Below are positions 1-64,000 of a DNA stretch of 64,000 bases, in pieces. The stretch lies in NCBI GenBank assembly GCA_019359445.1, contig JAHHHJ010000007.1, forward strand, positions 62,001 to 126,000, read 5' to 3'. Numbering within the stretch: position 1 is the first letter of the stretch; every line of letters begins with the position of its first letter. The DNA comes from Kastovskya adunca ATA6-11-RM4. Lineage in GTDB: Bacteria; Cyanobacteriota; Cyanobacteriia; Cyanobacteriales; Coleofasciculaceae. The notes below the pieces were generated by a model, which had not been told where the DNA came from, did not search any database, and saw nothing but the letters and a program-made list of their open reading frames with translations. Both the position numbers and the translations under genes were made by a program.

Positions 1-1
1 T

Positions 2-694
2 TTTGAGCAGCAACCTCACAAAGACTTAGCCGGGGTCTTAGTCGATTGCCTAAGCAGAGCCGAGGGTTACAATTTATCGATTCAGGAACTTAATGTTGGG
101 GGTGGCTTAGGGATTCGTTATACAGAAGGGGATGATCCCCCAAGCATTGATACCTGGGTAAAGGGAGTGTGTGAGTCCTTGGTGGCAGCTTGTGAGGCAG
201 AGCAGTTGCCCTTACCGAGATTGTTATCAGAGCCAGGGCGATCGCTCGTTGGTTCTGCCTGCATCACGGCTTACACCCTCGGTAGCCGCAAGGAAATTCC
301 CGGTATACGTACCTATCTAGCTGTAGATGGTGGCATGTCAGATAATCCTCGTCCGATTACCTACCAGTCTGTCTACCGCTGCGTCGTCGCCAACCACATG
401 TCTGCTCCATTAACCGAAAAAGTCACAGTTGCTGGAAAACACTGCGAGTCCGGGGATATTCTAATTAAAGACGTCATGCTCCCTCAGACAGAGTCAGGAG
501 ATATTTTCGTTGTCATGGGCACAGGTGCCTACAATTACAGCATGGCTTCTAATTACAATCGGCTACCCCGACCGGCAGCAGTGTTGGTTAATCAGGGAGA
601 TTCTTTCCTGATTTTGCAGCGGGAAACCTATCAAGATCTTCTTCGGCAAGATCGTTTGCCAGAAAAACTGCAAACGGGCGATAGTAAAAAGTAA
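2..694 (+). CDS. lysA: Diaminopimelate decarboxylase, C-terminal part (cut by window start)
   Basis: This enzyme removes CO2 from meso-diaminopimelate to give lysine, using PLP. The frame is open from base 2, so about 230 C-terminal residues are present and the start lies outside the window. Recognisable motifs are EPGRSLVGSA (PLP phosphate region) and CESGDIL (active-site Cys of the fold-type III decarboxylase dimer). Met-Ser-Asp-Asn-Pro-Arg-Pro near residue 115 is also typical of LysA. It is followed 93 bp later by cdaA and uppS on the same strand. The family assignment is firm. Whether the three genes are co-transcribed is inference. Confidence 0.93.
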   Translation, partial: FEQQPHKDLAGVLVDCLSRAEGYNLSIQELNVGGGLGIRYTEGDDPPSIDTWVKGVCESLVAACEAEQLPLPRLLSEPGRSLVGSACITAYTLGSRKEIPGIRTYLAVDGGMSDNPRPITYQSVYRCVVANHMSAPLTEKVTVAGKHCESGDILIKDVMLPQTESGDIFVVMGTGAYNYSMASNYNRLPRPAAVLVNQGDSFLILQRETYQDLLRQDRLPEKLQTGDSKK

Positions 695-787
695 AAAGAC
701 CAACTTTTTTGGCTGTTTGCCCGTCTAAGTTTTTAAGATCTAGCCAAAGCCAAGCAATCTCGTAGCAAAATTCTTCACTAAAGTTCA

Positions 788-1705
788 ATGCCTTCGTCGG
801 GTCCTGGTTTCGACCCTAGCTGGACTCAGTCCTTAGTGCTTCACAGCATTGATGTGGGATTGGTTCTGGCACTTACTTACATGGTGCTCCTGATCATTGG
901 GGAGCGCCGCACCTTGTGGATGGTTCGCGGATTGATTGTCCTGATGCTGGCAGCAGCTATCAGCAATCGCTTAGGGCTAGGGCTACTAAGTTTTGTGCTA
1001 GAAAAGTTGGTGGTTGGCTCGGCAGTGGCGATGGCAGTCATCTTCCAGTCCGAGTTTCGTCGGTTCCTAGAACAGTTGGGACGGGGAGAAATTCTCCAAC
1101 TGTTTCAAGCGAAACGACGCCCACCACCTAAGCCCGATAGCGTAATTGATGAAATTGTTGATGCTGTTAAAGAACTCTCCCAAAACCGAATCGGCGCGCT
1201 GATGCTTGTCGAAACGGGGGGACCGATTGACGAACGAGATGTTTCTGTGCCGGGTGTACAGTTAAATGCTGAAATTTCTAAAGAATTGCTACAAACGATC
1301 TTTCAAACCTCTACACTGTTGCACGATGGAGCGGTGCTGGTTCGGGGATCGCGTGTGGTAGCAGCGGGAGTGATTTTGCCCCTTTCAGACCGTACCGCAT
1401 CGCGGCAGTTGGGTACGCGCCATCGGGCAGCGATGGGAATTACAGAGCGAGTCGAAAATTGCTTATGTATTGTTGTGTCTGAAGAAACAGGTTCAATTTC
1501 TCTGGCGGAAAGGGGGGCACTGAACCGACCATTGACCAGCAACAAGCTAAAAGAATTATTAGAGGCACGATTTTCGACCTCTGTTGACCGCGAAGCAGTT
1601 GCTCCAGGTTTGCGTAGTTTGAGCCGCCGCCTTGGGTCTGGTGGACGGACACTGCTGGCGCGTTTCTTCCGTCTTCCGTCATCGACGTCTAGGGAAAAGA
1701 AATGA
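788..1705 (+). CDS. cdaA: Diadenylate cyclase CdaA
   Basis: This protein makes the second messenger c-di-AMP from two ATP at the membrane. The 305-residue protein has hydrophobic segments at about residues 20-38, 45-59 and 64-86, then a DAC domain with the DGA motif at 180-182 and RHR at 211-213. These are the two nucleotide-binding signatures of the family. A basic Ser/Arg-rich tail follows the domain. Its stop overlaps the uppS start (ATGA type), so the two are translationally coupled. c-di-AMP is known to control potassium and osmotic balance, and its pairing with a cell-wall lipid gene is common. Confidence 0.93.
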
Positions 1706-2451
1706 CTGCAAAGCCGACTGCCTTACAAGAGTTACCGGCTGACCTCGATCGATACCGCTTGCCGAAACACGTAGCGGTGATTATGGATGGAAATGGTCGT
1801 TGGGCAAAACGTCAGGGACTGCCCAGAATTATGGGGCACCGCCGAGGGGTAGATGTCCTCAAAGACTTGCTGCGCTGTTGCAAGGATTGGGGTGTACCTG
1901 CACTAACGGCTTATGCCTTTTCGACAGAAAACTGGGGGCGTCCCTTAGAAGAAGTCGATTTTTTGATGATGCTGTTTGAGAGGGTATTGCGGCGAGAACT
2001 GCAAGAAATGATGCAGGAAAATGTGCAAATTCAGTTTGTGGGAAATTTGTCTGCTCTGCCGCAATCTCTCCAGGATGAAATTGAGCGCTCGGTGAATGAC
2101 ACTAAGCAGAATCGGGGCATTCAGTTCACTGTTGCCACGAATTATGGGGGACGTCAGGAAATTTTGCAGGCTTGTCAGGCGATCGCCTCTGCGGTGCAGC
2201 AAGGTAAGCTACAGCCGGAAGAGATTGATGAGGAATTGTTTTCTCGCCATCTCTACACTGCCCATGTTGGCGATCCCGATTTGCTGATTCGTACCAGTGG
2301 CGAAATGCGCCTCAGTAATTTTTTACTGTGGCAGATGGCTTATGCAGAAATGTACATCACGGAAGCCCTATGGCCCGACTTTGACCGGGCAGAATTTCAC
2401 CGGGCTTTGTGTGCTTATCAGCAGCGCGATCGCCGCTTTGGGAAAGTGTAG
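1702..2451 (+). CDS. uppS: Isoprenyl transferase (undecaprenyl diphosphate synthase)
   Basis: A cis-prenyltransferase that extends FPP with IPP to make the C55 carrier lipid for peptidoglycan and polysaccharide export. The 249 residues carry the family signature MDGNGRWA (residues 28-35, catalytic Asp29), the GHRRGV segment at 45-50, and the C-terminal DLLIRTSGE motif with Arg and Ser contacts to IPP diphosphate. Length is normal for UppS. The ATG overlaps the cdaA stop by 4 bases. No defects seen. Confidence 0.95.
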
Positions 2452-2517
2452 GGATTGGGGACGGGTGTGGCGGGAATTAAACAGGCAAAAGAGACTTTTC
2501 GGTTTTACTGAATTTTT

Positions 2518-2790
2518 CTAGGGGCCAGAAAAAATCGCATCTTCTACGTCTTCGCGGCTTAGAGAGTATTTGAATGAACGTTTTACAGCCCGTCCACCTT
2601 CACCTACGTTGAGGTAGCGCACCGCTAGTTCTTCAACTTCTAGGTAAATTTCAGCTTGCCAATGGATTTGTTCAACACGCCAGCAGTGGAGATCTTCAGG
2701 GTCTTGTTCGCATCCCTGGGAGCGCAACCACTGCTCAATATCAGGGAGGGGATGATTATACAAAGGGGTATCGGCTGACGGAAGAGTCAT
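2518..2790 (-). CDS. DUF3143 family protein
   Basis: A 90-residue soluble protein. The segment LYNHPLPDIEQWLRSQGC followed by a Trp-rich strand (CWRVEQIHWQAEIYLEVEE) and LNVGEGG matches what I recall of the cyanobacterial DUF3143 family. The function is unknown. It sits directly after the DnaJ-domain gene with only 2 bases between stop and start, so the two are almost certainly co-transcribed. That pairing suggests a chaperone-related or assembly role, but this is inference only. Confidence 0.75.
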   Translation of the reverse strand: MTLPSADTPLYNHPLPDIEQWLRSQGCEQDPEDLHCWRVEQIHWQAEIYLEVEELAVRYLNVGEGGRAVKRSFKYSLSREDVEDAIFSGP

Positions 2791-2792
2791 AG

Positions 2793-3368
2793 CTATTTTG
2801 AGGGGTTATAGAGACTGAGGAGGTGTAGTGAGGGATTCGACTTGAGCCGATGGGGAATCGTTGGGGCGTTTGGGGCGAGGGGTTGCAGGGAGACGACTTG
2901 TTCTTGTACAGGCACATTTTGTTGTTCAGACCTTTGAAAGGCAGCATCGCCGCGTGTTAAGCCAATAGCGATCGCTAGTATCACACAACCCAAGAATGTC
3001 AGCCCCAGAACGAATAAAGCAAAGAGTTCCCCGGCGGAGAGAGGACGGTCAGTGGGATCGAGGTAAGCGTTATTGGATCGTTGCGGTTGTCTCGGACAGC
3101 TAGGGGGATTAAATCCAGGAGGGACTTGAATCACATTCAGGCGCGAATAGCCAATTTTCTGGTCATAAAGCCGCCGCCGCTCTAGGTTGCTGAGAGTAGC
3201 ATAAGCTTCGTTGATCTGCTGGAACTTGGCAGTGGCTACCGCAGCCGGCAGGTCAGTTGTATCGGGATGGTAATGTTTGCTCAGTTCCCGATAGGAGCGA
3301 CGGATTTCGATGGGTGAGGCTGAGGGATGTAAGCCTAGAAGGGTGTAGTAACTGATTGAATCTGACAT
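2793..3368 (-). CDS. J-domain protein with one membrane segment
   Basis: The N-terminal J-domain carries YYTLLGLHP and the HPD tripeptide that stimulates DnaK ATPase. A linker follows, then one hydrophobic segment (ELFALFVLGLTFLGCVILAI) and a Pro/Gln-rich tail. There is no Gly/Phe-rich region or zinc-finger domain, so it is not a general DnaJ but a specialised membrane-anchored J-protein. The frame stays open to a GTG at 3410. I prefer the ATG at 3368 because the J-domain starts just after it. Neither start has a clear ribosome-binding site. It is closely followed by the DUF3143 gene. Confidence 0.85.
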   Translation of the reverse strand: MSDSISYYTLLGLHPSASPIEIRRSYRELSKHYHPDTTDLPAAVATAKFQQINEAYATLSNLERRRLYDQKIGYSRLNVIQVPPGFNPPSCPRQPQRSNNAYLDPTDRPLSAGELFALFVLGLTFLGCVILAIAIGLTRGDAAFQRSEQQNVPVQEQVVSLQPLAPNAPTIPHRLKSNPSLHLLSLYNPSK

Positions 3369-3500
3369 CCCTTGCTCTTGGGTAGGTTGCCTGACGCTTT
3401 CTGGAGCCACCGCAGTTTCACTTTTTGCTGATCAGTTCAGTCTTTGATGACCATTTTAAGCGATCGCACGCTTGCCCAAGCTAAAACGCTGATTGTCAGT

Positions 3501-4913
3501 CTACTGATTGTTTTTTCTTGTTAGTTGCTCTCTATATTGAGCGACCACACCATAAATTGCGGCGAGTAACACCCAAGTTAGCAAATTCACTCGCACATCA
3601 AAGAGCGTTACATCTAGAAAGTTAAAAAGGGTACAGCTAGCAAATGCTAGTAAATAACTGAAAAAGATTAATTTGTCATCTTTTCCTACTTGGGCTTCTA
3701 AGGTGGGGATATCTGACCACTGGTTTAAAAGTAAAACACTTGCAGCTAAAATCCAGCCAACTAAGCCACAAAATAATAGGGTAGCGGGGATGCCAATTTC
3801 TGCCATTAACATCAGAAATAAGTTGTGGGGATGTCCTAACCAAAGCTGCATTTTGGCTTCGTAGAGGGGAGTAAAGTTCCGTAATCCCCAACCAAGCCCA
3901 GGGCGTTCTTGAGCCATCGACCAAGCAAAGCGCCATTGAGTTGTCCGTAGCTGGGCTACAGGACGATCGGGATAGAGTTGGTCTGAAAGCCGCAGCCAGA
4001 AGTAGGCGGGGAGGAAGCTACGCAGCCATTGACGCCCCACTGAAGGGCCAAAGGATGCCCAAAGGATACTGGCGGCAAAACCTGCGGCTCCTGCGACTAG
4101 TAAGCGCCAACCTTGGTAGAGAGCAAAGGCAAGACCACTTAAAAGCGCGATCGCCCAAGCATTACGAGAACTGGTTAAAATCAGCGCGATCGCATTCCCG
4201 ATTACCAGCCCACTCAAAAACAACAGCCAGCCCGGACGCTTCATTCCTCGCTGTCGCCAAGCTTGCCATGCTTCTACCCACAAGCCCAATCCCAGGATCA
4301 AAATAATCTGGAGATAAACCGCGAGGATGTTGGCATACATAAACAAAGAAGCCATTCGCCCCGGTGGATTTCCCTGGGGTCTAAGTGACCATCCCAAAAT
4401 GCCCTGAAGCACGCCTTCTGGGCCAACCCAACCCCAAAAGATCTGTCCAAAGCCGAGCAAGACAATAGGTACAGAAGCGATCGCCAAAAGCTTTGCCAAT
4501 TGCCGCAGTTGATGGGGATGCTCAATTAAGGCACTGAGTCCAGCAAAGACAAAGAAAAACGGCAAAAAGTTTGCCAAACCCAGAAATGCCGCCGGACGGT
4601 CAACCGCAAAGCAACAACTGATAATCAGCCCGATGCTCAAGATTGCCAATCCCCAGTTGAGGGGTCGGCGGATAATGGTGCGGCACTGTTGCTTCCAGGC
4701 AGCGACGCTCACAAAAAATAGCCCTAATCCTCCCACCAAGGGCAATAAGGGCAATAAAAATGCCAAGATTTGGGCAAAATTCCAGGTACCCTGAAAATTA
4801 GGTTCAGGATGCCGACTCAAAAGGTTTTGAGTTTTGAGTTTTAAGTTATGGATTAACGCCTTACTCCTCACGTTACAAGCTGAATTCCTGGGGATTAAAC
4901 CGCTTCCCAGCAC
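3501..4913 (-). CDS. O-antigen ligase/polymerase-like multi-spanning membrane protein
   Basis: A polytopic membrane protein of up to 470 residues with about ten to twelve hydrophobic helices. Its large central loop holds the Wzy_C-type pattern (LTSSRNAWAIALLSG, then RTTQWRFAWSMAQERPGLGWG and a GHPHNLFLMLMAEIG helix). The His-containing GHPHN motif is typical of WaaL/Wzy enzymes, which join or polymerise lipid-linked glycans. Cyanobacterial relatives have been named IctB (bicarbonate transport), but this function is disputed and cannot be judged here. The first 35 or so codons contain a dispersed repeat (4824-4856), so the native start may be the TTG near 4820. Confidence 0.8.
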   Translation of the reverse strand: MLGSGLIPRNSACNVRSKALIHNLKLKTQNLLSRHPEPNFQGTWNFAQILAFLLPLLPLVGGLGLFFVSVAAWKQQCRTIIRRPLNWGLAILSIGLIISCCFAVDRPAAFLGLANFLPFFFVFAGLSALIEHPHQLRQLAKLLAIASVPIVLLGFGQIFWGWVGPEGVLQGILGWSLRPQGNPPGRMASLFMYANILAVYLQIILILGLGLWVEAWQAWRQRGMKRPGWLLFLSGLVIGNAIALILTSSRNAWAIALLSGLAFALYQGWRLLVAGAAGFAASILWASFGPSVGRQWLRSFLPAYFWLRLSDQLYPDRPVAQLRTTQWRFAWSMAQERPGLGWGLRNFTPLYEAKMQLWLGHPHNLFLMLMAEIGIPATLLFCGLVGWILAASVLLLNQWSDIPTLEAQVGKDDKLIFFSYLLAFASCTLFNFLDVTLFDVRVNLLTWVLLAAIYGVVAQYREQLTRKNNQ

Positions 4914-5776
4914 TCGGTGCGGGTGAGGCGAATTTGCGCGAGCGCAAAGATGGTGGGGATGATGCGACCGTAGTTAGTCGCGATCGCCCGCCAACCTAGA
5001 TCGGCGATGAAGTAACCCCACAACACAGGCCCCAAGAGGGCAAATACGCTGCGAGTTGTACCATAACGAGCCGCATTTAATGCCATTCCTCGCTTGGCTG
5101 TTTGCACTGTTACGTAGCTTTGAAACTGTACCGCAGCAGCTGCACCACCTCTAACAACGGCTTGTTGAGCGGCTTGGTAGCTGGCAAAGTTGAGGGCAAA
5201 CTGCCGCGCTATTTGTTGTAGCAGTAAAGGCTTGAGAACAGAACTCACCGCTAAAGCGCTACCCCCTTTGAGCAGCAAACCCACGGGGTCATGTTGTAGC
5301 TGTATAGGTAGAGGTTGAGATAGAGGAGTCTTAGCCAGCGATCGCTGTACTTGTACCGTCAATGATTTTTGTTCGGATTTCGGTAAACGTTTCCAAGCTC
5401 GACCCATCAAATTGAGAAAGATCTCTGCCTCAATATCGGTAGTTGAAAAATGTTTAGAATACGGAATTTTTAGATAGCGACAAACCTGGATTAGTGCTTG
5501 TCGATAACTGACTTCGTCCGTACGTCCTCTGAGCACTGTCACCCCATCTGCCGCCAAAAACCGAAATCGCTGCTCTATAGCGTCTAACCAAGCTTCCCGG
5601 TCTTGGCTTTGGATTTCAATTGGCTCGGCCGTGTGAAAGTAGTCTAAAGGGTTAAATTTGCGGCGAAATAAAATTTGCGTTAGCTGCTCTAGTTCTTCTT
5701 CTGTCGCTAACTCCAAGGCACTTCTTAGCTCATCCAATGTCGTTCCCTCCACATCCCCAAGTTCAGTCCTGTTCAA
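4895..5776 (-). CDS. YaaW-type (UPF0174) protein
   Basis: 293 residues. The N-terminal half contains LDELRSALELATEEELEQL and an RRKFNPLDYF motif. The C-terminal half is alanine-rich and hydrophobic (GGSALAVSSVLKPLLLQQI, GPVLWGYFIADLGWRAIATN). This arrangement fits the YaaW/UPF0174 family known from enterobacteria and cyanobacteria, whose function is not established. The start used is TTG, because no upstream in-frame ATG exists. Its 3' end overlaps the possible 5' end of the O-antigen ligase-like gene by 19 bases. Confidence 0.7.
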   Translation of the reverse strand: MNRTELGDVEGTTLDELRSALELATEEELEQLTQILFRRKFNPLDYFHTAEPIEIQSQDREAWLDAIEQRFRFLAADGVTVLRGRTDEVSYRQALIQVCRYLKIPYSKHFSTTDIEAEIFLNLMGRAWKRLPKSEQKSLTVQVQRSLAKTPLSQPLPIQLQHDPVGLLLKGGSALAVSSVLKPLLLQQIARQFALNFASYQAAQQAVVRGGAAAAVQFQSYVTVQTAKRGMALNAARYGTTRSVFALLGPVLWGYFIADLGWRAIATNYGRIIPTIFALAQIRLTRTECWEAV

Positions 5777-6355
5777 TTATTCTACTTCCATTAATTCAAT
5801 AGGAGCCTCAACTGGGGATTGGCGTTGTAATTACCAATGTGGGTTTAGCAGAACCTGCTTAGGCAAGGCACATATTGACCCGTTGAAGTATATTTCCTAG
5901 TTTGAGCCTTCTCACTGCCGCCATCTTGTCAATTGCTTGGTCAGCCTGGTCTGTAGCTTGATTGCTTACTGCCACTAGCCTAAGAAGCTTTCTTTGATTT
6001 TGGATACTGCTTTGCCTCCTATTCTTGATCCCGAACTGACCAAAAAGGATAAAGGATAAAAAGTGAAAATCCATCAATAGTCTCAATCCCCTTTTTTTAA
6101 TACGGGAGAGCAGAAAATTTCTGGTGGCAGTAAACCGTTTAGGTGTCGAATCATTACTGAGTAGGACGGTGTAAATAATTAAAGGTTTCTAGTGAGGGTT
6201 AAAACCTCAAAATGGGTCTGAAGTCTTTATTAAAAGCTACTTAAATATTTTCATATTGCAACACAAAATCTGATTTATTTTCACCTACTTATTGCTACCC
6301 CAACATTAATTTGTAAAATTGGTTCATACTTTACAACTGGGGTCTTTATTCAACA
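5777..6355. other. Intergenic stretch, no convincing gene
   Basis: About 580 bases between the YaaW-type and menE genes. A 75-codon open frame on the minus strand (5859-6086) has no recognisable motif and an atypical composition, so I do not call it. The segment holds a short A-rich repeat (GGATAAAGGATAAA near 6046) and, at 6168-6198, a partial copy of the inverted repeat found at 25203-25273. Confidence 0.6.
6168..6198. repeat. Partial copy of dispersed inverted repeat
   Basis: The bases GGTGTAAATAATT followed by AAAGGTTTCTAGTGAGGG are nearly the same as the reverse complement of 25243-25273. The hairpin half that follows is degraded (GGTTAAAACC instead of GGACTTTAGCCC). Two copies in the window show that this is a mobile-type dispersed repeat and not a local signal. 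Confidence 0.7.
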
Positions 6356-7810
6356 TTATTGAGTTTCCATTAAGAAAGATATGGTTAATTGTTTTAACTC
6401 TTCACAATTCACTTTTCCTTGAGAATTGCGGGGCAAACTTTCTACTGCTACCCAATATTTAGGGCGCTTAAATTTACTTAGCTTATCTACAATTTTTGCT
6501 TGCAAATCTGCAACAGATATAGATAAACTCCGAGGAACATAAACTGCCGTGACAACTTGCCCCCACTGCAAATCAGGCAAGCCAATGACACAAATATCAG
6601 TAACTAACTGGGTGGCTTGAATCGCTGCCTCTACTTCTGCCGGAAAGACATTTTCGCCACCTGTAATAATTTTCTGACTCCGTCGCCCGACAATAGTTAA
6701 GTAACCTTTATGATCAAAAAAGCCTAAATCGTCTGTTTGAAACGGTTGAGACTTACTGAAGAATTCTGGATAGTAACCCCAGGCTAAAGAATTAGATTGA
6801 ATCGTGACAATACCCGTTTGATTAGTGGCTAAAACCTCGCCAGTTTCTGATTGAATCGTTACCTTCGCGTGGGGTAAAACTTGTCCGCAGCTAGTATTTC
6901 CGGCGAGAAAATCTTCCGGCTTGAGCGTGACGACTTGAGAAGCGGTTTCCGTCATGCCGTAGGTGGAGGCAAGGCGGATGCTGTGGCGTCTGGCGGTGTC
7001 GAGAAGTTCCTGCCAAGCGGGTGCGCCACCTAAAAGCACTGTGTGAAAGCGGGATAACCAAGCCGCATCGATTTGTAGCAGCCTTACCAGTTGGGTAGGT
7101 ACGAGGGAGATGAAGAATTCCGAAGGATCGATATTATGACGATCGCCTTTCTCTATCAATCTTTTAAACGGCAAAATTACCAATTTGCCGCCAGTAGTAA
7201 ACGAACGCAAAAACTGCATTAACCCACTGACGTGATACAGAGGGAGAACGCAAAAGGAATTTACCCCCCTCCCTGGTGCTGTTCCCTCCGGACTCACAGG
7301 AGAAGCTGGCGAGCTTTCAGCGCCTGCAAAATACTGAGCAAACCCCCCTACCGATGCCATCAATGTTTCCCAAGTGTGGATGGCAAATTTAATCTTGCCA
7401 GACGAACCCCCTGTGGGAATCATGATTGAGGGAGAAAGATTTTGGGCTGGCTTGCTAGAGGTTAGATCCCCCCAATCCCCCTTTTTAAGGAGGGCTGTGT
7501 CACTGTTTAAAATATTCCCCAAAACTAAATGGGGTTGAACTAAATCAAAGACTTGTTGCCATTCCTGTTCTACCCAGTGGGGATTACAGAGGAAAACGTG
7601 GCAATCCGCAGCACAGGCGGCGATGAAACTGGCGAGGAAGTGTAGGGGTTCAGATTCTGCGATCAGGATTTTTGGTGGCGTCGGGCGATCGCCTAATGAG
7701 ATCAATTTCTCATAAAACTCCTGGCTCAACTGCCTAAATTTTTGGCTGTCGTAACCAACCAGCCAATCCTGATCAGCCCTTTGTTTGAGATAGGTTAGGG
7801 GTGTTTCCAT
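6356..7810 (-). CDS. menE: 2-succinylbenzoate-CoA ligase MenE
   Basis: An acyl-adenylate enzyme that activates o-succinylbenzoate to its CoA thioester in phylloquinone synthesis. The 484 residues carry the AMP-binding P-loop MIPTGGSSGKIKF, the STYGMTETAS motif, the hinge region GRRSQKIITGGENVFP and the C-terminal catalytic Lys in NSQGKVN. Its start lies inside the end of menC (16-base overlap), indicating translational coupling. Two stretches look inserted relative to the family: TALLKKGDWGDLTSS, encoded by a palindromic repeat at 7462-7499, and a Ser/Pro/Gly-rich run near 7270-7330. Confidence 0.93.
   Translation of the reverse strand: METPLTYLKQRADQDWLVGYDSQKFRQLSQEFYEKLISLGDRPTPPKILIAESEPLHFLASFIAACAADCHVFLCNPHWVEQEWQQVFDLVQPHLVLGNILNSDTALLKKGDWGDLTSSKPAQNLSPSIMIPTGGSSGKIKFAIHTWETLMASVGGFAQYFAGAESSPASPVSPEGTAPGRGVNSFCVLPLYHVSGLMQFLRSFTTGGKLVILPFKRLIEKGDRHNIDPSEFFISLVPTQLVRLLQIDAAWLSRFHTVLLGGAPAWQELLDTARRHSIRLASTYGMTETASQVVTLKPEDFLAGNTSCGQVLPHAKVTIQSETGEVLATNQTGIVTIQSNSLAWGYYPEFFSKSQPFQTDDLGFFDHKGYLTIVGRRSQKIITGGENVFPAEVEAAIQATQLVTDICVIGLPDLQWGQVVTAVYVPRSLSISVADLQAKIVDKLSKFKRPKYWVAVESLPRNSQGKVNCEELKQLTISFLMETQ
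7462..7499. repeat. Dispersed palindromic repeat inside menE
   Basis: TTAGATCCCCCCAATCCC then CCTTTTTAAGGAGGGCTG is the widespread cyanobacterial 'CCCCC...TTTTTAAGGAGGG' type repeat, with a CCCTTTTTAAGGAGGG core near-palindrome. It is read through in frame by menE on the other strand. It lies between the N-terminal part and the P-loop, a place where extra residues would be surface exposed. Confidence 0.65.
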
Positions 7811-8826
7811 AGCTGTTCTAGCCAGGTTTCTTTGTCCTCATCAAACCAGTCATCGACGCCAAAGCCAACCGCGCGGTCATTTTGAGATAATTCTGCTGCC
7901 AAATTTAGAGCGGCTTGTTTGCCAATAGCGGTTTCAAACACCGATGAAAATACCGCGTCAATAAGCGTGCGATCGCAAAACTGCCGCAAACATTTAGGAG
8001 AACCGGCGATCGCTACCTTAACAACAAAAATCCCTCGCCACCCTCGCTGATAACAGGCTTCTAACTGCCGGAGAGTCGCCACCGATTCATCTAAAGCCAA
8101 GGGTGTGGCATACTCAGCACTCAACCCCAACATCCTGTGGAACTGCTCCGGCGGTAGCGGCTGCTCGATAAACTCGATCATTCCTGCCTGATCCGCCGCT
8201 TGCAGCCACTGCTCCGCCTCTTTTAGAGTCAGCCCACCGTTGGCATCCAATCGCAGCTTTGTCCCCGCAGGTAACGCCTGAGTTAGTTGCTGAAAACTCC
8301 TCAGTTCCTCTGCAATCGGACTCACCCCAATCTTCCACTTAAAGGTACAACTCCCCTGGTTCCAAGGTTCTTGCCATGCTTGCAAAGCCGCTTCCCCAGT
8401 CGGCAACAGATAACTGTAGGTGTGGGTACTACAGGAGAATGAAAGCTCTTTCCGGTTGACAGGAGTTGGAAAAAGATCATTCCCGTTAAAGGGGAAGGAT
8501 TGGGGAGGGATAACCTTAGAGGTTTGTCTCGCCAACCCTTCCCACGCCGACTCAAAACCAAATTGACAAGCTGGCAATTGGGATGGAATAGAGAAAACCT
8601 CAGTTGCGGTAATTTCCTCTGGTAACGAGGCGCAGAAATCCCTCGCTTCCTGCAAGGTTTCCGAACCAAACCAAGCAATCGGGGCAATTTCACCCCAACC
8701 TACTTGCCCGGTTTGATCGGTGAGGCGGAGAATGATGCCCTCTCGAACCTCCCAGCGTCCGTGGCTGGTTAAAAGCGATCGCTTAAACTTCCTCTGATAA
8801 GGGCGAAACTCAAAGGAGTAGCGCAT
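7795..8826 (-). CDS. menC: o-Succinylbenzoate synthase MenC
   Basis: An enolase-superfamily dehydratase converting SHCHC to o-succinylbenzoate. All expected catalytic positions are visible: Lys in FKWKIGV, metal ligands in LRLDANGG, IEQPLPPEQ and LDESVA, and the second Lys in VVKVAIAGS. I use the ATG at 8826 (a GTG lies one codon upstream). It lies only 6-10 bases after the menA stop and overlaps menE, so menA-menC-menE form one operon. A stretch near 8481-8515 is repeat-like and seems to add residues between the N-terminal domain and the barrel. Confidence 0.93.
   Translation of the reverse strand: MRYSFEFRPYQRKFKRSLLTSHGRWEVREGIILRLTDQTGQVGWGEIAPIAWFGSETLQEARDFCASLPEEITATEVFSIPSQLPACQFGFESAWEGLARQTSKVIPPQSFPFNGNDLFPTPVNRKELSFSCSTHTYSYLLPTGEAALQAWQEPWNQGSCTFKWKIGVSPIAEELRSFQQLTQALPAGTKLRLDANGGLTLKEAEQWLQAADQAGMIEFIEQPLPPEQFHRMLGLSAEYATPLALDESVATLRQLEACYQRGWRGIFVVKVAIAGSPKCLRQFCDRTLIDAVFSSVFETAIGKQAALNLAAELSQNDRAVGFGVDDWFDEDKETWLEQLWKHP
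8481..8515. repeat. Repeat-like insertion within menC
   Basis: The sequence TCCCGTTAAAGGGGAAGGA followed by TTGGGGAGGGATAACC resembles the common cyanobacterial intergenic repeat in which a TTCCCC/GGGGAA palindrome is flanked by G-rich arms. Here it is translated in frame (roughly IPPQSFPFNG). Assignment as a repeat is by recognition of the pattern. No second copy of this exact version occurs in the window. Confidence 0.5.
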
Positions 8827-8835
8827 CACACTTGC

Positions 8836-9741
8836 TTAACCCCATGGCTGGACAAATCCTAATCCCAATAACAAACCACTCCAAAAATGTACCGACACAG
8901 CAATAAACTTGCAGTTACTCACCCGTTCTGGTTGATTGTGGTACTGCTTGACGTGCCGGAAGAGTTGCAGGGCAAAGGGGAGGCTAGCAAAGATGAGTAA
9001 TGTACCTACGGGGAAAATGCCGAGAAAAACAAACAAAGCGGTGAGAACGTAAATGCTGCCACCAAACCAGGGGAGTATTTCTGCCCCTCGTTTTGTACCG
9101 AGGCGAACAATAGGCGATCGCTTACCTGCGGCTAAATCATCTTTAATTTGGTGAAAATGGGAGCAAAACAGAATTAAGCTGGTAACAATTCCCACAATTA
9201 CCGAAGCTGCCAAACCCCGCATTGACCAAGTTTGGGCTTGGGAGTAGTAAGCGGCTGCTACTGCTAAGGGGCCGAAGGTAATCAGGCAGATGATTTCCCC
9301 CAAACCATGATAGCCAAAGCGAAACGGCGGCCCCTGATAGGTGTAACCAAAGGCACAGCACAGTAAGACTAACCCAATCACTGTTAAATCTTGCTGCCAC
9401 CAAGCGATCGCGCCTATTCCCAGTATCCCCAATCCCAAAAAGAAATTACTTAACCAGAAAATCAGCCATTTATTTCCTGTCAAATTTACTAATGAATGCG
9501 CTTTGTTTTCATCAATTCCAGTCTCAGAATCAAAAACATCATTGCTAAAATTAACCCAAGCAACAATCAAAATTGCTGAGAACAAAAATGTAGAAAATAC
9601 TGTTTTTTGAAGAATTTGAGTTTCAGCAAAAGCTACAGCAGTGCCCACCCAAATTGGAATAATTGCCACACTGTACATTGGTGGCTTGATGGCTGCTAGC
9701 CATAATTTGCTGTTAAATGATTGAACGAAACTTGTAGTCAT
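8836..9741 (-). CDS. menA: 1,4-dihydroxy-2-naphthoate phytyltransferase MenA
   Basis: A UbiA-family integral membrane prenyltransferase that attaches the phytyl chain to the naphthoate ring. The 301 residues form about eight to nine hydrophobic helices. The first Asp-rich motif is NFSNDVFDSETGID and the second is HFHQIKDDLAAGKRS, which together bind Mg-diphosphate. It is first in the menA-menC-menE operon and faces away from menF across a 414-base spacer that must hold both promoters. Confidence 0.92.
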   Translation of the reverse strand: MTTSFVQSFNSKLWLAAIKPPMYSVAIIPIWVGTAVAFAETQILQKTVFSTFLFSAILIVAWVNFSNDVFDSETGIDENKAHSLVNLTGNKWLIFWLSNFFLGLGILGIGAIAWWQQDLTVIGLVLLCCAFGYTYQGPPFRFGYHGLGEIICLITFGPLAVAAAYYSQAQTWSMRGLAASVIVGIVTSLILFCSHFHQIKDDLAAGKRSPIVRLGTKRGAEILPWFGGSIYVLTALFVFLGIFPVGTLLIFASLPFALQLFRHVKQYHNQPERVSNCKFIAVSVHFWSGLLLGLGFVQPWG

Positions 9742-10155
9742 CTGACAAAATTAATTACTAGAAGCCAACTATTGCTAAAGTTTCAACAGGCAAGTGCCTG
9801 AATACTAGCTAAAGTAAGGATGAGGCAGCGGCGTTGCGATGCTCAATTTTTGTTCTGAGAGTACACACAAGTCTGGTTGCACTGATGATAAAGATAACAG
9901 ACAGGATGACAACCCTACTAGGAAAGTTTTTTCAGTAGCATGAAGTTGCTCTTGCAAAACTCCCCATTGCTGGTAGCTGGCTGTCATTTTGTGCCACTTA
10001 ACTCAGAACCTGACCCCTGACTGGGGTAACTGTGGTCAGTATCAACGGATACCTAGAGGTCAACCAGGGATAAGGGCATCCCCCCTAAAATATCCCACCA
10101 TTGTTAACTAGCTTTAGGAATAGAACTTCAAGAAACTTTACCCTCTGCTATTGAT
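9742..10155. other. Divergent promoter region between menA and menF
   Basis: This 414-base spacer separates the two divergently transcribed arms of the phylloquinone cluster. A 60-codon minus-strand frame (9805-9987) shows no family resemblance and is not called. The only visible structure is a short complementary pair, CCTGACCCC/GGGGTAACTG, near 10010-10030. No promoter element could be assigned with confidence. Confidence 0.5.
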
Positions 10156-11577
10156 ATGCTAGCTATTCCCTACCGTACTAATCTCTTATCCGCTCAAGAA
10201 GAACTGTATCAGTTTCTGCGGATTTGTCATCAAAAATCAATTGAAAAGAATTGCCCTCAAATTGTCAGCATTTCTCAAGAAATATCCACCGTTGACCCCT
10301 TGGTTGTTTTGCAGGCGATCGCCCAACTCAATCAGATCCATTTTTATTTTGAAACTCCAGCGAAAAAACAAGCGATCGCCGCCATTGATTCTGTCGCTTC
10401 TTTTCAATCCTCAGGGAAAAGTCGCTTCTCAAAATCCCAAGACTTTATTCAATCTTGCTTAAATGAAATCATCAGTACAGGGGACTTAAACTTACCTTTT
10501 GCAGGGCCGCATTTTTTCTGTAGTTTCACCTTTTTTGCTGACCAACTCCCCATCAACGCGCCCTTCCCCCCAGCTACCGTTTTCCTTCCCCGTTGGCAAG
10601 TTTCGCGCGATCATGACACCTGTGTCTTAACAGCGAACTTGTCCATTGACCCACAAGTTGATCTAGAATCTCTCTCAGAACATTTGTGGATGCAATTCAA
10701 GACTATTACTTGGTCAGGCAGTAAACCCTTAGATATTCCTGCCCAACGACCGCCACAACCTTTCCAACCAGCGATCGCCGACTCAGAACACTTTCGATTA
10801 GCCGTTTCTTCCGCATTAGAATCAATCGGCACCCATCGATTTAATAAAATCGTCCTTGCCAGTACCCTTGATGTCACCGCTCCCCATCCTTTCTCCTTAG
10901 TCGGCTCCCTAAATAATCTCCGCCAACACCATCCTGATTGCTATATCTTCTCAAGTAGCAACGGTAAGGGAAACAACTTCATTGGTGCTAGCCCTGAGCG
11001 CTTAATCAGTATTCATGACCATCAATTAATTACCGATGCTTTAGCGGGTTCAGCACCACGCGGTAAAACAACAGCCGAAGATACCCAATGTGCTAGTCGT
11101 TTGCTAAACAGTGAAAAAGAGCAACGCGAACACCAATTTGTGATTGACTTCATCACCGGCTGTCTCTCTCACTTAGGCTTGATGCCGCAACGGTTGCCCA
11201 TACCTCAACTGTTGCAACTGTCTAACATCCAGCACTTGTGGACGCCGATCCAAGCAAAAATCCCCACTGACGTGCATCCCCTGAAAATTGTCGATGCCTT
11301 GCATCCTACCCCCGCCGTCGCTGGCGTCCCCACCAAAGTCGCTGAAGAGCAAATTCGCCGCTACGAAGGTTTTGACCGTTCCCTCTATGCCGCCCCCTTG
11401 GGTTGGCTCGACCACAAGGGTAACAGTGAATTTATTGTGGGTATTCGCTCTGCCCTCATTACCGGAAATCGCGCTAGACTCTACGCTGGTGCGGGCATCG
11501 TTGCGGGTTCCAATCCCGACAAAGAACTCGCAGAAATCCAACTCAAGCTCCAAGCCTTAATTAGATCGCTAATTTAA
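10156..11577 (+). CDS. menF: Isochorismate synthase MenF
   Basis: A chorismate-binding enzyme that converts chorismate to isochorismate, the first committed step to phylloquinone. The 473 residues end in the conserved chorismate-binding domain: FIGASPERLIS, DALAGSAPRG, the HQFVIDFI helix, then HPTPAVAGVP and YAGAGIVAGS. The N-terminal third is divergent, as is usual. Its last codons overlap, tail to tail, the stop of the monooxygenase-like gene on the other strand. Confidence 0.92.
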   Translation: MLAIPYRTNLLSAQEELYQFLRICHQKSIEKNCPQIVSISQEISTVDPLVVLQAIAQLNQIHFYFETPAKKQAIAAIDSVASFQSSGKSRFSKSQDFIQSCLNEIISTGDLNLPFAGPHFFCSFTFFADQLPINAPFPPATVFLPRWQVSRDHDTCVLTANLSIDPQVDLESLSEHLWMQFKTITWSGSKPLDIPAQRPPQPFQPAIADSEHFRLAVSSALESIGTHRFNKIVLASTLDVTAPHPFSLVGSLNNLRQHHPDCYIFSSSNGKGNNFIGASPERLISIHDHQLITDALAGSAPRGKTTAEDTQCASRLLNSEKEQREHQFVIDFITGCLSHLGLMPQRLPIPQLLQLSNIQHLWTPIQAKIPTDVHPLKIVDALHPTPAVAGVPTKVAEEQIRRYEGFDRSLYAAPLGWLDHKGNSEFIVGIRSALITGNRARLYAGAGIVAGSNPDKELAEIQLKLQALIRSLI

Positions 11578-11873
11578 TCAATTTCTACCCGTTCAAAATG
11601 TTCAACAACCGGAAAAGGGTCATAAAAATGGTGAAGCAGTTTTTTCCACTGCTGATATTCAGGAGAGTTTCTAAATTCGATTGTATGAGCTTCTAAAGTT
11701 TTCCATCTTACTAGTAATAGATATCTGCCTTTAGCTTCAAGACATCGTTGAAGTTCGTGGGACAAATATCCATCCATCGACGAAATAATATTAGCAGCTT
11801 CCTTAAAAGCCATTTCAAACTCTTGCTCGTAGCCAGGTTTGATGGTAAGTATAACGGCTTCAAGAATCATCAA
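11574..11873 (-). CDS. Small antibiotic-biosynthesis-monooxygenase (ABM) fold protein
   Basis: 99 residues of the dimeric ferredoxin-like ABM fold. The pattern ILEAVILTIKPGYEQEFE, then a helix, MDGYLSHELQRCLE, LLLVRWKTLEAHT and FRNSPEYQQW is typical. Members include heme-degrading and quinol monooxygenases, though many have no known activity. It lies antisense between menF and menD, with its stop overlapping the menF stop by 4 bases. A link to quinone metabolism is suggested only by this position. Confidence 0.8.
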   Translation of the reverse strand: MMILEAVILTIKPGYEQEFEMAFKEAANIISSMDGYLSHELQRCLEAKGRYLLLVRWKTLEAHTIEFRNSPEYQQWKKLLHHFYDPFPVVEHFERVEID

Positions 11874-11938
11874 ATCTCTGTAAATAACATTTTAGTTAGT
11901 ACCGGAATATCGTTTTTCCGTTACTCAATATATTAGTA

Positions 11939-13678
11939 ATGCCCATTGATTTTCGTAACACCAATACAGTTTGGTCTTCCATTCTGGTGGAAACCTTAAA
12001 ACGCTTAGGACTGACCACCGCCGTTATTTGTCCGGGTTCGCGCTCCACCCCCCTCACCGTTGCCTTTGCCCAAAACGAGGCGATCGAAACCATTCCCATT
12101 CTTGATGAACGCTCGGCTAGCTTCTTTGCTTTAGGTATCGCCAGAGCCAGCAAACGCCCTGTGGTACTAGTGTGTACCTCTGGGACAGCCGGGGCAAACT
12201 TTTACCCTGCGGTCATCGAAGCTAGGGAAGGTCGAGTTCCCTTACTTGTACTGACGGCTGACCGACCTCCAGAACTTCGCAATTGCCATTCTGGGCAAAC
12301 CATTGACCAACTCAAGTTATACGGCACCTATCCCAACTGGCAAGCCGAGTTAGCGCTGCCGAGTGTGGAAATGGCACTCCTGGCGTATTTGCGACAAACT
12401 ACGATCCAGGCTTGGGAGCGATCGCTGTTTCCCATTTCCGGCCCCATTCATCTCAATTTACCCTTTCGCGACCCCCTCGCTCCCCTGAACGACCTCATCC
12501 CAGCGGATTTGCCATCCAAATTGCAGCTAGAGGAGTTCTTTGCCACCGTCGTCCCCCACTCTCCACTTTCTACTCCCCACTCTCCACTTCCTAGAGAATG
12601 GCAACAATGTCCGCAAGGCATCATCATTGCTGGACTTGCCCAACCGGAACAGCCTCAAGCTTATTGTGAAGCGATCGCTAAACTTTCCCAAACCCTTGGT
12701 TGGGCAGTTCTTGCCGAAGGACTCTCCCCTGTGCGAAACTACGCCAGCCTTAACCCCCATCTCATCTCCACCTACGACCTGATCCTGCGGAACCCAGAGC
12801 TAGCAGAGCAACTCACCCCAAAAATGGTGATACAGATCGGAGAGCTTCCCACTAGTAAAGAACTTCGTACCTGGTTAAGCGCCACCCAACGCCAACGTTG
12901 GGTCATTGACCCCAGCGATCAAAACTTCGACCCCCTTCACGGGCATTCCATCCACCTCCGAACCTCGATAGAACAGCTAGCTACTAATATTCCTTCCCTT
13001 TCTAAGGCTCAAATCTCTCCCTATCTCCGCCAATGGCTGAACGCTGAAACAAACGTCAGATCAGCTATAGACCAAACCCTGACCACAACCAACCAATTTG
13101 AAGGCAAAGCCGCCTGGTTAATTTCCCAAACCCTGCCGCCAGACACGCCCTTCTTCGTCGCTAATAGTATGCCCGTGCGAGACGTTGAGTTTTTTTGGAA
13201 ACCGGGAAACAGTCATATCCAACCCTTCTTCAACCGAGGGGCAAATGGTATTGATGGCACCTTATCTACTGCCCTTGGTATTGCCCATCACAACCAATCT
13301 AGCGTCATGCTAACTGGGGACTTATCCTTGCTGCACGACACTAACGGCTTCTTAATCAGAAATAAATTTGTCGGTCATCTCACGATTGTTTTAATTAACA
13401 ACAACGGCGGCGGCATTTTTGAGATGCTACCTATTTCCAAATTTGACCCCCCCTTTGAAGAGTTTTTCGCCACTCCTCAGGACATCGATTTTGCCCAACT
13501 GAGTGCCACCTACGGCATCGAATATCAGTTGATTGGCTCCTGGGAACAACTCCAGCACCTACTAAACCCCCTCCCCACTACAGGTATCCGCATCCTAGAG
13601 TTGCAAACTGACCGCCGTGCCGATGCCAAGTGGCGTCAAGAGAACCTGAGACGATTTGCAGCCAATCTCATGGCTTAG
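11939..13678 (+). CDS. menD: SEPHCHC synthase MenD
   Basis: A ThDP-dependent enzyme condensing 2-oxoglutarate with isochorismate, directly after MenF in the pathway. The 579 residues show CPGSRSTPLT, the ThDP-Glu region CTSGTAGANFYPAV, TADRPPELRNCHSGQTIDQ, and the diphosphate/Mg motif LTGDLSLLHDTNGF ending in NNNGGGIFE. A short tandem repeat (PHSPLST, PHSPLPR) between the first and second domains comes from a 21-base DNA repeat at 12554-12589 and is absent from what I know of the family. Confidence 0.93.
   Translation: MPIDFRNTNTVWSSILVETLKRLGLTTAVICPGSRSTPLTVAFAQNEAIETIPILDERSASFFALGIARASKRPVVLVCTSGTAGANFYPAVIEAREGRVPLLVLTADRPPELRNCHSGQTIDQLKLYGTYPNWQAELALPSVEMALLAYLRQTTIQAWERSLFPISGPIHLNLPFRDPLAPLNDLIPADLPSKLQLEEFFATVVPHSPLSTPHSPLPREWQQCPQGIIIAGLAQPEQPQAYCEAIAKLSQTLGWAVLAEGLSPVRNYASLNPHLISTYDLILRNPELAEQLTPKMVIQIGELPTSKELRTWLSATQRQRWVIDPSDQNFDPLHGHSIHLRTSIEQLATNIPSLSKAQISPYLRQWLNAETNVRSAIDQTLTTTNQFEGKAAWLISQTLPPDTPFFVANSMPVRDVEFFWKPGNSHIQPFFNRGANGIDGTLSTALGIAHHNQSSVMLTGDLSLLHDTNGFLIRNKFVGHLTIVLINNNGGGIFEMLPISKFDPPFEEFFATPQDIDFAQLSATYGIEYQLIGSWEQLQHLLNPLPTTGIRILELQTDRRADAKWRQENLRRFAANLMA
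12554..12589 (+). repeat. 21-base tandem repeat inside menD
   Basis: The 15 bases CCCCACTCTCCACTT occur at 12554-12568 and again at 12575-12589, giving a 21-base (7-codon) period. The phase keeps menD in frame. The 'CCCACTCTCCACTTTC' type tract is similar in kind to the intergenic short tandem repeats elsewhere in the window. Confidence 0.8.
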
Positions 13679-13788
13679 GAGGGGCAAAATTACAGCTATT
13701 GCCCCGATAATTTGTTCGCCCTGACCTACTTATCTCCCGAACAACCAGATAGAATAGCGAATCAATCGTTTTCAGGGGTGAAAAATTA

Positions 13789-14991
13789 ATGGGTCGCGCC
13801 AACAAGGTTGTACTTGCCTATTCAGGTGGAGTTGATACCTCCGTCTGTATTCCCTACCTTAAAGAAGAGTGGGGCGTAGAAGAGGTCATTACCCTAGCCG
13901 CAGATTTAGGACAGGGAGACGAACTCAAACCAATTAAGGAAAAAGCCTTGAAATCCGGTGCTTCTGTATCACTCATTGCCGATGCTACAGAAAGCTTTGT
14001 CAAAGACTATGCTTTTCCGGCGATTCAGGCAAATGCTCTGTACGAAAATCGTTATCCTCTCTCAACCGCACTGGCTCGTCCGCTGATTGCCAAGCTATTG
14101 GTAGAAGCCGCCGCCGAATATGGTGCAGATGCGGTCGCTCACGGTTGCACGGGTAAGGGAAACGACCAGGTACGCTTTGATGTATCGATCGCGGCATTAA
14201 ATCCTGACCTGAAAGTGCTAGCACCTGCTAGGGAATGGGGATTTAGCCGTGAAGAAACGATCGCTTACGGCGAACGATTCGGCATTGCTTCCCCTGTGAA
14301 GAAGAAGTCTCCCTACAGTATTGACCGTAATTTACTCGGTCGCAGTATTGAAGCGGGTCCCCTAGAAGATCCTAACGTTGAGCCACTAGAAGAAATTTTT
14401 CTGATGACTAAGGCGATCGCGGATACTCCCGATCAGCCAGAATACATAGATATTGGCTTTGAGCAGGGCATCCCGACCTCCTTAAATGGCAAAAGCTTAG
14501 ACGCCGTTAGCTTGATTACTCAACTCAATCAGCTGGCGGGTTCTCACGGTGTTGGGCGCATCGACATGATGGAAAACCGCCTCGTCGGGATCAAATCGCG
14601 GGAAATTTACGAAACCCCGGCTCTACTTGTCTTAATTTACGCCCACCGTGATTTAGAAAGTCTCACCTTAACCGCCGATGTCACCCACTACAAGCGTGGG
14701 ATTGAAGAGACCTACAGCCAGCTTGTCTACCAAGGATTGTGGTATAGCCCTTTGAAAGGTGCGCTAGACGCCTTCATTCAACAAACTCAAGAACGTGTCT
14801 CTGGGGCAGTACGCGTCAAACTCTTCAAGGGCAACGCTACCATTGTTGGACGCCAATCAGCTAATTCTCTCTACACCCCTAACTTAGCCACCTACGGCGC
14901 AGAGGATCAGTTTGACCACAAAGCCGCTGAAGGCTTCATCTACGTCTGGGGACTACCCACCCGCGTCTGGTCGCAGAAAGTTAGGGAATAG
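13789..14991 (+). CDS. argG: Argininosuccinate synthase
   Basis: Joins citrulline and aspartate with ATP cleavage in arginine synthesis. The 400 residues begin with the ATP-pyrophosphatase P-loop [10 protein letters not shown] (residues 9-18) and contain [13 protein letters not shown] and [13 protein letters not shown], both family signatures. The length is standard. It is monocistronic in appearance, with a 110-base leader and a strong hairpin terminator at 15006-15032. Confidence 0.96.
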
Positions 14992-15005
14992 CATCACCAA
15001 GTAAG

Positions 15006-15032
15006 ACACCCAGCGCTGAGGCTGGGTGTTTT
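15006..15032 (+). terminator. Rho-independent terminator of argG
   Basis: A perfect 9-bp stem, ACACCCAGC with GCTGGGTGT, closes a six-base loop and is followed by TTTT. It starts 15 bases after the argG stop. Confidence 0.88.
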
Positions 15033-15095
15033 GGTATAAAGGGGATTTGAGGCAAGTAGAGAGGGGTAAAGCGAAGCGACTTCACTATTGAGCCT

Positions 15096-15746
15096 CTACT
15101 CCGATTCCGTTGTCGTCGTCTCGCTGACCACGACTTGCTTACGACGCGACTCTAACCAGCGAGGAACCGCGATCGCGGCAATAACCAGAACAAGCGCAAC
15201 GACTGTAAATTTAGCCACCCAAGCGACTAATTGCTCTAGGGGCACCACTCTGCCTACAAAAAACGATAAGCTCACCATCACCGACGCCCAGACTGTAGCA
15301 CCAGCAACGTTAAATATCAAAAACTCTCGGTAAGGCATCTGGGCAATGCCTGCCATCGGCCCTGCAAAAATCCGCAATAAAGCAACAAACCGCCCAAAAA
15401 ATACCGCTCTTGCGGCATTTTCACTAAACTGCTGTTTGACTTCTTTCAGTTGCTCTTCTGAGATCCGAAAGAAGCCCCCTAGCTTGAGCAAAATCGGCCA
15501 ACCGCCTAATTTGCCAACCCAATAGCCGCAGCTATCACCCAAGACAGCTCCGGCGATCGCACTTCCTAATACCCACCAATAGTTAAGTTCGCCACTGCCT
15601 GCTAAGAAACCACCAACAAGGGTGATGGTTTCCCCTGGTAAGGGAATTCCAGCATTTTCTAGGGAAATCCCTAAAAAAACAGCCCAGTATCCGTATTGCT
15701 TGGCAATTTCCTGGAGCGTCTCCAGTGATATTAGCTCAAAAGACAT
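15096..15746 (-). CDS. DedA family membrane protein
   Basis: 216 residues with four to five membrane helices and the DedA/SNARE-associated (VTT) signature: the amphipathic LSLENAGIPLPGETI-like segment (here SLENAGIPLPGETITLVGG), GDSCGYWVGKLGG, and the Arg-rich FFGRFVALLRIFAGPMAGI stretch. DedA proteins are linked to lipid carrier (undecaprenyl phosphate) or phospholipid flipping and to membrane-potential maintenance. The tail RWLESRRKQVVVSE is cytosolic. It is convergent with argG. Confidence 0.9.
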   Translation of the reverse strand: MSFELISLETLQEIAKQYGYWAVFLGISLENAGIPLPGETITLVGGFLAGSGELNYWWVLGSAIAGAVLGDSCGYWVGKLGGWPILLKLGGFFRISEEQLKEVKQQFSENAARAVFFGRFVALLRIFAGPMAGIAQMPYREFLIFNVAGATVWASVMVSLSFFVGRVVPLEQLVAWVAKFTVVALVLVIAAIAVPRWLESRRKQVVVSETTTTESE

Positions 15747-15837
15747 CCAGTACAGCCTTTACAAAGATTCATCCTATCTCACATATTGGCGCGATTCAGG
15801 GAATAGTGTCAATGGAGTAGTTAGGGGTTGGGGAGTT

Positions 15838-15974
15838 GGGGAGCGGGGGAGCAGGGGAGCGGGGGAGCAGGGGAGCAGGGAAGTTGGGGAGCAGGGGAGC
15901 AGGGGAGCAGGGGAGAACTGATAACCTCCTTCATACTTCACCCTTCATACTTCATACTTCATACTTCATACTTC
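15838..15974. repeat. Short tandem repeats: GGGGAGCA tract plus TTCATACTTC tract
   Basis: About ten copies of GGGGAGC(A/G) type units (15838-15914) are followed after a short spacer by CTTCACCC and four units of TTCATAC (15935-15974). The same pair of tracts recurs at 20255, 28740 and, inverted, at 37197-37335. The tracts sit between the dedA and ycf34 genes and carry no gene. Confidence 0.85.
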
Positions 15975-16002
15975 CTAATTCGCCTCCGCTCCTCATCGCT
16001 GC

Positions 16003-16251
16003 TCAGGTAGGTATCAACTCACCTGGACGCAAGCTTGCCCATTTGCCTGTTTCTTTCTTAAAGCTCAAGCAACCGACGACATCCCACTCCATCTCCACAT
16101 AATCTTGCTGAGGACGGATGTTAACATTAATCGTCGGTTCGGTAGCGTCAAAGTCTGGAGTTTCTGTTAGATGAGGGACTTGATGCTGTGTTTCCACGGC
16201 ATTATAGGTGGTACAGCGGTCTACGTAGTGACAATTTATACAAATACACAT
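16003..16251 (-). CDS. ycf34: Ycf34 family protein
   Basis: An 82-residue protein known from cyanobacteria and red-lineage plastids. The N terminus MCICINCHYVDRCTTY carries four Cys residues in a short stretch. The cyanobacterial homologue has been reported to bind an Fe-S cluster and to affect photosynthetic electron transport. The middle PHLTETPDF and the end EMEWDVVGC with GKWASLRPGE are also typical. ATG at 16251 is preferred to the GTG one codon upstream because known members start MCIC. Confidence 0.9.
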   Translation of the reverse strand: MCICINCHYVDRCTTYNAVETQHQVPHLTETPDFDATEPTINVNIRPQQDYVEMEWDVVGCLSFKKETGKWASLRPGELIPT

Positions 16252-16332
16252 CACTTTGTCTCCAAAGGCTTTCTGTTAATTTAGCTCAGACCAGACAATG
16301 ATTAACTAGCTATTGGGTTGATTTTTGTTGCC

Positions 16333-17640
16333 ATGTGTGCGTATTCTCTTTCTCAACTAACTTCACAAGCCCTACCTTTGCCGCTAGAAGCCCTGCCCCA
16401 ATCGGCTTATTTAGTCGGGGGGGCTGTCCGGGATGCCTTGTTGGGGCGACGCTCTGAGTACCTGGATTTAGATTTTGTTCTACCCCAGGATGCGGTGGCG
16501 ATCGCGCGTGAGATTGCCAGTCGCTATCATGCTGGTTTCGTTGTACTGGATGCAGAGCGGCAGATTGCCAGAGTGGTGTTTGAGCAAGCCACCGTTGACT
16601 TCGCTTTAGCTTCAGGCGACAGCTTAGAAACCGACTTACAACGGCGAGATTTTACGATTAATGCGATCGCCTACAACCCCCACACTAATCAAATCATTGA
16701 CCCCCTGCAAGGCATTGCCGATCTAAAACGCGGCATTATCCGCATGGTGTCGCGGAAAAATTTGCAAGATGACCCCTTGCGGTTACTGCGAGCTTACCGA
16801 CAAGCCGCTCAACTCAATTTCATCATCGAGCCAGAAACCCGCTCCACTATTTGCGAATTCGCACCTTTACTATCTCAAGTAGCCGCCGAACGCGTGCAAA
16901 CAGAACTTAGCTACTTACTCCGCTCTCCCCAAGGGAGCATCTGGTTAAAAGCTGCGTGGGAGGATAATTTTCTGTCTCAGGTTTTGCACAAACAGGTGAC
17001 AGCTCAAAACCTATCCTTAGTCGCTGTCATTGACTCGGTGGTTAATGAACTAGGCACAACCTGGCAAGAGTTTCCGGCGAAACTAGAAAGCGAAATTCCT
17101 GGATTAGCTCTAGGCTCGAAGCGCACTTGGCTGAGTATGGCTAAGTTAGCCAGTTTGCTCGGTAACGTCACTCCCACTGGGCTAGTTGCAGACAATAACC
17201 TAGAAGAGTTACTAGAAAATCAAAAATACAGCCGCGCCGAAATTCGAGCAGTAAGTACGGTACTCAAAGCATTACCGCAATTACAATCCCTAGCAGAGAC
17301 AAACTTAGTACTCCCCAACAAAATACCTGTGCCAAAACAATATTTCTTCTTTCAAGAAGTAGGGCAAGCTTTCAGTGCAGTAGCATTGCTGGGAGTAGCA
17401 TCAGGGATAGCAATAGAAACCATCGCTCCTTTAATTAACCGCTACTGTGACCCCAATGACCAAGTCGCCCATCCCACACCATTAGTCACGGGAAATGACC
17501 TGATACAAGCTTTCAGTATTCGTCCTAGCCCCCAGATCGGTCAACTTCTCAACGAGCTTCAATTAGCACGAGCAGAAGGGAGAATTTTCACTCGTGAAGA
17601 AGCTTTAGCATTAGCAGCACAACTCATTAATTCCCATTAG
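16333..17640 (+). CDS. cca: CCA-adding (or A/CC-adding) tRNA nucleotidyltransferase
   Basis: A class II nucleotidyltransferase that builds or repairs the tRNA 3' CCA end. The head domain has YLVGGAVRDALLGR and the metal-binding YLDLDFVLP (Asp-x-Asp), then RRDFTINAIAYNP and DDPLRLLRAYRQAAQL, the nucleotide-selecting neck motif. I start at the ATG at 16333. A TTG 15 bases upstream is in frame. Cyanobacteria can split this activity between two enzymes, so addition of CC, A or both cannot be decided from sequence. Confidence 0.9.
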   Translation: MCAYSLSQLTSQALPLPLEALPQSAYLVGGAVRDALLGRRSEYLDLDFVLPQDAVAIAREIASRYHAGFVVLDAERQIARVVFEQATVDFALASGDSLETDLQRRDFTINAIAYNPHTNQIIDPLQGIADLKRGIIRMVSRKNLQDDPLRLLRAYRQAAQLNFIIEPETRSTICEFAPLLSQVAAERVQTELSYLLRSPQGSIWLKAAWEDNFLSQVLHKQVTAQNLSLVAVIDSVVNELGTTWQEFPAKLESEIPGLALGSKRTWLSMAKLASLLGNVTPTGLVADNNLEELLENQKYSRAEIRAVSTVLKALPQLQSLAETNLVLPNKIPVPKQYFFFQEVGQAFSAVALLGVASGIAIETIAPLINRYCDPNDQVAHPTPLVTGNDLIQAFSIRPSPQIGQLLNELQLARAEGRIFTREEALALAAQLINSH

Positions 17641-17702
17641 CGCTGCTCATTTTTAGCTAATTTTACACTCCTCGGACTATAGCTCCTGTGATAGGTATAC
17701 TT

Positions 17703-18020
17703 CTAACGCCTGCTCGTCCTCAGAATAATTGCTCTTATGAGATTCAAAACTATACTGAGAGCGCCAAAGACAATAGCAATATTAAGAAAGAACTTTGTCC
17801 ATAGAATCCGAATTGGATTTTCCCAAACAGAGTAAATATGAGTTTGCCAAGGAAAGTAGGGAGCATACTCACGTTGGTTTTGTAGTACAAACGCTAAAGG
17901 CCAACCTAGAGGAACTTCAAAAAACTCAGCTTTAATGTAAACCGTTACGGGAAAAAAGAGTGAAGTAAGAACAAATACAACACTTACAATTAGTAGAGCT
18001 ATATAAACAGAATGCTTCAT
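17703..18020 (-). CDS. Hypothetical small membrane protein
   Basis: 105 residues with two hydrophobic helices, one at the N terminus (YIALLIVSVVFVLTSLFF) and one near the C terminus (FLNIAIVFGALSIVLNLI), and a basic tail LRTSRR. The loop between them is rich in aromatic residues and proline. I do not recognise the family. It stands alone between the convergent cca gene and trpE, and codon use looks ordinary, so it is probably a real gene. Confidence 0.6.
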   Translation of the reverse strand: MKHSVYIALLIVSVVFVLTSLFFPVTVYIKAEFFEVPLGWPLAFVLQNQREYAPYFPWQTHIYSVWENPIRILWTKFFLNIAIVFGALSIVLNLIRAIILRTSRR

Positions 18021-18074
18021 ATTTGCGTTTTTTCGCTGAGCAATAGAGTCATATGCAACGCCTACTGTCGGGCT

Positions 18075-19622
18075 TTACATTATTGATTGCAAACAGCGAA
18101 TTGCTTCTAGTAACCCTCTAGCTTTGTTGAGAGTTTCCTCGTATTCTTTTTCTGGGTCAGAATCAGCAACTAATCCTGCACCAGCTTGCACGGATACCGT
18201 ATGATTGCCATTGGCTTGCGAGCGGACGACCATTGTGCGAATGGCGATCGCGCTATTCAATTGCCCTTCAAAATCGTAGTAGCCATAAGCCCCAGAATAA
18301 GGGCCACGCCGCTCTGGTTCCAGTTCGTGGATAATTTCCATCGCCCGAATCTTTGGCGCACCGCTTACCGTTCCGGCGGGGAAGCAGGCTTTCAGTAAAT
18401 CCCACGCCGTCTTACCTGTATCCAGTTCCCCCACCACATTGCTGACAATGTGCATCACATGGGAGTAGCGTTCGATCCTCATTAGCTCATCTACCCGCAC
18501 CGAACCACTACGACAAACCCGTCCTAGGTCGTTGCGTCCCAGGTCAACGAGCATGATATGTTCGGCAATCTCTTTTGGGTCTTGCAGCAACTCAGTCGCC
18601 AGGGCTTCATCTTCCTGGAAAGTTTGCCCCCGGCGGCGCGTTCCGGCAATGGGGCGTAGCGTTGCCTTGATTCCCCCTTCAGGCGATCGCTCTGCCTTCA
18701 CCATCACTTCTGGACTAGAGCCAATAATCTGCCAATCACCAAAGTGGTAGTACGCCATGTAAGGTGAAGGATTGATCATCCGCAGGGAGCGGTAAAGGGC
18801 AAATGGCTCACCGCTATACTCGGCGGCTAGGCGTTGGGAGAGGACAACCTGAAAGATATCCCCAGCCCGGATATAGTCCTTTGCCTTTTGGACGTTGGTA
18901 CAAAACTCCTCGCGGGAAGTGTTGCTGGCGTACTCATGCGCCTCTGCGCCCTTGTTTCCCTGTCCCCCTGCTCCTCCGGGAGGCGTCCATTCCAATACCG
19001 TATCTTTACCCGATAACGGCAGTTGCAGCTTGTTCACCAATGCCAGGACGCGATCGCACGCTTGCTGATACGCCGTCTCCATATCCATATTGCGTAAATC
19101 GGCATAAGCGATCGCCCAAATCTTCCGCTTCACCTGATCGAAAACAATCAGATGATCAATCTGCATCCACAACCCATCCGGCAAATCAGTTTCCGTAGCT
19201 GGGTAGATGGGAACACGCGGCTCAATCCAGTTAATTAATTCATAGCCCCAAAAACCAAACAAACCGCCAATTCCTGGCGGTAATTGAGGCAACTTGACTG
19301 GGGTATAAAGTTCTAGGCAATTGGCTAGGGTTGTAAAGGGGTTCCCTTCAAAAGTTTTCACCGAGCGATCGCGGTTCGTCTGTGTGGTGGTGTTGCCTCT
19401 TGTTTCCAACACCCACAACGGATCGCAGCCTAAAAAGCTGTAGCGCCCAATATTCTCGCCACCTTCTACCGATTCCAACAAAAAACTGTAGGGTTGACCC
19501 GCACATACCTTGTACCAGGCAGATACTGGCGTTTCTAAGTCAGCCACCCATTCCTGATATACCGGGACAAAATTACCTTGTTGAGCCAGCGCTGAAAATT
19601 GTGAGAAATCGGGAAAAATCAT
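18075..19622 (-). CDS. trpE: Anthranilate synthase component I
   Basis: Makes anthranilate from chorismate with ammonia supplied by TrpG. The 515 residues show the tryptophan-feedback motif LLESVEGGENIGRYSFLG in the N-terminal domain and the catalytic chorismate-binding region: QRLAAEYSG, SSPEVMVKAE, RPIAGTRRRG, the DLGRNDLGRV segment and GTVSGAPKIRAMEI. Retention of LLES implies feedback inhibition. A Gly/Gln-rich linker (PPGGAGGQGNKGAE) is encoded by a GGAGCAGGGGGACAGGG-like tract at 18938-18980. Confidence 0.95.
   Translation of the reverse strand: MIFPDFSQFSALAQQGNFVPVYQEWVADLETPVSAWYKVCAGQPYSFLLESVEGGENIGRYSFLGCDPLWVLETRGNTTTQTNRDRSVKTFEGNPFTTLANCLELYTPVKLPQLPPGIGGLFGFWGYELINWIEPRVPIYPATETDLPDGLWMQIDHLIVFDQVKRKIWAIAYADLRNMDMETAYQQACDRVLALVNKLQLPLSGKDTVLEWTPPGGAGGQGNKGAEAHEYASNTSREEFCTNVQKAKDYIRAGDIFQVVLSQRLAAEYSGEPFALYRSLRMINPSPYMAYYHFGDWQIIGSSPEVMVKAERSPEGGIKATLRPIAGTRRRGQTFQEDEALATELLQDPKEIAEHIMLVDLGRNDLGRVCRSGSVRVDELMRIERYSHVMHIVSNVVGELDTGKTAWDLLKACFPAGTVSGAPKIRAMEIIHELEPERRGPYSGAYGYYDFEGQLNSAIAIRTMVVRSQANGNHTVSVQAGAGLVADSDPEKEYEETLNKARGLLEAIRCLQSIM
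18938..18980. repeat. GGGGAGCAGG-type tract inside trpE
   Basis: Read on the minus strand, the stretch contains GGAGGAGCAGGGGGACAGGG, the same sort of tract as the intergenic GGGGAGCA repeats. It encodes a flexible Gly-rich linker between the N-terminal and chorismate-binding parts of TrpE and leaves the frame intact. Confidence 0.55.
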
Positions 19623-19733
19623 CTTTAGGAGCTAGGGATTAAAAGCTAGGGGCTAGTGAGTCCTGAGACTTGAGTCCTGAGTCTTGTCTTTTCATCTTCC
19701 CAGACCCCGCCCCTAATCCCTAGTCCTTGTAGT

Positions 19734-20159
19734 TTAGACCTCGAAGGTCGTTTTACCGCTGAACTTCACCGTAGGTGCATCAGGATTCTCGCCAATGCGA
19801 CGATCAATCTTACCTACATACGGACGCCCTGCATTCACCTTCTCTGGGAAGACACCATCGTTGGGATGCAGGTATTGAATTTCACCGCTGGCATAAATGC
19901 GGTAAATTTTGTAGTCGTTGATTTTGAACTTAGCTCGCAATTGCTGACCGCCTAAGAAGATGCAGTATTCCTTGCGAGAGAGATACAGTAGGTTTTCCCC
20001 TTTACGCATAGTTGCAGAGCCGCCTGTTGGCATCTCAAACACTTGCTCTTTGGGGCTAGTCCAGGTGATCGCGTATTTTTCTTCCTCCCAAGCTTTGGCA
20101 AGTAAGCCACCGGTGCTACCACCAAACAAAGGAGTTTGTCCGGAAAGAGTTTCTGCCAT
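19734..20159 (-). CDS. psaD: Photosystem I reaction centre subunit II (PsaD)
   Basis: A stromal-side PSI subunit that docks ferredoxin. The 141 residues match PsaD throughout: [12 protein letters not shown] at the N terminus, [17 protein letters not shown], a basic stretch in the middle ([16 protein letters not shown]), and [22 protein letters not shown] with [13 protein letters not shown] near the end. Length and start are standard. It is followed by trpE but with a 111-base gap containing tandem GAGTCCTGAG-type repeats, so co-transcription is doubtful. Confidence 0.96.
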
Positions 20160-20254
20160 CGTCTTTTTCTCAAAGTGATTTAGGGCATTTAGGGAATGCT
20201 ATCACCCCGTTCATCCCCCTTCGGCTAGTCTGTCAAGAACTGTAACAGTTGGGT

Positions 20255-20362
20255 AAGGGGGAGCAGGCGAGCAGGGGAGCAGGGGAGAACCTCTTACCCT
20301 TCACCCTTCATACTTCACCCTTCATACTTTCTTCTTTACTCAGGACTCAGGACTCACCGACT
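20255..20362. repeat. Short tandem repeat cluster upstream of psaD
   Basis: GGGGGAGCAGGCGAGCAGGG is followed by CACCCTTCATACTTCACCC and then by three units of ACTCAGGACTC. It is the same succession as at 15838-15974 with an added ACTCAGG tract. It fills most of the spacer between psaD and the histidine kinase gene and reaches just into the 3' side of the latter. Confidence 0.8.
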
Positions 20363-20368
20363 CAGGAC

Positions 20369-22459
20369 TCAGCCTTTTTTAGCGTTTGTTCGTTGGAATT
20401 GAGGACGGGTAGTAGAGGGTTGATAACCGACAAGCGATCGCCCAGAGTTGAGTAGGGAGGTTGTAGGCTCTGAGTCACCAGAGGCAACGGGAACAGTAAA
20501 GTGAAATTGGCTACCCCGATCTTTGCCTGAAGATTCTGCCCAAATTTCACCATCCCAACTATTAACAATTTGACGACAAATTGCTAGCCCTAAGCCAGTA
20601 CCGCCAGTGGTTCGTCGCAGTGCGCCTTCTTCCTGATAAAAGCGGTCAAAGACTGTCTCCAACCGATTTGTTTCAATGCCGCGCCCAGTATCAGCAACGG
20701 TGACTTTCAAGACGGGAGCGTCGGGGAGCTGTTGCGCTGTGATAGTGACTTGTCCATTGGGAGGTGTGAATTTACAGGCGTTGTCTAGTAATTTTGCCAG
20801 TACTTCCACAAGCCATTCCCCATCAACTCGTACTAAGGGGAGGGACTTTGGCACTTGGGTGATGATTTTGGGGCGCTCTGCTTCGGAGCGACGAGCGCGG
20901 ATGTTGCTCAGGGCAAGTTCGACACACTCTGGTAGAGAAAGAACTTCTGGATGCCATTCAACGCGTCCGCTTTCTAAACGCGAGAGAGTGAGAAAGTCTT
21001 GCACTAGTTTTCGCATCCGCTCGGCATCAGTGAGGGCCGTATTGAGCATCACCTGCCGAAGTTCTAGAGACATATCTGGCTCTTGGGCAAGGCTTTCTAG
21101 GCAGACTTGGATAGTAGAGAGGGGGGTACGGAGTTCGTGTCCAGTGATGGCGACAAGGTTGCTCCGGGTGCGATCGAGGGCGGCAAGTTGCTGGTTGAGG
21201 TCTTCTAGGTTAGCGTAGGCTTCAGCTTGAATCAAGGCAACACCGACTTGAGTGGCGATCGCATCTACTAGTGCTAAATCATCATCTTTCCATTCATGGG
21301 ACATCTCACCGCAGTTGTGCAGCTCCACCATCCCTAGTAACCTGCCTTGGTAAAGCACAGGCACCATCAGCAAGGATGTAATGGAATATTGTTTAAATAA
21401 ACGTTTTAGAGAGGCACCTGAGGCTGTCTGTTTAGCCGTCTTGGTTAATCGCTTATCAGTTTGAGTGTTAGCGACATAGACTCGTTCTCGCCGCTTTAAA
21501 ACCTCTTGAAATAAGGGATTATCTTGCTGCAATGGCAAGGTTTGACCTGCCATTGAGCCTCCTTTTCCCGCTAGAAATTCATGGTTGATGGTAGCCGTTT
21601 CATCCGTTGCTTGAGCGCGATAAATCAAACAGCGACATACTTCCATGGCTTGCCCTAATTCCTCTACGGCTACTTGCAGAATCTCCTCCGGATCGAGACT
21701 TTGCCGAATCGCCACAGTAATTGAATTCACCAAACGCTCTTTTTGCTCTTGAGCAGTGATGGAACGGTAGGCTTTGAGCAACTTATACTGACCCGCCTGC
21801 AAGTAAGTTACCAGGCGCTGTACAAACGGGTCAGGGTCTACATAAGAGAGGGCGGCTTGGTTGGAGAGAGTTTGGGAGGCTGCGGTGGTGATGCCATAGG
21901 TTTCTCGCGCCTGCTCAATCTTGTCAGCTAGTTCTGGGCGGTAAGTCAAAATTCTCTCTAGCAGCAACTCAGCCGCCTTATAGCCAACTTGGCGATCGAA
22001 TGTCCAGATGCCTTCAAAGCGACGGGAAGGGTCCATCTCGGCGTTTGTGCTACTGCTAGTACTCCCGTTGTCTACAGGTAGGGTTCGCTCCCGACAAACC
22101 AGACAGATAGTATACTGTTGTCCGATCACCACCAAATGCCACTCTTGACTCAAACTATCTCTGGGATCGAAGGCAATGGTTTCGTAGTAGCCTGAGCTAT
22201 TTTTGAAGTCAGTTTCCGGTGCTGCTAATACGTAAGTGTGAGAGGTTCGCTCGGCAATGCGTTTGTAGCGGTGCGCCTCTTGTCGGTAAAATCGCTCCCT
22301 CTGAAAACTGGCAATTACCAAGGGATGCTCCGTCCCTGCCAAAACCTGATCCTCCATGGCGTGGGAGAGTGCGGTCAAAGAAGACTTAAAGTATAGCTGT
22401 TGCCTTAGTTGGGGTAGGGCTTGTGTTAACTCAGCCAGCACAGAAGTTGAGATGATCAT
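20369..22459 (-). CDS. Sensor histidine kinase with DICT and GAF domains
   Basis: 696 residues without membrane helices. Residues 1-150 form a DICT-type sensory domain (LTALSHAMEDQVL, then a GYYETIAFDPRDSLSQEW segment). A GAF domain follows at about 230-400 (SLLMVPVLYQGRLLGMVELH), then the HisKA box ITGHELRTPLS with the phospho-accepting His near residue 435. The HATPase domain has LLDNACKFTPPNG, ADTGRGIE and GTGLGLAICRQIV. DICT is known mainly from cyanobacterial light- or redox-linked kinases and cyclases. No response regulator is adjacent, so the partner is unknown. Confidence 0.92.
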   Translation of the reverse strand: MIISTSVLAELTQALPQLRQQLYFKSSLTALSHAMEDQVLAGTEHPLVIASFQRERFYRQEAHRYKRIAERTSHTYVLAAPETDFKNSSGYYETIAFDPRDSLSQEWHLVVIGQQYTICLVCRERTLPVDNGSTSSSTNAEMDPSRRFEGIWTFDRQVGYKAAELLLERILTYRPELADKIEQARETYGITTAASQTLSNQAALSYVDPDPFVQRLVTYLQAGQYKLLKAYRSITAQEQKERLVNSITVAIRQSLDPEEILQVAVEELGQAMEVCRCLIYRAQATDETATINHEFLAGKGGSMAGQTLPLQQDNPLFQEVLKRRERVYVANTQTDKRLTKTAKQTASGASLKRLFKQYSITSLLMVPVLYQGRLLGMVELHNCGEMSHEWKDDDLALVDAIATQVGVALIQAEAYANLEDLNQQLAALDRTRSNLVAITGHELRTPLSTIQVCLESLAQEPDMSLELRQVMLNTALTDAERMRKLVQDFLTLSRLESGRVEWHPEVLSLPECVELALSNIRARRSEAERPKIITQVPKSLPLVRVDGEWLVEVLAKLLDNACKFTPPNGQVTITAQQLPDAPVLKVTVADTGRGIETNRLETVFDRFYQEEGALRRTTGGTGLGLAICRQIVNSWDGEIWAESSGKDRGSQFHFTVPVASGDSEPTTSLLNSGRSLVGYQPSTTRPQFQRTNAKKG

Positions 22460-22497
22460 TAATCAGTTTTTGTTTTGACAAGCGCAAAATCACTGTG

Positions 22498-22524
22498 ACA
22501 CCAACTCCACTGAGGGAGTGGTGT
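22498..22524 (-). promoter_or_regulatory. Leader hairpin upstream of the DICT kinase
   Basis: ACACCACTCC pairs with GGAGTTGGTGT (one bulged base) across a 6-base loop, about 40 bases before the ATG. There is no T-run after it, so it is not a simple terminator. It may influence translation or mRNA stability. The role is inference. Confidence 0.4.
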
Positions 22525-22664
22525 ATGTTCTTCCCCTGACGATTGGGGCTGCACGCTCAAACGCCAATCTGCTGTTCTGCAAAAGTACGGGAGGCGCATC
22601 TGTCCCGTCGAAAATTACCTTGGGTAATCTAGATCTCTATATTTCCTCTCTCAACTTATCCTAC

Positions 22665-22693
22665 AAAAAAAAGGACTAGCTCTTAGCTAGCCC
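22665..22693 (-). terminator. Rho-independent terminator after the 438-residue gene
   Basis: On the minus strand GGGCTAGCT pairs with AGCTAGTCC across an AAG loop and is followed by eight T residues. It lies about 80 bases after the stop of the gene ending at 22772. Confidence 0.85.
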
Positions 22694-22771
22694 CTATGCA
22701 ACTGTTGAGGATTTAGTACAAGACGTTAACAAAAGTTACGTTATCTGCGGTATATGGCTCAATATTTCCTA

Positions 22772-24088
22772 TTACTGAGGTTGAAGCTGATTGAGTTTAT
22801 TCTGGGCTGATAGCAGTAAGTTTTGAGTTTCTAGATAAACTGTTGTGCCGTTCTGCACCTTTCTCAGCTCATTGATAATTCCTGATAGTTGGCTAATCGT
22901 GTAGTCTGGACTGCTAGTGGAAGCATAGCGCTGCAAGCTTTCAATTTGGCTCTGAGCGCGTTCAAAGGCTCTAACAGAATTCGCCTCAGCTTGCTTTCGT
23001 ATGCTTATTTGTCCCAAGTTAGTTTTGTACTCAGCTAGTAATCTCTGAGCTTGTGCATAGCCTGCTAGGTCATCTGAGGAAATTCTTTCTAGTCGATTAA
23101 TTGCATCTCGCCATAAGTTTTCCACTTGTTCCCATTCATCAACAGAATGAGGAGGATTTTGACCCATTTGAGCAGCTCTGAATGAAAACTGCTGCGCTGC
23201 TGCAATTAAGGTGCTGATACGTTCGTTGCCAGCAGCAAGTCCTACAATGTCTTTAAAATCGCGCTGGTAGTTTTCTCGCTTAGATTGTGCCGTTCTTCCT
23301 GCAAGGGTAGTACTAGGGATTTGCTGGAGTTGGTCGATTGCAGAATGCCAAGCAGCGATCGCCAGTTGCTTGTCCGTTGGTGTTGAGGCTTGCTGGTACT
23401 GTTGTTTAGCTGCGTTGAGGGCTTGTTCGCTTTGCACAAGTAGCACTTGAGCATTCTTTTCTTGAAAGACCTTAGCTTGCAATTCTCCAACTTGTTTGCG
23501 GGCTGTATAAAATCCATAAGGACTAAACCGCCAGTCGTACCACAAACTATATTCCCGCCAATCATCAATAAACCACATTGGCAAAGCGTCCAGATGTTTT
23601 TGTGCCTCTTTTACCTTCTGTTCGCCTGATTCTAAATCAGCTTGACTAGTCGGGCGTTCAATCAATTGTTGGGCTTGTTCAACTGAAGCGATCGCCTGCC
23701 GATAATTTTCCTCGATATTGATATAACTAGGCAGCAGCAGAATCGGGGCTGTCCGTACTACTGGACGACGAATTACCGGATAAGGCAAGTTAGCGATATA
23801 AACCACACCAACGGGTATGCCAATGAGTACCGCTGCCCAGATCAATTTGTTTAATACACCACCACGCTTGCTTTTAGCTGGCTTCGATGGTTTATCAGGA
23901 TAGGTGGCGTAGTATTGGGCTTCAGCTTCTTTTGCCAAAGTAGCGAGGGATTTTTTGGCAGGTGAACCAGATGGTGCAGACGGCTTGAGTATAACTGGCT
24001 GAGTACTTTGAATCGAAGGGTCGATTCCAACACTATTTGGAGTTTTGCGGCGCAGGAACTTCAGCGGGAGAAGGTTGAAACCAGCCAT
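22772..24088 (-). CDS. Unknown single-pass membrane protein with long helical periplasmic part
   Basis: 438 residues. A cytosolic Ser/Pro/Lys-rich N terminus (to about 82) leads to one membrane helix (LIWAAVLIGIPVGVVYIANL) and then an extended region rich in Gln, Ala and Glu, predicted helical or coiled coil to the end. It contains repeated units of the form QAEALxxAxQxY and WxxAIxxLExI (for example WRDAINRLERISS and WHSAIDQLQQIPS). I do not recognise a named domain. It resembles anchored TPR- or spectrin-like cell-envelope proteins, but no function can be assigned. Confidence 0.7.
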   Translation of the reverse strand: MAGFNLLPLKFLRRKTPNSVGIDPSIQSTQPVILKPSAPSGSPAKKSLATLAKEAEAQYYATYPDKPSKPAKSKRGGVLNKLIWAAVLIGIPVGVVYIANLPYPVIRRPVVRTAPILLLPSYINIEENYRQAIASVEQAQQLIERPTSQADLESGEQKVKEAQKHLDALPMWFIDDWREYSLWYDWRFSPYGFYTARKQVGELQAKVFQEKNAQVLLVQSEQALNAAKQQYQQASTPTDKQLAIAAWHSAIDQLQQIPSTTLAGRTAQSKRENYQRDFKDIVGLAAGNERISTLIAAAQQFSFRAAQMGQNPPHSVDEWEQVENLWRDAINRLERISSDDLAGYAQAQRLLAEYKTNLGQISIRKQAEANSVRAFERAQSQIESLQRYASTSSPDYTISQLSGIINELRKVQNGTTVYLETQNLLLSAQNKLNQLQPQ

Positions 24089-24241
24089 AAAAACACACCA
24101 AGCAACTCATTAATTATGCCCGCAGATAGATGGAATCTAACAGCTTGACTTTCGTCAACCAACAACCTGTTATTGACTGATACTAAATCCGGTTGCGAAG
24201 TTGAGGGCAATTTCTAAGTGCATTGCCAATACCCAATCCCT

Positions 24242-25021
24242 TTACATAAACCGGGTGAGTTGCACGCGGTAGCGTTCTTTTTTGGTGACAGCGACTTCTC
24301 CGACTTCCAGGCGTCCTTTGCCACGAAGGGCGATTAAGTCTCCAGATTTAACAATGTGGCTGGCTTGGCTGATGTCTTTCCAGTTAACGCGGACATCGCC
24401 GGAAGAAATAAAGTCAGCCATTTTGCTACGGGAGGTACCAAATCCTGCCGAGGCGATCGCATCTAAGCGCATGGATGCCTCGACGGTGGTCATTTCTTTT
24501 TTCTTGGGTTCGCGAATCTTCAGTTCGCTGAGTTCAATTTTGCGGGTTTGCACGGGAACGGAGCGGACTTGATTTAGGGAGCCTTCGAGAAACCCTACTA
24601 GTTCTGGTGCAACAATTGCTTGCGCTCCCCGTTCACCTAAAACGATGATGTCACCTACTTTTTCCCGAATCACACCCGTTCCTAAAATTGCTCCTAAAAA
24701 GTCTCGGTGGCTAGCGGGGTCAAAAAGAAAGTTTCCGGCGATATCGAAAGCAGCAATTTCGACTTGGGACTGATCGAGGGGTAGTTCGGAACGGGCGATC
24801 GCAATTCGCTGGCGTTCCGCTTGCGGATAGCCTCCCCAAGCCAGGAGTTGCACCTCGGTTAATCGCGTAAATTGCTGCTGAATTTCTGCCAGTACGGGTG
24901 GCGAGAGAAAGTCTGTTAAAACAACTTCCCACGTTTTAATGGCTTGTTCAGCCAGATCAATGGCATGGGCAACAGTTTCTCGATTTTCAACTCCTTTAAG
25001 CAGTTCTTCCCTTGGTAGCAT
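24242..25021 (-). CDS. Photosystem II S4-domain RNA-binding protein (YlmH-like)
   Basis: 259 residues. The middle contains GGYPQAERQRIAIARSEL and the FDPASHRDFLGAILGTGVIREKVGDI motif seen in YlmH-type proteins, and the C terminus is an S4 domain (MRLDAIASAGFGTSRSKM, VNWKDISQASHIVKSGDLIALRGKGRLEV). In cyanobacteria the family is annotated as a PSII-associated S4 protein, and in Firmicutes YlmH has been linked to ribosome quality control. RNA or ribosome binding is well supported by the domain. The exact role is open. Confidence 0.88.
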   Translation of the reverse strand: MLPREELLKGVENRETVAHAIDLAEQAIKTWEVVLTDFLSPPVLAEIQQQFTRLTEVQLLAWGGYPQAERQRIAIARSELPLDQSQVEIAAFDIAGNFLFDPASHRDFLGAILGTGVIREKVGDIIVLGERGAQAIVAPELVGFLEGSLNQVRSVPVQTRKIELSELKIREPKKKEMTTVEASMRLDAIASAGFGTSRSKMADFISSGDVRVNWKDISQASHIVKSGDLIALRGKGRLEVGEVAVTKKERYRVQLTRFM

Positions 25022-25202
25022 TCTTAGATCGCTTTTTTACAACATTTCTTTGATTTTAGCTGTGGCAACCAAATCTCATAGTTTATAGCTCATGGCTGAT
25101 TGTGACTAGTTTTCTCTCCCGACTCCTGGGCGATTTTCAACCTCAGTAAATAGGCAAGAATAAATCAAACTCAGTGCAGCCATGTAAAACTTTTTAAATT
25201 AA

Positions 25203-25273
25203 TTTGTAGTGAGGGCTAAAGTCCTCAAGATAGGGCTAAAGTCCTCACTACAAACCTTTAATTATTTACACCT
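25203..25273. repeat. Inverted repeat with internal direct repeats (MITE-like)
   Basis: TTTGTAGTGAGG (25203-25214) and CCTCACTACAAA (25243-25254) are perfect inverted arms. Between and within them AGGGCTAAAGTCCTCA occurs twice. The flank to 25273 (CCTTTAATTATTTACACCT) is shared, in reverse complement, with 6168-6198. The element is non-coding and lies between two minus-strand genes. Confidence 0.8.
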
Positions 25274-25278
25274 CTTAC

Positions 25279-25794
25279 TTAGGTACCAAAAGTATCGACA
25301 TAACCCTGGAGGTTTTCTGGTTCAAACTGTCGGAGAATGCGTCTACCTTTCTCTACAGAATTGTTAGAACCTTTGACGACAACCAAGTATTTCCCGGCGT
25401 TGAGGCGGTTGCGATAGGGCAAGGCGTCTCCACTTCCGACGGATAAGCCAATGCCTCCCCCAATAAAATAGCTCCCCATAGCGGCAGCAATGGCACCCAA
25501 AACCCCGCCAATAATATGGTTGCCGATGCCTCCTGCCAATTCAATCAGTTCGATTCCCGTTAGTACGTTAAAGAAATAGCCAGCAACAAATCCAAAGGGA
25601 ATTAGCCACGTTGCCATTTGTTTGACTTGCTTGCTGGCTTGGACGTTGGGGTCAATCAATCCAAACTCATCGGCACTTTTGTATCCCTTACCGAGAATGG
25701 TGATTTCATTCATCGGTAAACCTTCTTTTTCTAAAGCGGAATAGGCTTCTTCTGCCTCAATACGGTCTTTGACTACGGCGATGAGATAGTTCAT
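25279..25794 (-). CDS. Glycine-rich membrane protein, stress-protein-like
   Basis: 171 residues. The N terminus (MNYLIAVVKDRIEAEEAYSALEKEG and ITILGKGYKSADEFGL) looks like the small ferredoxin-like domain of general-stress (YflT/GsiB-area) proteins. The centre has two hydrophobic, Gly-rich segments (WLIPFGFVAGYFFNVLTGI and GGVLGAIAAAMGSYFIGGGIGL) of the glycine-zipper type, and the C terminus returns to a strand-helix unit (KYLVVVKGS). It is probably an inner-membrane or thylakoid stress protein. No precise function is known to me. Confidence 0.7.
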   Translation of the reverse strand: MNYLIAVVKDRIEAEEAYSALEKEGLPMNEITILGKGYKSADEFGLIDPNVQASKQVKQMATWLIPFGFVAGYFFNVLTGIELIELAGGIGNHIIGGVLGAIAAAMGSYFIGGGIGLSVGSGDALPYRNRLNAGKYLVVVKGSNNSVEKGRRILRQFEPENLQGYVDTFGT

Positions 25795-26181
25795 GGTTTT
25801 ATGTAAGGATTAGCTATCAATTTTGACTAGCGATCGCAACTTAACACCCCCACTCCTAGCTAGCCTCTATCGGAATCAAGAAATGAGGCTGTCCTGAGCT
25901 GGGGTTTTCCCTGTGAAGGTCGAGGGCTAGTCAACAAACAATTCAAACTGGAAAACTTTCAAATGACGGGCAATGTGACGACCCCTTTACAGTTACAGTT
26001 AAAATGACCTATTGCGGTAAGTTCTCTCAGCAGAGAGGACACGACACTAATCGACTAACAAAATTTAGTGTTCCACAAAACCGCTGACTTCGCCTACTCA
26101 TAGCGCTCCTAAGGAGCCAAACGCTCAGTCTCGCTTTGCTAGGGGCGATGTGCATAGCCCATTTAAACTTACTCACTGACA
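25795..26181. other. Divergent spacer upstream of serA
   Basis: 387 bases with no gene. It contains a short palindrome near 26100-26135 (AGCGCTCCTAAGGAGCC followed by AACGCT), of the kind scattered as a repeat in cyanobacterial genomes, and a TCTCAGCAGAGAG hairpin near 26024. Promoters for the two divergent genes are expected here but none was assigned. Confidence 0.5.
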
Positions 26182-27762
26182 ATGTCCAAGGTTCTCGTCT
26201 CCGACCCAATTGACCAAGCTGGAATTGATATCCTGTCGCAAGTTGCTCAAGTGGATGTCAAAACAAACCTTTCGCCAGCAGAGCTAGCTGAGATTATCTC
26301 AGATTACGACGCACTGATGATTCGCTCTGGAACGCGTGTTACCCAGGAAATCATTGAAGCGGGTACACAGCTAAAAATTATTGGACGTGCAGGTGTCGGC
26401 GTCGATAACGTCGATGTTCCGGCGGCTACCCGGAGAGGAATTGTTGTTGTCAACTCTCCTGAAGGCAACACCATTGCTGCAGCTGAACACGCCCTAGCAA
26501 TGATGCTTTCTCTATCTCGCCACATTCCTGAAGCTAACCAGTCGGTAAAAAATGCCCTGTGGAACCGTAAGGAATTTGTGGGAGCGGAAGTCTACAAAAA
26601 AACCTTAGGGGTTGTGGGCTTGGGAAAAATCGGCTCTCATGTGGCGACGGTAGCACGAGCAATGGGAATGAAGTTACTGGCGTATGACCCTTTTATTTCT
26701 ATTGAACGCGCCGATCAACTAGGCTGTCGCTTGGTGGATATGGACTTGCTATTGCAAGAATCTGACTACATTACCCTGCACATCCCGAAGACACCAGAGA
26801 CAGCTCACCTGATTAATGCCGAATCCCTGGCGAAGATGAAGCCCACGGCTCGGATTATCAACTGTGCTAGAGGCGGCATCATTGACGAAAATGCTCTGGG
26901 AGAGGCGCTGCAAGCTGGCACAATCGCGGGTGCAGCGTTAGATGTGTTTGAGCAAGAACCGTTGGGAGAATCCTCTTTGCGATCGCTCGGTAAGGAAATT
27001 ATCCTCACTCCTCACCTAGGTGCATCTACAGCTGAAGCACAAGTTAATGTCGCCATTGACGTTGCCGAACAAATCCGCGATGTGCTTTTAGGTTTATCTG
27101 CCCGTTCAGCGGTGAATATTCCGGGCTTGCGTCCCGATGTCTTGGAAAAACTCAAGCCCTACCTGAAGTTGGCAGAAACCCTAGGTACTTTGGTAGGACA
27201 GCTAGCAGGCGGACGGATTGATTTATTAAATGTCCGCTTGCAAGGGGAACTGGCAATTAATGAAAGCCAACCCCTAGTGGTAGCTGCTCTCAAAGGGTTG
27301 CTATCTCAAGCTCTGCGGGAGCGCGTTAATTACGTCAATGCCAGTATTGAGGCAAAAGAACGGGGAATTCGGGTCATTGAAACCAGAGATACCTCTGTAA
27401 AAGACTATTCCGGTTCATTGCTGCTGTCGGCAAAAGGTTCTCTTGGGGAGCATTCTGTCACTGGGGCTTTGTTTGGTGATGGGGAAATTCGCATTACTAG
27501 TCTTGACGAATTTCCGATTAATGTCCCCCCGACTAATTACATGCTGTTTACCCTGCACCGTGACATGCCGGGAATCATTGGTAAGATTGGTTCTCTCTTG
27601 GGGAGCTTTAATGTCAATATCGCCAGTATGCAAGTCGGGCGCAAAATTGTGCGCGGTGATGCGGTGATGGCGTTAAGCATTGATGACCCCTTACCCGAAG
27701 GAATTTTGTCAGAAATTACTAAAGTTCCAGGAATTCGTGACGCTTACACCGTAACCTTGTGA
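26182..27762 (+). CDS. serA: D-3-phosphoglycerate dehydrogenase
   Basis: First enzyme of serine synthesis from 3-phosphoglycerate. The 526-residue long form has GRAGVGVDNVDVPAAT, the NAD-binding GVVGLGKIGSHVA, NCARGGIIDENAL, and the catalytic His in LTPHLGASTAEAQ. These are followed by an allosteric substrate-binding domain and a C-terminal ACT domain (MLFTLHRDMPGIIGKIGSLLG). ACT implies serine feedback. It is followed after 77 bases, which include a short GACTCAGGACTCAG repeat, by prmA on the same strand. Confidence 0.96.
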   Translation: MSKVLVSDPIDQAGIDILSQVAQVDVKTNLSPAELAEIISDYDALMIRSGTRVTQEIIEAGTQLKIIGRAGVGVDNVDVPAATRRGIVVVNSPEGNTIAAAEHALAMMLSLSRHIPEANQSVKNALWNRKEFVGAEVYKKTLGVVGLGKIGSHVATVARAMGMKLLAYDPFISIERADQLGCRLVDMDLLLQESDYITLHIPKTPETAHLINAESLAKMKPTARIINCARGGIIDENALGEALQAGTIAGAALDVFEQEPLGESSLRSLGKEIILTPHLGASTAEAQVNVAIDVAEQIRDVLLGLSARSAVNIPGLRPDVLEKLKPYLKLAETLGTLVGQLAGGRIDLLNVRLQGELAINESQPLVVAALKGLLSQALRERVNYVNASIEAKERGIRVIETRDTSVKDYSGSLLLSAKGSLGEHSVTGALFGDGEIRITSLDEFPINVPPTNYMLFTLHRDMPGIIGKIGSLLGSFNVNIASMQVGRKIVRGDAVMALSIDDPLPEGILSEITKVPGIRDAYTVTL

Positions 27763-27839
27763 GTGTTGAATCGGTGAGTGCTGAGTGGTGAAATCGCGCC
27801 TCACCCAGGACTCACCAATTCAGGACTCAGGACTCAGAA

Positions 27840-28730
27840 ATGGTAAATAGCTGGTGGGAAATTCAAGTACTCTGTGACTCTGCTATGGAAGATTCCCTCT
27901 TCTGGCGGTTGGAGTCATTTGGCTGTCGAGGGACATCTAGTGAAGTCAAGCACTCTCACCTAGTACGGGCGTATCTGCCGCAAGTTCAGGCGGAGCTTTT
28001 AGATTTGGCAGCGTTGTCGCTGTGGATACGCCAGGATGCCCTAGCAATGGGATTGTCCTTGCCCGTCGTTCAGTGGCATCTAATTGATGAGGAGGACTGG
28101 GCAAGCGGTTGGAAGCAATATTGGCAACCGCAAGAAATTGGCGATCGCATTTTAATCTACCCCGCCTGGTTGCCTCTACCTGAACCCTCAGAACGGCTAT
28201 TGCTGCGCCTCGATCCGGGTGCGGCGTTTGGTACAGGCACTCATGCAACAACTCAATTGTGTCTGGAATCGTTAGAAATGCGTCTAAGTGACGGTGCCAG
28301 CAATATAGTTGTGGCGGACATTGGTTGTGGTTCAGGAATTCTCTCTATTGCTGCTATTCTCTTGGGGGCTGAACAGGCGTACAGCGTCGATGTTGACCCC
28401 TTAGCGGTGCGTGCCGCTCGCAGTAACCGAGATTTGAATCAAGTTAGTTCAAATCAGATGATCGTGGAAAAAGGCAGCGTAGAGCGCATCCTCAAGCTCA
28501 ATGGCGGTAAGTTGGTTGATGGCATTCTCTGCAACATTCTTGCCGAGGTAATTATCGATCTAATTCCAGGGATGAGTGCGATCGCTAGTCCGAAATGTTG
28601 GGGAATCCTCAGCGGCATTCTCTTAGACCAGGCAAAACCCATTGCCGATACCCTAGAGCAGCATGGCTGGATAGTCGCGACCCTATGGAAGCGTCAAGAT
28701 TGGTGTTGCTTTAATATTCGTCGCTCTTAG
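27840..28730 (+). CDS. prmA: Ribosomal protein L11 methyltransferase
   Basis: SAM-dependent enzyme that trimethylates ribosomal protein L11. The 296 residues comprise an N-terminal L11-recognition domain and a Rossmann domain with [18 protein letters not shown], the SAM loop [29 protein letters not shown] and [11 protein letters not shown]. The start ATG is immediately after the repeat tract that ends the serA-prmA spacer. Confidence 0.93.
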
Positions 28731-28737
28731 GTAGATT

Positions 28738-28895
28738 AGGGGGAGCAGGGGAGCGGGGGAGCAGGCTTCGACGTGAGACTTCGGCGTGAGCTCAGTCGAA
28801 CGCTCAGCCGAACGGGAGAGGAAGAGAACCAATAACTGAATTCACCCTTCATACTTCACCCTTCATACTTCACCCTTCATCCTTCATCCTTCATA
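28738..28895. repeat. Composite repeat tract between prmA and the cpc operon
   Basis: GGGGAGCAGGGGAGCGGGGG is followed by a palindrome-rich piece (GCTTCGACGTGAGACTTCGG, GAGCTCAGTCGAACGCTCAG) and by four units of CACCCTTCATACTT. The middle piece recurs in reverse complement at about 40600-40685, which shows it is a dispersed element. Confidence 0.85.
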
Positions 28896-28900
28896 AAACT

Positions 28901-28987
28901 ACTGGGTCTAGCTGTCATTAATACTGACGATTAACTAGGCGCAAATCGCGTTAGTTAGCTGTCGGCTCAATGATAACTAGACCCAGT
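28901..28987. repeat. Long inverted repeat (cruciform) at the 3' end of the cpc operon
   Basis: ACTGGGTCTAG at 28901-28911 pairs perfectly with CTAGACCCAGT at 28977-28987, extended imperfectly by TCATT/AATGA. Inside is a second hairpin around GCGCAAATCGCG. The structure lies 27 bases after the last cpcG stop, so it may terminate or protect the 3' end of the operon transcript. It could equally be a small mobile element. Confidence 0.65.
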
Positions 28988-29013
28988 TAATCAGGTTAGT
29001 TTAGGGCGATCGC

Positions 29014-29775
29014 TTAACGGCTACCCCGGTTAGGGACTTTGTTCAAGTAATCAATATCATGCGCTGAGACCCGTTGGGCATAGTTGCGCTTGGTATTGAC
29101 GGCGGCAGCCATATCGCGGTATTTACGGGGGTCACCTTCTTGGAGTTGGCGTTCCTGGTATTTGCGGCTGAAGACTTTCTCCACAGCAAAGCGCCAATCG
29201 GTTCTGACGGTGCCGACAGTCTCGCGGAAGTCTTCGCCGTAGCGAGGAGTCACGAGATTGAACGGGCGACCTTCCATCCGCTTGCGCTGGTAAGGAACGA
29301 TCGATTCACCAAAGGCTTCGTTGTACTCTTCGCTGTCGATTAAGGCATCGACAAAGCCGCCCCAACCCAAAGTGGCGATTTTAATTGACCAAGCAATTTC
29401 TTCCTCTTTGTTATAGGGGGAGCGACCTAGAAGGCGCTTCAGGCAAACTTCAACTAAGCGATAGTTGTTGTTTGTAGCGACAACCAGGTTATAAAACGCC
29501 TCAGATTTGGCGAGACCACGGATAAAATCGCGGACAGTAATTGCCCCAATTTTGAGCTGGGATTCAAAGTTTCCCTGACGGTTTGCTCGCAGGGTTTGAT
29601 GCTCGCTGAAGACCTGACGATAAGAAGCGTTAATCAAATCGCGGATCTCAGCGGGAGAACTACAGTTTTCTGTCCGGTAGATGTAGGGAGTATCTTCATT
29701 CAAGTCAGCCGTACCGAAGCTACGGACGCGCTGATTTTGAGAGGCTGGTTTGTATTCAAGTAAGGGCAATGGCAT
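29014..29775 (-). CDS. cpcG: Phycobilisome rod-core linker CpcG (third copy)
   Basis: Joins phycocyanin rods to the allophycocyanin core. The 253 residues start with the standard [17 protein letters not shown] and carry one linker domain at about 20-150 ([67 protein letters not shown]). The C-terminal part has [14 protein letters not shown] and a basic tail. There is no hydrophobic C-terminal helix, so it is CpcG and not the membrane-linked CpcL type. It is last in the cpc operon. Confidence 0.93.
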
Positions 29776-29886
29776 GCCTAAATCTCCATGAAAAAGAATG
29801 TGGAAAAGTTTACTTGGTTGAGAGGGTGGAAGGTTTAGATGAGGCTTTAAACCTTGAAACTCACCAAAACACTTACACTCCCTTAA

Positions 29887-30627
29887 CTACCGTAGAGGAA
29901 AACTGGCAGTGGGATTGATCGACGCAGAGACTTTCTCAGTTTTTTCCCGTGTCATGTCGGGAATTTTGATGTTTGCTGTCTGCACAGGCTCGTACTTGAC
30001 AGGAGTAGTCTTCACTGACCGCGCCATGTCTAGGAAGTTGTTGATATCGCCCCACTTGTAGCGATCGCTTTCTAGTTTGTCGCGCCAGTAATTGCCGTAG
30101 CGGGGAGTCACCAAGTTAAAGGGACGATTTTTGTAGCGACGGCGCTGGTAAGGTACGGTGTTATCGCCAAAGGTCTCTTGGTACTCGTTGCTATCAATTA
30201 GCGCATCGACAAAGCCGCCCCAACCGCCGGAGGCAATTTTGATTGACCAAGCAATTTCTTCATCTCTGTTGTAGGGAGCGCGACCGAGGAAGCGCTTTAG
30301 GCAAACTTCAACTAGACGATAGTTGGAGTTTGGCTCTACAACCAAGCGATAAAATGCCTCAGATTTAGTAATTCCTCGGATGAAGTTCCGCACAGTAATT
30401 GCCCGGTTTTTCAGTTGAGATTCTAAGTTTCCCTGACGGTTAGACTGCAAAATCGCATGTTCACTAAAGATTTGCCGATAAGCTGCCCAGATTAATTCCT
30501 GAACATCATTGCTATCGGTGCAATCTTCAATCCGATAAATCCAGGGAGTATCTTCACTAGGGACTTCGTATCCGGAAACTCGCTGGTTCTGCGAGGAGGG
30601 TTTGTATTCTAGTAAAGGTATTGCCAT
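29887..30627 (-). CDS. cpcG: Phycobilisome rod-core linker CpcG (second copy)
   Basis: 246 residues, clearly paralogous to the genes on both sides. The linker domain is nearly the same as in the third copy ([54 protein letters not shown]). The C-terminal 60 residues differ and end in a Thr/Lys-rich tail, KTEKVSASINPTASFPLR. Different tails in CpcG paralogues are thought to set different core contacts. The gap to the next gene is 111 bases. Confidence 0.93.
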   Translation of the reverse strand: MAIPLLEYKPSSQNQRVSGYEVPSEDTPWIYRIEDCTDSNDVQELIWAAYRQIFSEHAILQSNRQGNLESQLKNRAITVRNFIRGITKSEAFYRLVVEPNSNYRLVEVCLKRFLGRAPYNRDEEIAWSIKIASGGWGGFVDALIDSNEYQETFGDNTVPYQRRRYKNRPFNLVTPRYGNYWRDKLESDRYKWGDINNFLDMARSVKTTPVKYEPVQTANIKIPDMTREKTEKVSASINPTASFPLR

Positions 30628-30789
30628 TGTTGAGTTTTGATTGGGGAATTGAGGGGTAAAAACTGAAATTCAAGTGTTATGAATAATGATTAGCAAGTTC
30701 TTGATTCTCACCTCAAAACATGCTGTTCCTTTTCCCTAGGGCAGGCGCGATCGCTTAGGATTCGGTCATCACTCATAACTTTCGTCTCT

Positions 30790-31614
30790 TTAAACTTTAG
30801 GAGTTTGGGGAAGATAGCGATAGGGCAATGCTACCTGGGTGGGCGCACCAGATGATTGGGGTTGGGCAGCTTCACGAGTGGTGTCAAGCAGTTCCATCGT
30901 TTTGATTTTAGAGGTGACGCTGGCGACGGTTCGCTGATAGTTGCGCTCGTTAGGCTTGAGGCTGCGAGCCATATCAATGAAGTTGCTAGGAATTCCCTGA
31001 GCACCTTTTTGTCCCTTGCCGCGTGTAATGGGATAGTAGGAACGACCTTCTAAAGCAATTTGACGTGTTCGCCAGTAGTCGCTATAGCGGGGGTTTACCA
31101 GGTTAAAGGGGCGGTCTTGGAACCGACGACGCTGGTAAGGAACGATCTCATTGCCAAAGTTCTGAAGGTATTCTTCGCTATCAACAACAGCATCGATAAA
31201 GCCGAATAATCCTTTAGTGGCAATGACAATCGACCAAGCAATTTGCTCGTCTTTGCCGTAGGTGGCGCGTCCGAGAAAGCGCTTGAAGGTGATGTCCACT
31301 ACTCGGTAGTTATCGTTGGTTTCTACAACGAGTTGCCGATAGACATCAGATTTTCCCAGCCCCCGAATAAACTCTCTGACGGAAATTGCATGATTGCTGA
31401 GCTGAGATTCCAGATTAGACTGGCGGTTTTTTTCTAAAATCAGATGTTCACCGAAAATTTGGCGATATGCTGCCCAAATTATTTCCTTAACTTCACTCGA
31501 GGAGCTAGTAGCTTTGAATCGATAAATTGGGGAGTCATCCTCATCAGGAACTTCGTACCCATTAACCCGTTGGTTTTGAGTTTTTGGTTTAGATTCTAGT
31601 AGTGGCAGTGACAT
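30790..31614 (-). CDS. cpcG: Phycobilisome rod-core linker CpcG (first copy)
   Basis: 274 residues, the most divergent of the three. The linker domain has KEIIWAAYRQIFGEHLI, ISVREFIRGLGKSDVYR, FKRFLGRATYGKDEQ and FGFIDAVVDSEEYLQNFG. The tail is longer, with PITRGKGQKGAQGIPSNFI and a Gln/Ser/Ala-rich end. It starts 18 bases after cpcF and is therefore co-transcribed with the lyase genes. No membrane helix. Confidence 0.93.
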   Translation of the reverse strand: MSLPLLESKPKTQNQRVNGYEVPDEDDSPIYRFKATSSSSEVKEIIWAAYRQIFGEHLILEKNRQSNLESQLSNHAISVREFIRGLGKSDVYRQLVVETNDNYRVVDITFKRFLGRATYGKDEQIAWSIVIATKGLFGFIDAVVDSEEYLQNFGNEIVPYQRRRFQDRPFNLVNPRYSDYWRTRQIALEGRSYYPITRGKGQKGAQGIPSNFIDMARSLKPNERNYQRTVASVTSKIKTMELLDTTREAAQPQSSGAPTQVALPYRYLPQTPKV

Positions 31615-31632
31615 TTTTTTATTGATTCGTTA

Positions 31633-32265
31633 TTAGTTGGAAGTGGAAGTTAATGAACTTAAGGCAAATTTGATTCTCGCTTTGACAGCGCGATCGCTTT
31701 CTTCTGGAAGCAATTGTTCCAATAGTGATTGAGTGGGCGATCGCCAATCAGTGGCATTGTTTGCCAAGGATTGTAAGCCAACGACAGCACTGTAGCGGAT
31801 TGCCCAGTCGCTGTCTTTTGAGATTTGCTCAAGTGTCTTAAACGCTTGGGTTTGAGCTGCCGCGCTCTGTTCTGGTGGTTGGTGCCAATCCAGTTTCCCT
31901 AGCCCTTTAGCGGCGGCACGACGAACGCTGGGGGCAAAGTCTGTGGTAGCCGCCGCTACTAAAACTTCTAAGGCGCGGGGGTCAGCGATCTCGGCTAAAG
32001 CACGGATTGAATAAGCCCTAGCGCCGTAGTTATAACCATCCAACTGTGACAGCAATGGTGGCACGGCAGGTTTTCCCAGCTGAACTAAGCCGTCTACCGC
32101 CGCTAATGCTGCACCGGGATTGTTATAGCCAAAGACTGCAATCAAGCTGGGAATGACGGCTTCAGATTGAGTGGCTGCCAATGCCCGAACCGACGCCACC
32201 AAACTTGCGGCAGAGTCTGCTTGTTCTACCGCTTGGATAAGTTGCTGGATCTGAGCGTTGGTCAT
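31633..32265 (-). CDS. cpcF: Phycocyanobilin lyase subunit CpcF
   Basis: Works as a heterodimer with CpcE to attach phycocyanobilin to Cys84 of the phycocyanin alpha subunit. The 210 residues are built of HEAT-like repeats (AVIPSLIAVFGYNNPGAAL, PLLSQLDGYNYGARAYSIRALAEI, PSVRRAAAKGLGKL, WAIRYSAVVGLQSLA). Order and spacing after cpcE (41 bases) fit the canonical operon. Confidence 0.93.
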   Translation of the reverse strand: MTNAQIQQLIQAVEQADSAASLVASVRALAATQSEAVIPSLIAVFGYNNPGAALAAVDGLVQLGKPAVPPLLSQLDGYNYGARAYSIRALAEIADPRALEVLVAAATTDFAPSVRRAAAKGLGKLDWHQPPEQSAAAQTQAFKTLEQISKDSDWAIRYSAVVGLQSLANNATDWRSPTQSLLEQLLPEESDRAVKARIKFALSSLTSTSN

Positions 32266-32306
32266 TGGTTGGTTGTTCAGTTGTCAAGAAAAATAGACAA
32301 TTGACC

Positions 32307-33134
32307 TTATAACAGCGAATCCATCAGGGTCATTACCCGGATGGCATCAACACAGAGCGCATCAGCATCTGTTGATGCCAGTTGATGTTCTAGCAGTCCT
32401 TTGAGGGCAATCAGCTTGAAGCTGTTTTCGGCGGGTGCCTTGGCGATCGCTTCGGCGGCGCTCAAGTACCCAATCGCCCCTAAATCGGACAAGGCGACGC
32501 GCCGTAAGCTGACATCGGCATCGTTGAGAGCGGCGACTAGACGCTCGCCGTACGCCTTTTCTCCGGTCAACTGGTACAACGCTCGCGTCGTCGCGTACTG
32601 AACACGCTTGACTGGATGTTGCAGGAAGGGCTTAATCAAAGGAATTGCCTCGGTCACCTTTATGGTTCCCAAGGCTTCGATGACCGCTTCATAGGGTTGA
32701 TTCAGATGAGGGCGTCCGGGAACGCGGACAGCCGCCTCTACACCTCCTGCTAGAAGCTGCATTAAGGCAGGAGCCGCCACCGGGTCAGCCAGCATCTCTA
32801 AAGACTGGGCAGCGGCTTCACGGACATAGAAGTCGGAGCAGTCCAAACACTGAATTAGTCCGGAGACTGCTCGTTTATCTCCCAGCTTTCCCAATGCCCT
32901 CGCTGCATTGCGTCGCAGAGGGTATCCTCCTAGTTCTGTCCGGTCGGCTTCGTCATCTAATGCCTTAATTAGTAAATCCACCGCCACGGCGTCACGGATG
33001 CGAAATTTGCCCAACCACCAAGCTGAGTAGTAGCGCAGACTCAAATCCGGGCCACGCAAATTGGCGATCGCTGTTTCTAAGGTGAGTTGTGGGGCGTTAG
33101 GATCTGGAGAAACCTCAGGACTGAACTCCGACAT
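32307..33134 (-). CDS. cpcE: Phycocyanobilin lyase subunit CpcE
   Basis: 275 residues of HEAT repeats: LSLRYYSAWWLGKFRIRDA near the start, NAARALGKLGDKRAVSGLI, FYVREAAAQSLEMLADPVA, and LRRVALSDLGAIGYLSAAEA. It is the CpcA-Cys84 lyase partner of CpcF. It starts 24 bases after cpcD. No defects seen. Confidence 0.94.
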   Translation of the reverse strand: MSEFSPEVSPDPNAPQLTLETAIANLRGPDLSLRYYSAWWLGKFRIRDAVAVDLLIKALDDEADRTELGGYPLRRNAARALGKLGDKRAVSGLIQCLDCSDFYVREAAAQSLEMLADPVAAPALMQLLAGGVEAAVRVPGRPHLNQPYEAVIEALGTIKVTEAIPLIKPFLQHPVKRVQYATTRALYQLTGEKAYGERLVAALNDADVSLRRVALSDLGAIGYLSAAEAIAKAPAENSFKLIALKGLLEHQLASTDADALCVDAIRVMTLMDSLL

Positions 33135-33158
33135 TAGATATTAGCCTTTTGCTGTTAC

Positions 33159-33461
33159 CTAGGAATGGGAGGATGTGGCTTTGGCTTTGGTTTTACTTTC
33201 ACCTTCACCTTCAGCCTTCAATGCCGACTCTGCCGTCAAAATCTCAATATTGACAATTTTGCCGCCCATCCGAGCAATACGCTGCATCTCCTCACTCATC
33301 CGGTTGTAGGGAACCGTCATGAACACGCTTCCACTACGGCGAATGTCGTAGTTATTTTTGTCGTTTTCGTCGTTTTGCCGCAAGCCTACTACTTCATAGC
33401 GAAACATACGGCTACTTGCTGAATTTAAACCACCTGAGCCGACTGTTGTTTGACCAAACAT
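33159..33461 (-). CDS. cpcD: Phycobilisome rod-capping linker CpcD
   Basis: Caps the distal end of phycocyanin rods. The 100 residues contain the CpcD domain: FRYEVVGLRQ, RRSGSVFMTVPYNRMSEEMQ and RIARMGGKIVNIEIL. The domain ends near residue 82, and an extra tail of about 18 residues rich in Glu, Lys and Ser follows, longer than the usual 80-residue protein. The same domain occurs at the end of the adjacent CpcC. Confidence 0.93.
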   Translation of the reverse strand: MFGQTTVGSGGLNSASSRMFRYEVVGLRQNDENDKNNYDIRRSGSVFMTVPYNRMSEEMQRIARMGGKIVNIEILTAESALKAEGEGESKTKAKATSSHS

Positions 33462-33561
33462 TGATTTTAGATCTCCTGGGATTAGGTTAAACAGGGCAGA
33501 GGCAAAAGGTCAGAAGTTAGAGGTTTGTTGCTTCTCGCCCCTATCCCCTGACTTCTAGCCT

Positions 33562-34422
33562 CTAAGCTGGGGTAATGCTGACGATTTTGCCGCCTTGACG
33601 CTGAACTTGCTGCATTTTTTCAGACAAGCGTTCGTAAGGCACCATAATCGCTGTACTACTGCGGCGAATTTTTGGATAGCCGGGGTTCAAAAGACCTGTA
33701 ACTTCCATGCGATAAACGCGATCGCTTGTGCCGACAGCATTCCCGATACACTTTTGGGGAGTAATATCTTGAGACGCCCGGAAAGACCAACCCGCTGTGG
33801 GGCCGGAGGGGCCAACAATAGTAGAGACGCTATTGGCGGCTAATTCTCTTGCCAAGCGAGGCGATTTGCCTTCTACTTGAGCGTTATCGCTATTGGCATA
33901 GCCGCGATATAACCGGAACATGCGGTTAAACCCTGCGGTTTTTTGACCCGTTTGGATGGTAAATCCCCGGTAGTAAGGCACGATATTGTCGCCGAAGTTT
34001 GTTGTATACTCCGTGGAGTCAATATAGGAGTCAATCTCCGCGTCGTACCCTTCTTCTTGATACAAGTCAAGGTGGAAAATTACCTCTGACTCATCATAGG
34101 GGGCTCGCCCCAATAGATGTTTGTAGTTGAGTTCTATAAAGCGGGTTTGGAAATGGTTGTAGAAAAACTTGGTTTTGTATAGCTCCGATTTGGCAAGAGC
34201 ACGCACAAATTCCCTTACCGTCATGTTGCCATCACGCAAAAGGGATTCAGCGCTAATCAATCGTTCCGACTTCATTAGATAGTCGTTGCCCAGAACCTGC
34301 CGATACACAGCACGAATGACTAATTCAACTTCATCTTTCGTGGCGTTTTGGCGTAGTTCAATTCTCGGAGCATCGCTAAAGGCTGAGGTTCCCAGCCGTG
34401 ATGCTGCTGATGTAATCGGCAT
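33562..34422 (-). CDS. cpcC: Phycocyanin rod linker CpcC
   Basis: 286 residues. An N-terminal linker domain ([72 protein letters not shown]) is followed by a CpcD-like C-terminal domain ([43 protein letters not shown]). It links hexameric phycocyanin discs within rods. Only one cpcC copy is present. It is separated from cpcA by a large hairpin (34536-34601). Confidence 0.95.
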
Positions 34423-34535
34423 CTTTAAATTCTCCCAACAAGCAATTTTTTTTATCCTGATCTGGGGTTTTTAGTCGTTAACAGCTTGCTAAGGACTAAT
34501 GACCAGTACCCATTGACCTGACGATAGATACAACA

Positions 34536-34601
34536 AAGCCCGGAGAAGTAAGCAATTGAAGCGCTTTTTAGGCGTTCCACCCTGCTTACCTTTCCGGGCT
34601 T
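34536..34601 (-). terminator. Hairpin between cpcA and cpcC (partial terminator or processing site)
   Basis: On the minus strand AAGCCCGGAAAGGTAAGCA pairs with TGCTTACTTCTCCGGGCTT, with a small mismatch, enclosing a 30-base loop that itself contains GCGCTT. It starts 11 bases after the cpcA stop and is followed by TTTGTTG, not a clean T-run. In cpc operons a structure at this place is known to keep cpcBA message far more abundant than the linker message, and that role is inferred here. Confidence 0.65.
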
Positions 34602-34611
34602 CAAAGAGCCG

Positions 34612-35100
34612 TTAGCTCAGGGCGTTAATCGCGTAATCGAGGTAGGTGTTAGCTTCGTTAGCAGCTTGACCACTCAGACCATGGTTAGCTTTGACGTGCT
34701 TGAGGGCTTCAACGTACCAGCTAGGAGACAATTCAAAGGCACGGTTGATTTCATCTAAGCCAGCAACCAGGTACTCATCCATCGGGCCTGTGCCACCGGC
34801 AACTAGGCAGTAGGTCACCATGCGGAGGTAGTGGCCGATGTCGCGAGAGCACTTGGACTTACCACGGCTGTCAGAAGCATACTGAGGTCCCTGCATTTGG
34901 GTGGTGTATGGGAACTTCTGATAAACCGCTTGGGCAGCACCATCAGTCAACTGCTGAGCTTTTTGGGTCAAGGCACGAGCAGCTTCCATGCTAGCCTGGG
35001 CGCGGTCGAAACGACCGTTAACGGCTTGCAGTTCGGTGTTGCCTAAGAAACGTCCTTGAGTATCAGCAGCAGCGATCGCTTCGGTAATTGGAGTTTTCAT
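34612..35100 (-). CDS. cpcA: C-phycocyanin alpha subunit
   Basis: 162 residues, the standard length. The chromophore Cys84 lies in [15 protein letters not shown], and the sequence is typical throughout ([19 protein letters not shown] at the start, [11 protein letters not shown] at the end). It carries one phycocyanobilin attached by CpcE/F. Spacing to cpcB is 63 bases. Confidence 0.97.
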
Positions 35101-35163
35101 GATTGAGCTATTTCCCTAGTTCTTGGTTCGAGGTTTTCACAACACAGTAGTCAGGCGTTGCGT

Positions 35164-35682
35164 TTAGGCAACAGCAGAGGCAGCGCGGTCGAAATAACCA
35201 GCAAGTTCAGACATCAATTGGCTGCAATCGCCTTGGGTGATGCCGTTAGGGTCGTTAGCGATCTTGACGGCAGCATCTTTCATCTTTTGCACGCCAGCGG
35301 AAACAGAACCACCAGGAACGCCTAGGGCTTGATAGGTTTCACGCAGTCCGTTGAGGCAGCGGTCATCGAGAACGCTGGAGTCCCCTGCCATCATTGCGTA
35401 GGTAACATAGCGCAAAATGATTTCCATATCGCGCAGGCAAGCAGCCATCCGACGGTTGGTGTAAGCATTTCCACCCGGCTGGATTAGCTGAGGTTGCTCC
35501 TCAAACAATGCACGAGCCGCGTCAGTCACGATGGAGTTGGCGCTGCTGGTGATGCGGTTGACGGTATCCATGCGCTTGTTGCCACCTTCGACCATTTTGG
35601 TCAAGGCATCCAATTGTTCCATGCTCAGGAACTCACCTTTGGAGTCGGCTTGAGAAACAACCTTTGCAAATGCGTCTAACAT
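35164..35682 (-). CDS. cpcB: C-phycocyanin beta subunit
   Basis: 172 residues. Bilin sites are Cys84 in [17 protein letters not shown] and Cys near 155 in [17 protein letters not shown]. Asn in [10 protein letters not shown] is the site methylated at its side chain in phycobiliproteins. It is the first gene of the operon, and a 570-base leader and promoter region lies upstream. Confidence 0.97.
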
Positions 35683-36252
35683 GAAGGATTCTCCTGCTTC
35701 TTGATTGAATTGAGTGTGATTTTAAAAACAGTTTGGGCAGGTCAAGCTTATTCAAGACTGTTGAACTAGCTTTTGTAGTTGGGTTGGTTCAATTTTTAGA
35801 CCTCTGCCAAACACAGTTTCAAGCTGCACATCAAGTAGTCTGCCATCTCACGAATGAGTGTGCAAACTAAGCGTCTTGAATTGTGAGAAAACTGTTTCTT
35901 TTTATGAGAAATGAGCAGACTTGATAAATCAGTATTGTGCTTAGCTTGTGTCTTTAATTGACCCCTACAGGTAACTTTTATACAACGCCATTGATGATTT
36001 ATTCATTACGATTCGTTAAGTTTTATCTAGTTAGGGTTGGTAATCTCAGCAAACCACGGCGTAGCTAGGGTTTGACGGATAAAGAAGTCAATAGTTTTGT
36101 AACAGAAGTCTTTCAGTATTTATACTCAGTGACCTTGATTGGCAGCAGTTGAATTACTAAAAATTTACAAAAGCTTTGATAAATCTGCGGTCTGCTAGAA
36201 ATTTTCCAAACCTGCTCAAGAAGTATTGTAAGTATTTGTAAAGATAGTTGAC
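35683..36252. promoter_or_regulatory. Upstream region of the cpc operon
   Basis: 570 bases between the cpcB start and the rluD-like stop, AT-rich in the part nearest the operon and without any gene. It must hold the strong cpc promoter. Long leaders are common for cpcB, but I could not fix a -10 element or transcript start. Confidence 0.55.
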
Positions 36253-37191
36253 TTAGAGGGTATCGCTTCTGCGCCGGAGTACATTGAGCAGCGTGATAAA
36301 TGTTGGGGGAGGGGAGGCGATCGCTTCCACCTCATCCCCCCTTAGGGGATGCTGTAACTTTAGTTTCCACGCATGTAGCGCTTGACCGGGTAAGTTAACC
36401 CCAACAGAGTGTCCAGAACTATACACAGGATCGCCCACAATCGGATGCCCTATGTAGGCACTATGAACCCGAATTTGGTGAGTGCGTCCGGTTTCCAACT
36501 GAAAGTGGATCAGGGTGTAGTTGCCCAAGCGTTCTTGAACTTGCCAGTGAGTAATCGCTAGGCGTCCACCCTTTTCAATTGGCACCACAGCCATTTTTTT
36601 GCGGTCAACAAGATGCCGTCCAATAGGAACATCAATGGTGCCGCTTTCTGTATCGGGGGCACCGTAGACAATGGCAAGGTACTCACGGCGGGCAGTTTTG
36701 GCTTTGAGCTGGGCTTGTAGGTGTTGGTGGGCAAGGTCGGTTTTAGCGACAACCAGTGCGCCACTGGTATCTTTATCCAAACGGTGGACAATGCCGGGAC
36801 GTTGCACGCCGCCGATCCCGGCGAGGTTCTGGCAATGGGCGAGAAGGGCATTGACGAGGGTGCCACTCTCATGACCCGGTGCGGGATGGACGACTAAGCC
36901 GGCGGGTTTGTTGATAATGATCAGGCAGTCGTCTTCGTAAAGAACATCGAGGGGGATATCTTCCGGTTGCAGGTCGAGGGGCTGGGCTTCGGGAATGCTA
37001 AGGGAGATGCGATCGCCTTTTTGGACGATTACTTTTTTGGAGGTGCAAATCTGTTCATTGATTTGCACGTTGCCTGTCTCAATCAGTTTTTGCAGGCGAG
37101 AACGAGAGATGTCAGACAGTTGTTGGGAAAGATAGCGGTCGAGGCGATCGCTACTGGTTTCGACTTGGAGCAGGATGGGGGAAATTGTCAC
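36253..37191 (-). CDS. rluD: RluA-family pseudouridine synthase (RluD-like)
   Basis: An rRNA pseudouridine synthase. An N-terminal S4 domain (RLDRYLSQQLSDISRSRLQKL) is followed by the catalytic domain with GIVHRLDKDTSGALVVAKT (catalytic Asp), GRTHQIRVHSAYIGHPIVGD and LHAWKL. The frame is open to an ATG at 37281, but the first 30 codons are translated repeat (FHTSYFTLHTSYFTLHP). I therefore prefer the GTG at 37191. The nearest homologue class is RluD, but substrate specificity was not tested. Confidence 0.88.
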   Translation of the reverse strand: MTISPILLQVETSSDRLDRYLSQQLSDISRSRLQKLIETGNVQINEQICTSKKVIVQKGDRISLSIPEAQPLDLQPEDIPLDVLYEDDCLIIINKPAGLVVHPAPGHESGTLVNALLAHCQNLAGIGGVQRPGIVHRLDKDTSGALVVAKTDLAHQHLQAQLKAKTARREYLAIVYGAPDTESGTIDVPIGRHLVDRKKMAVVPIEKGGRLAITHWQVQERLGNYTLIHFQLETGRTHQIRVHSAYIGHPIVGDPVYSSGHSVGVNLPGQALHAWKLKLQHPLRGDEVEAIASPPPTFITLLNVLRRRSDTL

Positions 37192-37196
37192 AGGAG

Positions 37197-37335
37197 AAGG
37201 ATGAAGGGTGAAGTATGAAGTATGAAGGGTGAAGTATGAAGTATGAAATAGGCGATTGGAGTAATGGCTAATCGTTGTCAATTTTTCTCTCCCCCGCTCC
37301 CTGGCTCCCCGGCTCCCCGGCTCTCCGGCTCCTCA
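37197..37335. repeat. Inverted copy of the GAAGTATGAAGG / CCGGCTCC tandem repeats
   Basis: Five units of GAAGTATGAA(GGGT) at 37203-37246 are followed after 45 bases by CTCCCTGGCTCCCCGGCTCC units (37292-37335). This is the reverse orientation of the tracts at 15838 and 20255. The first part overlaps a possible longer start of the rluD-like gene. Confidence 0.8.
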
Positions 37336-37360
37336 TCACCCCATCACCCGCCAGCACTTT

Positions 37361-38134
37361 TCAGGGTGCCAAAATATCGTGCATCTTGACGACATTGCCG
37401 ATGACAGCGATCGCGGGGGCTTCAAACTGGGTGGCTTCTACTTGCGCGACGATAGTTTCTAAAGTGCCAATGAGTTCTTCTTGCTCCGGTCGCGTACCCC
37501 ACCGAATCAGGGCAACGGGGGTTTGAAGACTTAATCCTGCACCCGTTAATGCTTCTACAATGTTGGGTAAATTGTGGACGCCCATGTAAATAACAATGGT
37601 TTCAGAACCCTGGGCGATCGCCTGCCAGTTCACTTCTGAACGGTACTTCCCTATCGATTCATGCCCGGTTACAAAGGTGACGGAAGAACTGTGGGTACGG
37701 TGAGTTAAAGGAATGCCAGCATAGGCAGGGGCGGCAATGCCGGAGGTGACGCCTGGGATGACTTCCACCGGAACACCCGCCTTAACTAAGTCTTCCATCT
37801 CTTCACCGCCACGACCGAAGACAAAGGGGTCGCCACCTTTTAGCCGCACTACAATGGCTGCCGTCTGTGCCTTTTCAATTAGGAGCTGCGTTGTCTCGTG
37901 CTGAAATTTGGAATGACGCCCCCGCCGCTTTCCCGCGTCGATTTTTTCGGCTAGGGGGTTAATCATTGCCAAGATCTGTGGGCTGACGAGGGCATCGTAA
38001 ATTACGACATCAGCACACTCTAATAATCCTTTTCCCTTGAGCGTCAGCAAGCCAGGGTCTCCTGGCCCTGCCCCTACTAGGTAAACCTTACCTAAACAGG
38101 CTTGCTGAAAATTTGGTTCGATAGTCTGGGTCAT
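37361..38134 (-). CDS. cobA: Uroporphyrinogen-III C-methyltransferase
   Basis: Makes precorrin-2 from uroporphyrinogen III with SAM, the branch point to siroheme and cobalamin. The 257 residues have VYLVGAGPGDPGLLTLKG, VVRLKGGDPFVFGRGGEE and VIPGVTSGIAAPAYAGIPLTHR, the three standard motifs. It lacks a CysG dehydrogenase domain, and the neighbouring chelatase gene supplies the last step. The two lie 50 bases apart on one strand and are probably an operon for siroheme. Confidence 0.94.
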   Translation of the reverse strand: MTQTIEPNFQQACLGKVYLVGAGPGDPGLLTLKGKGLLECADVVIYDALVSPQILAMINPLAEKIDAGKRRGRHSKFQHETTQLLIEKAQTAAIVVRLKGGDPFVFGRGGEEMEDLVKAGVPVEVIPGVTSGIAAPAYAGIPLTHRTHSSSVTFVTGHESIGKYRSEVNWQAIAQGSETIVIYMGVHNLPNIVEALTGAGLSLQTPVALIRWGTRPEQEELIGTLETIVAQVEATQFEAPAIAVIGNVVKMHDILAP

Positions 38135-38184
38135 TGCTTGTCTGCTCGAAGGAATGCTGCTTTTAGAGTTAGCCTGTCAGTCGC

Positions 38185-39009
38185 TCAAACTTCTGTTAAG
38201 TCCACAACCAAATTGGCAAGTTCCATACTGGCACCAATGGGTTCGTGAAGACTTAGCTGCAGGTGGGGAAACTGGGCTTGCAGTTCGGCAACTGTTTGGG
38301 CGATGGCATCAGTAATTCCCCCCGCAAAGAGGAAGTAGGGCAAAATCGCAATTCTTTGCTGACCTGCCTCGGCTAAGGCAGTAATTTGCTCCTCTAGGCT
38401 CGGTGATACCGACCAGTACGCCGCTACTCCCCCCAAATATTCAGCGACGGCTTCTACGGGGGTATTACTTCCCGGACGGCGACTACCGTGGGACAACAAA
38501 ACGAGCGCTGCCGATGCTTCTAGATTGATTTGATTAGCCAGTAGCGGCTTTAAACCGGGATGAGCGCCCAAGTGCGGTCGTAAGTTCAGTTTGATGGCAT
38601 TGCCTAGTTGCTCTTGCGCTGTAGCTACTTCTGCCGGAATGTCTTCCATCACATGCACCCCAGGCAGCAGAAACAAGGGCAACAACTGCAAGCGACTGCA
38701 CCCGGAGGTGAGGGCTTGGGAGCCAAATTCACAAATTTGCTGGTGTAACGGTAATGGCGCTAATTCTAAAGCGGCTGTTCCCACCAGAGGGTGCCAGCTA
38801 CTACTTACCAGTACGACGCGATCGCCTTTTTGTTTTTGTAAAGCATTGCTTTCCTGAGAGGAGCTGACTTCACGATAATTTGGCGTCCAGAGCGCGTCCT
38901 CAGTTCCTAGTTGAGTACGTACCAGATCGGCTAGGTTGTCCATCGCCGCTTGGGGACGGGAATCGCGGCTCCCGTGAGAAATCAACAGATGAGCAGATAA
39001 CAAAGGCAA
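38185..39009 (-). CDS. Sirohydrochlorin chelatase, two-domain form
   Basis: Inserts a divalent metal (Fe for siroheme, or Co) into sirohydrochlorin. The 274 residues contain two tandem CbiX/SirB-like halves: LLISHGSRDSRPQAA near the start and LVLLSHGSRRPGSNTPVEA in the middle. Each has the active His of the family. A pseudo-dimer of this length is usual in cyanobacteria. It lies directly upstream of cobA. Confidence 0.9.
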   Translation of the reverse strand: MPLLSAHLLISHGSRDSRPQAAMDNLADLVRTQLGTEDALWTPNYREVSSSQESNALQKQKGDRVVLVSSSWHPLVGTAALELAPLPLHQQICEFGSQALTSGCSRLQLLPLFLLPGVHVMEDIPAEVATAQEQLGNAIKLNLRPHLGAHPGLKPLLANQINLEASAALVLLSHGSRRPGSNTPVEAVAEYLGGVAAYWSVSPSLEEQITALAEAGQQRIAILPYFLFAGGITDAIAQTVAELQAQFPHLQLSLHEPIGASMELANLVVDLTEV

Positions 39010-39492
39010 TGGTATGTTTTCTTACAAAACTTTGCTGTGTGAATAATTGTATCCTTTCTCGCTCGTGGGTTTTGTATCAAGTGTTTCTTTTAGGAAAATT
39101 TTGATAGTTTAATGCGGCTTTTTACGGGACTTTCTCAGGTGACAAGAGGCGATCGCTCAGAATGTTTCATCTTGCACGAATTTGCGGCTTTTTTAGCTGT
39201 AATTTCTGTAAAACCTGAAAACGGCTTTTCCTTTTCTTGCCAATCCCAATTATTCAGCTACCACAACTAAGTTTTAAGATAGGTACGCTTAAATAAAGCC
39301 AGCACAGGTGTAAGGTGAGCATTTCTAAGAAATAACTTTTGTCTAGTATTTCCAGCGCGATCACGAATAATACTCACCAGACATTTAATTAGCTCCGGCT
39401 ACTTAAAACTCCATAAAAAAATGTAGCCAGGGATAAAACCTCCCTAGCTACTGCACTTAAAGGGCTATTACTCAACCCTTAAAAACTTATGT
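39010..39492. other. Spacer, no gene
   Basis: 483 bases between the Mn-catalase stop and the chelatase start (both minus strand). Apart from the terminator at 39414-39451, it shows AT-rich sequence only. No cobalamin riboswitch core was found. Confidence 0.55.
39414..39451 (-). terminator. Terminator after the Mn-catalase gene
   Basis: On the minus strand GTAGCTAGGGA pairs with TCCCTGGCTAC (one G-T pair), with a 7-base loop, followed by ATTTTTTT. It lies about 42 bases after the stop of the gene. Confidence 0.88.
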
Positions 39493-40176
39493 CTACCGTT
39501 GCGCGGGATTGGCAACATACTTAAAGTTTTCGTCCGAGTTCCAAGGGCCGCGCTCATCCTGACCGTTGGTAGATAAGTTGTAGTAAATATCTACCGTCTC
39601 GTCTGGCTGAACATTACCGAAGAAAGGATCGGTAAGTTTACCCATCGAATCCAGGGCTTTCATAAACATCTTTGTGTGGGAAATTTCCCGTGTCAGCAGA
39701 TGCACCAGAGTTTCCTTAGTTCCGGCGTCAGGTGCCATTTTGACCAATGATTCATAGGTTTGACGTGCGCCCGCCTCAGCAGCAAGATTGGCTCGCAAGT
39801 CTCGAACAACGTCGCCCCCTTCATTTAAGTAAGCCGCTGTCCAAGCCACGCCTTGACTATCTAGAAAGTGTGGCCCCATACCGCGCACAGCAAATAGACT
39901 ACTCTTAAAGGCTTCAGTTTGATCGACATTTTTAGTGTGAGATTCGATGAGTTTACCAACCATTTCCAAGTGGCTAAACTCTTCAATGGCGATATCCTGA
40001 AGCATGTCTTTGATACCAGCGTCTTCTACATGAAAAGACTGCACCCAGTATTGCAATGCGGCAGAAAGTTCGCCTGTAGCTCCCCCAAACTGTTCTAATA
40101 GTAGTTGAGCAAAACGTGGATTAGGCTCGTCAATCTTAACATCTTTAGCGATGAGTTCTTTTTTATGAAAAAACAC
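39493..40176 (-). CDS. Manganese (non-heme) catalase family protein
   Basis: A ferritin-like four-helix protein of 227 residues that breaks down H2O2. The metal ligands are visible in EQFGGATGELSAALQYWVQS, IAIEEFSHLEMVGKLIESHT, LAAEAGARQTYE and TREISHTKMFMKAL. The tail (DIYYNLSTNGQDERGPWN) matches the family, in which it packs on the hexamer. It has its own terminator and stands alone, so it is likely regulated separately by oxidative stress. Confidence 0.9.
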   Translation of the reverse strand: MFFHKKELIAKDVKIDEPNPRFAQLLLEQFGGATGELSAALQYWVQSFHVEDAGIKDMLQDIAIEEFSHLEMVGKLIESHTKNVDQTEAFKSSLFAVRGMGPHFLDSQGVAWTAAYLNEGGDVVRDLRANLAAEAGARQTYESLVKMAPDAGTKETLVHLLTREISHTKMFMKALDSMGKLTDPFFGNVQPDETVDIYYNLSTNGQDERGPWNSDENFKYVANPAQR

Positions 40177-40737
40177 GATTTACTTCCTACTTTTGAGATG
40201 ATTTCTTTAAAGAAAAACCTAGAATTTGCGATTCTGAGTAAACAACAAATTTTTTGTATCTGTCGTCATATTTTCTGGTCACAGATTTAACAGTAAAGCA
40301 CATATTTTCTGTTATCCTGCCTCTTAAGGCAGGCTTTGAGGTAAAAATTCCTCTATCGAAAGGCAAAGATGGGGAAAAAGGATAAAGGATGAAGTATGAA
40401 GTATGAAATTATGAGGGGTAAGAGGTAAGAGGTTAGGGGTTATCGCCTCTCCTCATTTCCCGTTCGGACTTCGCGGCTCGACGCTTCGAGAAGCCGTTCG
40501 GCTGACGCTCACGGCGGAAGCCTCAGCGACCACTGAGCTTCGCCGAACGTCTGAGCGCGGTTCCTGAGCACTTCGACCCTTCGGCAAACTCAGGGCAACG
40601 CAAGCGTTCGACTGAGCGCTCACGCCGAAGTCTCAGTGTTCCACCTGCCGAAGGGCAGTCGAACGCTGAGTTCACGTTGAAGCCTGTTCCCCATCACCTC
40701 ATCTCCCACTCAGGACTCAGCACTCAGCACTCAGGAC
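40177..40737. other. Repeat-rich spacer
   Basis: 561 bases without a gene. The half nearest the catalase is ordinary AT-rich leader. From 40380 onward it is a mosaic of dispersed repeats, described in a separate entry. Confidence 0.65.
40380..40737. repeat. Mosaic of dispersed palindromic repeats
   Basis: GGATGAAGTATGAAGTATG units (40387-40407) come first. A stretch of overlapping palindromic pieces follows, such as CGACGCTTCGAGAAGCCG, AGCGTTCGACTGAGCGCTC and GACTTCGGC/GCCGAAGTC. ACTCAGGACTCAGCACTCAG units end the tract. The pieces recur at 28760-28820 and inside the IscB remnant. Confidence 0.8.
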
Positions 40738-42180
40738 TTAAACACCCCCACACTGTTCCAGTTTGGCGGCTAAAGTGCCAGCGTGTCGCCACCATTGGTA
40801 GCCGCCTACCCAGCGGCGGGAGGGGAGATGTCCGACAGGGGAGGAATTGATGAAGTTGAAGGCGGAGTCGAGGTCAGGTGGGTTGTGGGTGGGCCAACCG
40901 ATGCGATCGCAAAAACTGGGATAATCATCACCAACATCTCGATAAATCGCACTTTGTACGCTAAAGCCAAAGTGTCCGTTACTGTACTTCAGCCACAATT
41001 GGTCAATTGTCTGCAAATCTTCACAAGGTAATTTGTTGATGTCGCTGTTGTAGAGATATTGTCCCGGTAATTTGTTGACACTCTGACAGAGGATATTCCA
41101 GGTTTCGCTATCGGCGTCTTTCCATTTCCGTTTTGCCAGGAATTCTTGCAGCTTTGTGTAGTTAATGCCGTCTTTGGACGTTATCTGGGTATGGGTAGCA
41201 GACTGAAGGCGGGTTTTGGCAGTCAGTAAAGTGATGTTGTGTGGAGAAATAAGCTGAGTTTTGGCAGAATGCGGAAGCAGGGTTTTGGTAGCAGGTGGCT
41301 TTGTCTGCATCGCCTGCAAAACTTCGGCTGCACTTTGGAAGCGTTGACTAATTTTTCCTTGAAGTAATCGATTGAGAATTTGACTGAGGCGATCGCTAAC
41401 AGGATTTTCTGGTAGTACAAAGTCACGCCACGCCCAGCCGTCCTCCACAATATCGAACATATCCAGGGGAGGAATGCCTGTGAGGAGGTGAATACAGGTG
41501 ACGCCCAAGCTGTAGAGGTCGCTGGTAGGATGGGCTTTGCCTCTCGTTTGCTCCGGTGCCATATATTCTGGGCTACCAATGATTGTCCCTGTCTGGAGCA
41601 GTTGGGTGTGGGAAAAGAGTTTGGCGATGCCGAAGTCGATGAGAACGGGTAAGCGATCGCTTTGGCGGTGAATGATATTAGCGGGTTTGATATCGCGGTG
41701 GATAACCTGACGTTCGTGGATAAATTGTAGGACGGGTAGGAGGTTTTGCAGCAGCGACCAGATTTGGGCTTCCGTGTAAGAGCCTTGTTGCTGCAACTTG
41801 TTACCCAGGGTTAAGCCCTCAATTAATTCCTGTACGAGATAAAGCTGTCGGTCGTGTTCAAAGTGAGCGAGTAGTGTGGGAATTTGAGGATGTCTGCCCA
41901 ACTGGTCTAAGCGCATTGCTTCCTGGCGAAACAAGGCGACGGCTTTGTTAAAAGTAGCGCGATCGCTAGAAGAAAAACAGAGTTGCTTGATCACACACTG
42001 GGGTCGAGAGGGAATATGTCCGTCAACTGCCAGAAACGTCTTGCCAAACCCCCCTTGACCAATCGGCTGCATCGGGCGATAGCGGTCTTTGAGTACCAAC
42101 TGGACACCACAGTAGCGGCAAAACTGCTCTGTATCCAAGTTGCGAGGATTCGTACACCCAAGACCCACACAGTAGCTCAT
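40738..42180 (-). CDS. Serine/threonine kinase fused to a GUN4 domain
   Basis: 480 residues from the ATG at 42180 (the frame is open to 42246). Order: a short zinc-ribbon-like segment (CVGLGCTNPRN with QFCRYCGVQL); an Hanks-type kinase with IGQGGFGKTFLAVDG, Lys in CVIKQL, HRDIKPANII, LIDFGIAKL and SPEYMAPEQTRGKA; a linker; and a C-terminal GUN4 domain (LQEFLAKRKWKDADSETW, FGFSVQSAIY, FCDRIGW). GUN4 binds porphyrins and activates Mg-chelatase in its stand-alone form. Fusion to a kinase suggests a porphyrin- or light-linked signal input, as inference. Confidence 0.92.
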   Translation of the reverse strand: MSYCVGLGCTNPRNLDTEQFCRYCGVQLVLKDRYRPMQPIGQGGFGKTFLAVDGHIPSRPQCVIKQLCFSSSDRATFNKAVALFRQEAMRLDQLGRHPQIPTLLAHFEHDRQLYLVQELIEGLTLGNKLQQQGSYTEAQIWSLLQNLLPVLQFIHERQVIHRDIKPANIIHRQSDRLPVLIDFGIAKLFSHTQLLQTGTIIGSPEYMAPEQTRGKAHPTSDLYSLGVTCIHLLTGIPPLDMFDIVEDGWAWRDFVLPENPVSDRLSQILNRLLQGKISQRFQSAAEVLQAMQTKPPATKTLLPHSAKTQLISPHNITLLTAKTRLQSATHTQITSKDGINYTKLQEFLAKRKWKDADSETWNILCQSVNKLPGQYLYNSDINKLPCEDLQTIDQLWLKYSNGHFGFSVQSAIYRDVGDDYPSFCDRIGWPTHNPPDLDSAFNFINSSPVGHLPSRRWVGGYQWWRHAGTLAAKLEQCGGV

Positions 42181-42291
42181 ACTCCAGTCACCGCATCTGC
42201 AGCCCTCTTGTATTATTCTTTCCCAGTATTCCCGGTGTAGAGGCAAAGATGCTGCGAATTTAGGGAAAATTTACCGAGATTGGCGTTTGCT

Positions 42292-42675
42292 TTACAATTT
42301 TTCGGCTTGATAGGTGTAGAACTGTTGGAATGCGCCCACTGACTCAAATTGATAGGCAGGCAAAAAAGGCCCGACATTTAAATCGGTTTGATAGACGCTG
42401 AAGAGAAGGTAGTTCTGCCGCTGTGTCGTCTCGGAAATTATCTGCCGAATTTGAGGACGTCCCGTATCTACTAGGGAGACACATTGACGCTGGAGAAAGT
42501 TTTCAAAAGTATTCGGGATGTTCTGGGTACAGACTTCTTCCTTTAAATAGGTGGTTAACTGCTCAACAGCGTACTCCTCGTAGTTTTCTTGACCTGGATT
42601 GGTCAATGCCATAGCTCCTCCCACTCCAATTAGAGCTGTTCCGGCGATCGCTGCAACCACTTGTAAACCATTCAT
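42292..42675 (-). CDS. DUF4359-type exported small protein
   Basis: 127 residues. A hydrophobic N terminus (VVAAIAGTALIGVGGAMALT) acts as signal or anchor, followed by NPGQENYEEYAVEQL and LKEEVC, with a second Cys near the middle that could pair with it. The pattern is what I recall for DUF4359. It is probably periplasmic or lumenal. Function is unknown. It lies beside the kinase-GUN4 gene, with which it may be co-expressed (spacing 46 bases to the longest frame). Confidence 0.65.
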   Translation of the reverse strand: MNGLQVVAAIAGTALIGVGGAMALTNPGQENYEEYAVEQLTTYLKEEVCTQNIPNTFENFLQRQCVSLVDTGRPQIRQIISETTQRQNYLLFSVYQTDLNVGPFLPAYQFESVGAFQQFYTYQAEKL

Positions 42676-42791
42676 GCTGCTTCTTTGTTGAGATTTTAGG
42701 TATAGTTACACCCACCCCGGCTAAATTTCCGGTGAACTGAGTGAAAAACTAGATCAATGAACACACCAAATGTTATATTGAAAAATACAAT

Positions 42792-42865
42792 GGCGAGCGT
42801 AGCCAAGTGGTTAAGGCAGTGGATTGTGATTCCACCACTCGCGGGTTCAAGTCCCGTCGTTCGCC
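42792..42865 (+). tRNA. tRNA-His (GTG)
   Basis: A full cloverleaf is visible. The acceptor is GCGAGCG with CGTTCGC, preceded by G (-1) and ended by C73, the His identity pair. The D-arm is GCC/GGC, the anticodon stem is GTGGA/TCCAC with loop TTGTGAT, so the anticodon is GTG, and the T-arm is GCGGGTTCAAGTCCCGT. CCA is not encoded. Confidence 0.97.
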
Positions 42866-42891
42866 CTCATTGTTCCGAACTTATAGATAAG

Positions 42892-42925
42892 AGGATGTAG
42901 CAAAGCAAGCTGCATCCTTTTTTTT
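42892..42925 (+). terminator. Terminator after tRNA-His
   Basis: AGGATGTAGC pairs with GCTGCATCCT (one G-T pair) around AAAGCAA and is followed by seven T residues, 27 bases after the tRNA end. Confidence 0.9.
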
Positions 42926-42951
42926 GCCATCCTCAGATGCTAACGTCTCAG

Positions 42952-42983
42952 ATCCCCAACTCCTTAGAGAAGCCGGGGATATT
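42952..42983. repeat. ATCCCC...GGGGAT palindromic repeat, copy 1
   Basis: GATCCCCAACTCCTTAGAGAAGC followed by CGGGGATAT forms a near-palindrome of the common cyanobacterial 'ATCCCCGACTTC...GAAGTCGGGGAT' type. A degraded relative lies at 43587-43622 (AGCTCCCCGACTTCTCTC, then GTAGGAGAT). Confidence 0.6.
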
Positions 42984-43085
42984 GACTTTACGAATCATTT
43001 AGAACCGCTATATATAGCCTCTCATTTAGTGAATTAGTATGAAGAATTGACTAAAAATAAATTTCCTAAAGTTTTATAAATACAT

Positions 43086-43129
43086 AAAAAATTCCCCTCT
43101 TTTAGTAGAAAAATTTACCAAGAAAGGGG
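43086..43129 (-). terminator. Weak terminator after the YkvA-like gene
   Basis: On the minus strand CCCCTTTCTT pairs imperfectly with AAAAGAGGGG around a 16-base loop, then AATTTTTTA. It lies 26 bases after the stop at 43155. Confidence 0.45.
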
Positions 43130-43154
43130 TAAGTAATAAATTTTGGTATGTTGA

Positions 43155-43463
43155 CTATTTGACAGTGTAGGCATCAACGTCAACTGCATCAGCACTATAC
43201 CCTTCAGCATCAGAAGCAACAGCTCCAGCATCCCGTGCCTTTAGACGCTGCGAGAGCATTTGAGAAATTTCTGAAATCAGCAGTGTCAAAATAACGCCGT
43301 CATCAATCCACCCGATTACGGGGATGAAATCCGGGGCAATATCAATTGGGCTAAAAAGATAAGCTAAAGACCCTAGAATTAACCACCAGCGATATTTGGG
43401 GTTACGGATGGTGCTGCGATACCAGTTATAAAGTGATTGGATTGAAAAATTATTCATTAGCAA
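43155..43463 (-). CDS. YkvA family (DUF1232) protein
   Basis: 102 residues. The hallmark segment PKYRWWLILGSLAYLFSPIDIAPDFIP with VIGWIDDGVILTLLISEI is typical of DUF1232, a small membrane-associated domain of unknown function. The C-terminal 25 residues are Ala/Asp-rich and non-conserved. The first ATG at 43463 is followed two codons later by a second. It lies next to tRNA-His and upstream of the IscB element. Confidence 0.88.
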   Translation of the reverse strand: MLMNNFSIQSLYNWYRSTIRNPKYRWWLILGSLAYLFSPIDIAPDFIPVIGWIDDGVILTLLISEISQMLSQRLKARDAGAVASDAEGYSADAVDVDAYTVK

Positions 43464-43838
43464 ACCATTTAGTTAGTTACTTTTATGCTTTTATATTGAC
43501 AAACTTTGCTGATGAATTCTGGTGCGGATAACCCCCCTACTTTTGTCGAGTTTGCTAAAGGGGGCAGAGAAGGCATCCCAGTAGTTCAGCTCCCCGACTT
43601 CTCTCATAAGTAGGAGATATCGCCTTCAGTATGGGAGCGATCGCATTAGTAAGATAAACATCATTCGCGATCCCAAACTACCCGCGTTAGCCTTCGCTCA
43701 GCCTGATAGAGTACAATCCCTCGGTAATCAAGTCACATCCTGAAGAAAAACCTCCGTAAAATCGCGGGGCTTTTCCTGAATTGACAAATCCATCAGGAAA
43801 AATGATGTCAGTTCTACAGAGACTGATGCCGTCATGAA
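43464..43838. other. Spacer left of the IscB element
   Basis: 375 bases with no gene. It carries the second copy of the TCCCCGACTTC repeat (43587-43622). At 43772-43801 is TCCTGA..TCAGGA, a possible left-end hairpin of the adjoining mobile unit. The exact left boundary of the element was not fixed. Confidence 0.5.
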
Positions 43839-44089
43839 CCCCATGCCTAAAGGCAGGGGCTTGTAGACTCCCCGACATTTTGAGCGGGATACAAGCCACA
43901 ACATGACCAGCCTAAGACCTTCGAGGTCTACGTTTTCACGCGTCATGATACCTACAAATGCGTCGCTAGTTTGTAGCTCTATCGTTGGTTGTTAAACATC
44001 TGTAGTGGGTTAAGGAAGTGCAGCCAACCCAACAAGCCTGGAAAACATTGGCGAAGCGAACGTTACGAGCAATTAGAGGAGACGCAACA
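43839..44089 (+). ncRNA. Candidate HEARO / omega-RNA of the IscB element
   Basis: Directly upstream of the IscB start lies a dense series of hairpins: CCCC(A)TGCC/GGCAGGGG (43839-43859), GCTTGTA/TACAAGC (43859-43896, CCCG/CGGG inside), CATGAC/GTCATG (43902-43947) enclosing AGACCT-TCG-AGGTCT (43915-43929), CTACAAA/TTTGTAG (43952-43976), and GGGTT/AACCC near 44010-44030. HEARO RNAs are known to lie immediately 5' of IscB-type HNH genes and to serve as guide RNA with the guide at the 5' end. Identification rests on position and structure, not on a covariance search. Confidence 0.65.
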
Positions 44090-44136
44090 ATGTCTAACTT
44101 TGTCTTTGTAGTGAGCTGGTTCGATTTGACCTGCAA
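44090..44136 (+). pseudogene. iscB: 5' fragment of iscB, out of frame after internal deletion
   Basis: ATG at 44090 opens MSNFVFVV, which is how IscB proteins begin. The natural continuation (a short PLMP domain, RuvC-I, bridge helix) is missing. The next bases join at GAGCTGGTTCGATTTGAC (ELVRFD), the RuvC-II segment, but in another frame, so the 5' frame ends after 16 codons. About 180 residues appear lost, by comparison with known IscB layout. Confidence 0.75.
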
Positions 44137-44997
44137 TTGATGCAAAACCCTGAAATCTCAGGTGTGGAGTATCAGCAGGGGGAACTTCAAGGCTACGAGG
44201 TTCGAGAGTATTTACTCGAAAAGTGGAACAGAAAATGTGCTTACTGCGGGGCGGAAAACCTACCGCTGGAAATCGAACATATTCAACCACGCTCTAGGGG
44301 CGGTTCTGACCGAGTTTCTAATCTGGCACTTGCTTGCCATCCCTGTAATCAAGCCAAAGGAAATCAGGAGGTTCGAGAGTTTTTGGCAGACAAGCCTGAC
44401 TTGTTGAGCCGCCTTCTCAAGCAGGCGAAATCCTCGCTCAAAGATGCGGCGGCGGTCAACTCGACCCGATGGGCGTTGTTCAACGCACTGAAGGAAACCG
44501 GACTGCCTGTTGCTATAGGAACGGGGGGACAAACCAAGTTCAATCGCCTTCGACTCAAGCTGCCTAAAGCTCACTGGATTGATGCGGCGTGTGTGGGTCA
44601 TGCGGTCACTGAGCCGCTTGCCCTGAGCAGTTCGGCAAGCTCTCTGTATCACCTTGCCGAAGGGTACCGAAGTGTCGATTCGCTCGAAGTGTTGACCTCA
44701 AAACCGTTGCTGATTGCGGCAAAAGGGCATGGAACCCGCCAGATGTGTGGCACTGATAAGTATGGGTTTCCCACACGGCATCGCTCACGAGTGCAGATTC
44801 ACAAAGGGTTTCAGACTGGCGATATTGTTGCTGCAACCGTTACAACAGGTAAGAAAATCGGCTTCTATGTGGGGCGGGTTCTTTGCCGCGCTTCTGGCAA
44901 TTTTGATATTGCCACTTCATCTGGAAGAGTGGCTGGTATTAGCCACAAATATTGCCAAGCAATTCACAAAAAGGATGGTTACTCCTATGGATTCTGA
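44137..44997 (+). CDS. iscB: IscB remnant: HNH and RuvC-III open frame
   Basis: 286 residues from TTG at 44137 (ATG at 44140). HNH nuclease: Cys34/Cys37 in CAYCG, His48 in [13 protein letters not shown], Asn62, Cys67/Cys70 and Asn71 in [11 protein letters not shown], all intact. Ruv[13 protein letters not shown] with Asp149. The C-terminal region [22 protein letters not shown] and GFQTGDIV matches IscB. RuvC-I and the bridge helix are absent, and RuvC-II (ELVRFD) lies just upstream in this frame but before any start codon. Residues 155-181 are a repeat-derived insertion. The frame is intact, so a product may be made, but it could not act as a full IscB. Confidence 0.85.
44598..44690. repeat. 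Dispersed repeat inside the IscB remnant
   Basis: TTGCCCTGAGCAGTTCGGCA and CTTGCCGAAGGGTACCGAAG belong to the same repeat as at 40560-40600, where TTGCCCTGAG and TTTGCCGAAGGGTCGAAGTG occur in reverse complement. The stretch splits the expected VG-(S/T)P-LEVL sequence of IscB and keeps the frame. Confidence 0.75.
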
Positions 44998-45162
44998 TTC
45001 AAGGCGACTGAAGTCACTGCCGCTTTCCTCCCCATGTCTAAAGCTAGGGGCTTCTCGCTCGTTTTCTGGTGACTGTGCTTGGCAAGGGGCAGCTTATCTC
45101 TAAAATTGGAATGGCTGTCAGTTTTTTTCGGTATGGGGAATGTACGGAGGTACGAGTAAACC

Positions 45163-45855
45163 GTGAATATTTTACAAATCTTTGAAAGAGGCGGCGTGGC
45201 GATGTGGCCACTGCTAGTCTTATCAATCTTGGCACTCGGTACAATCATTGAGCGCATCTGGTTTTGGGCAAGCACTTTAACTAAGGAACGGCAGGTTGTT
45301 AACCGTGTCTTGGAGGCAACAGAACGCGATTGGGGCATGGCTGCTGAAATTGCCCAATCAGCGAGAAGACAGCCGATTGGGCGGTTTTTATATACACCTT
45401 TACGACTCGCTAACCCCGAGCCGGAAGTGTTTCGTCTGGCGTTGGAATCCGCAGCGGATGAAGAATTAGCAGGAATGCGACGGGGAGACAAGCTGTTAGA
45501 AGCTGTGATTGCTTTGGCACCCTTATTAGGGTTGCTCGGTACTGTTTTGGGATTGATTGAGTCCTTGGGTTCGATTCGGATTAGCGACCTTGGTACAGCG
45601 TCCACGGCAGGTGTAACCTTGGGAATTGGGGAAGCCCTGATTAGTACAGCGACGGGATTAATTGTGGCGATCGCGAGTCTCGCGTTTTACCGATTGTTTC
45701 AAGCGCTGTGGTACAACCAGGTGAAAGTTTTTCGGAAAGCGGGAAGCCTGTTAGAGCTGCGCTACCGAGAAGATTGGCCCCACGCCGATCTCACACCCAG
45801 ACCTGTGAGTACAAATCCTGAGATTTCTGGTATTTCCGAAGTTCGGGAAAGCTAA
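45163..45855 (+). CDS. exbB: MotA/TolQ/ExbB proton channel family protein
   Basis: 230 residues. The three membrane segments are at about 12-32 ([19 protein letters not shown]), 110-130 ([20 protein letters not shown]) and 155-175 ([20 protein letters not shown]), with the conserved [10 protein letters not shown] and the Thr/Ser-rich [11 protein letters not shown]. It forms a proton-driven pore with ExbD. Start is GTG with GGAGG 12 bases upstream. It lies 72 bases before exbD. The substrate system (TonB, Tol or other) is not shown. Confidence 0.92.
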
Positions 45856-45926
45856 AACTCAAGGCAGTACTATAGCGCTAGCCTTCTTGTGTAAGATGAC
45901 CGCACCGCCCCAGGATTGATGTCTTT

Positions 45927-46697
45927 ATGAAGAGTAAATCTCCTTCCGCTCCTTCTCCCCTTCCTCCACGCCCGCTGCGGCTTCAGATGGATCACCAGTC
46001 TGAAGAGGTTCGGATCGAACTGGTTCCTTTGATTGATGTCATTTTCTGTATCCTGACGTTTTTCATTCTGGCAGCAGTAGGACTGTCTCGCCAGCAGGCA
46101 ATCAGTGTGGATTTGCCGAAAGCGGGTACAGGAACCTCGCAAATGCGGGAGCTTTTGATTGTTAGCCTGGATGATTTTGGGCAAATTTTTGTAGAACAAC
46201 AGCCTGTAACGACAAGAGAGCAGTTTGAGCAGGCTTTGCAGAACTATCGCCGGATTAATCCTGATGGAATGATGGTGCTGTACGCCTCCAGGAACGCCAG
46301 TTACAACGAAGTTGTGCAGGTGTTGGATATCCTGCGGGAAGTAGGAGGCGATCGCGTCGGACTGGCAACCTTACCGGGTTCTGAGACCGCACCCCAACCA
46401 GCTCCCGGTGGAGTGCCTCCAGTTCCTGGGTCTGCTGATTTGACGCCGTATCCGAACTATACGCCCTTTGACCCGGCGCAACCACCATTTCCCGTCGCGC
46501 CCTTTGATCCCACCCAGCCTCAAATTCCGGCTGCACCAGGGCAACAGCTACCGGGACAACCGGGAATTATCCCTGGCAGTCCTCTGCCACCAGGGTCACC
46601 AGGAATTAGCCCAAATATCGCCCCTCTTCCTGCTCCTGGCGGTACTGCCACTCCTAGTACTAACTCGCCTTCTGGTGGAACCAACTCCACACCATAA
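45927..46697 (+). CDS. exbD: ExbD/TolR family protein with proline-rich tail
   Basis: 256 residues. A short cytosolic N terminus, one membrane helix (ELVPLIDVIFCILTFFILAAVG, with the conserved functional Asp), and the periplasmic ExbD domain to about residue 150 (FGQIFVEQQPVTTREQFEQAL, GDRVGLATLPG). From residue 155 a tail of about 100 residues rich in Pro, Gly and Ala follows (FDPAQPPFPVAPFDPTQ). The tail is unusual for ExbD, which is normally about 140 residues. It is not TonB by sequence. Partner of the preceding gene. Confidence 0.9.
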   Translation: MKSKSPSAPSPLPPRPLRLQMDHQSEEVRIELVPLIDVIFCILTFFILAAVGLSRQQAISVDLPKAGTGTSQMRELLIVSLDDFGQIFVEQQPVTTREQFEQALQNYRRINPDGMMVLYASRNASYNEVVQVLDILREVGGDRVGLATLPGSETAPQPAPGGVPPVPGSADLTPYPNYTPFDPAQPPFPVAPFDPTQPQIPAAPGQQLPGQPGIIPGSPLPPGSPGISPNIAPLPAPGGTATPSTNSPSGGTNSTP

Positions 46698-46836
46698 AGC
46701 AGCGCAGGCTCTAGTCAATCAGGCAAATTTCTGTCGATTTATAGATGAAGTAAAAGGCTTTTTAAGCTTAGCGTTATGAGTAGATTGCCAAATCTTTTAC
46801 AAATTTACAGAAATATAAGAAAGGAGCCTTAAAATT

Positions 46837-47196
46837 ATGGACTTTGTTGGTATTCTCATTAGTTGGCTAGTAACAGCGGTAAGTTTGTTGCTGATCTCTC
46901 GGCTACCGATCGGGATTGAAATTGATAGCACCCAAAAGGGGTTAGCTGCCGCCGCAGTTCTAGGAGGTCTCAACGCCCTTATTCTGCCGTTACTTCGGAT
47001 CGTGTTTGCCATTCCCAATCTTCTTACCTTGGGGTTGCTCTCTGGTGTCTTCGCATTTGTAATGAATGTGATTGTCTTTTCCTTGGCAGCGAAGTTGGTG
47101 GATGGCTTCCGATTACCCCTGGGGATTTGGAGCGCTGTTATCGGTGCGGTGGCACTAGCTATTGCTAGTAACCTAGTTGGCGGCTTATTAGTATAA
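46837..47196 (+). CDS. Holin-like (YvlD/Phage_holin_4 type) membrane protein
   Basis: 119 residues with four hydrophobic helices. The sequence GILISWLVTAVSLLLISRLP, AAVLGGLNALILPLLRIVF and PNLLTLGLLSGVFAFVMNVIVF matches the small membrane family often annotated 'phage holin family', chromosomal and not linked to phage here. Function is unknown. It ends in a strong terminator. Confidence 0.85.
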   Translation: MDFVGILISWLVTAVSLLLISRLPIGIEIDSTQKGLAAAAVLGGLNALILPLLRIVFAIPNLLTLGLLSGVFAFVMNVIVFSLAAKLVDGFRLPLGIWSAVIGAVALAIASNLVGGLLV

Positions 47197-47235
47197 GGCG
47201 GGTTGACTTAAGACAATAAAACCTAATTATTTAGC

Positions 47236-47265
47236 AAGAGCGGTTTACTCATAAGCCGCTCTTTT
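47236..47265 (+). terminator. Terminator after the holin-like gene
   Basis: AAGAGCGG pairs perfectly with CCGCTCTT around a 12-base loop and is followed by TT, 40 bases after the stop. The reverse strand also has a run of A/T, so it could act both ways. Confidence 0.75.
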
Positions 47266-47501
47266 AGTATTAAGTTGAGTCACTCCTTCCTGATGGAAAG
47301 AGGGTAATTTTTAGGGGCACAAAATCTTAATTAACGGTGATTATCGCTCTTCCATCACTCTCGGATAAATTGACGAGTTTGCGAGGATACAGCCAACGGA
47401 AAATTAAGGTTTTACCCCAGACTGACAGAAGAGGGTTACAGCAGTCGCTACATAGGTTATGACATTCCTGATTTTCTAAAAGCAAGTGCTGGTTGAATTT
47501 G

Positions 47502-47528
47502 ACTCAGGACTCAGGACTCAGGACTCAG
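47502..47528. repeat. GGACTCA tandem repeat
   Basis: Four consecutive units of GACTCAG. The same heptamer tract recurs near 20340, 27815 and 40710-40735 and in related form at 19660-19690. Confidence 0.85.
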
Positions 47529-47548
47529 AACTTTACTAGAGTTCGGTG

Positions 47549-49363
47549 TTAAGCCGGAACTTGAACTTTTTGACTACCCGCCAAACCGAAAGCCTCGTGA
47601 ATGACTTTTAAAGCGGTGACGCCATGTTCTTTGGCTACAACACAACTAATTTTGATTTCCGAGGTAGTAATCATTTGAATGTTGATTTGATGTTTTGCTA
47701 GGGCTTCAAACATTTGGGCAGCGACTCCCGGATGTCCAATCATGCCCGCGCCAACGATACTGACCTTGGCAATTTCTGAATCCACTAGGATTTCACCACA
47801 CTCTAAGTTGGGGGCTGCCTCTTGTAGCACCATCTTGGCTTCTTCAGCGTCAGCTTGTGCCAGGGTAAAGGCGATATCGCGGGTGGGAATGCCATTGATG
47901 ATGCGACAGCGCTGTGACTGAATAATCATATCGACGCTGATGTTGTGCTTTGCCAGCAGTCCGAAGAGTTTAGCTGATAGACCAGGGCGATCGGGTACGT
48001 GGCGAATGGCGAGGCGGGCTTGGTTGAGGTCGAGGGCGACTCCTCGGACAGGGACTTGGGGAGTGGGGGCTGGAGAAGAGGAAACTTCCCGAGAAACTGG
48101 GGAAGAGTCGATTTGAAAGACTTGGCAAAGGGCAGAAATAGCGCGATCGCAATCATCCAGATCCACTACACAACTGACTTTCACTTCCGAGGTAGAAATC
48201 ATCTGAATGTTGACTCCAGCCTCAGCCAGGGTGGTGAACATCTGCGCCGCTATTCCCGGACGTCCAATCATTCCCGCGCCTGCGACGCTAACTTTGGCAA
48301 TTTGCCGATCGACCATTACCTCGGCTTCTTCTAGGGAACTAGGGCTGGTACGTAGGGCGGGAGCAATCGCGCTAGCCACCGCCTCGGCACGATTGAGAAC
48401 ATCTTTAGTGACAGTAAAGGCAATATCGTTGGTGTTGGTTTCGTGAATTGACTGAATAATTAAGTCAATATCCAAACTCTGACGGGCAATCTCACCAAAC
48501 AGTCGTGCGGCTACACCAGGGCGGTCTGGCACCCGCAAGAGCGCCACTTTTGCTTGATCGCTATCAAATTCCACCGCATCCACGGCGTGAGCAATTTCTA
48601 ATCCTTCTAGCGATCGCGGTTGCGGCATCGGGGAGACAACTTTGGTGCCGGGATCGTCTGTCCAACTCGACAGCACCACCAACAGCACCCCATAGTTTCG
48701 GGCAATCTCCACCGCCCTTGGGTGCAGCACCTTTGCCCCTAAGCTGGCAAGTTCTAGCATTTCATCGCAGGTGATCTCATCCATTAACTGGGCATCTGGT
48801 ACCAGTCGCGGATCGGCGGTGAGAATGCCGGGGACATCGGTGTAGATTTCGCAGCGATTTGCTCTCAAAGAGGCGGCGAGGGCGACGGCTGAAGTATCCG
48901 ATCCTCCACGTCCTAAGGTCGTAATTTCTAAATCCGTGGGGCTGCTGATTCCTTGGAACCCCGCAACAACTACGACTTCCCCGTTGTTGAGGTGGCGTTC
49001 AATGCGCTCTGTTTTAATTTCTAAAATCCGGGCGCGGCTATGTTCGGCTTCTGTGACAATACCTACCTGAGCGCCTGTTAATGAGATGGCAGGTTGTCCA
49101 TGCTCCTGCAATGCCATACTCAATAGGGCAATCGTAACTTGTTCGCCCGTGGATAGCAGCATGTCCATTTCCCGGCGGCTGGGACGAGTAGCGATCGCAT
49201 TTGCTAACTTTACCAGTCCATCTGTAGTTTTTCCCATCGCGGAAACCACAACCACCACAGAGTTTCCAGCCTTCACCGTCTTCATCACCCGCTGGGCAAC
49301 GGCTTGAATGCGTTCTACCGATCCAACGGACGTACCACCGTATTTCTGGACTACTAGCGCCAT
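47549..49363 (-). CDS. lysC: Aspartate kinase with four ACT domains
   Basis: Phosphorylates aspartate at the entry to the Lys/Thr/Met pathway. The 604 residues have the KYGGTSVGS kinase start, [18 protein letters not shown] and a catalytic domain to about 260. The regulatory half then carries four ACT units: two contain the [19 protein letters not shown] or [19 protein letters not shown] motif and two the [13 protein letters not shown] or [13 protein letters not shown] motif. Doubling of the ACT pair is typical of cyanobacterial LysC and implies concerted feedback by Lys and Thr. Start ATG at 49363. Confidence 0.96.
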
Positions 49364-49681
49364 AATTTCTATCTCACCACGATTCTTGTACTAAGGCTGG
49401 ATTACCCCATTCACATCAATGCGATCGGCATCGCTGCTTAATACCAAATACCAATCAAACTATTAACTTATCAGAATCGATTCTGTTAAAACTGACTGAT
49501 CTTATATTCTTTTGGTTGCTTATTAGCCCCTGTATCTGCCTGTAGAGGGGTTAAGTACAGATTTCTGACATTCTCAGGAAATCTAGCCAGTTTAATTTTG
49601 AAATGTATTCAGTAGTAGAGGTTAGGCGGCTAAAGCTCAGTACGATTGGTTGATCGTTACCGCCGCCGCGTTGTAGCTTTG
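49364..49681. other. Spacer upstream of lysC
   Basis: 318 bases between the lysC start and the TauE-type gene stop. No gene and no lysine-riboswitch-like core was seen. AT-rich near lysC. Confidence 0.5.
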
Positions 49682-50488
49682 CTAAGCTTGCCAGAATACA
49701 TAGATGGCGAGGGTAACCAACAATCCCCGGAAGGCAAAACTCACCACTTTATCTGGCAATCTTGGCAGAAAGCGGGTACTGATTTGGGCACCTAAAAACC
49801 CACCTGCACCCAGCAGCAGTCCTTGTGTAAACAAGACATTACCTTCAATAGCATGTCCCACAGTGGCAGAGATTGAGGTAATCACAATAATGCCTAAACT
49901 AGTCTGAATTGCTGTTTTTAGCGATTCTCCTAGCAGTAAAATTTGCATCGGCACTAAAATTACGCCTCCCCCCACACCAAATAAACCCGCTAGCAATCCG
50001 GCAGCACTCCCCGTGCCAATCCTGGCAACAATGGGATTTAGCGGTAGGTTTAACTCGGAACTGGGGGATGAGAGAGAATTTGCTGTAACGCCTGAATCAC
50101 TAGGAGATTGAAGTGCTTCTTTGTCTTTCAGTCGTTTACGCAGCCCCACCAGGTAAACGTTTAATAGCAGCAACAGCCCAAAGGCAATCTTTAATGTAGA
50201 GGCGGCAATTTGTGCCGTGAGAAAGGCACCCACTTGAGCAGTGATTAACGCTGGAAATCCAATACCAATTACTTGCTTAAAATTGATGTAACCCATCCGC
50301 CAGTTTTGAAGGCTACCAGAAATAGCTGTAATCACAATCGATAAATTGCTGGTAGCAACAGATTGAGTGTAGTCATACCCCAATGCTAGTAATAACGGCA
50401 CCAGTACCGTACCACCGCCGATCCCTAAAAATCCTGCCAGAATCCCAGCAAATAAACCCGCACCAGCAAAAATTAATAAGTTAGTCAT
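49682..50488 (-). CDS. TauE/SafE family sulfite/organosulfonate permease-like protein
   Basis: 268 residues with eight to nine membrane helices in two homologous halves. The signature is AGILAGFLGIGGGTVLVPLLL at the N terminus and its repeat AAGLLAGLFGVGGGVILVPMQIL after the central loop. The family exports sulfite, sulfoacetate or related anions. The substrate cannot be told. It is transcribed toward lysC but separated by 318 bases. Confidence 0.9.
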   Translation of the reverse strand: MTNLLIFAGAGLFAGILAGFLGIGGGTVLVPLLLALGYDYTQSVATSNLSIVITAISGSLQNWRMGYINFKQVIGIGFPALITAQVGAFLTAQIAASTLKIAFGLLLLLNVYLVGLRKRLKDKEALQSPSDSGVTANSLSSPSSELNLPLNPIVARIGTGSAAGLLAGLFGVGGGVILVPMQILLLGESLKTAIQTSLGIIVITSISATVGHAIEGNVLFTQGLLLGAGGFLGAQISTRFLPRLPDKVVSFAFRGLLVTLAIYVFWQA

Positions 50489-50701
50489 TCCTCTTTAGAA
50501 CCTATCTAAGAAGTTTCATTGTTCTGTCTGGCCTTTGTGCTTAAGAACTTCTCAAATCTACAATTGTGTTTTAAACTTTCAGTTTTAAATGATAGGAAAA
50601 ATATTATTTCTCTGCATTTTTTCGTTTTTATGATTCGTTTAGAAATTCCACAATAAGATTGCTATAAATTCTTAGTCAGAACAAACCCGACTAGTGCGAG
50701 T

Positions 50702-51859
50702 TTATCTAAGCTGATTGATAACTTCATTTTCTTGTCCCGCTACCCAGCTAGCAAAATGCTTGGCAAGAGGGGGAACGAAAACGAGCGGGTTGGTAAAGCC
50801 AGAGAAACTATAGGCTCCTTGAACACCATTAAGCGCTCCCACAACCGGAAGATTGTTGCTACTAAACGCCACTAAGCAATCATGCCAAATTCCAGGTAGT
50901 GCCTCTAGTGCGGGTAAGACTTTCCCGATGTGGGAACGAATTGCCGCTTCGCTTGCTACAGCATCGACTTGAGCCTCAGGATCGGTCAGAACGCGGCTCC
51001 ACTGACCGATTCGCAAACTTCCATCTAGAAACTGGAGCGCCCCGACATCCAAAATCGGTGGAGCAGGTTCATTACCCGGTTCATCCCACAATGGCTCCAC
51101 CGCCTCTGTGCTTGCTTTCGCTTCTAAGGCAAAACGCTTCGTAGTAGCTGGCATCACCATCGTCTGCAACTGAAGGTCAACAGGCGGCGTTTCAATCATT
51201 TCCGCATGGGTGAAGTAGAGGGAAAACTTGATACCTGCTTCTTGGAGGAGCCTGCGGCTAAGTCCCCCAGCACAAATGACGGTATTAGCCGCGTGATAGG
51301 TCTGTTCGGATGTTTTCACACCCAGAAGGCGATCGCCCGCTCGTACTAGTTCCACAACCTGAGCTATCTGAGGCTCCCCCCCATCTCGTTGCATGGCTTT
51401 TAGATAAGCCTGATTGGTTTTGTCGGGGTGAATATGACCGTGTCGAACACTTAGTGCTCCGGAAATTGCTGCGGGGTTCAGTAAGGGTTCTAGTTTGCAC
51501 GCCTCTTCAACACTTAAGAGTTGGGGTGAAATGGCAAACTTAGCGTAGTCAGCCGCAATTTTTTCTGGATTTTCTTCAGTAGCAACGGTGAGCAATAAAT
51601 CCAGTTCTCGGAATTGAGTATCAGCCTCTAATTCTGCCGATAAGGTTTGGTGGCGTGCTCTTCCTTCCTCACACAACCGACGAGTTAAGTCTGATGTTCC
51701 CGACCAATAGGCTAGTCCTCCGTAGCTGTAGCGCGTCGCCCCTTGCAGGGGAGCATTTTTTTCTAATAGAAGTACGCTAAAACCTTGTTGGACAAGTTCA
51801 TAACTCAGCGCCGCTCCCGTAATCCCACCACCCACCACAATCCAGTCGTAAGTTTTCAT
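50702..51859 (-). CDS. FAD-dependent oxidoreductase (glycine/D-amino acid oxidase family)
   Basis: 385 residues from ATG at 51859 (frame open to 51913). N terminus TYDWIVVGGGITGAALSYEL is the FAD Rossmann loop and GLAYWSGTSDLTRRLCEE follows. The C-terminal part has WHDCLVAFSSNNLPVVG and GAYSFSGFTNPLVFVPPLA, as in DAO-type flavoproteins. The substrate is not predictable: DAO, sarcosine or glycine oxidase are all possible. The upstream 18 codons lack similarity and are left out. Confidence 0.88.
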   Translation of the reverse strand: MKTYDWIVVGGGITGAALSYELVQQGFSVLLLEKNAPLQGATRYSYGGLAYWSGTSDLTRRLCEEGRARHQTLSAELEADTQFRELDLLLTVATEENPEKIAADYAKFAISPQLLSVEEACKLEPLLNPAAISGALSVRHGHIHPDKTNQAYLKAMQRDGGEPQIAQVVELVRAGDRLLGVKTSEQTYHAANTVICAGGLSRRLLQEAGIKFSLYFTHAEMIETPPVDLQLQTMVMPATTKRFALEAKASTEAVEPLWDEPGNEPAPPILDVGALQFLDGSLRIGQWSRVLTDPEAQVDAVASEAAIRSHIGKVLPALEALPGIWHDCLVAFSSNNLPVVGALNGVQGAYSFSGFTNPLVFVPPLAKHFASWVAGQENEVINQLR

Positions 51860-52139
51860 CACATCAATACTAAAGAAGCTTACAGTTAGCAATTTAAGAT
51901 TATGTTGCTGCAAAAATTAATGATAATTGGCAGAAACTAGGATTTATGCTACTATTAATTTAATCTTTTAAACATCACTTTATAATGAGATGTTGTGCAA
52001 AAATAAAATAGACAAAGACACTTCATTATAATGTTGTTAGAAACAATTATAAGATAAATAGCAACAAAAAGTTCAACTAATTAGTTTCTATAAAACGTCA
52101 CTTTTATACGGGTTTTTCAATCAATCTTTTTTCAGGATA

Positions 52140-53429
52140 TTATTGCAACCCTTTGAGCGCTAACAAAGCTGTACCATACGCCGCCTCAGTATGTACCGAC
52201 TGCAACGTCTCTACTCCCAGATGATGCCGCCGGATGGCTGTCCATGTCGTATTTTTCGCCCCACCCCCAGCGGTGTAAACGCGATTTAACGGCGTCGCCC
52301 CCAACTGCTGCAATAACTGATAGCCCCGTGCTTCAATTCGGGCAATACTTTCGAGCAAGCCGTGGAGAAATTCCACAGGATTATCTGGGCGAGGTTCAAG
52401 GCGTGGAGGTAGGTTTGGGTCATTTATTGGGAAGCGATCGCCTTTTCCCAACAAGGGATAATAATCCAGTCGGCTCTCTTTTTGTACATCAATTTGGTTA
52501 CTGAGACGTTCTAACTCAGCATCCGTAAAAAAGTGCCGCAACACCGCACCACCTGTATTAGATGCACCACCCACTAACCACAAATCGCCTAAGCGGTGAG
52601 AGTAAATTCCAAATTCTGGATCATCAACGCGAGTTTGACTTAAAAGTTTTAATACCAGAGTAGAACCGAGAGAAGTCACAGCTTCCCCTGGTGTTTTCGC
52701 CCCACTCGCCATAAAGGCAGCAATACTATCAGTAGTGCCAGTACAAACTATGCAATCTTGTGGCAGTCTAAAGCGATCGCTTATTTCCTTTGTCACCTCA
52801 CCTACTGGCGTTCCCGGTGGCAGAACTTGCGGGAGTAATGGACTAAATGCTTGCTGTTGCAACCAGTCAGGATAGCGCAGGTTTTCGACATCGTATCCCA
52901 GCTTTAAGGCATTGTGGTAATCGCTAATGCCTAAACGTCCGTGTAAGAGAAAGGATAACCAATCAGCCTGATGTAAAAAGTAACCGATCCTCTTTTCCCC
53001 GCTTTTGTAGGGGAGGTGAGGAGATATCTCTTGCCACCACAGCAGTTTGGCAAGGCTGGAAGTGGCGCTAATAACCGGATGATTAGGAGGAGCAATGGCT
53101 TTTACCTGGTCTAAGACAGCTTCTCCTCGCGCATCGTTGTAGAGAATCGGCTCATCTAACGGTTTGCCTGCATCGTCGCATAACAGAACAGTAGAGGAAG
53201 TTCCGTTGATCGCGATCGCTTTAATTTCTCTCAATTCTCCAGGAATTTTTTCCAGGAGGGAAAATAATGCCTTCTCCCATGCAACGGCTGTAGGAGTACG
53301 GCGTACCGCCTGTTTACCTGAAACCGCCTCAAAGGAACACTGCGCTTCAACTTGGCTAGTACCATCCGCATCAATTACCACAGCGCGTGCGCCAGAGGTA
53401 CCAAAGTCAATTCCGAGGTAAAGGGACAT
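52140..53429 (-). CDS. FGGY-family carbohydrate kinase (D-ribulose kinase-like)
   Basis: 429 residues. An actin-like ATPase fold with YLGIDFGTSGARAVVIDADG (phosphate 1), TSSTVLLCD, GTTDSIAAFMASGAK (phosphate 2) and TAGGGAKNTTW (adenosine). The length is shorter than xylulokinase or ribulokinase (around 490-550). Short cyanobacterial and plant members have been described as D-ribulose kinases, and I place it there on length and motifs. The sugar is not certain. Confidence 0.85.
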   Translation of the reverse strand: MSLYLGIDFGTSGARAVVIDADGTSQVEAQCSFEAVSGKQAVRRTPTAVAWEKALFSLLEKIPGELREIKAIAINGTSSTVLLCDDAGKPLDEPILYNDARGEAVLDQVKAIAPPNHPVISATSSLAKLLWWQEISPHLPYKSGEKRIGYFLHQADWLSFLLHGRLGISDYHNALKLGYDVENLRYPDWLQQQAFSPLLPQVLPPGTPVGEVTKEISDRFRLPQDCIVCTGTTDSIAAFMASGAKTPGEAVTSLGSTLVLKLLSQTRVDDPEFGIYSHRLGDLWLVGGASNTGGAVLRHFFTDAELERLSNQIDVQKESRLDYYPLLGKGDRFPINDPNLPPRLEPRPDNPVEFLHGLLESIARIEARGYQLLQQLGATPLNRVYTAGGGAKNTTWTAIRRHHLGVETLQSVHTEAAYGTALLALKGLQ

Positions 53430-53677
53430 AGGAATGCTTTAACTGTTTTTATAGTGAAATAGTAGCCACTCCCTTGGGAAATTTAACAATGGAACAGCCG
53501 CCAAACAGCTAGCCGTCAAGCGGTGGGAGTCGAATATTGACCCAAACGAGCTGGCTTAAGGTGTGTCAGTGAGCAATGAGCCTAATGCGCTCTTCTGCGT
53601 AAATGCGATCGCGTCGGTTATTCTTAGCACTAATCCGCTATTTATGAGCTACAAAAGGACGAAAATCACCTGACGTT

Positions 53678-54634
53678 TTAGCTTTTAACCGACTTCTTCA
53701 TCTTTCCTAGCAGCTTACGGCGAATCTTATTCTTATAAACATTCAGCAAACTATAGGAATCCTCTAACGCCAACACCGTATCTGCCGTTATACCTGTATA
53801 GCCGCGATCGCTCTGCAAAAACTGCCGCCGACAAAAATTCATTGGTTTAGCGTAGGCTTTGGTCGTTAATAGCCTTGGTTTTGGCCCGCACCAGTGAATA
53901 ACTGTGGCTTCTTCTCCCTGAACAATAGGGCCAGATTCCTTGACTGGGAAACGCTTTTCTAAATCGTTCCACTCAAAATCTGGAACAATTAGTTGCATAT
54001 CTTCATGACCCAAACGAATTTTGCCTGCGTCTAAAGCACGAAAGAGCATAAAGTTCAAAAATCCCATTTCTCCATATTTAAAGATGCCTGGATTTTTTTC
54101 TGTGAAATCCAGAATCTCTATATATTCCTCTAAACTAAAAATTCCTCGCGTTGCAAAAAATGTCCCCGTGCAGAAATACTTATCCCGATGCGATCGCCAA
54201 TTAAAATCAGGAAAGTGTTTTTCAATTCCAGCAATATCAAAGAAAAATTCTGTTACAGCTTCATCTGAGTAGCTATAACAAGGTTGATCGATAACTACAT
54301 TAAAGTCCTTGAAATTGGCAAACCTCAGGATATTACCCCAGACATTGGTATCGGCATCAAGCACTAAAAAGTGTTTCCATGGGCTTTCCCAAAAGGCAAT
54401 CATTTTGGTTTTGCCCCAGCCAAAACTACGTTCTCTGAGAATTTTACTCTCGACATTGTTATGGTTGATGACGCGAACTCCGTAGGCTTTTTTTAATCCC
54501 TCAGTAGAAAAAGTCCCATCGACAATCAAGCAAATGGGCACGTCTCCGAGAAAATACCGAATACTGGCACAGCAGCCTTTCGCAAATAAGTAATCCTGAT
54601 AACAACACGCAACAATGATGCCAAAATCTTCCAT
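53678..54634 (-). CDS. Glycosyltransferase-like protein (GT-A fold)
   Basis: 318 residues. FGIIVACCYQDYLFAKGCCAS at the start, CLIVDGTFS, then HFLVLDADTNVWGNIL, which carries a DxD-type metal motif as in GT8/nucleotide-diphospho-sugar transferases. KYFCTGTFFATRGIFSLEEY and HWCGPKPRL follow, the latter a candidate acceptor region. It is divergent from the following polysaccharide genes by strand but adjoins them. Donor and acceptor are unknown. Confidence 0.7.
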   Translation of the reverse strand: MEDFGIIVACCYQDYLFAKGCCASIRYFLGDVPICLIVDGTFSTEGLKKAYGVRVINHNNVESKILRERSFGWGKTKMIAFWESPWKHFLVLDADTNVWGNILRFANFKDFNVVIDQPCYSYSDEAVTEFFFDIAGIEKHFPDFNWRSHRDKYFCTGTFFATRGIFSLEEYIEILDFTEKNPGIFKYGEMGFLNFMLFRALDAGKIRLGHEDMQLIVPDFEWNDLEKRFPVKESGPIVQGEEATVIHWCGPKPRLLTTKAYAKPMNFCRRQFLQSDRGYTGITADTVLALEDSYSLLNVYKNKIRRKLLGKMKKSVKS

Positions 54635-54885
54635 AATTACTTGCCACTTGGGCCCAAAGAGGTAAAAGTTGGGAATTTTTAGTCTATGCAGACTAGAGTA
54701 ACTTAAGCTAATATACCTAGAGATAGATATAAGAACTGTAGTTTATTGTTTCCAAGGGTCGTAGCTATTGTTCAATTTCTTTGAGGAGAATGAGACAGAC
54801 TACTTCTAATAAGGTGGTTTAAGCTTGTTATAACTGATAATTAATTCACTGTTGGTGTGGTAGTAAAAGGTGGACCTTTGGACGC

Positions 54886-55779
54886 ATGAACCGCGATCGC
54901 ATAGCAGCATTATTAACCTGTCATAACCGCAGGCAAAATACACTAGATAGTTTAACCGCACTTTTCAATCAGGAACTGAATGACGAGGCGACGCTGGATG
55001 TTTACCTAGTAGATGATGGCAGCACTGATGGGACAGCCGAAGCGGTGCATCAGGCTTATCCCCAAGTCAAGATTCTTCCAGGAGATGGCAGCCTTTTTTG
55101 GAATGGAGGGATGAGGCAAGCATTTGCGGCGGCGATGCAGCAGGACTACGGTTACTACCTCTGGCTCAATGACGACACAATCCTTTATCCCAAAGCCGTT
55201 AGCAATCTTTTCACAGCTCTCCATAAGGTAGCAGAACAAGGAGAAGAACGAGCAATTATCGCTGGGTCTACCCGTGACGCTAGCACAGGTCAATTAACCT
55301 ATGGCGGCGTAGTCCAGCGCAGTTGGTGGCGACCAACCAAGTTTGACTTGGTAGAACCGGGCGAACAACCCAAACGCTGCGACACCATTAACGGCAACTT
55401 TGTCTTAATTCCCCGTAACGTTGTACAAGTTGTTGGCAATCTCGATCCTGTTTTCACCCACTACGCAGGGGATTGGGACTATGGTCTACGTGCCAAGAAA
55501 CAAGGTTGTAGCGTCTGGATTGCGCCGGGATATGTCGGCACCTGCTCCCAGAATTATCAACCGGGTAAAGAAACATCAGCACACATAAATCCTAGTGAAG
55601 GGTTTAAAAAAATTACTCAACCCAAAGGTTTCGCCATCAAAGACCAAACGCTTCACCCTTTGGGAGAATGGAAAGTTTTTGCCCAAAGACATGGTGGTTT
55701 TTTATGGCCAATTTATTGGTTAATTCCCTATCGGAGATTGCTGCGAATTTCCCTCTTTGGGCAACTACAAAGAGAATAA
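54886..55779 (+). CDS. Family 2 glycosyltransferase
   Basis: 297 residues of the GT-A class. AALLTCHNRRQNTLDSL, the UDP-binding VYLVDDGSTDGTAEAVHQ, FWNGGMRQAFAAAMQ and YLWLNDDTILYPKAV (DxD) are present, and YAGDWDYGLRAKKQG is the catalytic ED-type region (here GDWDYG). No membrane helix beyond a weak C-terminal one. First of four co-directional genes. Confidence 0.9.
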   Translation: MNRDRIAALLTCHNRRQNTLDSLTALFNQELNDEATLDVYLVDDGSTDGTAEAVHQAYPQVKILPGDGSLFWNGGMRQAFAAAMQQDYGYYLWLNDDTILYPKAVSNLFTALHKVAEQGEERAIIAGSTRDASTGQLTYGGVVQRSWWRPTKFDLVEPGEQPKRCDTINGNFVLIPRNVVQVVGNLDPVFTHYAGDWDYGLRAKKQGCSVWIAPGYVGTCSQNYQPGKETSAHINPSEGFKKITQPKGFAIKDQTLHPLGEWKVFAQRHGGFLWPIYWLIPYRRLLRISLFGQLQRE

Positions 55780-55852
55780 AGTAATCAGAAAATTACTATT
55801 ATTGATCGGCTGCAAATGATTTGTGATGTAGAGGGGACTGAAGGTAAACACA

Positions 55853-57004
55853 ATGGATGAAGAGCTTCGTGTAGCTTGGTTGGTTCCCTCTGTAGAATTA
55901 GGAGCATACTGGCAACCTGTTCTAGCAGAATTTACTAAAGTCTTTAAAAATACAATCTTTTATACGGGTTTAGTTTGGCCAGGGTTTGATCTCCAAGTCC
56001 CCGGTGCAGATGTAATCAAACTCGTTGGGGAAATGAAATCCCTAGAAATCACAAAGACGGAAGGATATAGTCGTCGAGTGATGCTGGTATCTCCTGGCAT
56101 CATCAATAAGTTGTTGCAGTTTAAGCCGCAGATTGTTTTGGCTCAGGCTTACTCACTCTGGACGTTGCTGGCAGTATTGTTGAAACCGTGGGGCAAGTGG
56201 CGGTTGATTATCATTTATGACGGTAGTTCCCCAAATTCTGATTTCCGCGATTCATCCTTGCGTTCAGCGTTTCGACGCTTTATGTCGAGCCATGCAGAGG
56301 CGTTTGTTGCTAACAGTTACGCGGCAAAAGATTATCTGATTGGAGCGGTAGGAGCAAAGCCAGAAACGGTCTTTACGAGAACGTACTTAGTGCCGGATGC
56401 TAAAGCTTTGCAACAAAGCTATGAAGAAAGCGCGATCGCCAGTTTAGAATTACAACGCCCGATATTTCTATATGTAGGGCGAATAACTCCTCGAAAAGGC
56501 CTGCAACCGCTGCTAGAAGCTTGTTCGCTTCTACAAGCTCAAGGATATCGCAACTACACCCTCCTCGTGATCGGAACAGGAGAACAACGCCAGGAGCTTG
56601 AAGCTTTCATCAGGGATCGCGAGCTAGAAAACCAAGTTCAGTGGTTAGGCTGGGTCGAGTACGGACGTTTGGGTGCTTATTTTCAACAGGCAGACGTTTT
56701 CGTCTTTCCCACATTTGAGGATATTTGGGGCATGGTAGCGCTAGAAGCGATGGTTTTTGGCAAGCCTGTGCTGTGTTCTCAATGGGCAGGAGCGGCGGAA
56801 ATGATTGTTGAAGGCGAAAATGGTTATATTTTTGACCCCTATGATGCTGATAAGTTAGCAACTGTTATGCGTCGTTTTCTAGACAATCCTGATTTAATCA
56901 CCTCAATGGGTGATAAGTCACAGCAGCTAGTTTCCCAAACAAATCCCGCCTCTGCAGCTCAAGCTTTTGTCGAAGTAATTTCGTTTACTTTGAACAAAAA
57001 ATAA
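55853..57004 (+). CDS. Family 4 glycosyltransferase
   Basis: 383 residues of the GT-B fold. Motifs are EAFVANSYAAKDYL in the N-terminal domain, then FLYVGRITPRKGLQPLLEA, LVIGTGEQRQELEAFI, WLGWVEYGRLGAYFQQADVFVFPT and the donor-binding EDIWGMVALEAMVFGKPV. The E-x7-E motif (EDIWGMVALE) is intact. It acts between the GT2 and the epimerase in a polysaccharide cluster. Confidence 0.92.
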   Translation: MDEELRVAWLVPSVELGAYWQPVLAEFTKVFKNTIFYTGLVWPGFDLQVPGADVIKLVGEMKSLEITKTEGYSRRVMLVSPGIINKLLQFKPQIVLAQAYSLWTLLAVLLKPWGKWRLIIIYDGSSPNSDFRDSSLRSAFRRFMSSHAEAFVANSYAAKDYLIGAVGAKPETVFTRTYLVPDAKALQQSYEESAIASLELQRPIFLYVGRITPRKGLQPLLEACSLLQAQGYRNYTLLVIGTGEQRQELEAFIRDRELENQVQWLGWVEYGRLGAYFQQADVFVFPTFEDIWGMVALEAMVFGKPVLCSQWAGAAEMIVEGENGYIFDPYDADKLATVMRRFLDNPDLITSMGDKSQQLVSQTNPASAAQAFVEVISFTLNKK

Positions 57005-57049
57005 GTTCTCTTGGATTTTTTTTCAACCCATCACTTTTTCGGAGGAAAT

Positions 57050-58129
57050 GTGAGCACTGTCATCATCACTGGTTCAGCAGGTCTAATTGGTTCTGAAGCC
57101 ACAACTTTTTTTGCTCAACAAGGCTTTGATGTCGTTGGCATTGACAATGACATGCGTCGGGTGTTTTTTGGCGAAGAGGCTTCTACAGCCTGGAACCGAC
57201 AACGCCTTGAGCAGACGGTCGGCTCGAATTACGTGCATGTGGAGGCAGATATTCGAGATGTTGATGCCATCACTAAAGTTTTTGATCGGTATCGTACAGA
57301 TATTGCCTTAATTATTCATACAGCCGCTCAACCCTCTCACGATTGGGCAGCCCGAGATCCGGTGATGGATTTTACGGTGAATGCTAACGGGACATTGAAT
57401 TTATTAGAAGCCACACGTCGTTATGCTCCCGAAGCGGCGTTTATTTTTACCTCTACAAACAAAGTGTATGGCGATACACCTAATCGCTTACCCCTGGTGG
57501 AATTAGAATCTCGCTGGGAAATTGAGCCAACTCATACCTACAACCCTGGTATTCGTGAAGATTTGAGCATTGACCAAACACTGCACAGTTTGTTTGGTGC
57601 TTCTAAGGTAGCCGCTGATGTCCTGGTGCAAGAATATGGGCGTTATTTTGGGTTGCGTACTGCCTGCTTTCGAGGTGGCTGTCTGACCGGGCCCAACCAC
57701 TCTGGAACCAAATTACATGGATTTCTGGCTTATCTAATTAAGTGTGCGGTCATAGGCACGCCTTACACGGTGTATGGCTATAAAGGAAAGCAAGTTCGGG
57801 ATAATATCCATAGCCAAGACTTAATTCATGCTTTTTATGAATTTTTTAAAGCTCCAAGAGTTGGAGAAGTCTATAACATGGGCGGTGGTCGCTACAGCAA
57901 CTGCTCAATGCTAGAAGCGATCGCTATCTGCCAAGAGATAATTGGCAAAGAAATGCATTGGACTTATTCTGAACAAAATCGCATTGGAGACCATATCTGG
58001 TGGGTTAGTGATAATGGCAAATTTGCCAACCACTATCCCAATTGGAAGTTGGAATATAACGTGGCAGAGATTTTACAAGAAATCTACAACTTCAACCATG
58101 AGCGCTGGCAAAAAGAGGCACTTTCATGA
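57050..58129 (+). CDS. NAD-dependent nucleotide-sugar epimerase (CDP-paratose 2-epimerase-like)
   Basis: An extended SDR. Residues start [17 protein letters not shown] (NAD loop GxxGxxG), then [38 protein letters not shown] and [12 protein letters not shown]. These match the CDP-paratose/tyvelose 2-epimerase group. The usual catalytic Tyr of YxxxK is Phe182 here, with Lys186 kept (FGASK). The GTG start at 57050 has an excellent GGAGG 9 bases upstream. It ends overlapping the next gene by 4 bases. Confidence 0.88.
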
Positions 58130-58989
58130 TTAATTCAGGTAAGCAATGTATGGCTGGCGTTCGGTCTCGGCAATCAGAAATACTAATCGATGCTGGAAAG
58201 CATAACGTGATCGGGATTCAGGTTGATGCCCTTGATTATCAATCAGCCGTCAACAAAATCATTACTGCGGCTCATCAGCACCAAGCGATGTCTGTTTCTG
58301 CGTTAGCCGTTCATGGAGTGATGACAGGCGTTCTTGATAAAACTCATCGCTATCGTCTCAATCACTTCGATTTAGTTTGCCCAGACGGACAACCTGTACG
58401 CTGGGCACTAAATTTACTGTATAAGACGCGGCTGAGGGATCGTGTCTGTGGCCCTGCCTTGATGCTGCAAGTGTGCGAGCGAGCCGCTCAAGAGGGATTG
58501 CCCATTTACTTGTACGGTAGTCGGACGGAGGTATTAGAGGCGCTGTGTAAAAATTTGCGATCTCTCTTTCCGCAATTAATTATTGCTGGCTCTCAACCAT
58601 CACGCTTTCGACAAGTTACGGAATCAGAAAAAGAGGAAATTGCCTCAGTTATTCGTAACAGTGGGGCAGCGATTACCTTTGTTGGTTTAGGTTGTCCCCG
58701 GCAAGAAGTGTGGGCTTACGAATATCGTGACACACTATCCATGCCCGCGATCGCGGTTGGTGCGGCGTTTGATTTCCATGCAGGTAACGTACCCCGTGCT
58801 CCTGAATTTATGGCGCGAAGTGGTACCGAATGGATTTACCGCCTGCTACATGAGCCTAAACGCCTATGGAGACGATATATTCTCCTCAATCCGCTCTACA
58901 TTTTGCTATTCATCTTGCAATGGTTACGATTGACCAACTTTGATCCAACCAAAGCCACTCCTCCTAACCAGGACATGCGTTATGGCTAA
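58126..58989 (+). CDS. WecB/TagA/CpsF family glycosyltransferase
   Basis: 287 residues. Transfers N-acetylmannosamine(-uronic acid) or related sugar to a lipid-linked acceptor. The GT26 motifs are [45 protein letters not shown], and [18 protein letters not shown] with [18 protein letters not shown]. The C terminus has a short hydrophobic end. ATG overlaps the epimerase stop (ATGA), so expression is coupled. Confidence 0.9.
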
Positions 58990-59108
58990 GATCCCAGGTT
59001 GTGGACACAAATCCTCCTTAAAAACTAAAATCCTTTGACTAAACTCGCCTCTAGGGCGAATCTCTAACAGTCAATTGTTTTTAGTGCTAAAGAGAAAACT
59101 ATTAGCCC

Positions 59109-60239
59109 TTAGCTAGTTTGTGTGTCAAGCCCAAAATGATTCTGCACAATTTCTAAGATTCGCTCGGCAGACCGACCATCTCCAAAGGGATTAATCGCGT
59201 TTGCCATCGCTTTATAAGCGCCTGTGTCGCTCAGTAACTGACTAGCGGCGGCTGTAATTTCCGTGGGACTCGTTCCTACTAATTTTGCCGTTCCCGCGTC
59301 AACGGCTTCGGGTCGTTCGGTCGTTTCCCGCAGGACTAATACGGGCTTTCCTAAACTCGGTGCTTCTTCCTGCAATCCCCCGGAATCGCTCAGCAATAGG
59401 TAACAACGCTGAATTGCTCCTACTAGTTCGGCATAATCTAACGGCTCAGTCAAAAAGACTCTGGGATGGTCGCCTAAAGCCGCTTGTAGAGGTTCGCGGA
59501 CTGTGGGATTGCGATGTAAGGGGAGGAGTAAAGCTGTATCGGGAAATTTATCTAAGATTTGTAGAAAGCCTTGAGCGATACCTTGCAGAGGTTCACCCCA
59601 GTTCTCGCGTCGATGCACGGTGGCGAGGATGACGCGATACTGCTCCCAATCCAATCCGGGGATATTACACGGAGGCTGACGTTCTGCCACAGTTAACAAA
59701 GCGTCAATCACAGTATTGCCAGTCAGGTGAATTTTGCCAACGACTCCTGAGCGCTTGAGATTTTCGACAGCTAAGGTGGTCGGTGCAAAGTGTAGCTGTG
59801 CGAGTTGGGAAATCAGACGGCGATTTGCTTCTTCTGGATAGGGATTGTATAACTCGTCGGTGCGTAAACCTGCTTCTACATGACCAACTGGAATTTGCTG
59901 GTAAAACGCGGCTAGGGTAGCGGCAAAGGCTGTGGTTGTGTCTCCCTGAACGATCACTAAGCGAGGCTGAATTTGCTTAAATACTGTTTCTAATCCTTGC
60001 AAACTACGACAGGTGATGTCGGTCAAGGTTTGCTTTTGCTGCATGATTTCTAAATCCCGATCGGCAGTCAAGGCAAAGATCTGCATGACTTGCTCAACCA
60101 TCTCCCGATGCTGACCCGTTAGTATGACTTGGGTGTCGAAAAGGGGCGATCGCTGAAATTTTTGAATAACGGGTGCCAACTTAATCGCTTCGGGACGGGT
60201 TCCCAAGATAATGCACGCTGATAGCGGCGATCGCGTCAT
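59109..60239 (-). CDS. wecB: UDP-N-acetylglucosamine 2-epimerase, non-hydrolysing
   Basis: Interconverts UDP-GlcNAc and UDP-ManNAc. The 376 residues show IILGTRPEAIKLAPVI, ILTGQHREMVEQV, VQGDTTTAFAATLAAF, HVEAGLRTDELYNPYPEEANRR, ATVHRRENWGEPL and LLLSDSGGLQEEAP, all family motifs with catalytic residues intact. It converges on the WecB/TagA/CpsF gene and would supply its ManNAc donor, so the two genes fit one pathway despite opposite strands. Confidence 0.95.
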   Translation of the reverse strand: MTRSPLSACIILGTRPEAIKLAPVIQKFQRSPLFDTQVILTGQHREMVEQVMQIFALTADRDLEIMQQKQTLTDITCRSLQGLETVFKQIQPRLVIVQGDTTTAFAATLAAFYQQIPVGHVEAGLRTDELYNPYPEEANRRLISQLAQLHFAPTTLAVENLKRSGVVGKIHLTGNTVIDALLTVAERQPPCNIPGLDWEQYRVILATVHRRENWGEPLQGIAQGFLQILDKFPDTALLLPLHRNPTVREPLQAALGDHPRVFLTEPLDYAELVGAIQRCYLLLSDSGGLQEEAPSLGKPVLVLRETTERPEAVDAGTAKLVGTSPTEITAAASQLLSDTGAYKAMANAINPFGDGRSAERILEIVQNHFGLDTQTS

Positions 60240-60321
60240 AAAGATTTATTCGGAGTGTAGTTAATTAAATACTCCATCAACTTTACCAATCCTCTGCTCA
60301 TTGTTGTGAAAAGTTGGGCAT

Positions 60322-60345
60322 AAAAAAACCCGGTTTTTACCGGGT
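60322..60345 (-). terminator. Terminator after the 124-residue membrane protein gene
   Basis: On the minus strand ACCCGG pairs with CCGGGT around TAAAAA and is followed by seven T residues. It lies 78 bases after the stop at 60423. Confidence 0.85.
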
Positions 60346-60422
60346 GACAGAACTGTTGTATTCAAAACTTAATAATGGAATTCAAGCATAAGCAACAGTT
60401 GTTCGTAAGCCCCAAGCAATTT

Positions 60423-60797
60423 TTACTTGAGGAGATTGCAGGTGAGGGGGCAAGCTGCATAAACGGAAGTATACAGAGCATTTTGCTCACCATGCAGCCA
60501 ATTTAACCAGCGCACTTCTTCAGGATTTACACCTTTGAGAGCTAGCACTGCTGCACCCATTAAAACGGCGAAAACATTAGCGCCAATCAAGCTACCAGCC
60601 ACCAGCAAAACGGCACTCACTGGTAATACAGATTGCAAGGCGATCGCCAGCAGTGAGCCAACGGTAACCATTAATACAATCAGAGGAAAACCTACAACTA
60701 GTAAGCAAACCGCTAGAGTAAAAGCCCAAATTAAAAAGCTTTTAACCATTGCTAAAGAGTAGGTTTTTGTAAAGTTTTCTTGTGAAGTAAATTGCAT
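60423..60797 (-). CDS. Hypothetical membrane protein
   Basis: 124 residues from the ATG at 60797, chosen because AGGAG lies 9 bases upstream. Two long hydrophobic regions follow a short hydrophilic start: FLIWAFTLAVCLLVVGFPLIVLMVTVGSL and SVLPVSAVLLVAGSLIGANVFAVLMGAAVLAL, so three to four helices. The C terminus has GVNPEEVRWLNWLHGEQN and two Cys. I do not recognise the family. It has its own terminator. Confidence 0.65.
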   Translation of the reverse strand: MQFTSQENFTKTYSLAMVKSFLIWAFTLAVCLLVVGFPLIVLMVTVGSLLAIALQSVLPVSAVLLVAGSLIGANVFAVLMGAAVLALKGVNPEEVRWLNWLHGEQNALYTSVYAACPLTCNLLK

Positions 60798-61351
60798 GAT
60801 TTTTTCTCCTAGGGTCAAAATTTGATTTGATAAAGTACGAAAAAGACCGCTTGTTGATCCTTATGAATCAAGCTTAGTGAAAATCAGTATAGGTAAAGTC
60901 TTGATGAAGATGAGCTTAAATACAAGAAAATTTACAGTCACTTCCGGATATTTATGGTTGCTTAATTCTTACAAAAAGCTCAGTTTCCGTAAAAACCAAT
61001 ACAAACAATCTTTCAAAAGGTATAAGTATTGCCTCATGTCCTTTCTCTGCCTTTGAGAAGCATCAACTGGAGCAAGACTTCAATGGACACAGGAACTATA
61101 TGAAGCAATTATACGAGCCGACTTAACACTTCTTAAGAATTTGCATAGATATTCTCATAATTGTATTGATACATTAATATCCGACAAATTCAGGGCATAA
61201 GTTGATTTTTAGCGACTTTTACCCGTTTAACTATAATTGGCAGGCAGTTTAGTATTGTTGTGAATGAATGATAGTGAGGTCTATTTCTAGGGAACACTGT
61301 AAAGAAGAGTATCCAAAATCTCCTCCACTAGTACTAAGTTGCACTTGAAAT
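60798..61351. promoter_or_regulatory. Divergent promoter region upstream of pilT
   Basis: 554 bases between the divergent membrane-protein and pilT genes, AT-rich, with no gene. A short hairpin TTGAT/ATCAA lies near 60855-60870. No specific promoter could be assigned. Confidence 0.5.
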
Positions 61352-62677
61352 ATGACAGATTTAACACGTCCGCCCATTGCACCACCACCACCTCAAGCTC
61401 AGATTCCGCCTCCCCCTCCCCCTCCTAAAGGTACTGCGGCTCGAGATGTGGCGACTTCAGCGACACAACGAGCTCCTTCACAAACGCTACAACAAGCGCC
61501 AGCAGGCATTAACCGTAATAGTGCGGCTCCCCCTCCCCCTCCTCCCCCAAAAGCGGGAGCTGCCGCCGCAACCATGGTGAGTCGGGTACCCAATCGTGGC
61601 CCGGTTCCCTCCCCTGGACAACCAACTTTGGCGAGCTTAGTCACCGAAGCACATAAAAAAGGATTCTCAGATATTCACGTTGGTGTGGGTGAAATCCCGC
61701 GTTTCCGCAACCGAGGTGAAATGGAACTCACGGATTATCCTCTGACGGATGAGGCGACCTTCATGAGTTGGTTGCGGGAAGTCTTAACTGATGAAGAAAT
61801 TCGTCGCTTTCAGGATAATTTAGAGTTTGATGGTGCCACTCAGTACGACTTTGCGCGGGTCAGGATTAATGTTTTCGATTCTCTGACGGGTTCAGCCATG
61901 GTGATGCGACTGATCCCGCTGAAAATCTTGACGCTTGAAGACCTGAGATTACCTGCCGTATTAAGAGATATTTGCCATTACCATAAGGGTCTGATTTTGG
62001 TGACAGGGCCAACGGGTTCTGGTAAGTCCACCACGATGGCGGCAATGGTTGACTACATCAATAAGGAGATGCCAAAGCACATTATTACCATCGAAGACCC
62101 GATTGAATTTGTTCACAAAAGCCGCAAGTCTCTCATTAAACAGCGGGAAGTAGGAATTCATACCCTGCAATTTGATAAAGCTTTAAAGGCGTCATTGCGG
62201 GAAGACCCTGATTTGATTCTGGTCGGGGAAATGCGGGATAAGGAAACAGTTAATACAGCGCTCAAAGCAGCTCAGACAGGTCACTTGGTGATGGGAACCT
62301 TGCACACCAACAGCGCGGTGAAGACGATTGAGCGGATTCTCAATCTATATAATGCTGACGAACAGCACGCGATGCGGATTGCGATCGCTGAATCTTTAGT
62401 TGCCGTCATCGCCCAAGGATTGTGTCGCACCACTGACGGCAAACGAGCGGCTTTCCACGACATCTTAGTTAATACAGAGACAGTCAAGGATTATATCCGG
62501 CAGGGTAAAAACGATGAGATCGTAGAACTCATGTCTGAGGGTGACTTTGATGGCATGATTACGATGAATAAAGCCCTACTGCAGTTGTATCAGGAAGGAC
62601 GCATTACGGAAGAAACAGCTCTGGAAATGTCGCCCACCCCTAACGAGATGGCTCAATTCCTCCGGGGTCGCCTGTAG
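61352..62677 (+). CDS. pilT: Type IV pilus retraction ATPase PilT
   Basis: A hexameric ATPase that pulls in type IV pili for twitching. From about residue 85 the sequence is standard PilT: SLVTEAHKKGFSDIHVGVGE, Walker A TGPTGSGKSTTM, Asp box IITIEDPIEF, Walker B PDLILVGEMRD and His box HLVMGTLHTNSAV. The first 80 residues are a Pro-rich extension with two poly-Pro runs (PPPPPPP) separated by an Ala/Gln/Thr stretch. Total length is 441, versus about 360 for a bare PilT. The poly-Pro arm may bind a partner. Confidence 0.93.
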   Translation: MTDLTRPPIAPPPPQAQIPPPPPPPKGTAARDVATSATQRAPSQTLQQAPAGINRNSAAPPPPPPPKAGAAAATMVSRVPNRGPVPSPGQPTLASLVTEAHKKGFSDIHVGVGEIPRFRNRGEMELTDYPLTDEATFMSWLREVLTDEEIRRFQDNLEFDGATQYDFARVRINVFDSLTGSAMVMRLIPLKILTLEDLRLPAVLRDICHYHKGLILVTGPTGSGKSTTMAAMVDYINKEMPKHIITIEDPIEFVHKSRKSLIKQREVGIHTLQFDKALKASLREDPDLILVGEMRDKETVNTALKAAQTGHLVMGTLHTNSAVKTIERILNLYNADEQHAMRIAIAESLVAVIAQGLCRTTDGKRAAFHDILVNTETVKDYIRQGKNDEIVELMSEGDFDGMITMNKALLQLYQEGRITEETALEMSPTPNEMAQFLRGRL

Positions 62678-62706
62678 TAAGACGTAAATATTACGTAAAT
62701 ATTAAA

Positions 62707-62756
62707 AATAAAAGGTAAAAGAAAGAACTGTAATGCTTTCTTTTACCTTTTGTTTA
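62707..62756 (+). terminator. Long hairpin terminator after pilT
   Basis: AAAGGTAAAAGAAAG (62711-62725) pairs perfectly with CTTTCTTTTACCTTT (62736-62750) around a 10-base loop and is followed by TGTTT. The reverse strand is preceded by an A-rich run, so it may act in both directions. Confidence 0.8.
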
Positions 62757-62888
62757 ATCTCATTTAATTTTTCAACGCCGAAGGATGCTAGCTAGGCGAT
62801 CGCCTCCGTTGATACCAAGCTCCCTGGCTGCACTAGGCTACTATGATTGAACGCAAATCACGATGATTAACGGCTGTTCACTGCCAGT

Positions 62889-63767
62889 TTGCTCTTGAAC
62901 TCCCACCCATCTCACTTTCCCCATCTGTTTAAAGGTATCGCCCTATTTACACCAGGGGGAGATCTAATTTACTGCATCGATCCCAGTAAAAAAAAGCGTT
63001 GGCACCTACAGCTATGCGCTACTTTACAAGAATTACTAGGACTACCAGAACCCCCTCATTTTTTAGTACCGGGATACACCGCCACCTTTGATCAGTGGCT
63101 CGACCCCCAAACTCAGCAGTTACATTGGTCAGCGGAAATTTCTCTACTGGTAAAGCGGCATCAGGAATTGCTAAATGCCGTGTTCGGAATTAGTCATCTC
63201 ACCTGGCAGGTTACTCCTTGGCAGGAAAAGTTTTGCAATCCTATTGTGTTAGAAACCTACCGGAGTCAGTTTCCCCAACTCTGGGAAAACCATGATCTGA
63301 TTGTGCGTCATGAGTACAACGGGCGCTTTTCTCGCTCAGAGACAAGACGCTCGTCACTTCCCTGGCAGAATCTTTCTGGAGAAAATCAAGTGGCGATCGC
63401 TGACGATGCTGCCTCAACGACCTCATACAATCAGCTAGAAAGCATTACCCCCCTTTCTCCAGCACCAGTAACCAGAGCTTATGTATTACGTTTATTTGTT
63501 TCTGGTCATAATGCCGCAACAGAAGATAGCCTCAAAAAATTACATCAGCTTCTAGAACAATCTTTAACTCATCCCTACACCTTGAAAGTAATCGATATCT
63601 TTAAGCATCCAGAGCAGGCAGAGGCAAATCAAATCTCAGCGACCCCCACATTGCTGAGAGTTTCGCCCCTACCAGTCCGGCGGCTTGTTGGTGAGTTCAA
63701 TGATGCCGAGAAAGTCATCCGCATCCTGAATACACTAGAATCATCAGTTAATTTGCCAGAGCTTTAG
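62889..63767 (+). CDS. KaiB-domain protein with unrecognised N-terminal domain
   Basis: 292 residues. The last 100 residues form a thioredoxin-like KaiB domain: AYVLRLFVSGHNAATEDSL, LKVIDIFKHPEQAEANQISATPTLLRV, then PLPVRRLVGEF, closely like KaiB's ATPTLAKVLPPPVRRIIGDL. Residues 1-150 (FKGIALFTPGGDLIYCID, VPGYTATFDQWLDPQTQQLHW) form a domain I do not know. The start is TTG (62889 or 62895), since no in-frame ATG is near. No kaiA or kaiC is in the window. Whether it acts in the clock is unknown. Confidence 0.8.
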   Translation: MLLNSHPSHFPHLFKGIALFTPGGDLIYCIDPSKKKRWHLQLCATLQELLGLPEPPHFLVPGYTATFDQWLDPQTQQLHWSAEISLLVKRHQELLNAVFGISHLTWQVTPWQEKFCNPIVLETYRSQFPQLWENHDLIVRHEYNGRFSRSETRRSSLPWQNLSGENQVAIADDAASTTSYNQLESITPLSPAPVTRAYVLRLFVSGHNAATEDSLKKLHQLLEQSLTHPYTLKVIDIFKHPEQAEANQISATPTLLRVSPLPVRRLVGEFNDAEKVIRILNTLESSVNLPEL

Positions 63768-63828
63768 CTAGAGAGAAGTCAATCTATCTCCTCCTCTGCC
63801 AAAACAGATCAATTAAATGGCTAGTAAA

Positions 63829-63999
63829 TCAAGCAGGCGTCGCGGTAGGTAAGCAAACATCCGGAGCGCATAACCCCGGAAATTCTAAGGTTGTAACATT
63901 TAGAGTGCCTAACTCAATGCGACGGATGGCGTGATTATTGGTATCTGCGACAAAAACCTGGGCAGCGATCGCACTCATCCCTGAAGGTTCAAAAAAGCG
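63829..63999 (-). CDS. NHL-repeat protein, C-terminal part (cut by window end)
   Basis: A minus-strand frame enters from the right edge and stops at 63831-63829, giving 56 residues. VFVADTNNHAIRRIELGTLNV is a textbook NHL/beta-propeller blade, followed by VTTLEFPGLCAP. The bulk of the protein lies beyond the window. It converges on the KaiB-domain gene, 62 bases away. Confidence 0.8.
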   Translation of the reverse strand, partial: RFFEPSGMSAIAAQVFVADTNNHAIRRIELGTLNVTTLEFPGLCAPDVCLPTATPA

Positions 64000-64000
64000 T

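What the first reader, a model, noticed from the sequence alone, without database searches (positions are those of the whole stretch)
44090..44160. IscB gene with a precise internal deletion joining its first eight codons to RuvC-II
MSNFVFVV (44090) is followed at once by ELVRFD (44113), in another frame. In known IscB about 180 residues (PLMP domain, RuvC-I, bridge helix) lie between. The spacing from the RuvC-II Glu to the HNH His is 55 residues, as in intact IscB. The HNH and RuvC-III parts stay open, so selection may act on a nuclease fragment, or decay is recent. This is the most unusual locus of the window.
Basis: partly seen in the sequence, partly recalled or inferred. Interest (0 to 1): 0.82.

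Follow-up and report, generated by a model that had tools for sequence, protein, structure and literature searches.

The report
Broken transposon nuclease gene with deletion
A cyanobacterial mobile element has lost about a third of its RNA-guided nuclease gene (IscB) in one deletion while keeping its guide-RNA gene and its ends; this is ordinary decay of a transposable element, seen with different breakpoints elsewhere in the same genome and in relatives.

Summary
A complete HEARO (omega-RNA) gene at 43831-44066 is followed by the first eight codons of iscB (44090), joined out of frame to the RuvC-II codon block (44113); HNH, RuvC-III and the C-terminus stay open to 44997. About 145 residues are missing on a profile of intact relatives (178 against the intact copy of the same genome). 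It is not a chance match: the 66 bases left of the junction equal a sister copy exactly. The RuvC-II Glu has no usable start codon before it. The fragment shows no decay (0 of 48 invariant columns changed), but comparison with a sister copy that has a different deletion suggests the two parted while functional, so the deletion is probably recent; nothing shows that the fragment is selected. The class is not rare: of 104 HEARO elements examined, 49 have an intact iscB, 43 have none detected, and 12 are broken, 6 of these by large internal deletions. I read it as a defective HEARO/iscB element of the IS200/IS605 type, low interest. The boldest reading left is that its omega-RNA still serves the intact IscB encoded elsewhere in the genome.

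The parts
43831..45072 (+). whole HEARO/iscB element (homology to sister copy C35 begins and ends here; boundaries good to a few bases; ATGA lies at the left end)
   Evidence: blastn and alignment with C35 and C31 copies
43831..44066 (+). HEARO (omega-RNA) gene, complete
   Evidence: Rfam RF02033, 148.5 bits, model 1-211/211; region 96.5% identical to C35 (283 bp), 92.5% to C31 (280 bp)
44090..44140 (+). leader ORF: first 8 iscB codons plus 8 out-of-frame codons, stop TGA overlapping ATG 44140 (TGATG)
   Evidence: translation; identity with C35 up to the junction
44112..44114 (+). deletion junction (ambiguous by 1 base): codon 8 joined to the RuvC-II block; about 440 bp missing by spacing in relatives, 533 bp against C31
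44113..44136 (+). RuvC-II block ELVRFDLQ, present in the DNA but with no ATG/GTG/TTG before it in frame, so probably untranslated
   Evidence: first start listed in this frame is TTG 44137; first residue aligns to OgeuIscB chain position 193
44140..44997 (+). residual iscB reading frame (285 aa from ATG; TTG at 44137 possible): HNH, RuvC-III, C-terminal part
   Evidence: for 44113-44994: NF040563 guided_IscB 241.6 bits (cut-off 175) over profile 154-314; PF01844 HNH 49 bits
44599..44670 (+). in-frame insert (approximate limits) with a short dispersed repeat, after ...WIDAACVG
   Evidence: gap in C31 in the alignment; own-genome place C27:106623-106665 (window 44623-44665) matches the repeat probe at 84%

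Best explanation
This is a defective copy of a HEARO/iscB insertion element (IS200/IS605-like, with an omega-RNA gene upstream of iscB). A single deletion of about 440 bp, with almost no homology at the breakpoints, removed the PLMP domain, RuvC-I and bridge helix and shifted the frame. The nuclease is most likely inactive. The HEARO RNA and both ends remain, so the element could at best be moved by a TnpA in trans, and its omega-RNA could at best work with the intact IscB on contig C31. The remaining HNH/RuvC-III frame is open because the deletion is recent, not because the fragment is selected. Shown: anatomy, intact paralogue, independent second deletion, recurrence in relatives, lack of decay. 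Inferred: loss of activity, recency, and any trans mobilisation or use of the RNA.
For: HEARO at full model length directly upstream. The genome has 4 HEARO over the cut-off: C31 with an intact 456-aa IscB, C35 and the window internally deleted, C16 with no iscB detected. C35 keeps residues that the window lost and lacks what the window keeps, so the two deletions are independent. Window against C35 over 108 shared codons (seam codons left out): 12 synonymous and 2 nonsynonymous differences, dN/dS 0.048; at both nonsynonymous positions the window has the state most common in the six outgroups shown, 4 of 6 and 6 of 6. 0 of 48 invariant and 0 of 74 near-invariant columns changed, against 77 intact rows, 75 of them distinct. 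Survey of 104 HEARO elements: 49 intact, 43 none detected, 12 broken, 6 of these by large internal deletion. Insertion seen only here: 0 of 13 relatives' loci that hold both flanking genes have a HEARO or IscB. HEARO-only elements occur as near-identical modules with different flanks in one genome (L198/L200, 97% over 490 bp). Y1 transposase domains occur in the genome (6 matches).
Against: No reads: assembly error is not excluded. No match with this junction was found anywhere else, so mobility of this derivative is unproven. [quoted passage not shown] The lack of any decay and the TGATG overlap at 44138-44142 are also what a translated, selected fragment would show.
Confidence: 0.9

Rival explanations
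1. The fragment (HNH-RuvC-III-C-terminal part, from ATG 44140) is translated by coupling from the 16-aa leader and kept by selection as a small HNH protein, for example a nickase or an inhibitor of the intact IscB.
For: A ribosome-binding-like AGAGGAG precedes ATG 44090 and the leader stop overlaps ATG 44140. HNH motif scores over cut-off. No change at 48 invariant columns. Window against intact relatives dN/dS 0.05-0.09.
Against: The dN/dS and the conservation are expected from the intact ancestor; a recent deletion gives the same values. TGATG arises from the native Leu-Met codons in the shifted frame. No match running through the junction in the other 56 genomes. In OgeuIscB the PLMP domain and bridge helix contact the omega-RNA or guide (PMC9640706, passages), so the fragment should not bind the RNA normally. 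Sister copy C35 kept other parts.
Confidence: 0.04
2. Assembly or sequencing error: the deletion is a misjoin between similar iscB copies.
For: Several similar copies exist in the genome, and reads were not available.
Against: A misjoin usually needs a shared repeat, but the breakpoints share at most 1 base. The contig is 240 kb. To the right of the junction, up to about 44600, the only own-genome match is C31 at 74% nucleotide identity, so no near-identical copy could have supplied it. Independent deletions exist in C35 and in relatives.
Confidence: 0.04
3. A genuine small nuclease type comparable to IsrB or IshB (IscB-like proteins lacking one nuclease domain).
For: It lacks one region and keeps another in good order.
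Against: IsrB lacks HNH (recalled), here HNH is present. IshB as recalled has PLMP plus HNH, here PLMP is gone. No match running through the junction elsewhere. 69 of 80 GTDB homologues have one full-length domain; the 11 exceptions have other layouts or start at a contig end.
Confidence: 0.02

Closest known systems
IscB (NCBIfam NF040563) with HEARO/omega-RNA (Rfam RF02033)
   Same: Same protein family over RuvC-II, HNH and RuvC-III; complete HEARO RNA directly upstream of the start codon
   Different: PLMP domain, RuvC-I and bridge helix deleted; frame broken; RuvC-II Glu has no standard start codon before it
Internally deleted or non-autonomous IS200/IS605-type elements (PATE/MITE-like; names recalled)
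   Same: Ends and RNA gene kept, coding interior lost; intact copy present in the same genome
   Different: No second copy with this junction was found, so mobilisation after the deletion is not shown
IsrB (HNH-less relative) and IshB (PLMP plus HNH); definitions recalled
   Same: IscB relatives lacking part of the domain set
   Different: Here HNH is kept and PLMP/RuvC-I/bridge helix are lost; one copy, no conserved family seen

Membership tests
IscB RNA-guided endonuclease | Match to NF040563 above its cut-off | tested here: met
   241.6 bits against 175, but only profile positions 154-314 of 314
IscB RNA-guided endonuclease | HNH domain | tested here: met
   PF01844, 49 bits, cut-off 21.4
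IscB RNA-guided endonuclease | PLMP domain, RuvC-I and bridge helix in one open frame | tested here: not met
   About 145 profile positions after codon 8 absent; frame shifted
IscB RNA-guided endonuclease | HEARO/omega-RNA directly upstream | tested here: met
   RF02033 at 43831-44066, 148.5 bits
IscB RNA-guided endonuclease | RNA-guided DNA cleavage | not testable with these tools
   Needs a cleavage assay
IsrB (definition recalled) | No HNH, intact split RuvC | tested here: not met
   HNH present, RuvC-I absent
IshB (definition recalled) | PLMP plus HNH, no RuvC | tested here: not met
   PLMP region deleted after codon 8; RuvC-III part present
Defective/non-autonomous IS200/IS605-type element | Both ends kept, interior coding part lost, intact relative in the genome | tested here: met
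   Homology to C35 and C31 at both ends; intact C31 gene
Defective/non-autonomous IS200/IS605-type element | Derivative itself mobilised (several copies with the same junction) | tested here: not met
   Junction found once in the own genome; no match running through it in the other 56 genomes
Defective/non-autonomous IS200/IS605-type element | Y1 TnpA that could act in trans present in the genome | tested here: inconclusive
   6 PF01797 matches, one with a stop inside; their match to these ends was not tested

The most novel reading that the evidence does not exclude
The deletion leaves a working omega-RNA gene without its own nuclease: the window's HEARO RNA, 92.5% identical to that of the intact IscB on C31, is loaded by that IscB in trans, so that a single nuclease copy protects or cuts at several element sites, with broken copies acting as guide-RNA genes only.
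Probability: 0.12. Interest if true: 0.45.

Novelty: new member of a known kind. Interest (0 to 1): 0.15.

Why it matters
As a single locus it matters little. The survey around it gives a small picture of how HEARO/iscB elements decay in these cyanobacteria: the nuclease gene is lost in many ways while the RNA gene and ends persist. This makes the question of trans-acting omega-RNAs testable in one genome with one intact IscB and three other HEARO genes over the cut-off.

Tried and rejected
Chance match of eight residues: rejected, since 66 bases up to the junction equal C35. Deletion shared by descent with C35: rejected, because the two losses are different and partly complementary. Repeat-mediated deletion in the window copy: rejected, the breakpoints share at most 1 base; it is the likely origin of C35. 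Orthologous insertion in relatives: the 13 fetched loci of relatives that hold both flanking genes (of 19 relatives' loci) have no HEARO at Rfam's cut-off and no IscB match; one 26-bp HEARO-like blastn match in L253 lies beyond the first gene, outside the gap. Intergenic gaps there are about 250-1200 bp against about 1700 bp here. Selection on the fragment: window/C35 dN/dS 0.048 over 108 codons (0.184 over 112 codons when the repeat seam is counted) is no evidence for it, because that divergence is best placed before the deletions. A structure prediction was not run, as a fold from homologues would not tell decay from function. Literature (rows listed, not all hits): IscB plus HEARO, IshB/IsrB, internal deletion/truncated/cyanobacteria (15 of 22 listed), PLMP/bridge helix, in trans/standalone (15 of 83 listed); no listed title or opening of an abstract describes such deletions. 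Three papers were opened for passages only (PMC9640706, PMC12477157, PMC9755519). Altae-Tran 2021 was not read. Limits of the survey: the 100 relatives' loci were taken from the top of the list, leaving out the own copies and some near contig ends (G042:C183, G022:C70, G042:C66, G019:C19), and that list was itself cut; weak HEARO copies are under-represented. 'None' means no profile match on the same strand within about 2.5 kb (1.5 kb for own loci). Some rows are orthologous pairs (L051/L053), so they are not independent.

Full report
What is there. The window holds a complete HEARO RNA at 43831-44066 (Rfam RF02033, 148.5 bits, model 1-211 of 211). It is followed by ATG 44090, which reads [16 protein letters not shown] and stops at 44138-44140. 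From 44113, in another frame, the DNA encodes ELVRFD... open to 44997. That part scores 241.6 bits against NCBIfam guided_IscB (cut-off 175), over profile 154-314 only, and carries an HNH domain (PF01844). Its first residue aligns to position 193 of the OgeuIscB chain 7xht (192 in 7utn), and E193 is named as a RuvC catalytic residue in PMC9640706 (passages). The Glu-to-HNH-His distance is 55 residues, as in the intact copy (rows).

Not chance. The 66 bases up to the junction (44048-44113), the eight codons included, are identical to the C35 copy of the same genome. The RNA gene before them is 96.5% identical to C35 and 92.5% to C31, with small gaps. The match to C35's N-terminal part ends at the junction. 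A 221-bp junction query against 57 genomes (own included) runs through the junction only in the window; elsewhere matches break at about query positions 70 and 74 (candidates were capped at 14 in many genomes). About 145 profile positions are missing relative to 28 intact relatives, or 178 residues relative to intact C31, which carries an extra insert.

What the deletion does. It removes the PLMP domain, RuvC-I and the bridge helix (domain places by alignment and recall). In OgeuIscB the PLMP domain contacts the RNA hairpins and stabilises the complex, and bridge-helix arginines anchor the guide seed (PMC9640706, passages). The RuvC-II Glu codon has no ATG, GTG or TTG before it in frame; the first starts are TTG 44137 and ATG 44140. 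So a translated fragment would hold HNH, RuvC-III and the C-terminus but neither RuvC-I Asp nor RuvC-II Glu. The leader stop overlaps ATG 44140 (TGATG), which would allow coupling; it comes from the native Leu-Met codons read in the shifted frame.

Age and selection. Against 77 intact rows (75 distinct), the window fragment differs at 0 of 48 invariant columns, 0 of 74 columns with at least 97% identity and 1 of 104 with at least 90%; the intact controls have medians of 0, 0 and 2. C35's C-terminal piece differs at 2 of 19 invariant columns, both in its repeat seam, where it is misaligned. Window against C35 over 108 shared codons: 12 synonymous and 2 nonsynonymous differences, dN/dS 0.048; with the four seam codons it is 0.184. 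At both nonsynonymous positions the window has the commonest outgroup state (4 of 6 and 6 of 6). The two copies therefore most likely parted while functional, and each was deleted later: C35 keeps profile 1-56 and 318-424, while the window lost all but the first eight codons of the former and keeps the HNH. A recent deletion explains the clean fragment; selection is not needed, and it is not excluded.

How the deletions arose. C35's joint lies in a run of short dispersed repeats and stays in frame. Similar repeats sit after VVTE in C31 and C35 and after ACVG in the window (sequences). A 139-bp probe of them finds 22 matches in the genome at E up to 0.01, itself included, and the exact 16-base core occurs 8 times against 0 for the reversed control. 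Recombination between two in-frame repeat inserts is the likely origin of C35 (inference). The window's own junction shares at most 1 base between the two sides, so it is an illegitimate join.

Context. The element lies between a minus-strand gene (43155-43463) and a plus-strand gene pair (45163-46697; YkvA-like, ExbB and ExbD are names from recall). Of 19 relatives' loci fetched around the ExbB-like gene, 13 hold the first gene beside it; none of the 13 has a HEARO or IscB match. The own genome has 4 HEARO over the cut-off and a fifth match below it: C31 with intact iscB, C35 and the window internally deleted, C16 without iscB. It has 6 Y1 transposase matches, one with a stop inside. PMC9755519 (passage) says HEARO sequences are only sparsely found near TnpA, which speaks against an easy transposase link.

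How common. I classified 104 HEARO elements: the 4 own ones and 100 places from the top of the list (fetched; some near contig ends left out). 49 have an intact iscB (48 by profile plus C31), 43 have none detected downstream on the same strand, and 12 are broken. Of the 12, six have large internal deletions (window, C35, L059, L067, L191, L201); two of the relatives' four (L191, L201) stay in frame across the joint. The other six have frameshifts or stops, an insertion or a truncation. The HEARO RNAs of L059, L067, L191 and L201 are complete. HEARO-only elements recur as near-identical modules in one genome, such as L198/L200 (97% over 490 bp, flanks unmatched) and L197/L209 (93% over about 465 bp; left flank of L197 cut by the contig end), which suggests mobilisation in trans. 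In a separate set of 80 GTDB homologues (the best 80 of 189), 69 have one full-length domain; that set was chosen by similarity to the fragment, so it is not a rate.

Verdict. A decayed HEARO/iscB element: a new example of a known kind, of low interest. The reading that remains open and testable is the use of its complete omega-RNA by the IscB of C31.

Noticed in passing
L003 (G000:C35:147592-150824), 1757-2353: A second internally deleted iscB in the same genome: about the first 56 profile positions joined in frame to the last about 107 through short dispersed repeats; 198-aa open frame from ATG, complete HEARO upstream.
   Followed up: yes
L004 (G000:C16:137746-140986), 1501-1741 minus strand: HEARO RNA without a detected iscB in the same genome, with a copy of the CCTTCGGCAAGCTCAG-type repeat inside it (C16:139427-139442).
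   Followed up: partly
window about 44599-44670; L001; L003 1898-2036: Short dispersed palindrome-like repeats inserted in frame in iscB at two different sites; the C31 gene carries one and stays open.
   Followed up: partly
L113 (Microseira wollei NIES-4236, NZ_BLAY01000038.1) 2-3702: iscB split at profile position 191 by about 2.4 kb holding a reverse-transcriptase-like frame (by eye) and a group II intron match (RF00029, 2923-2999).
   Followed up: partly
L191 and L201 (both G016): Two iscB copies of one genome with different internal deletions that stay in frame across the joint; L191 leaves a 318-aa ORF lacking about profile 99-205.
   Followed up: partly
L133 (Baaleninema simplex PCC 7105) 1385-3861: A truncated iscB (profile 4-244) lies directly upstream of a full-length iscB.
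   Followed up: no
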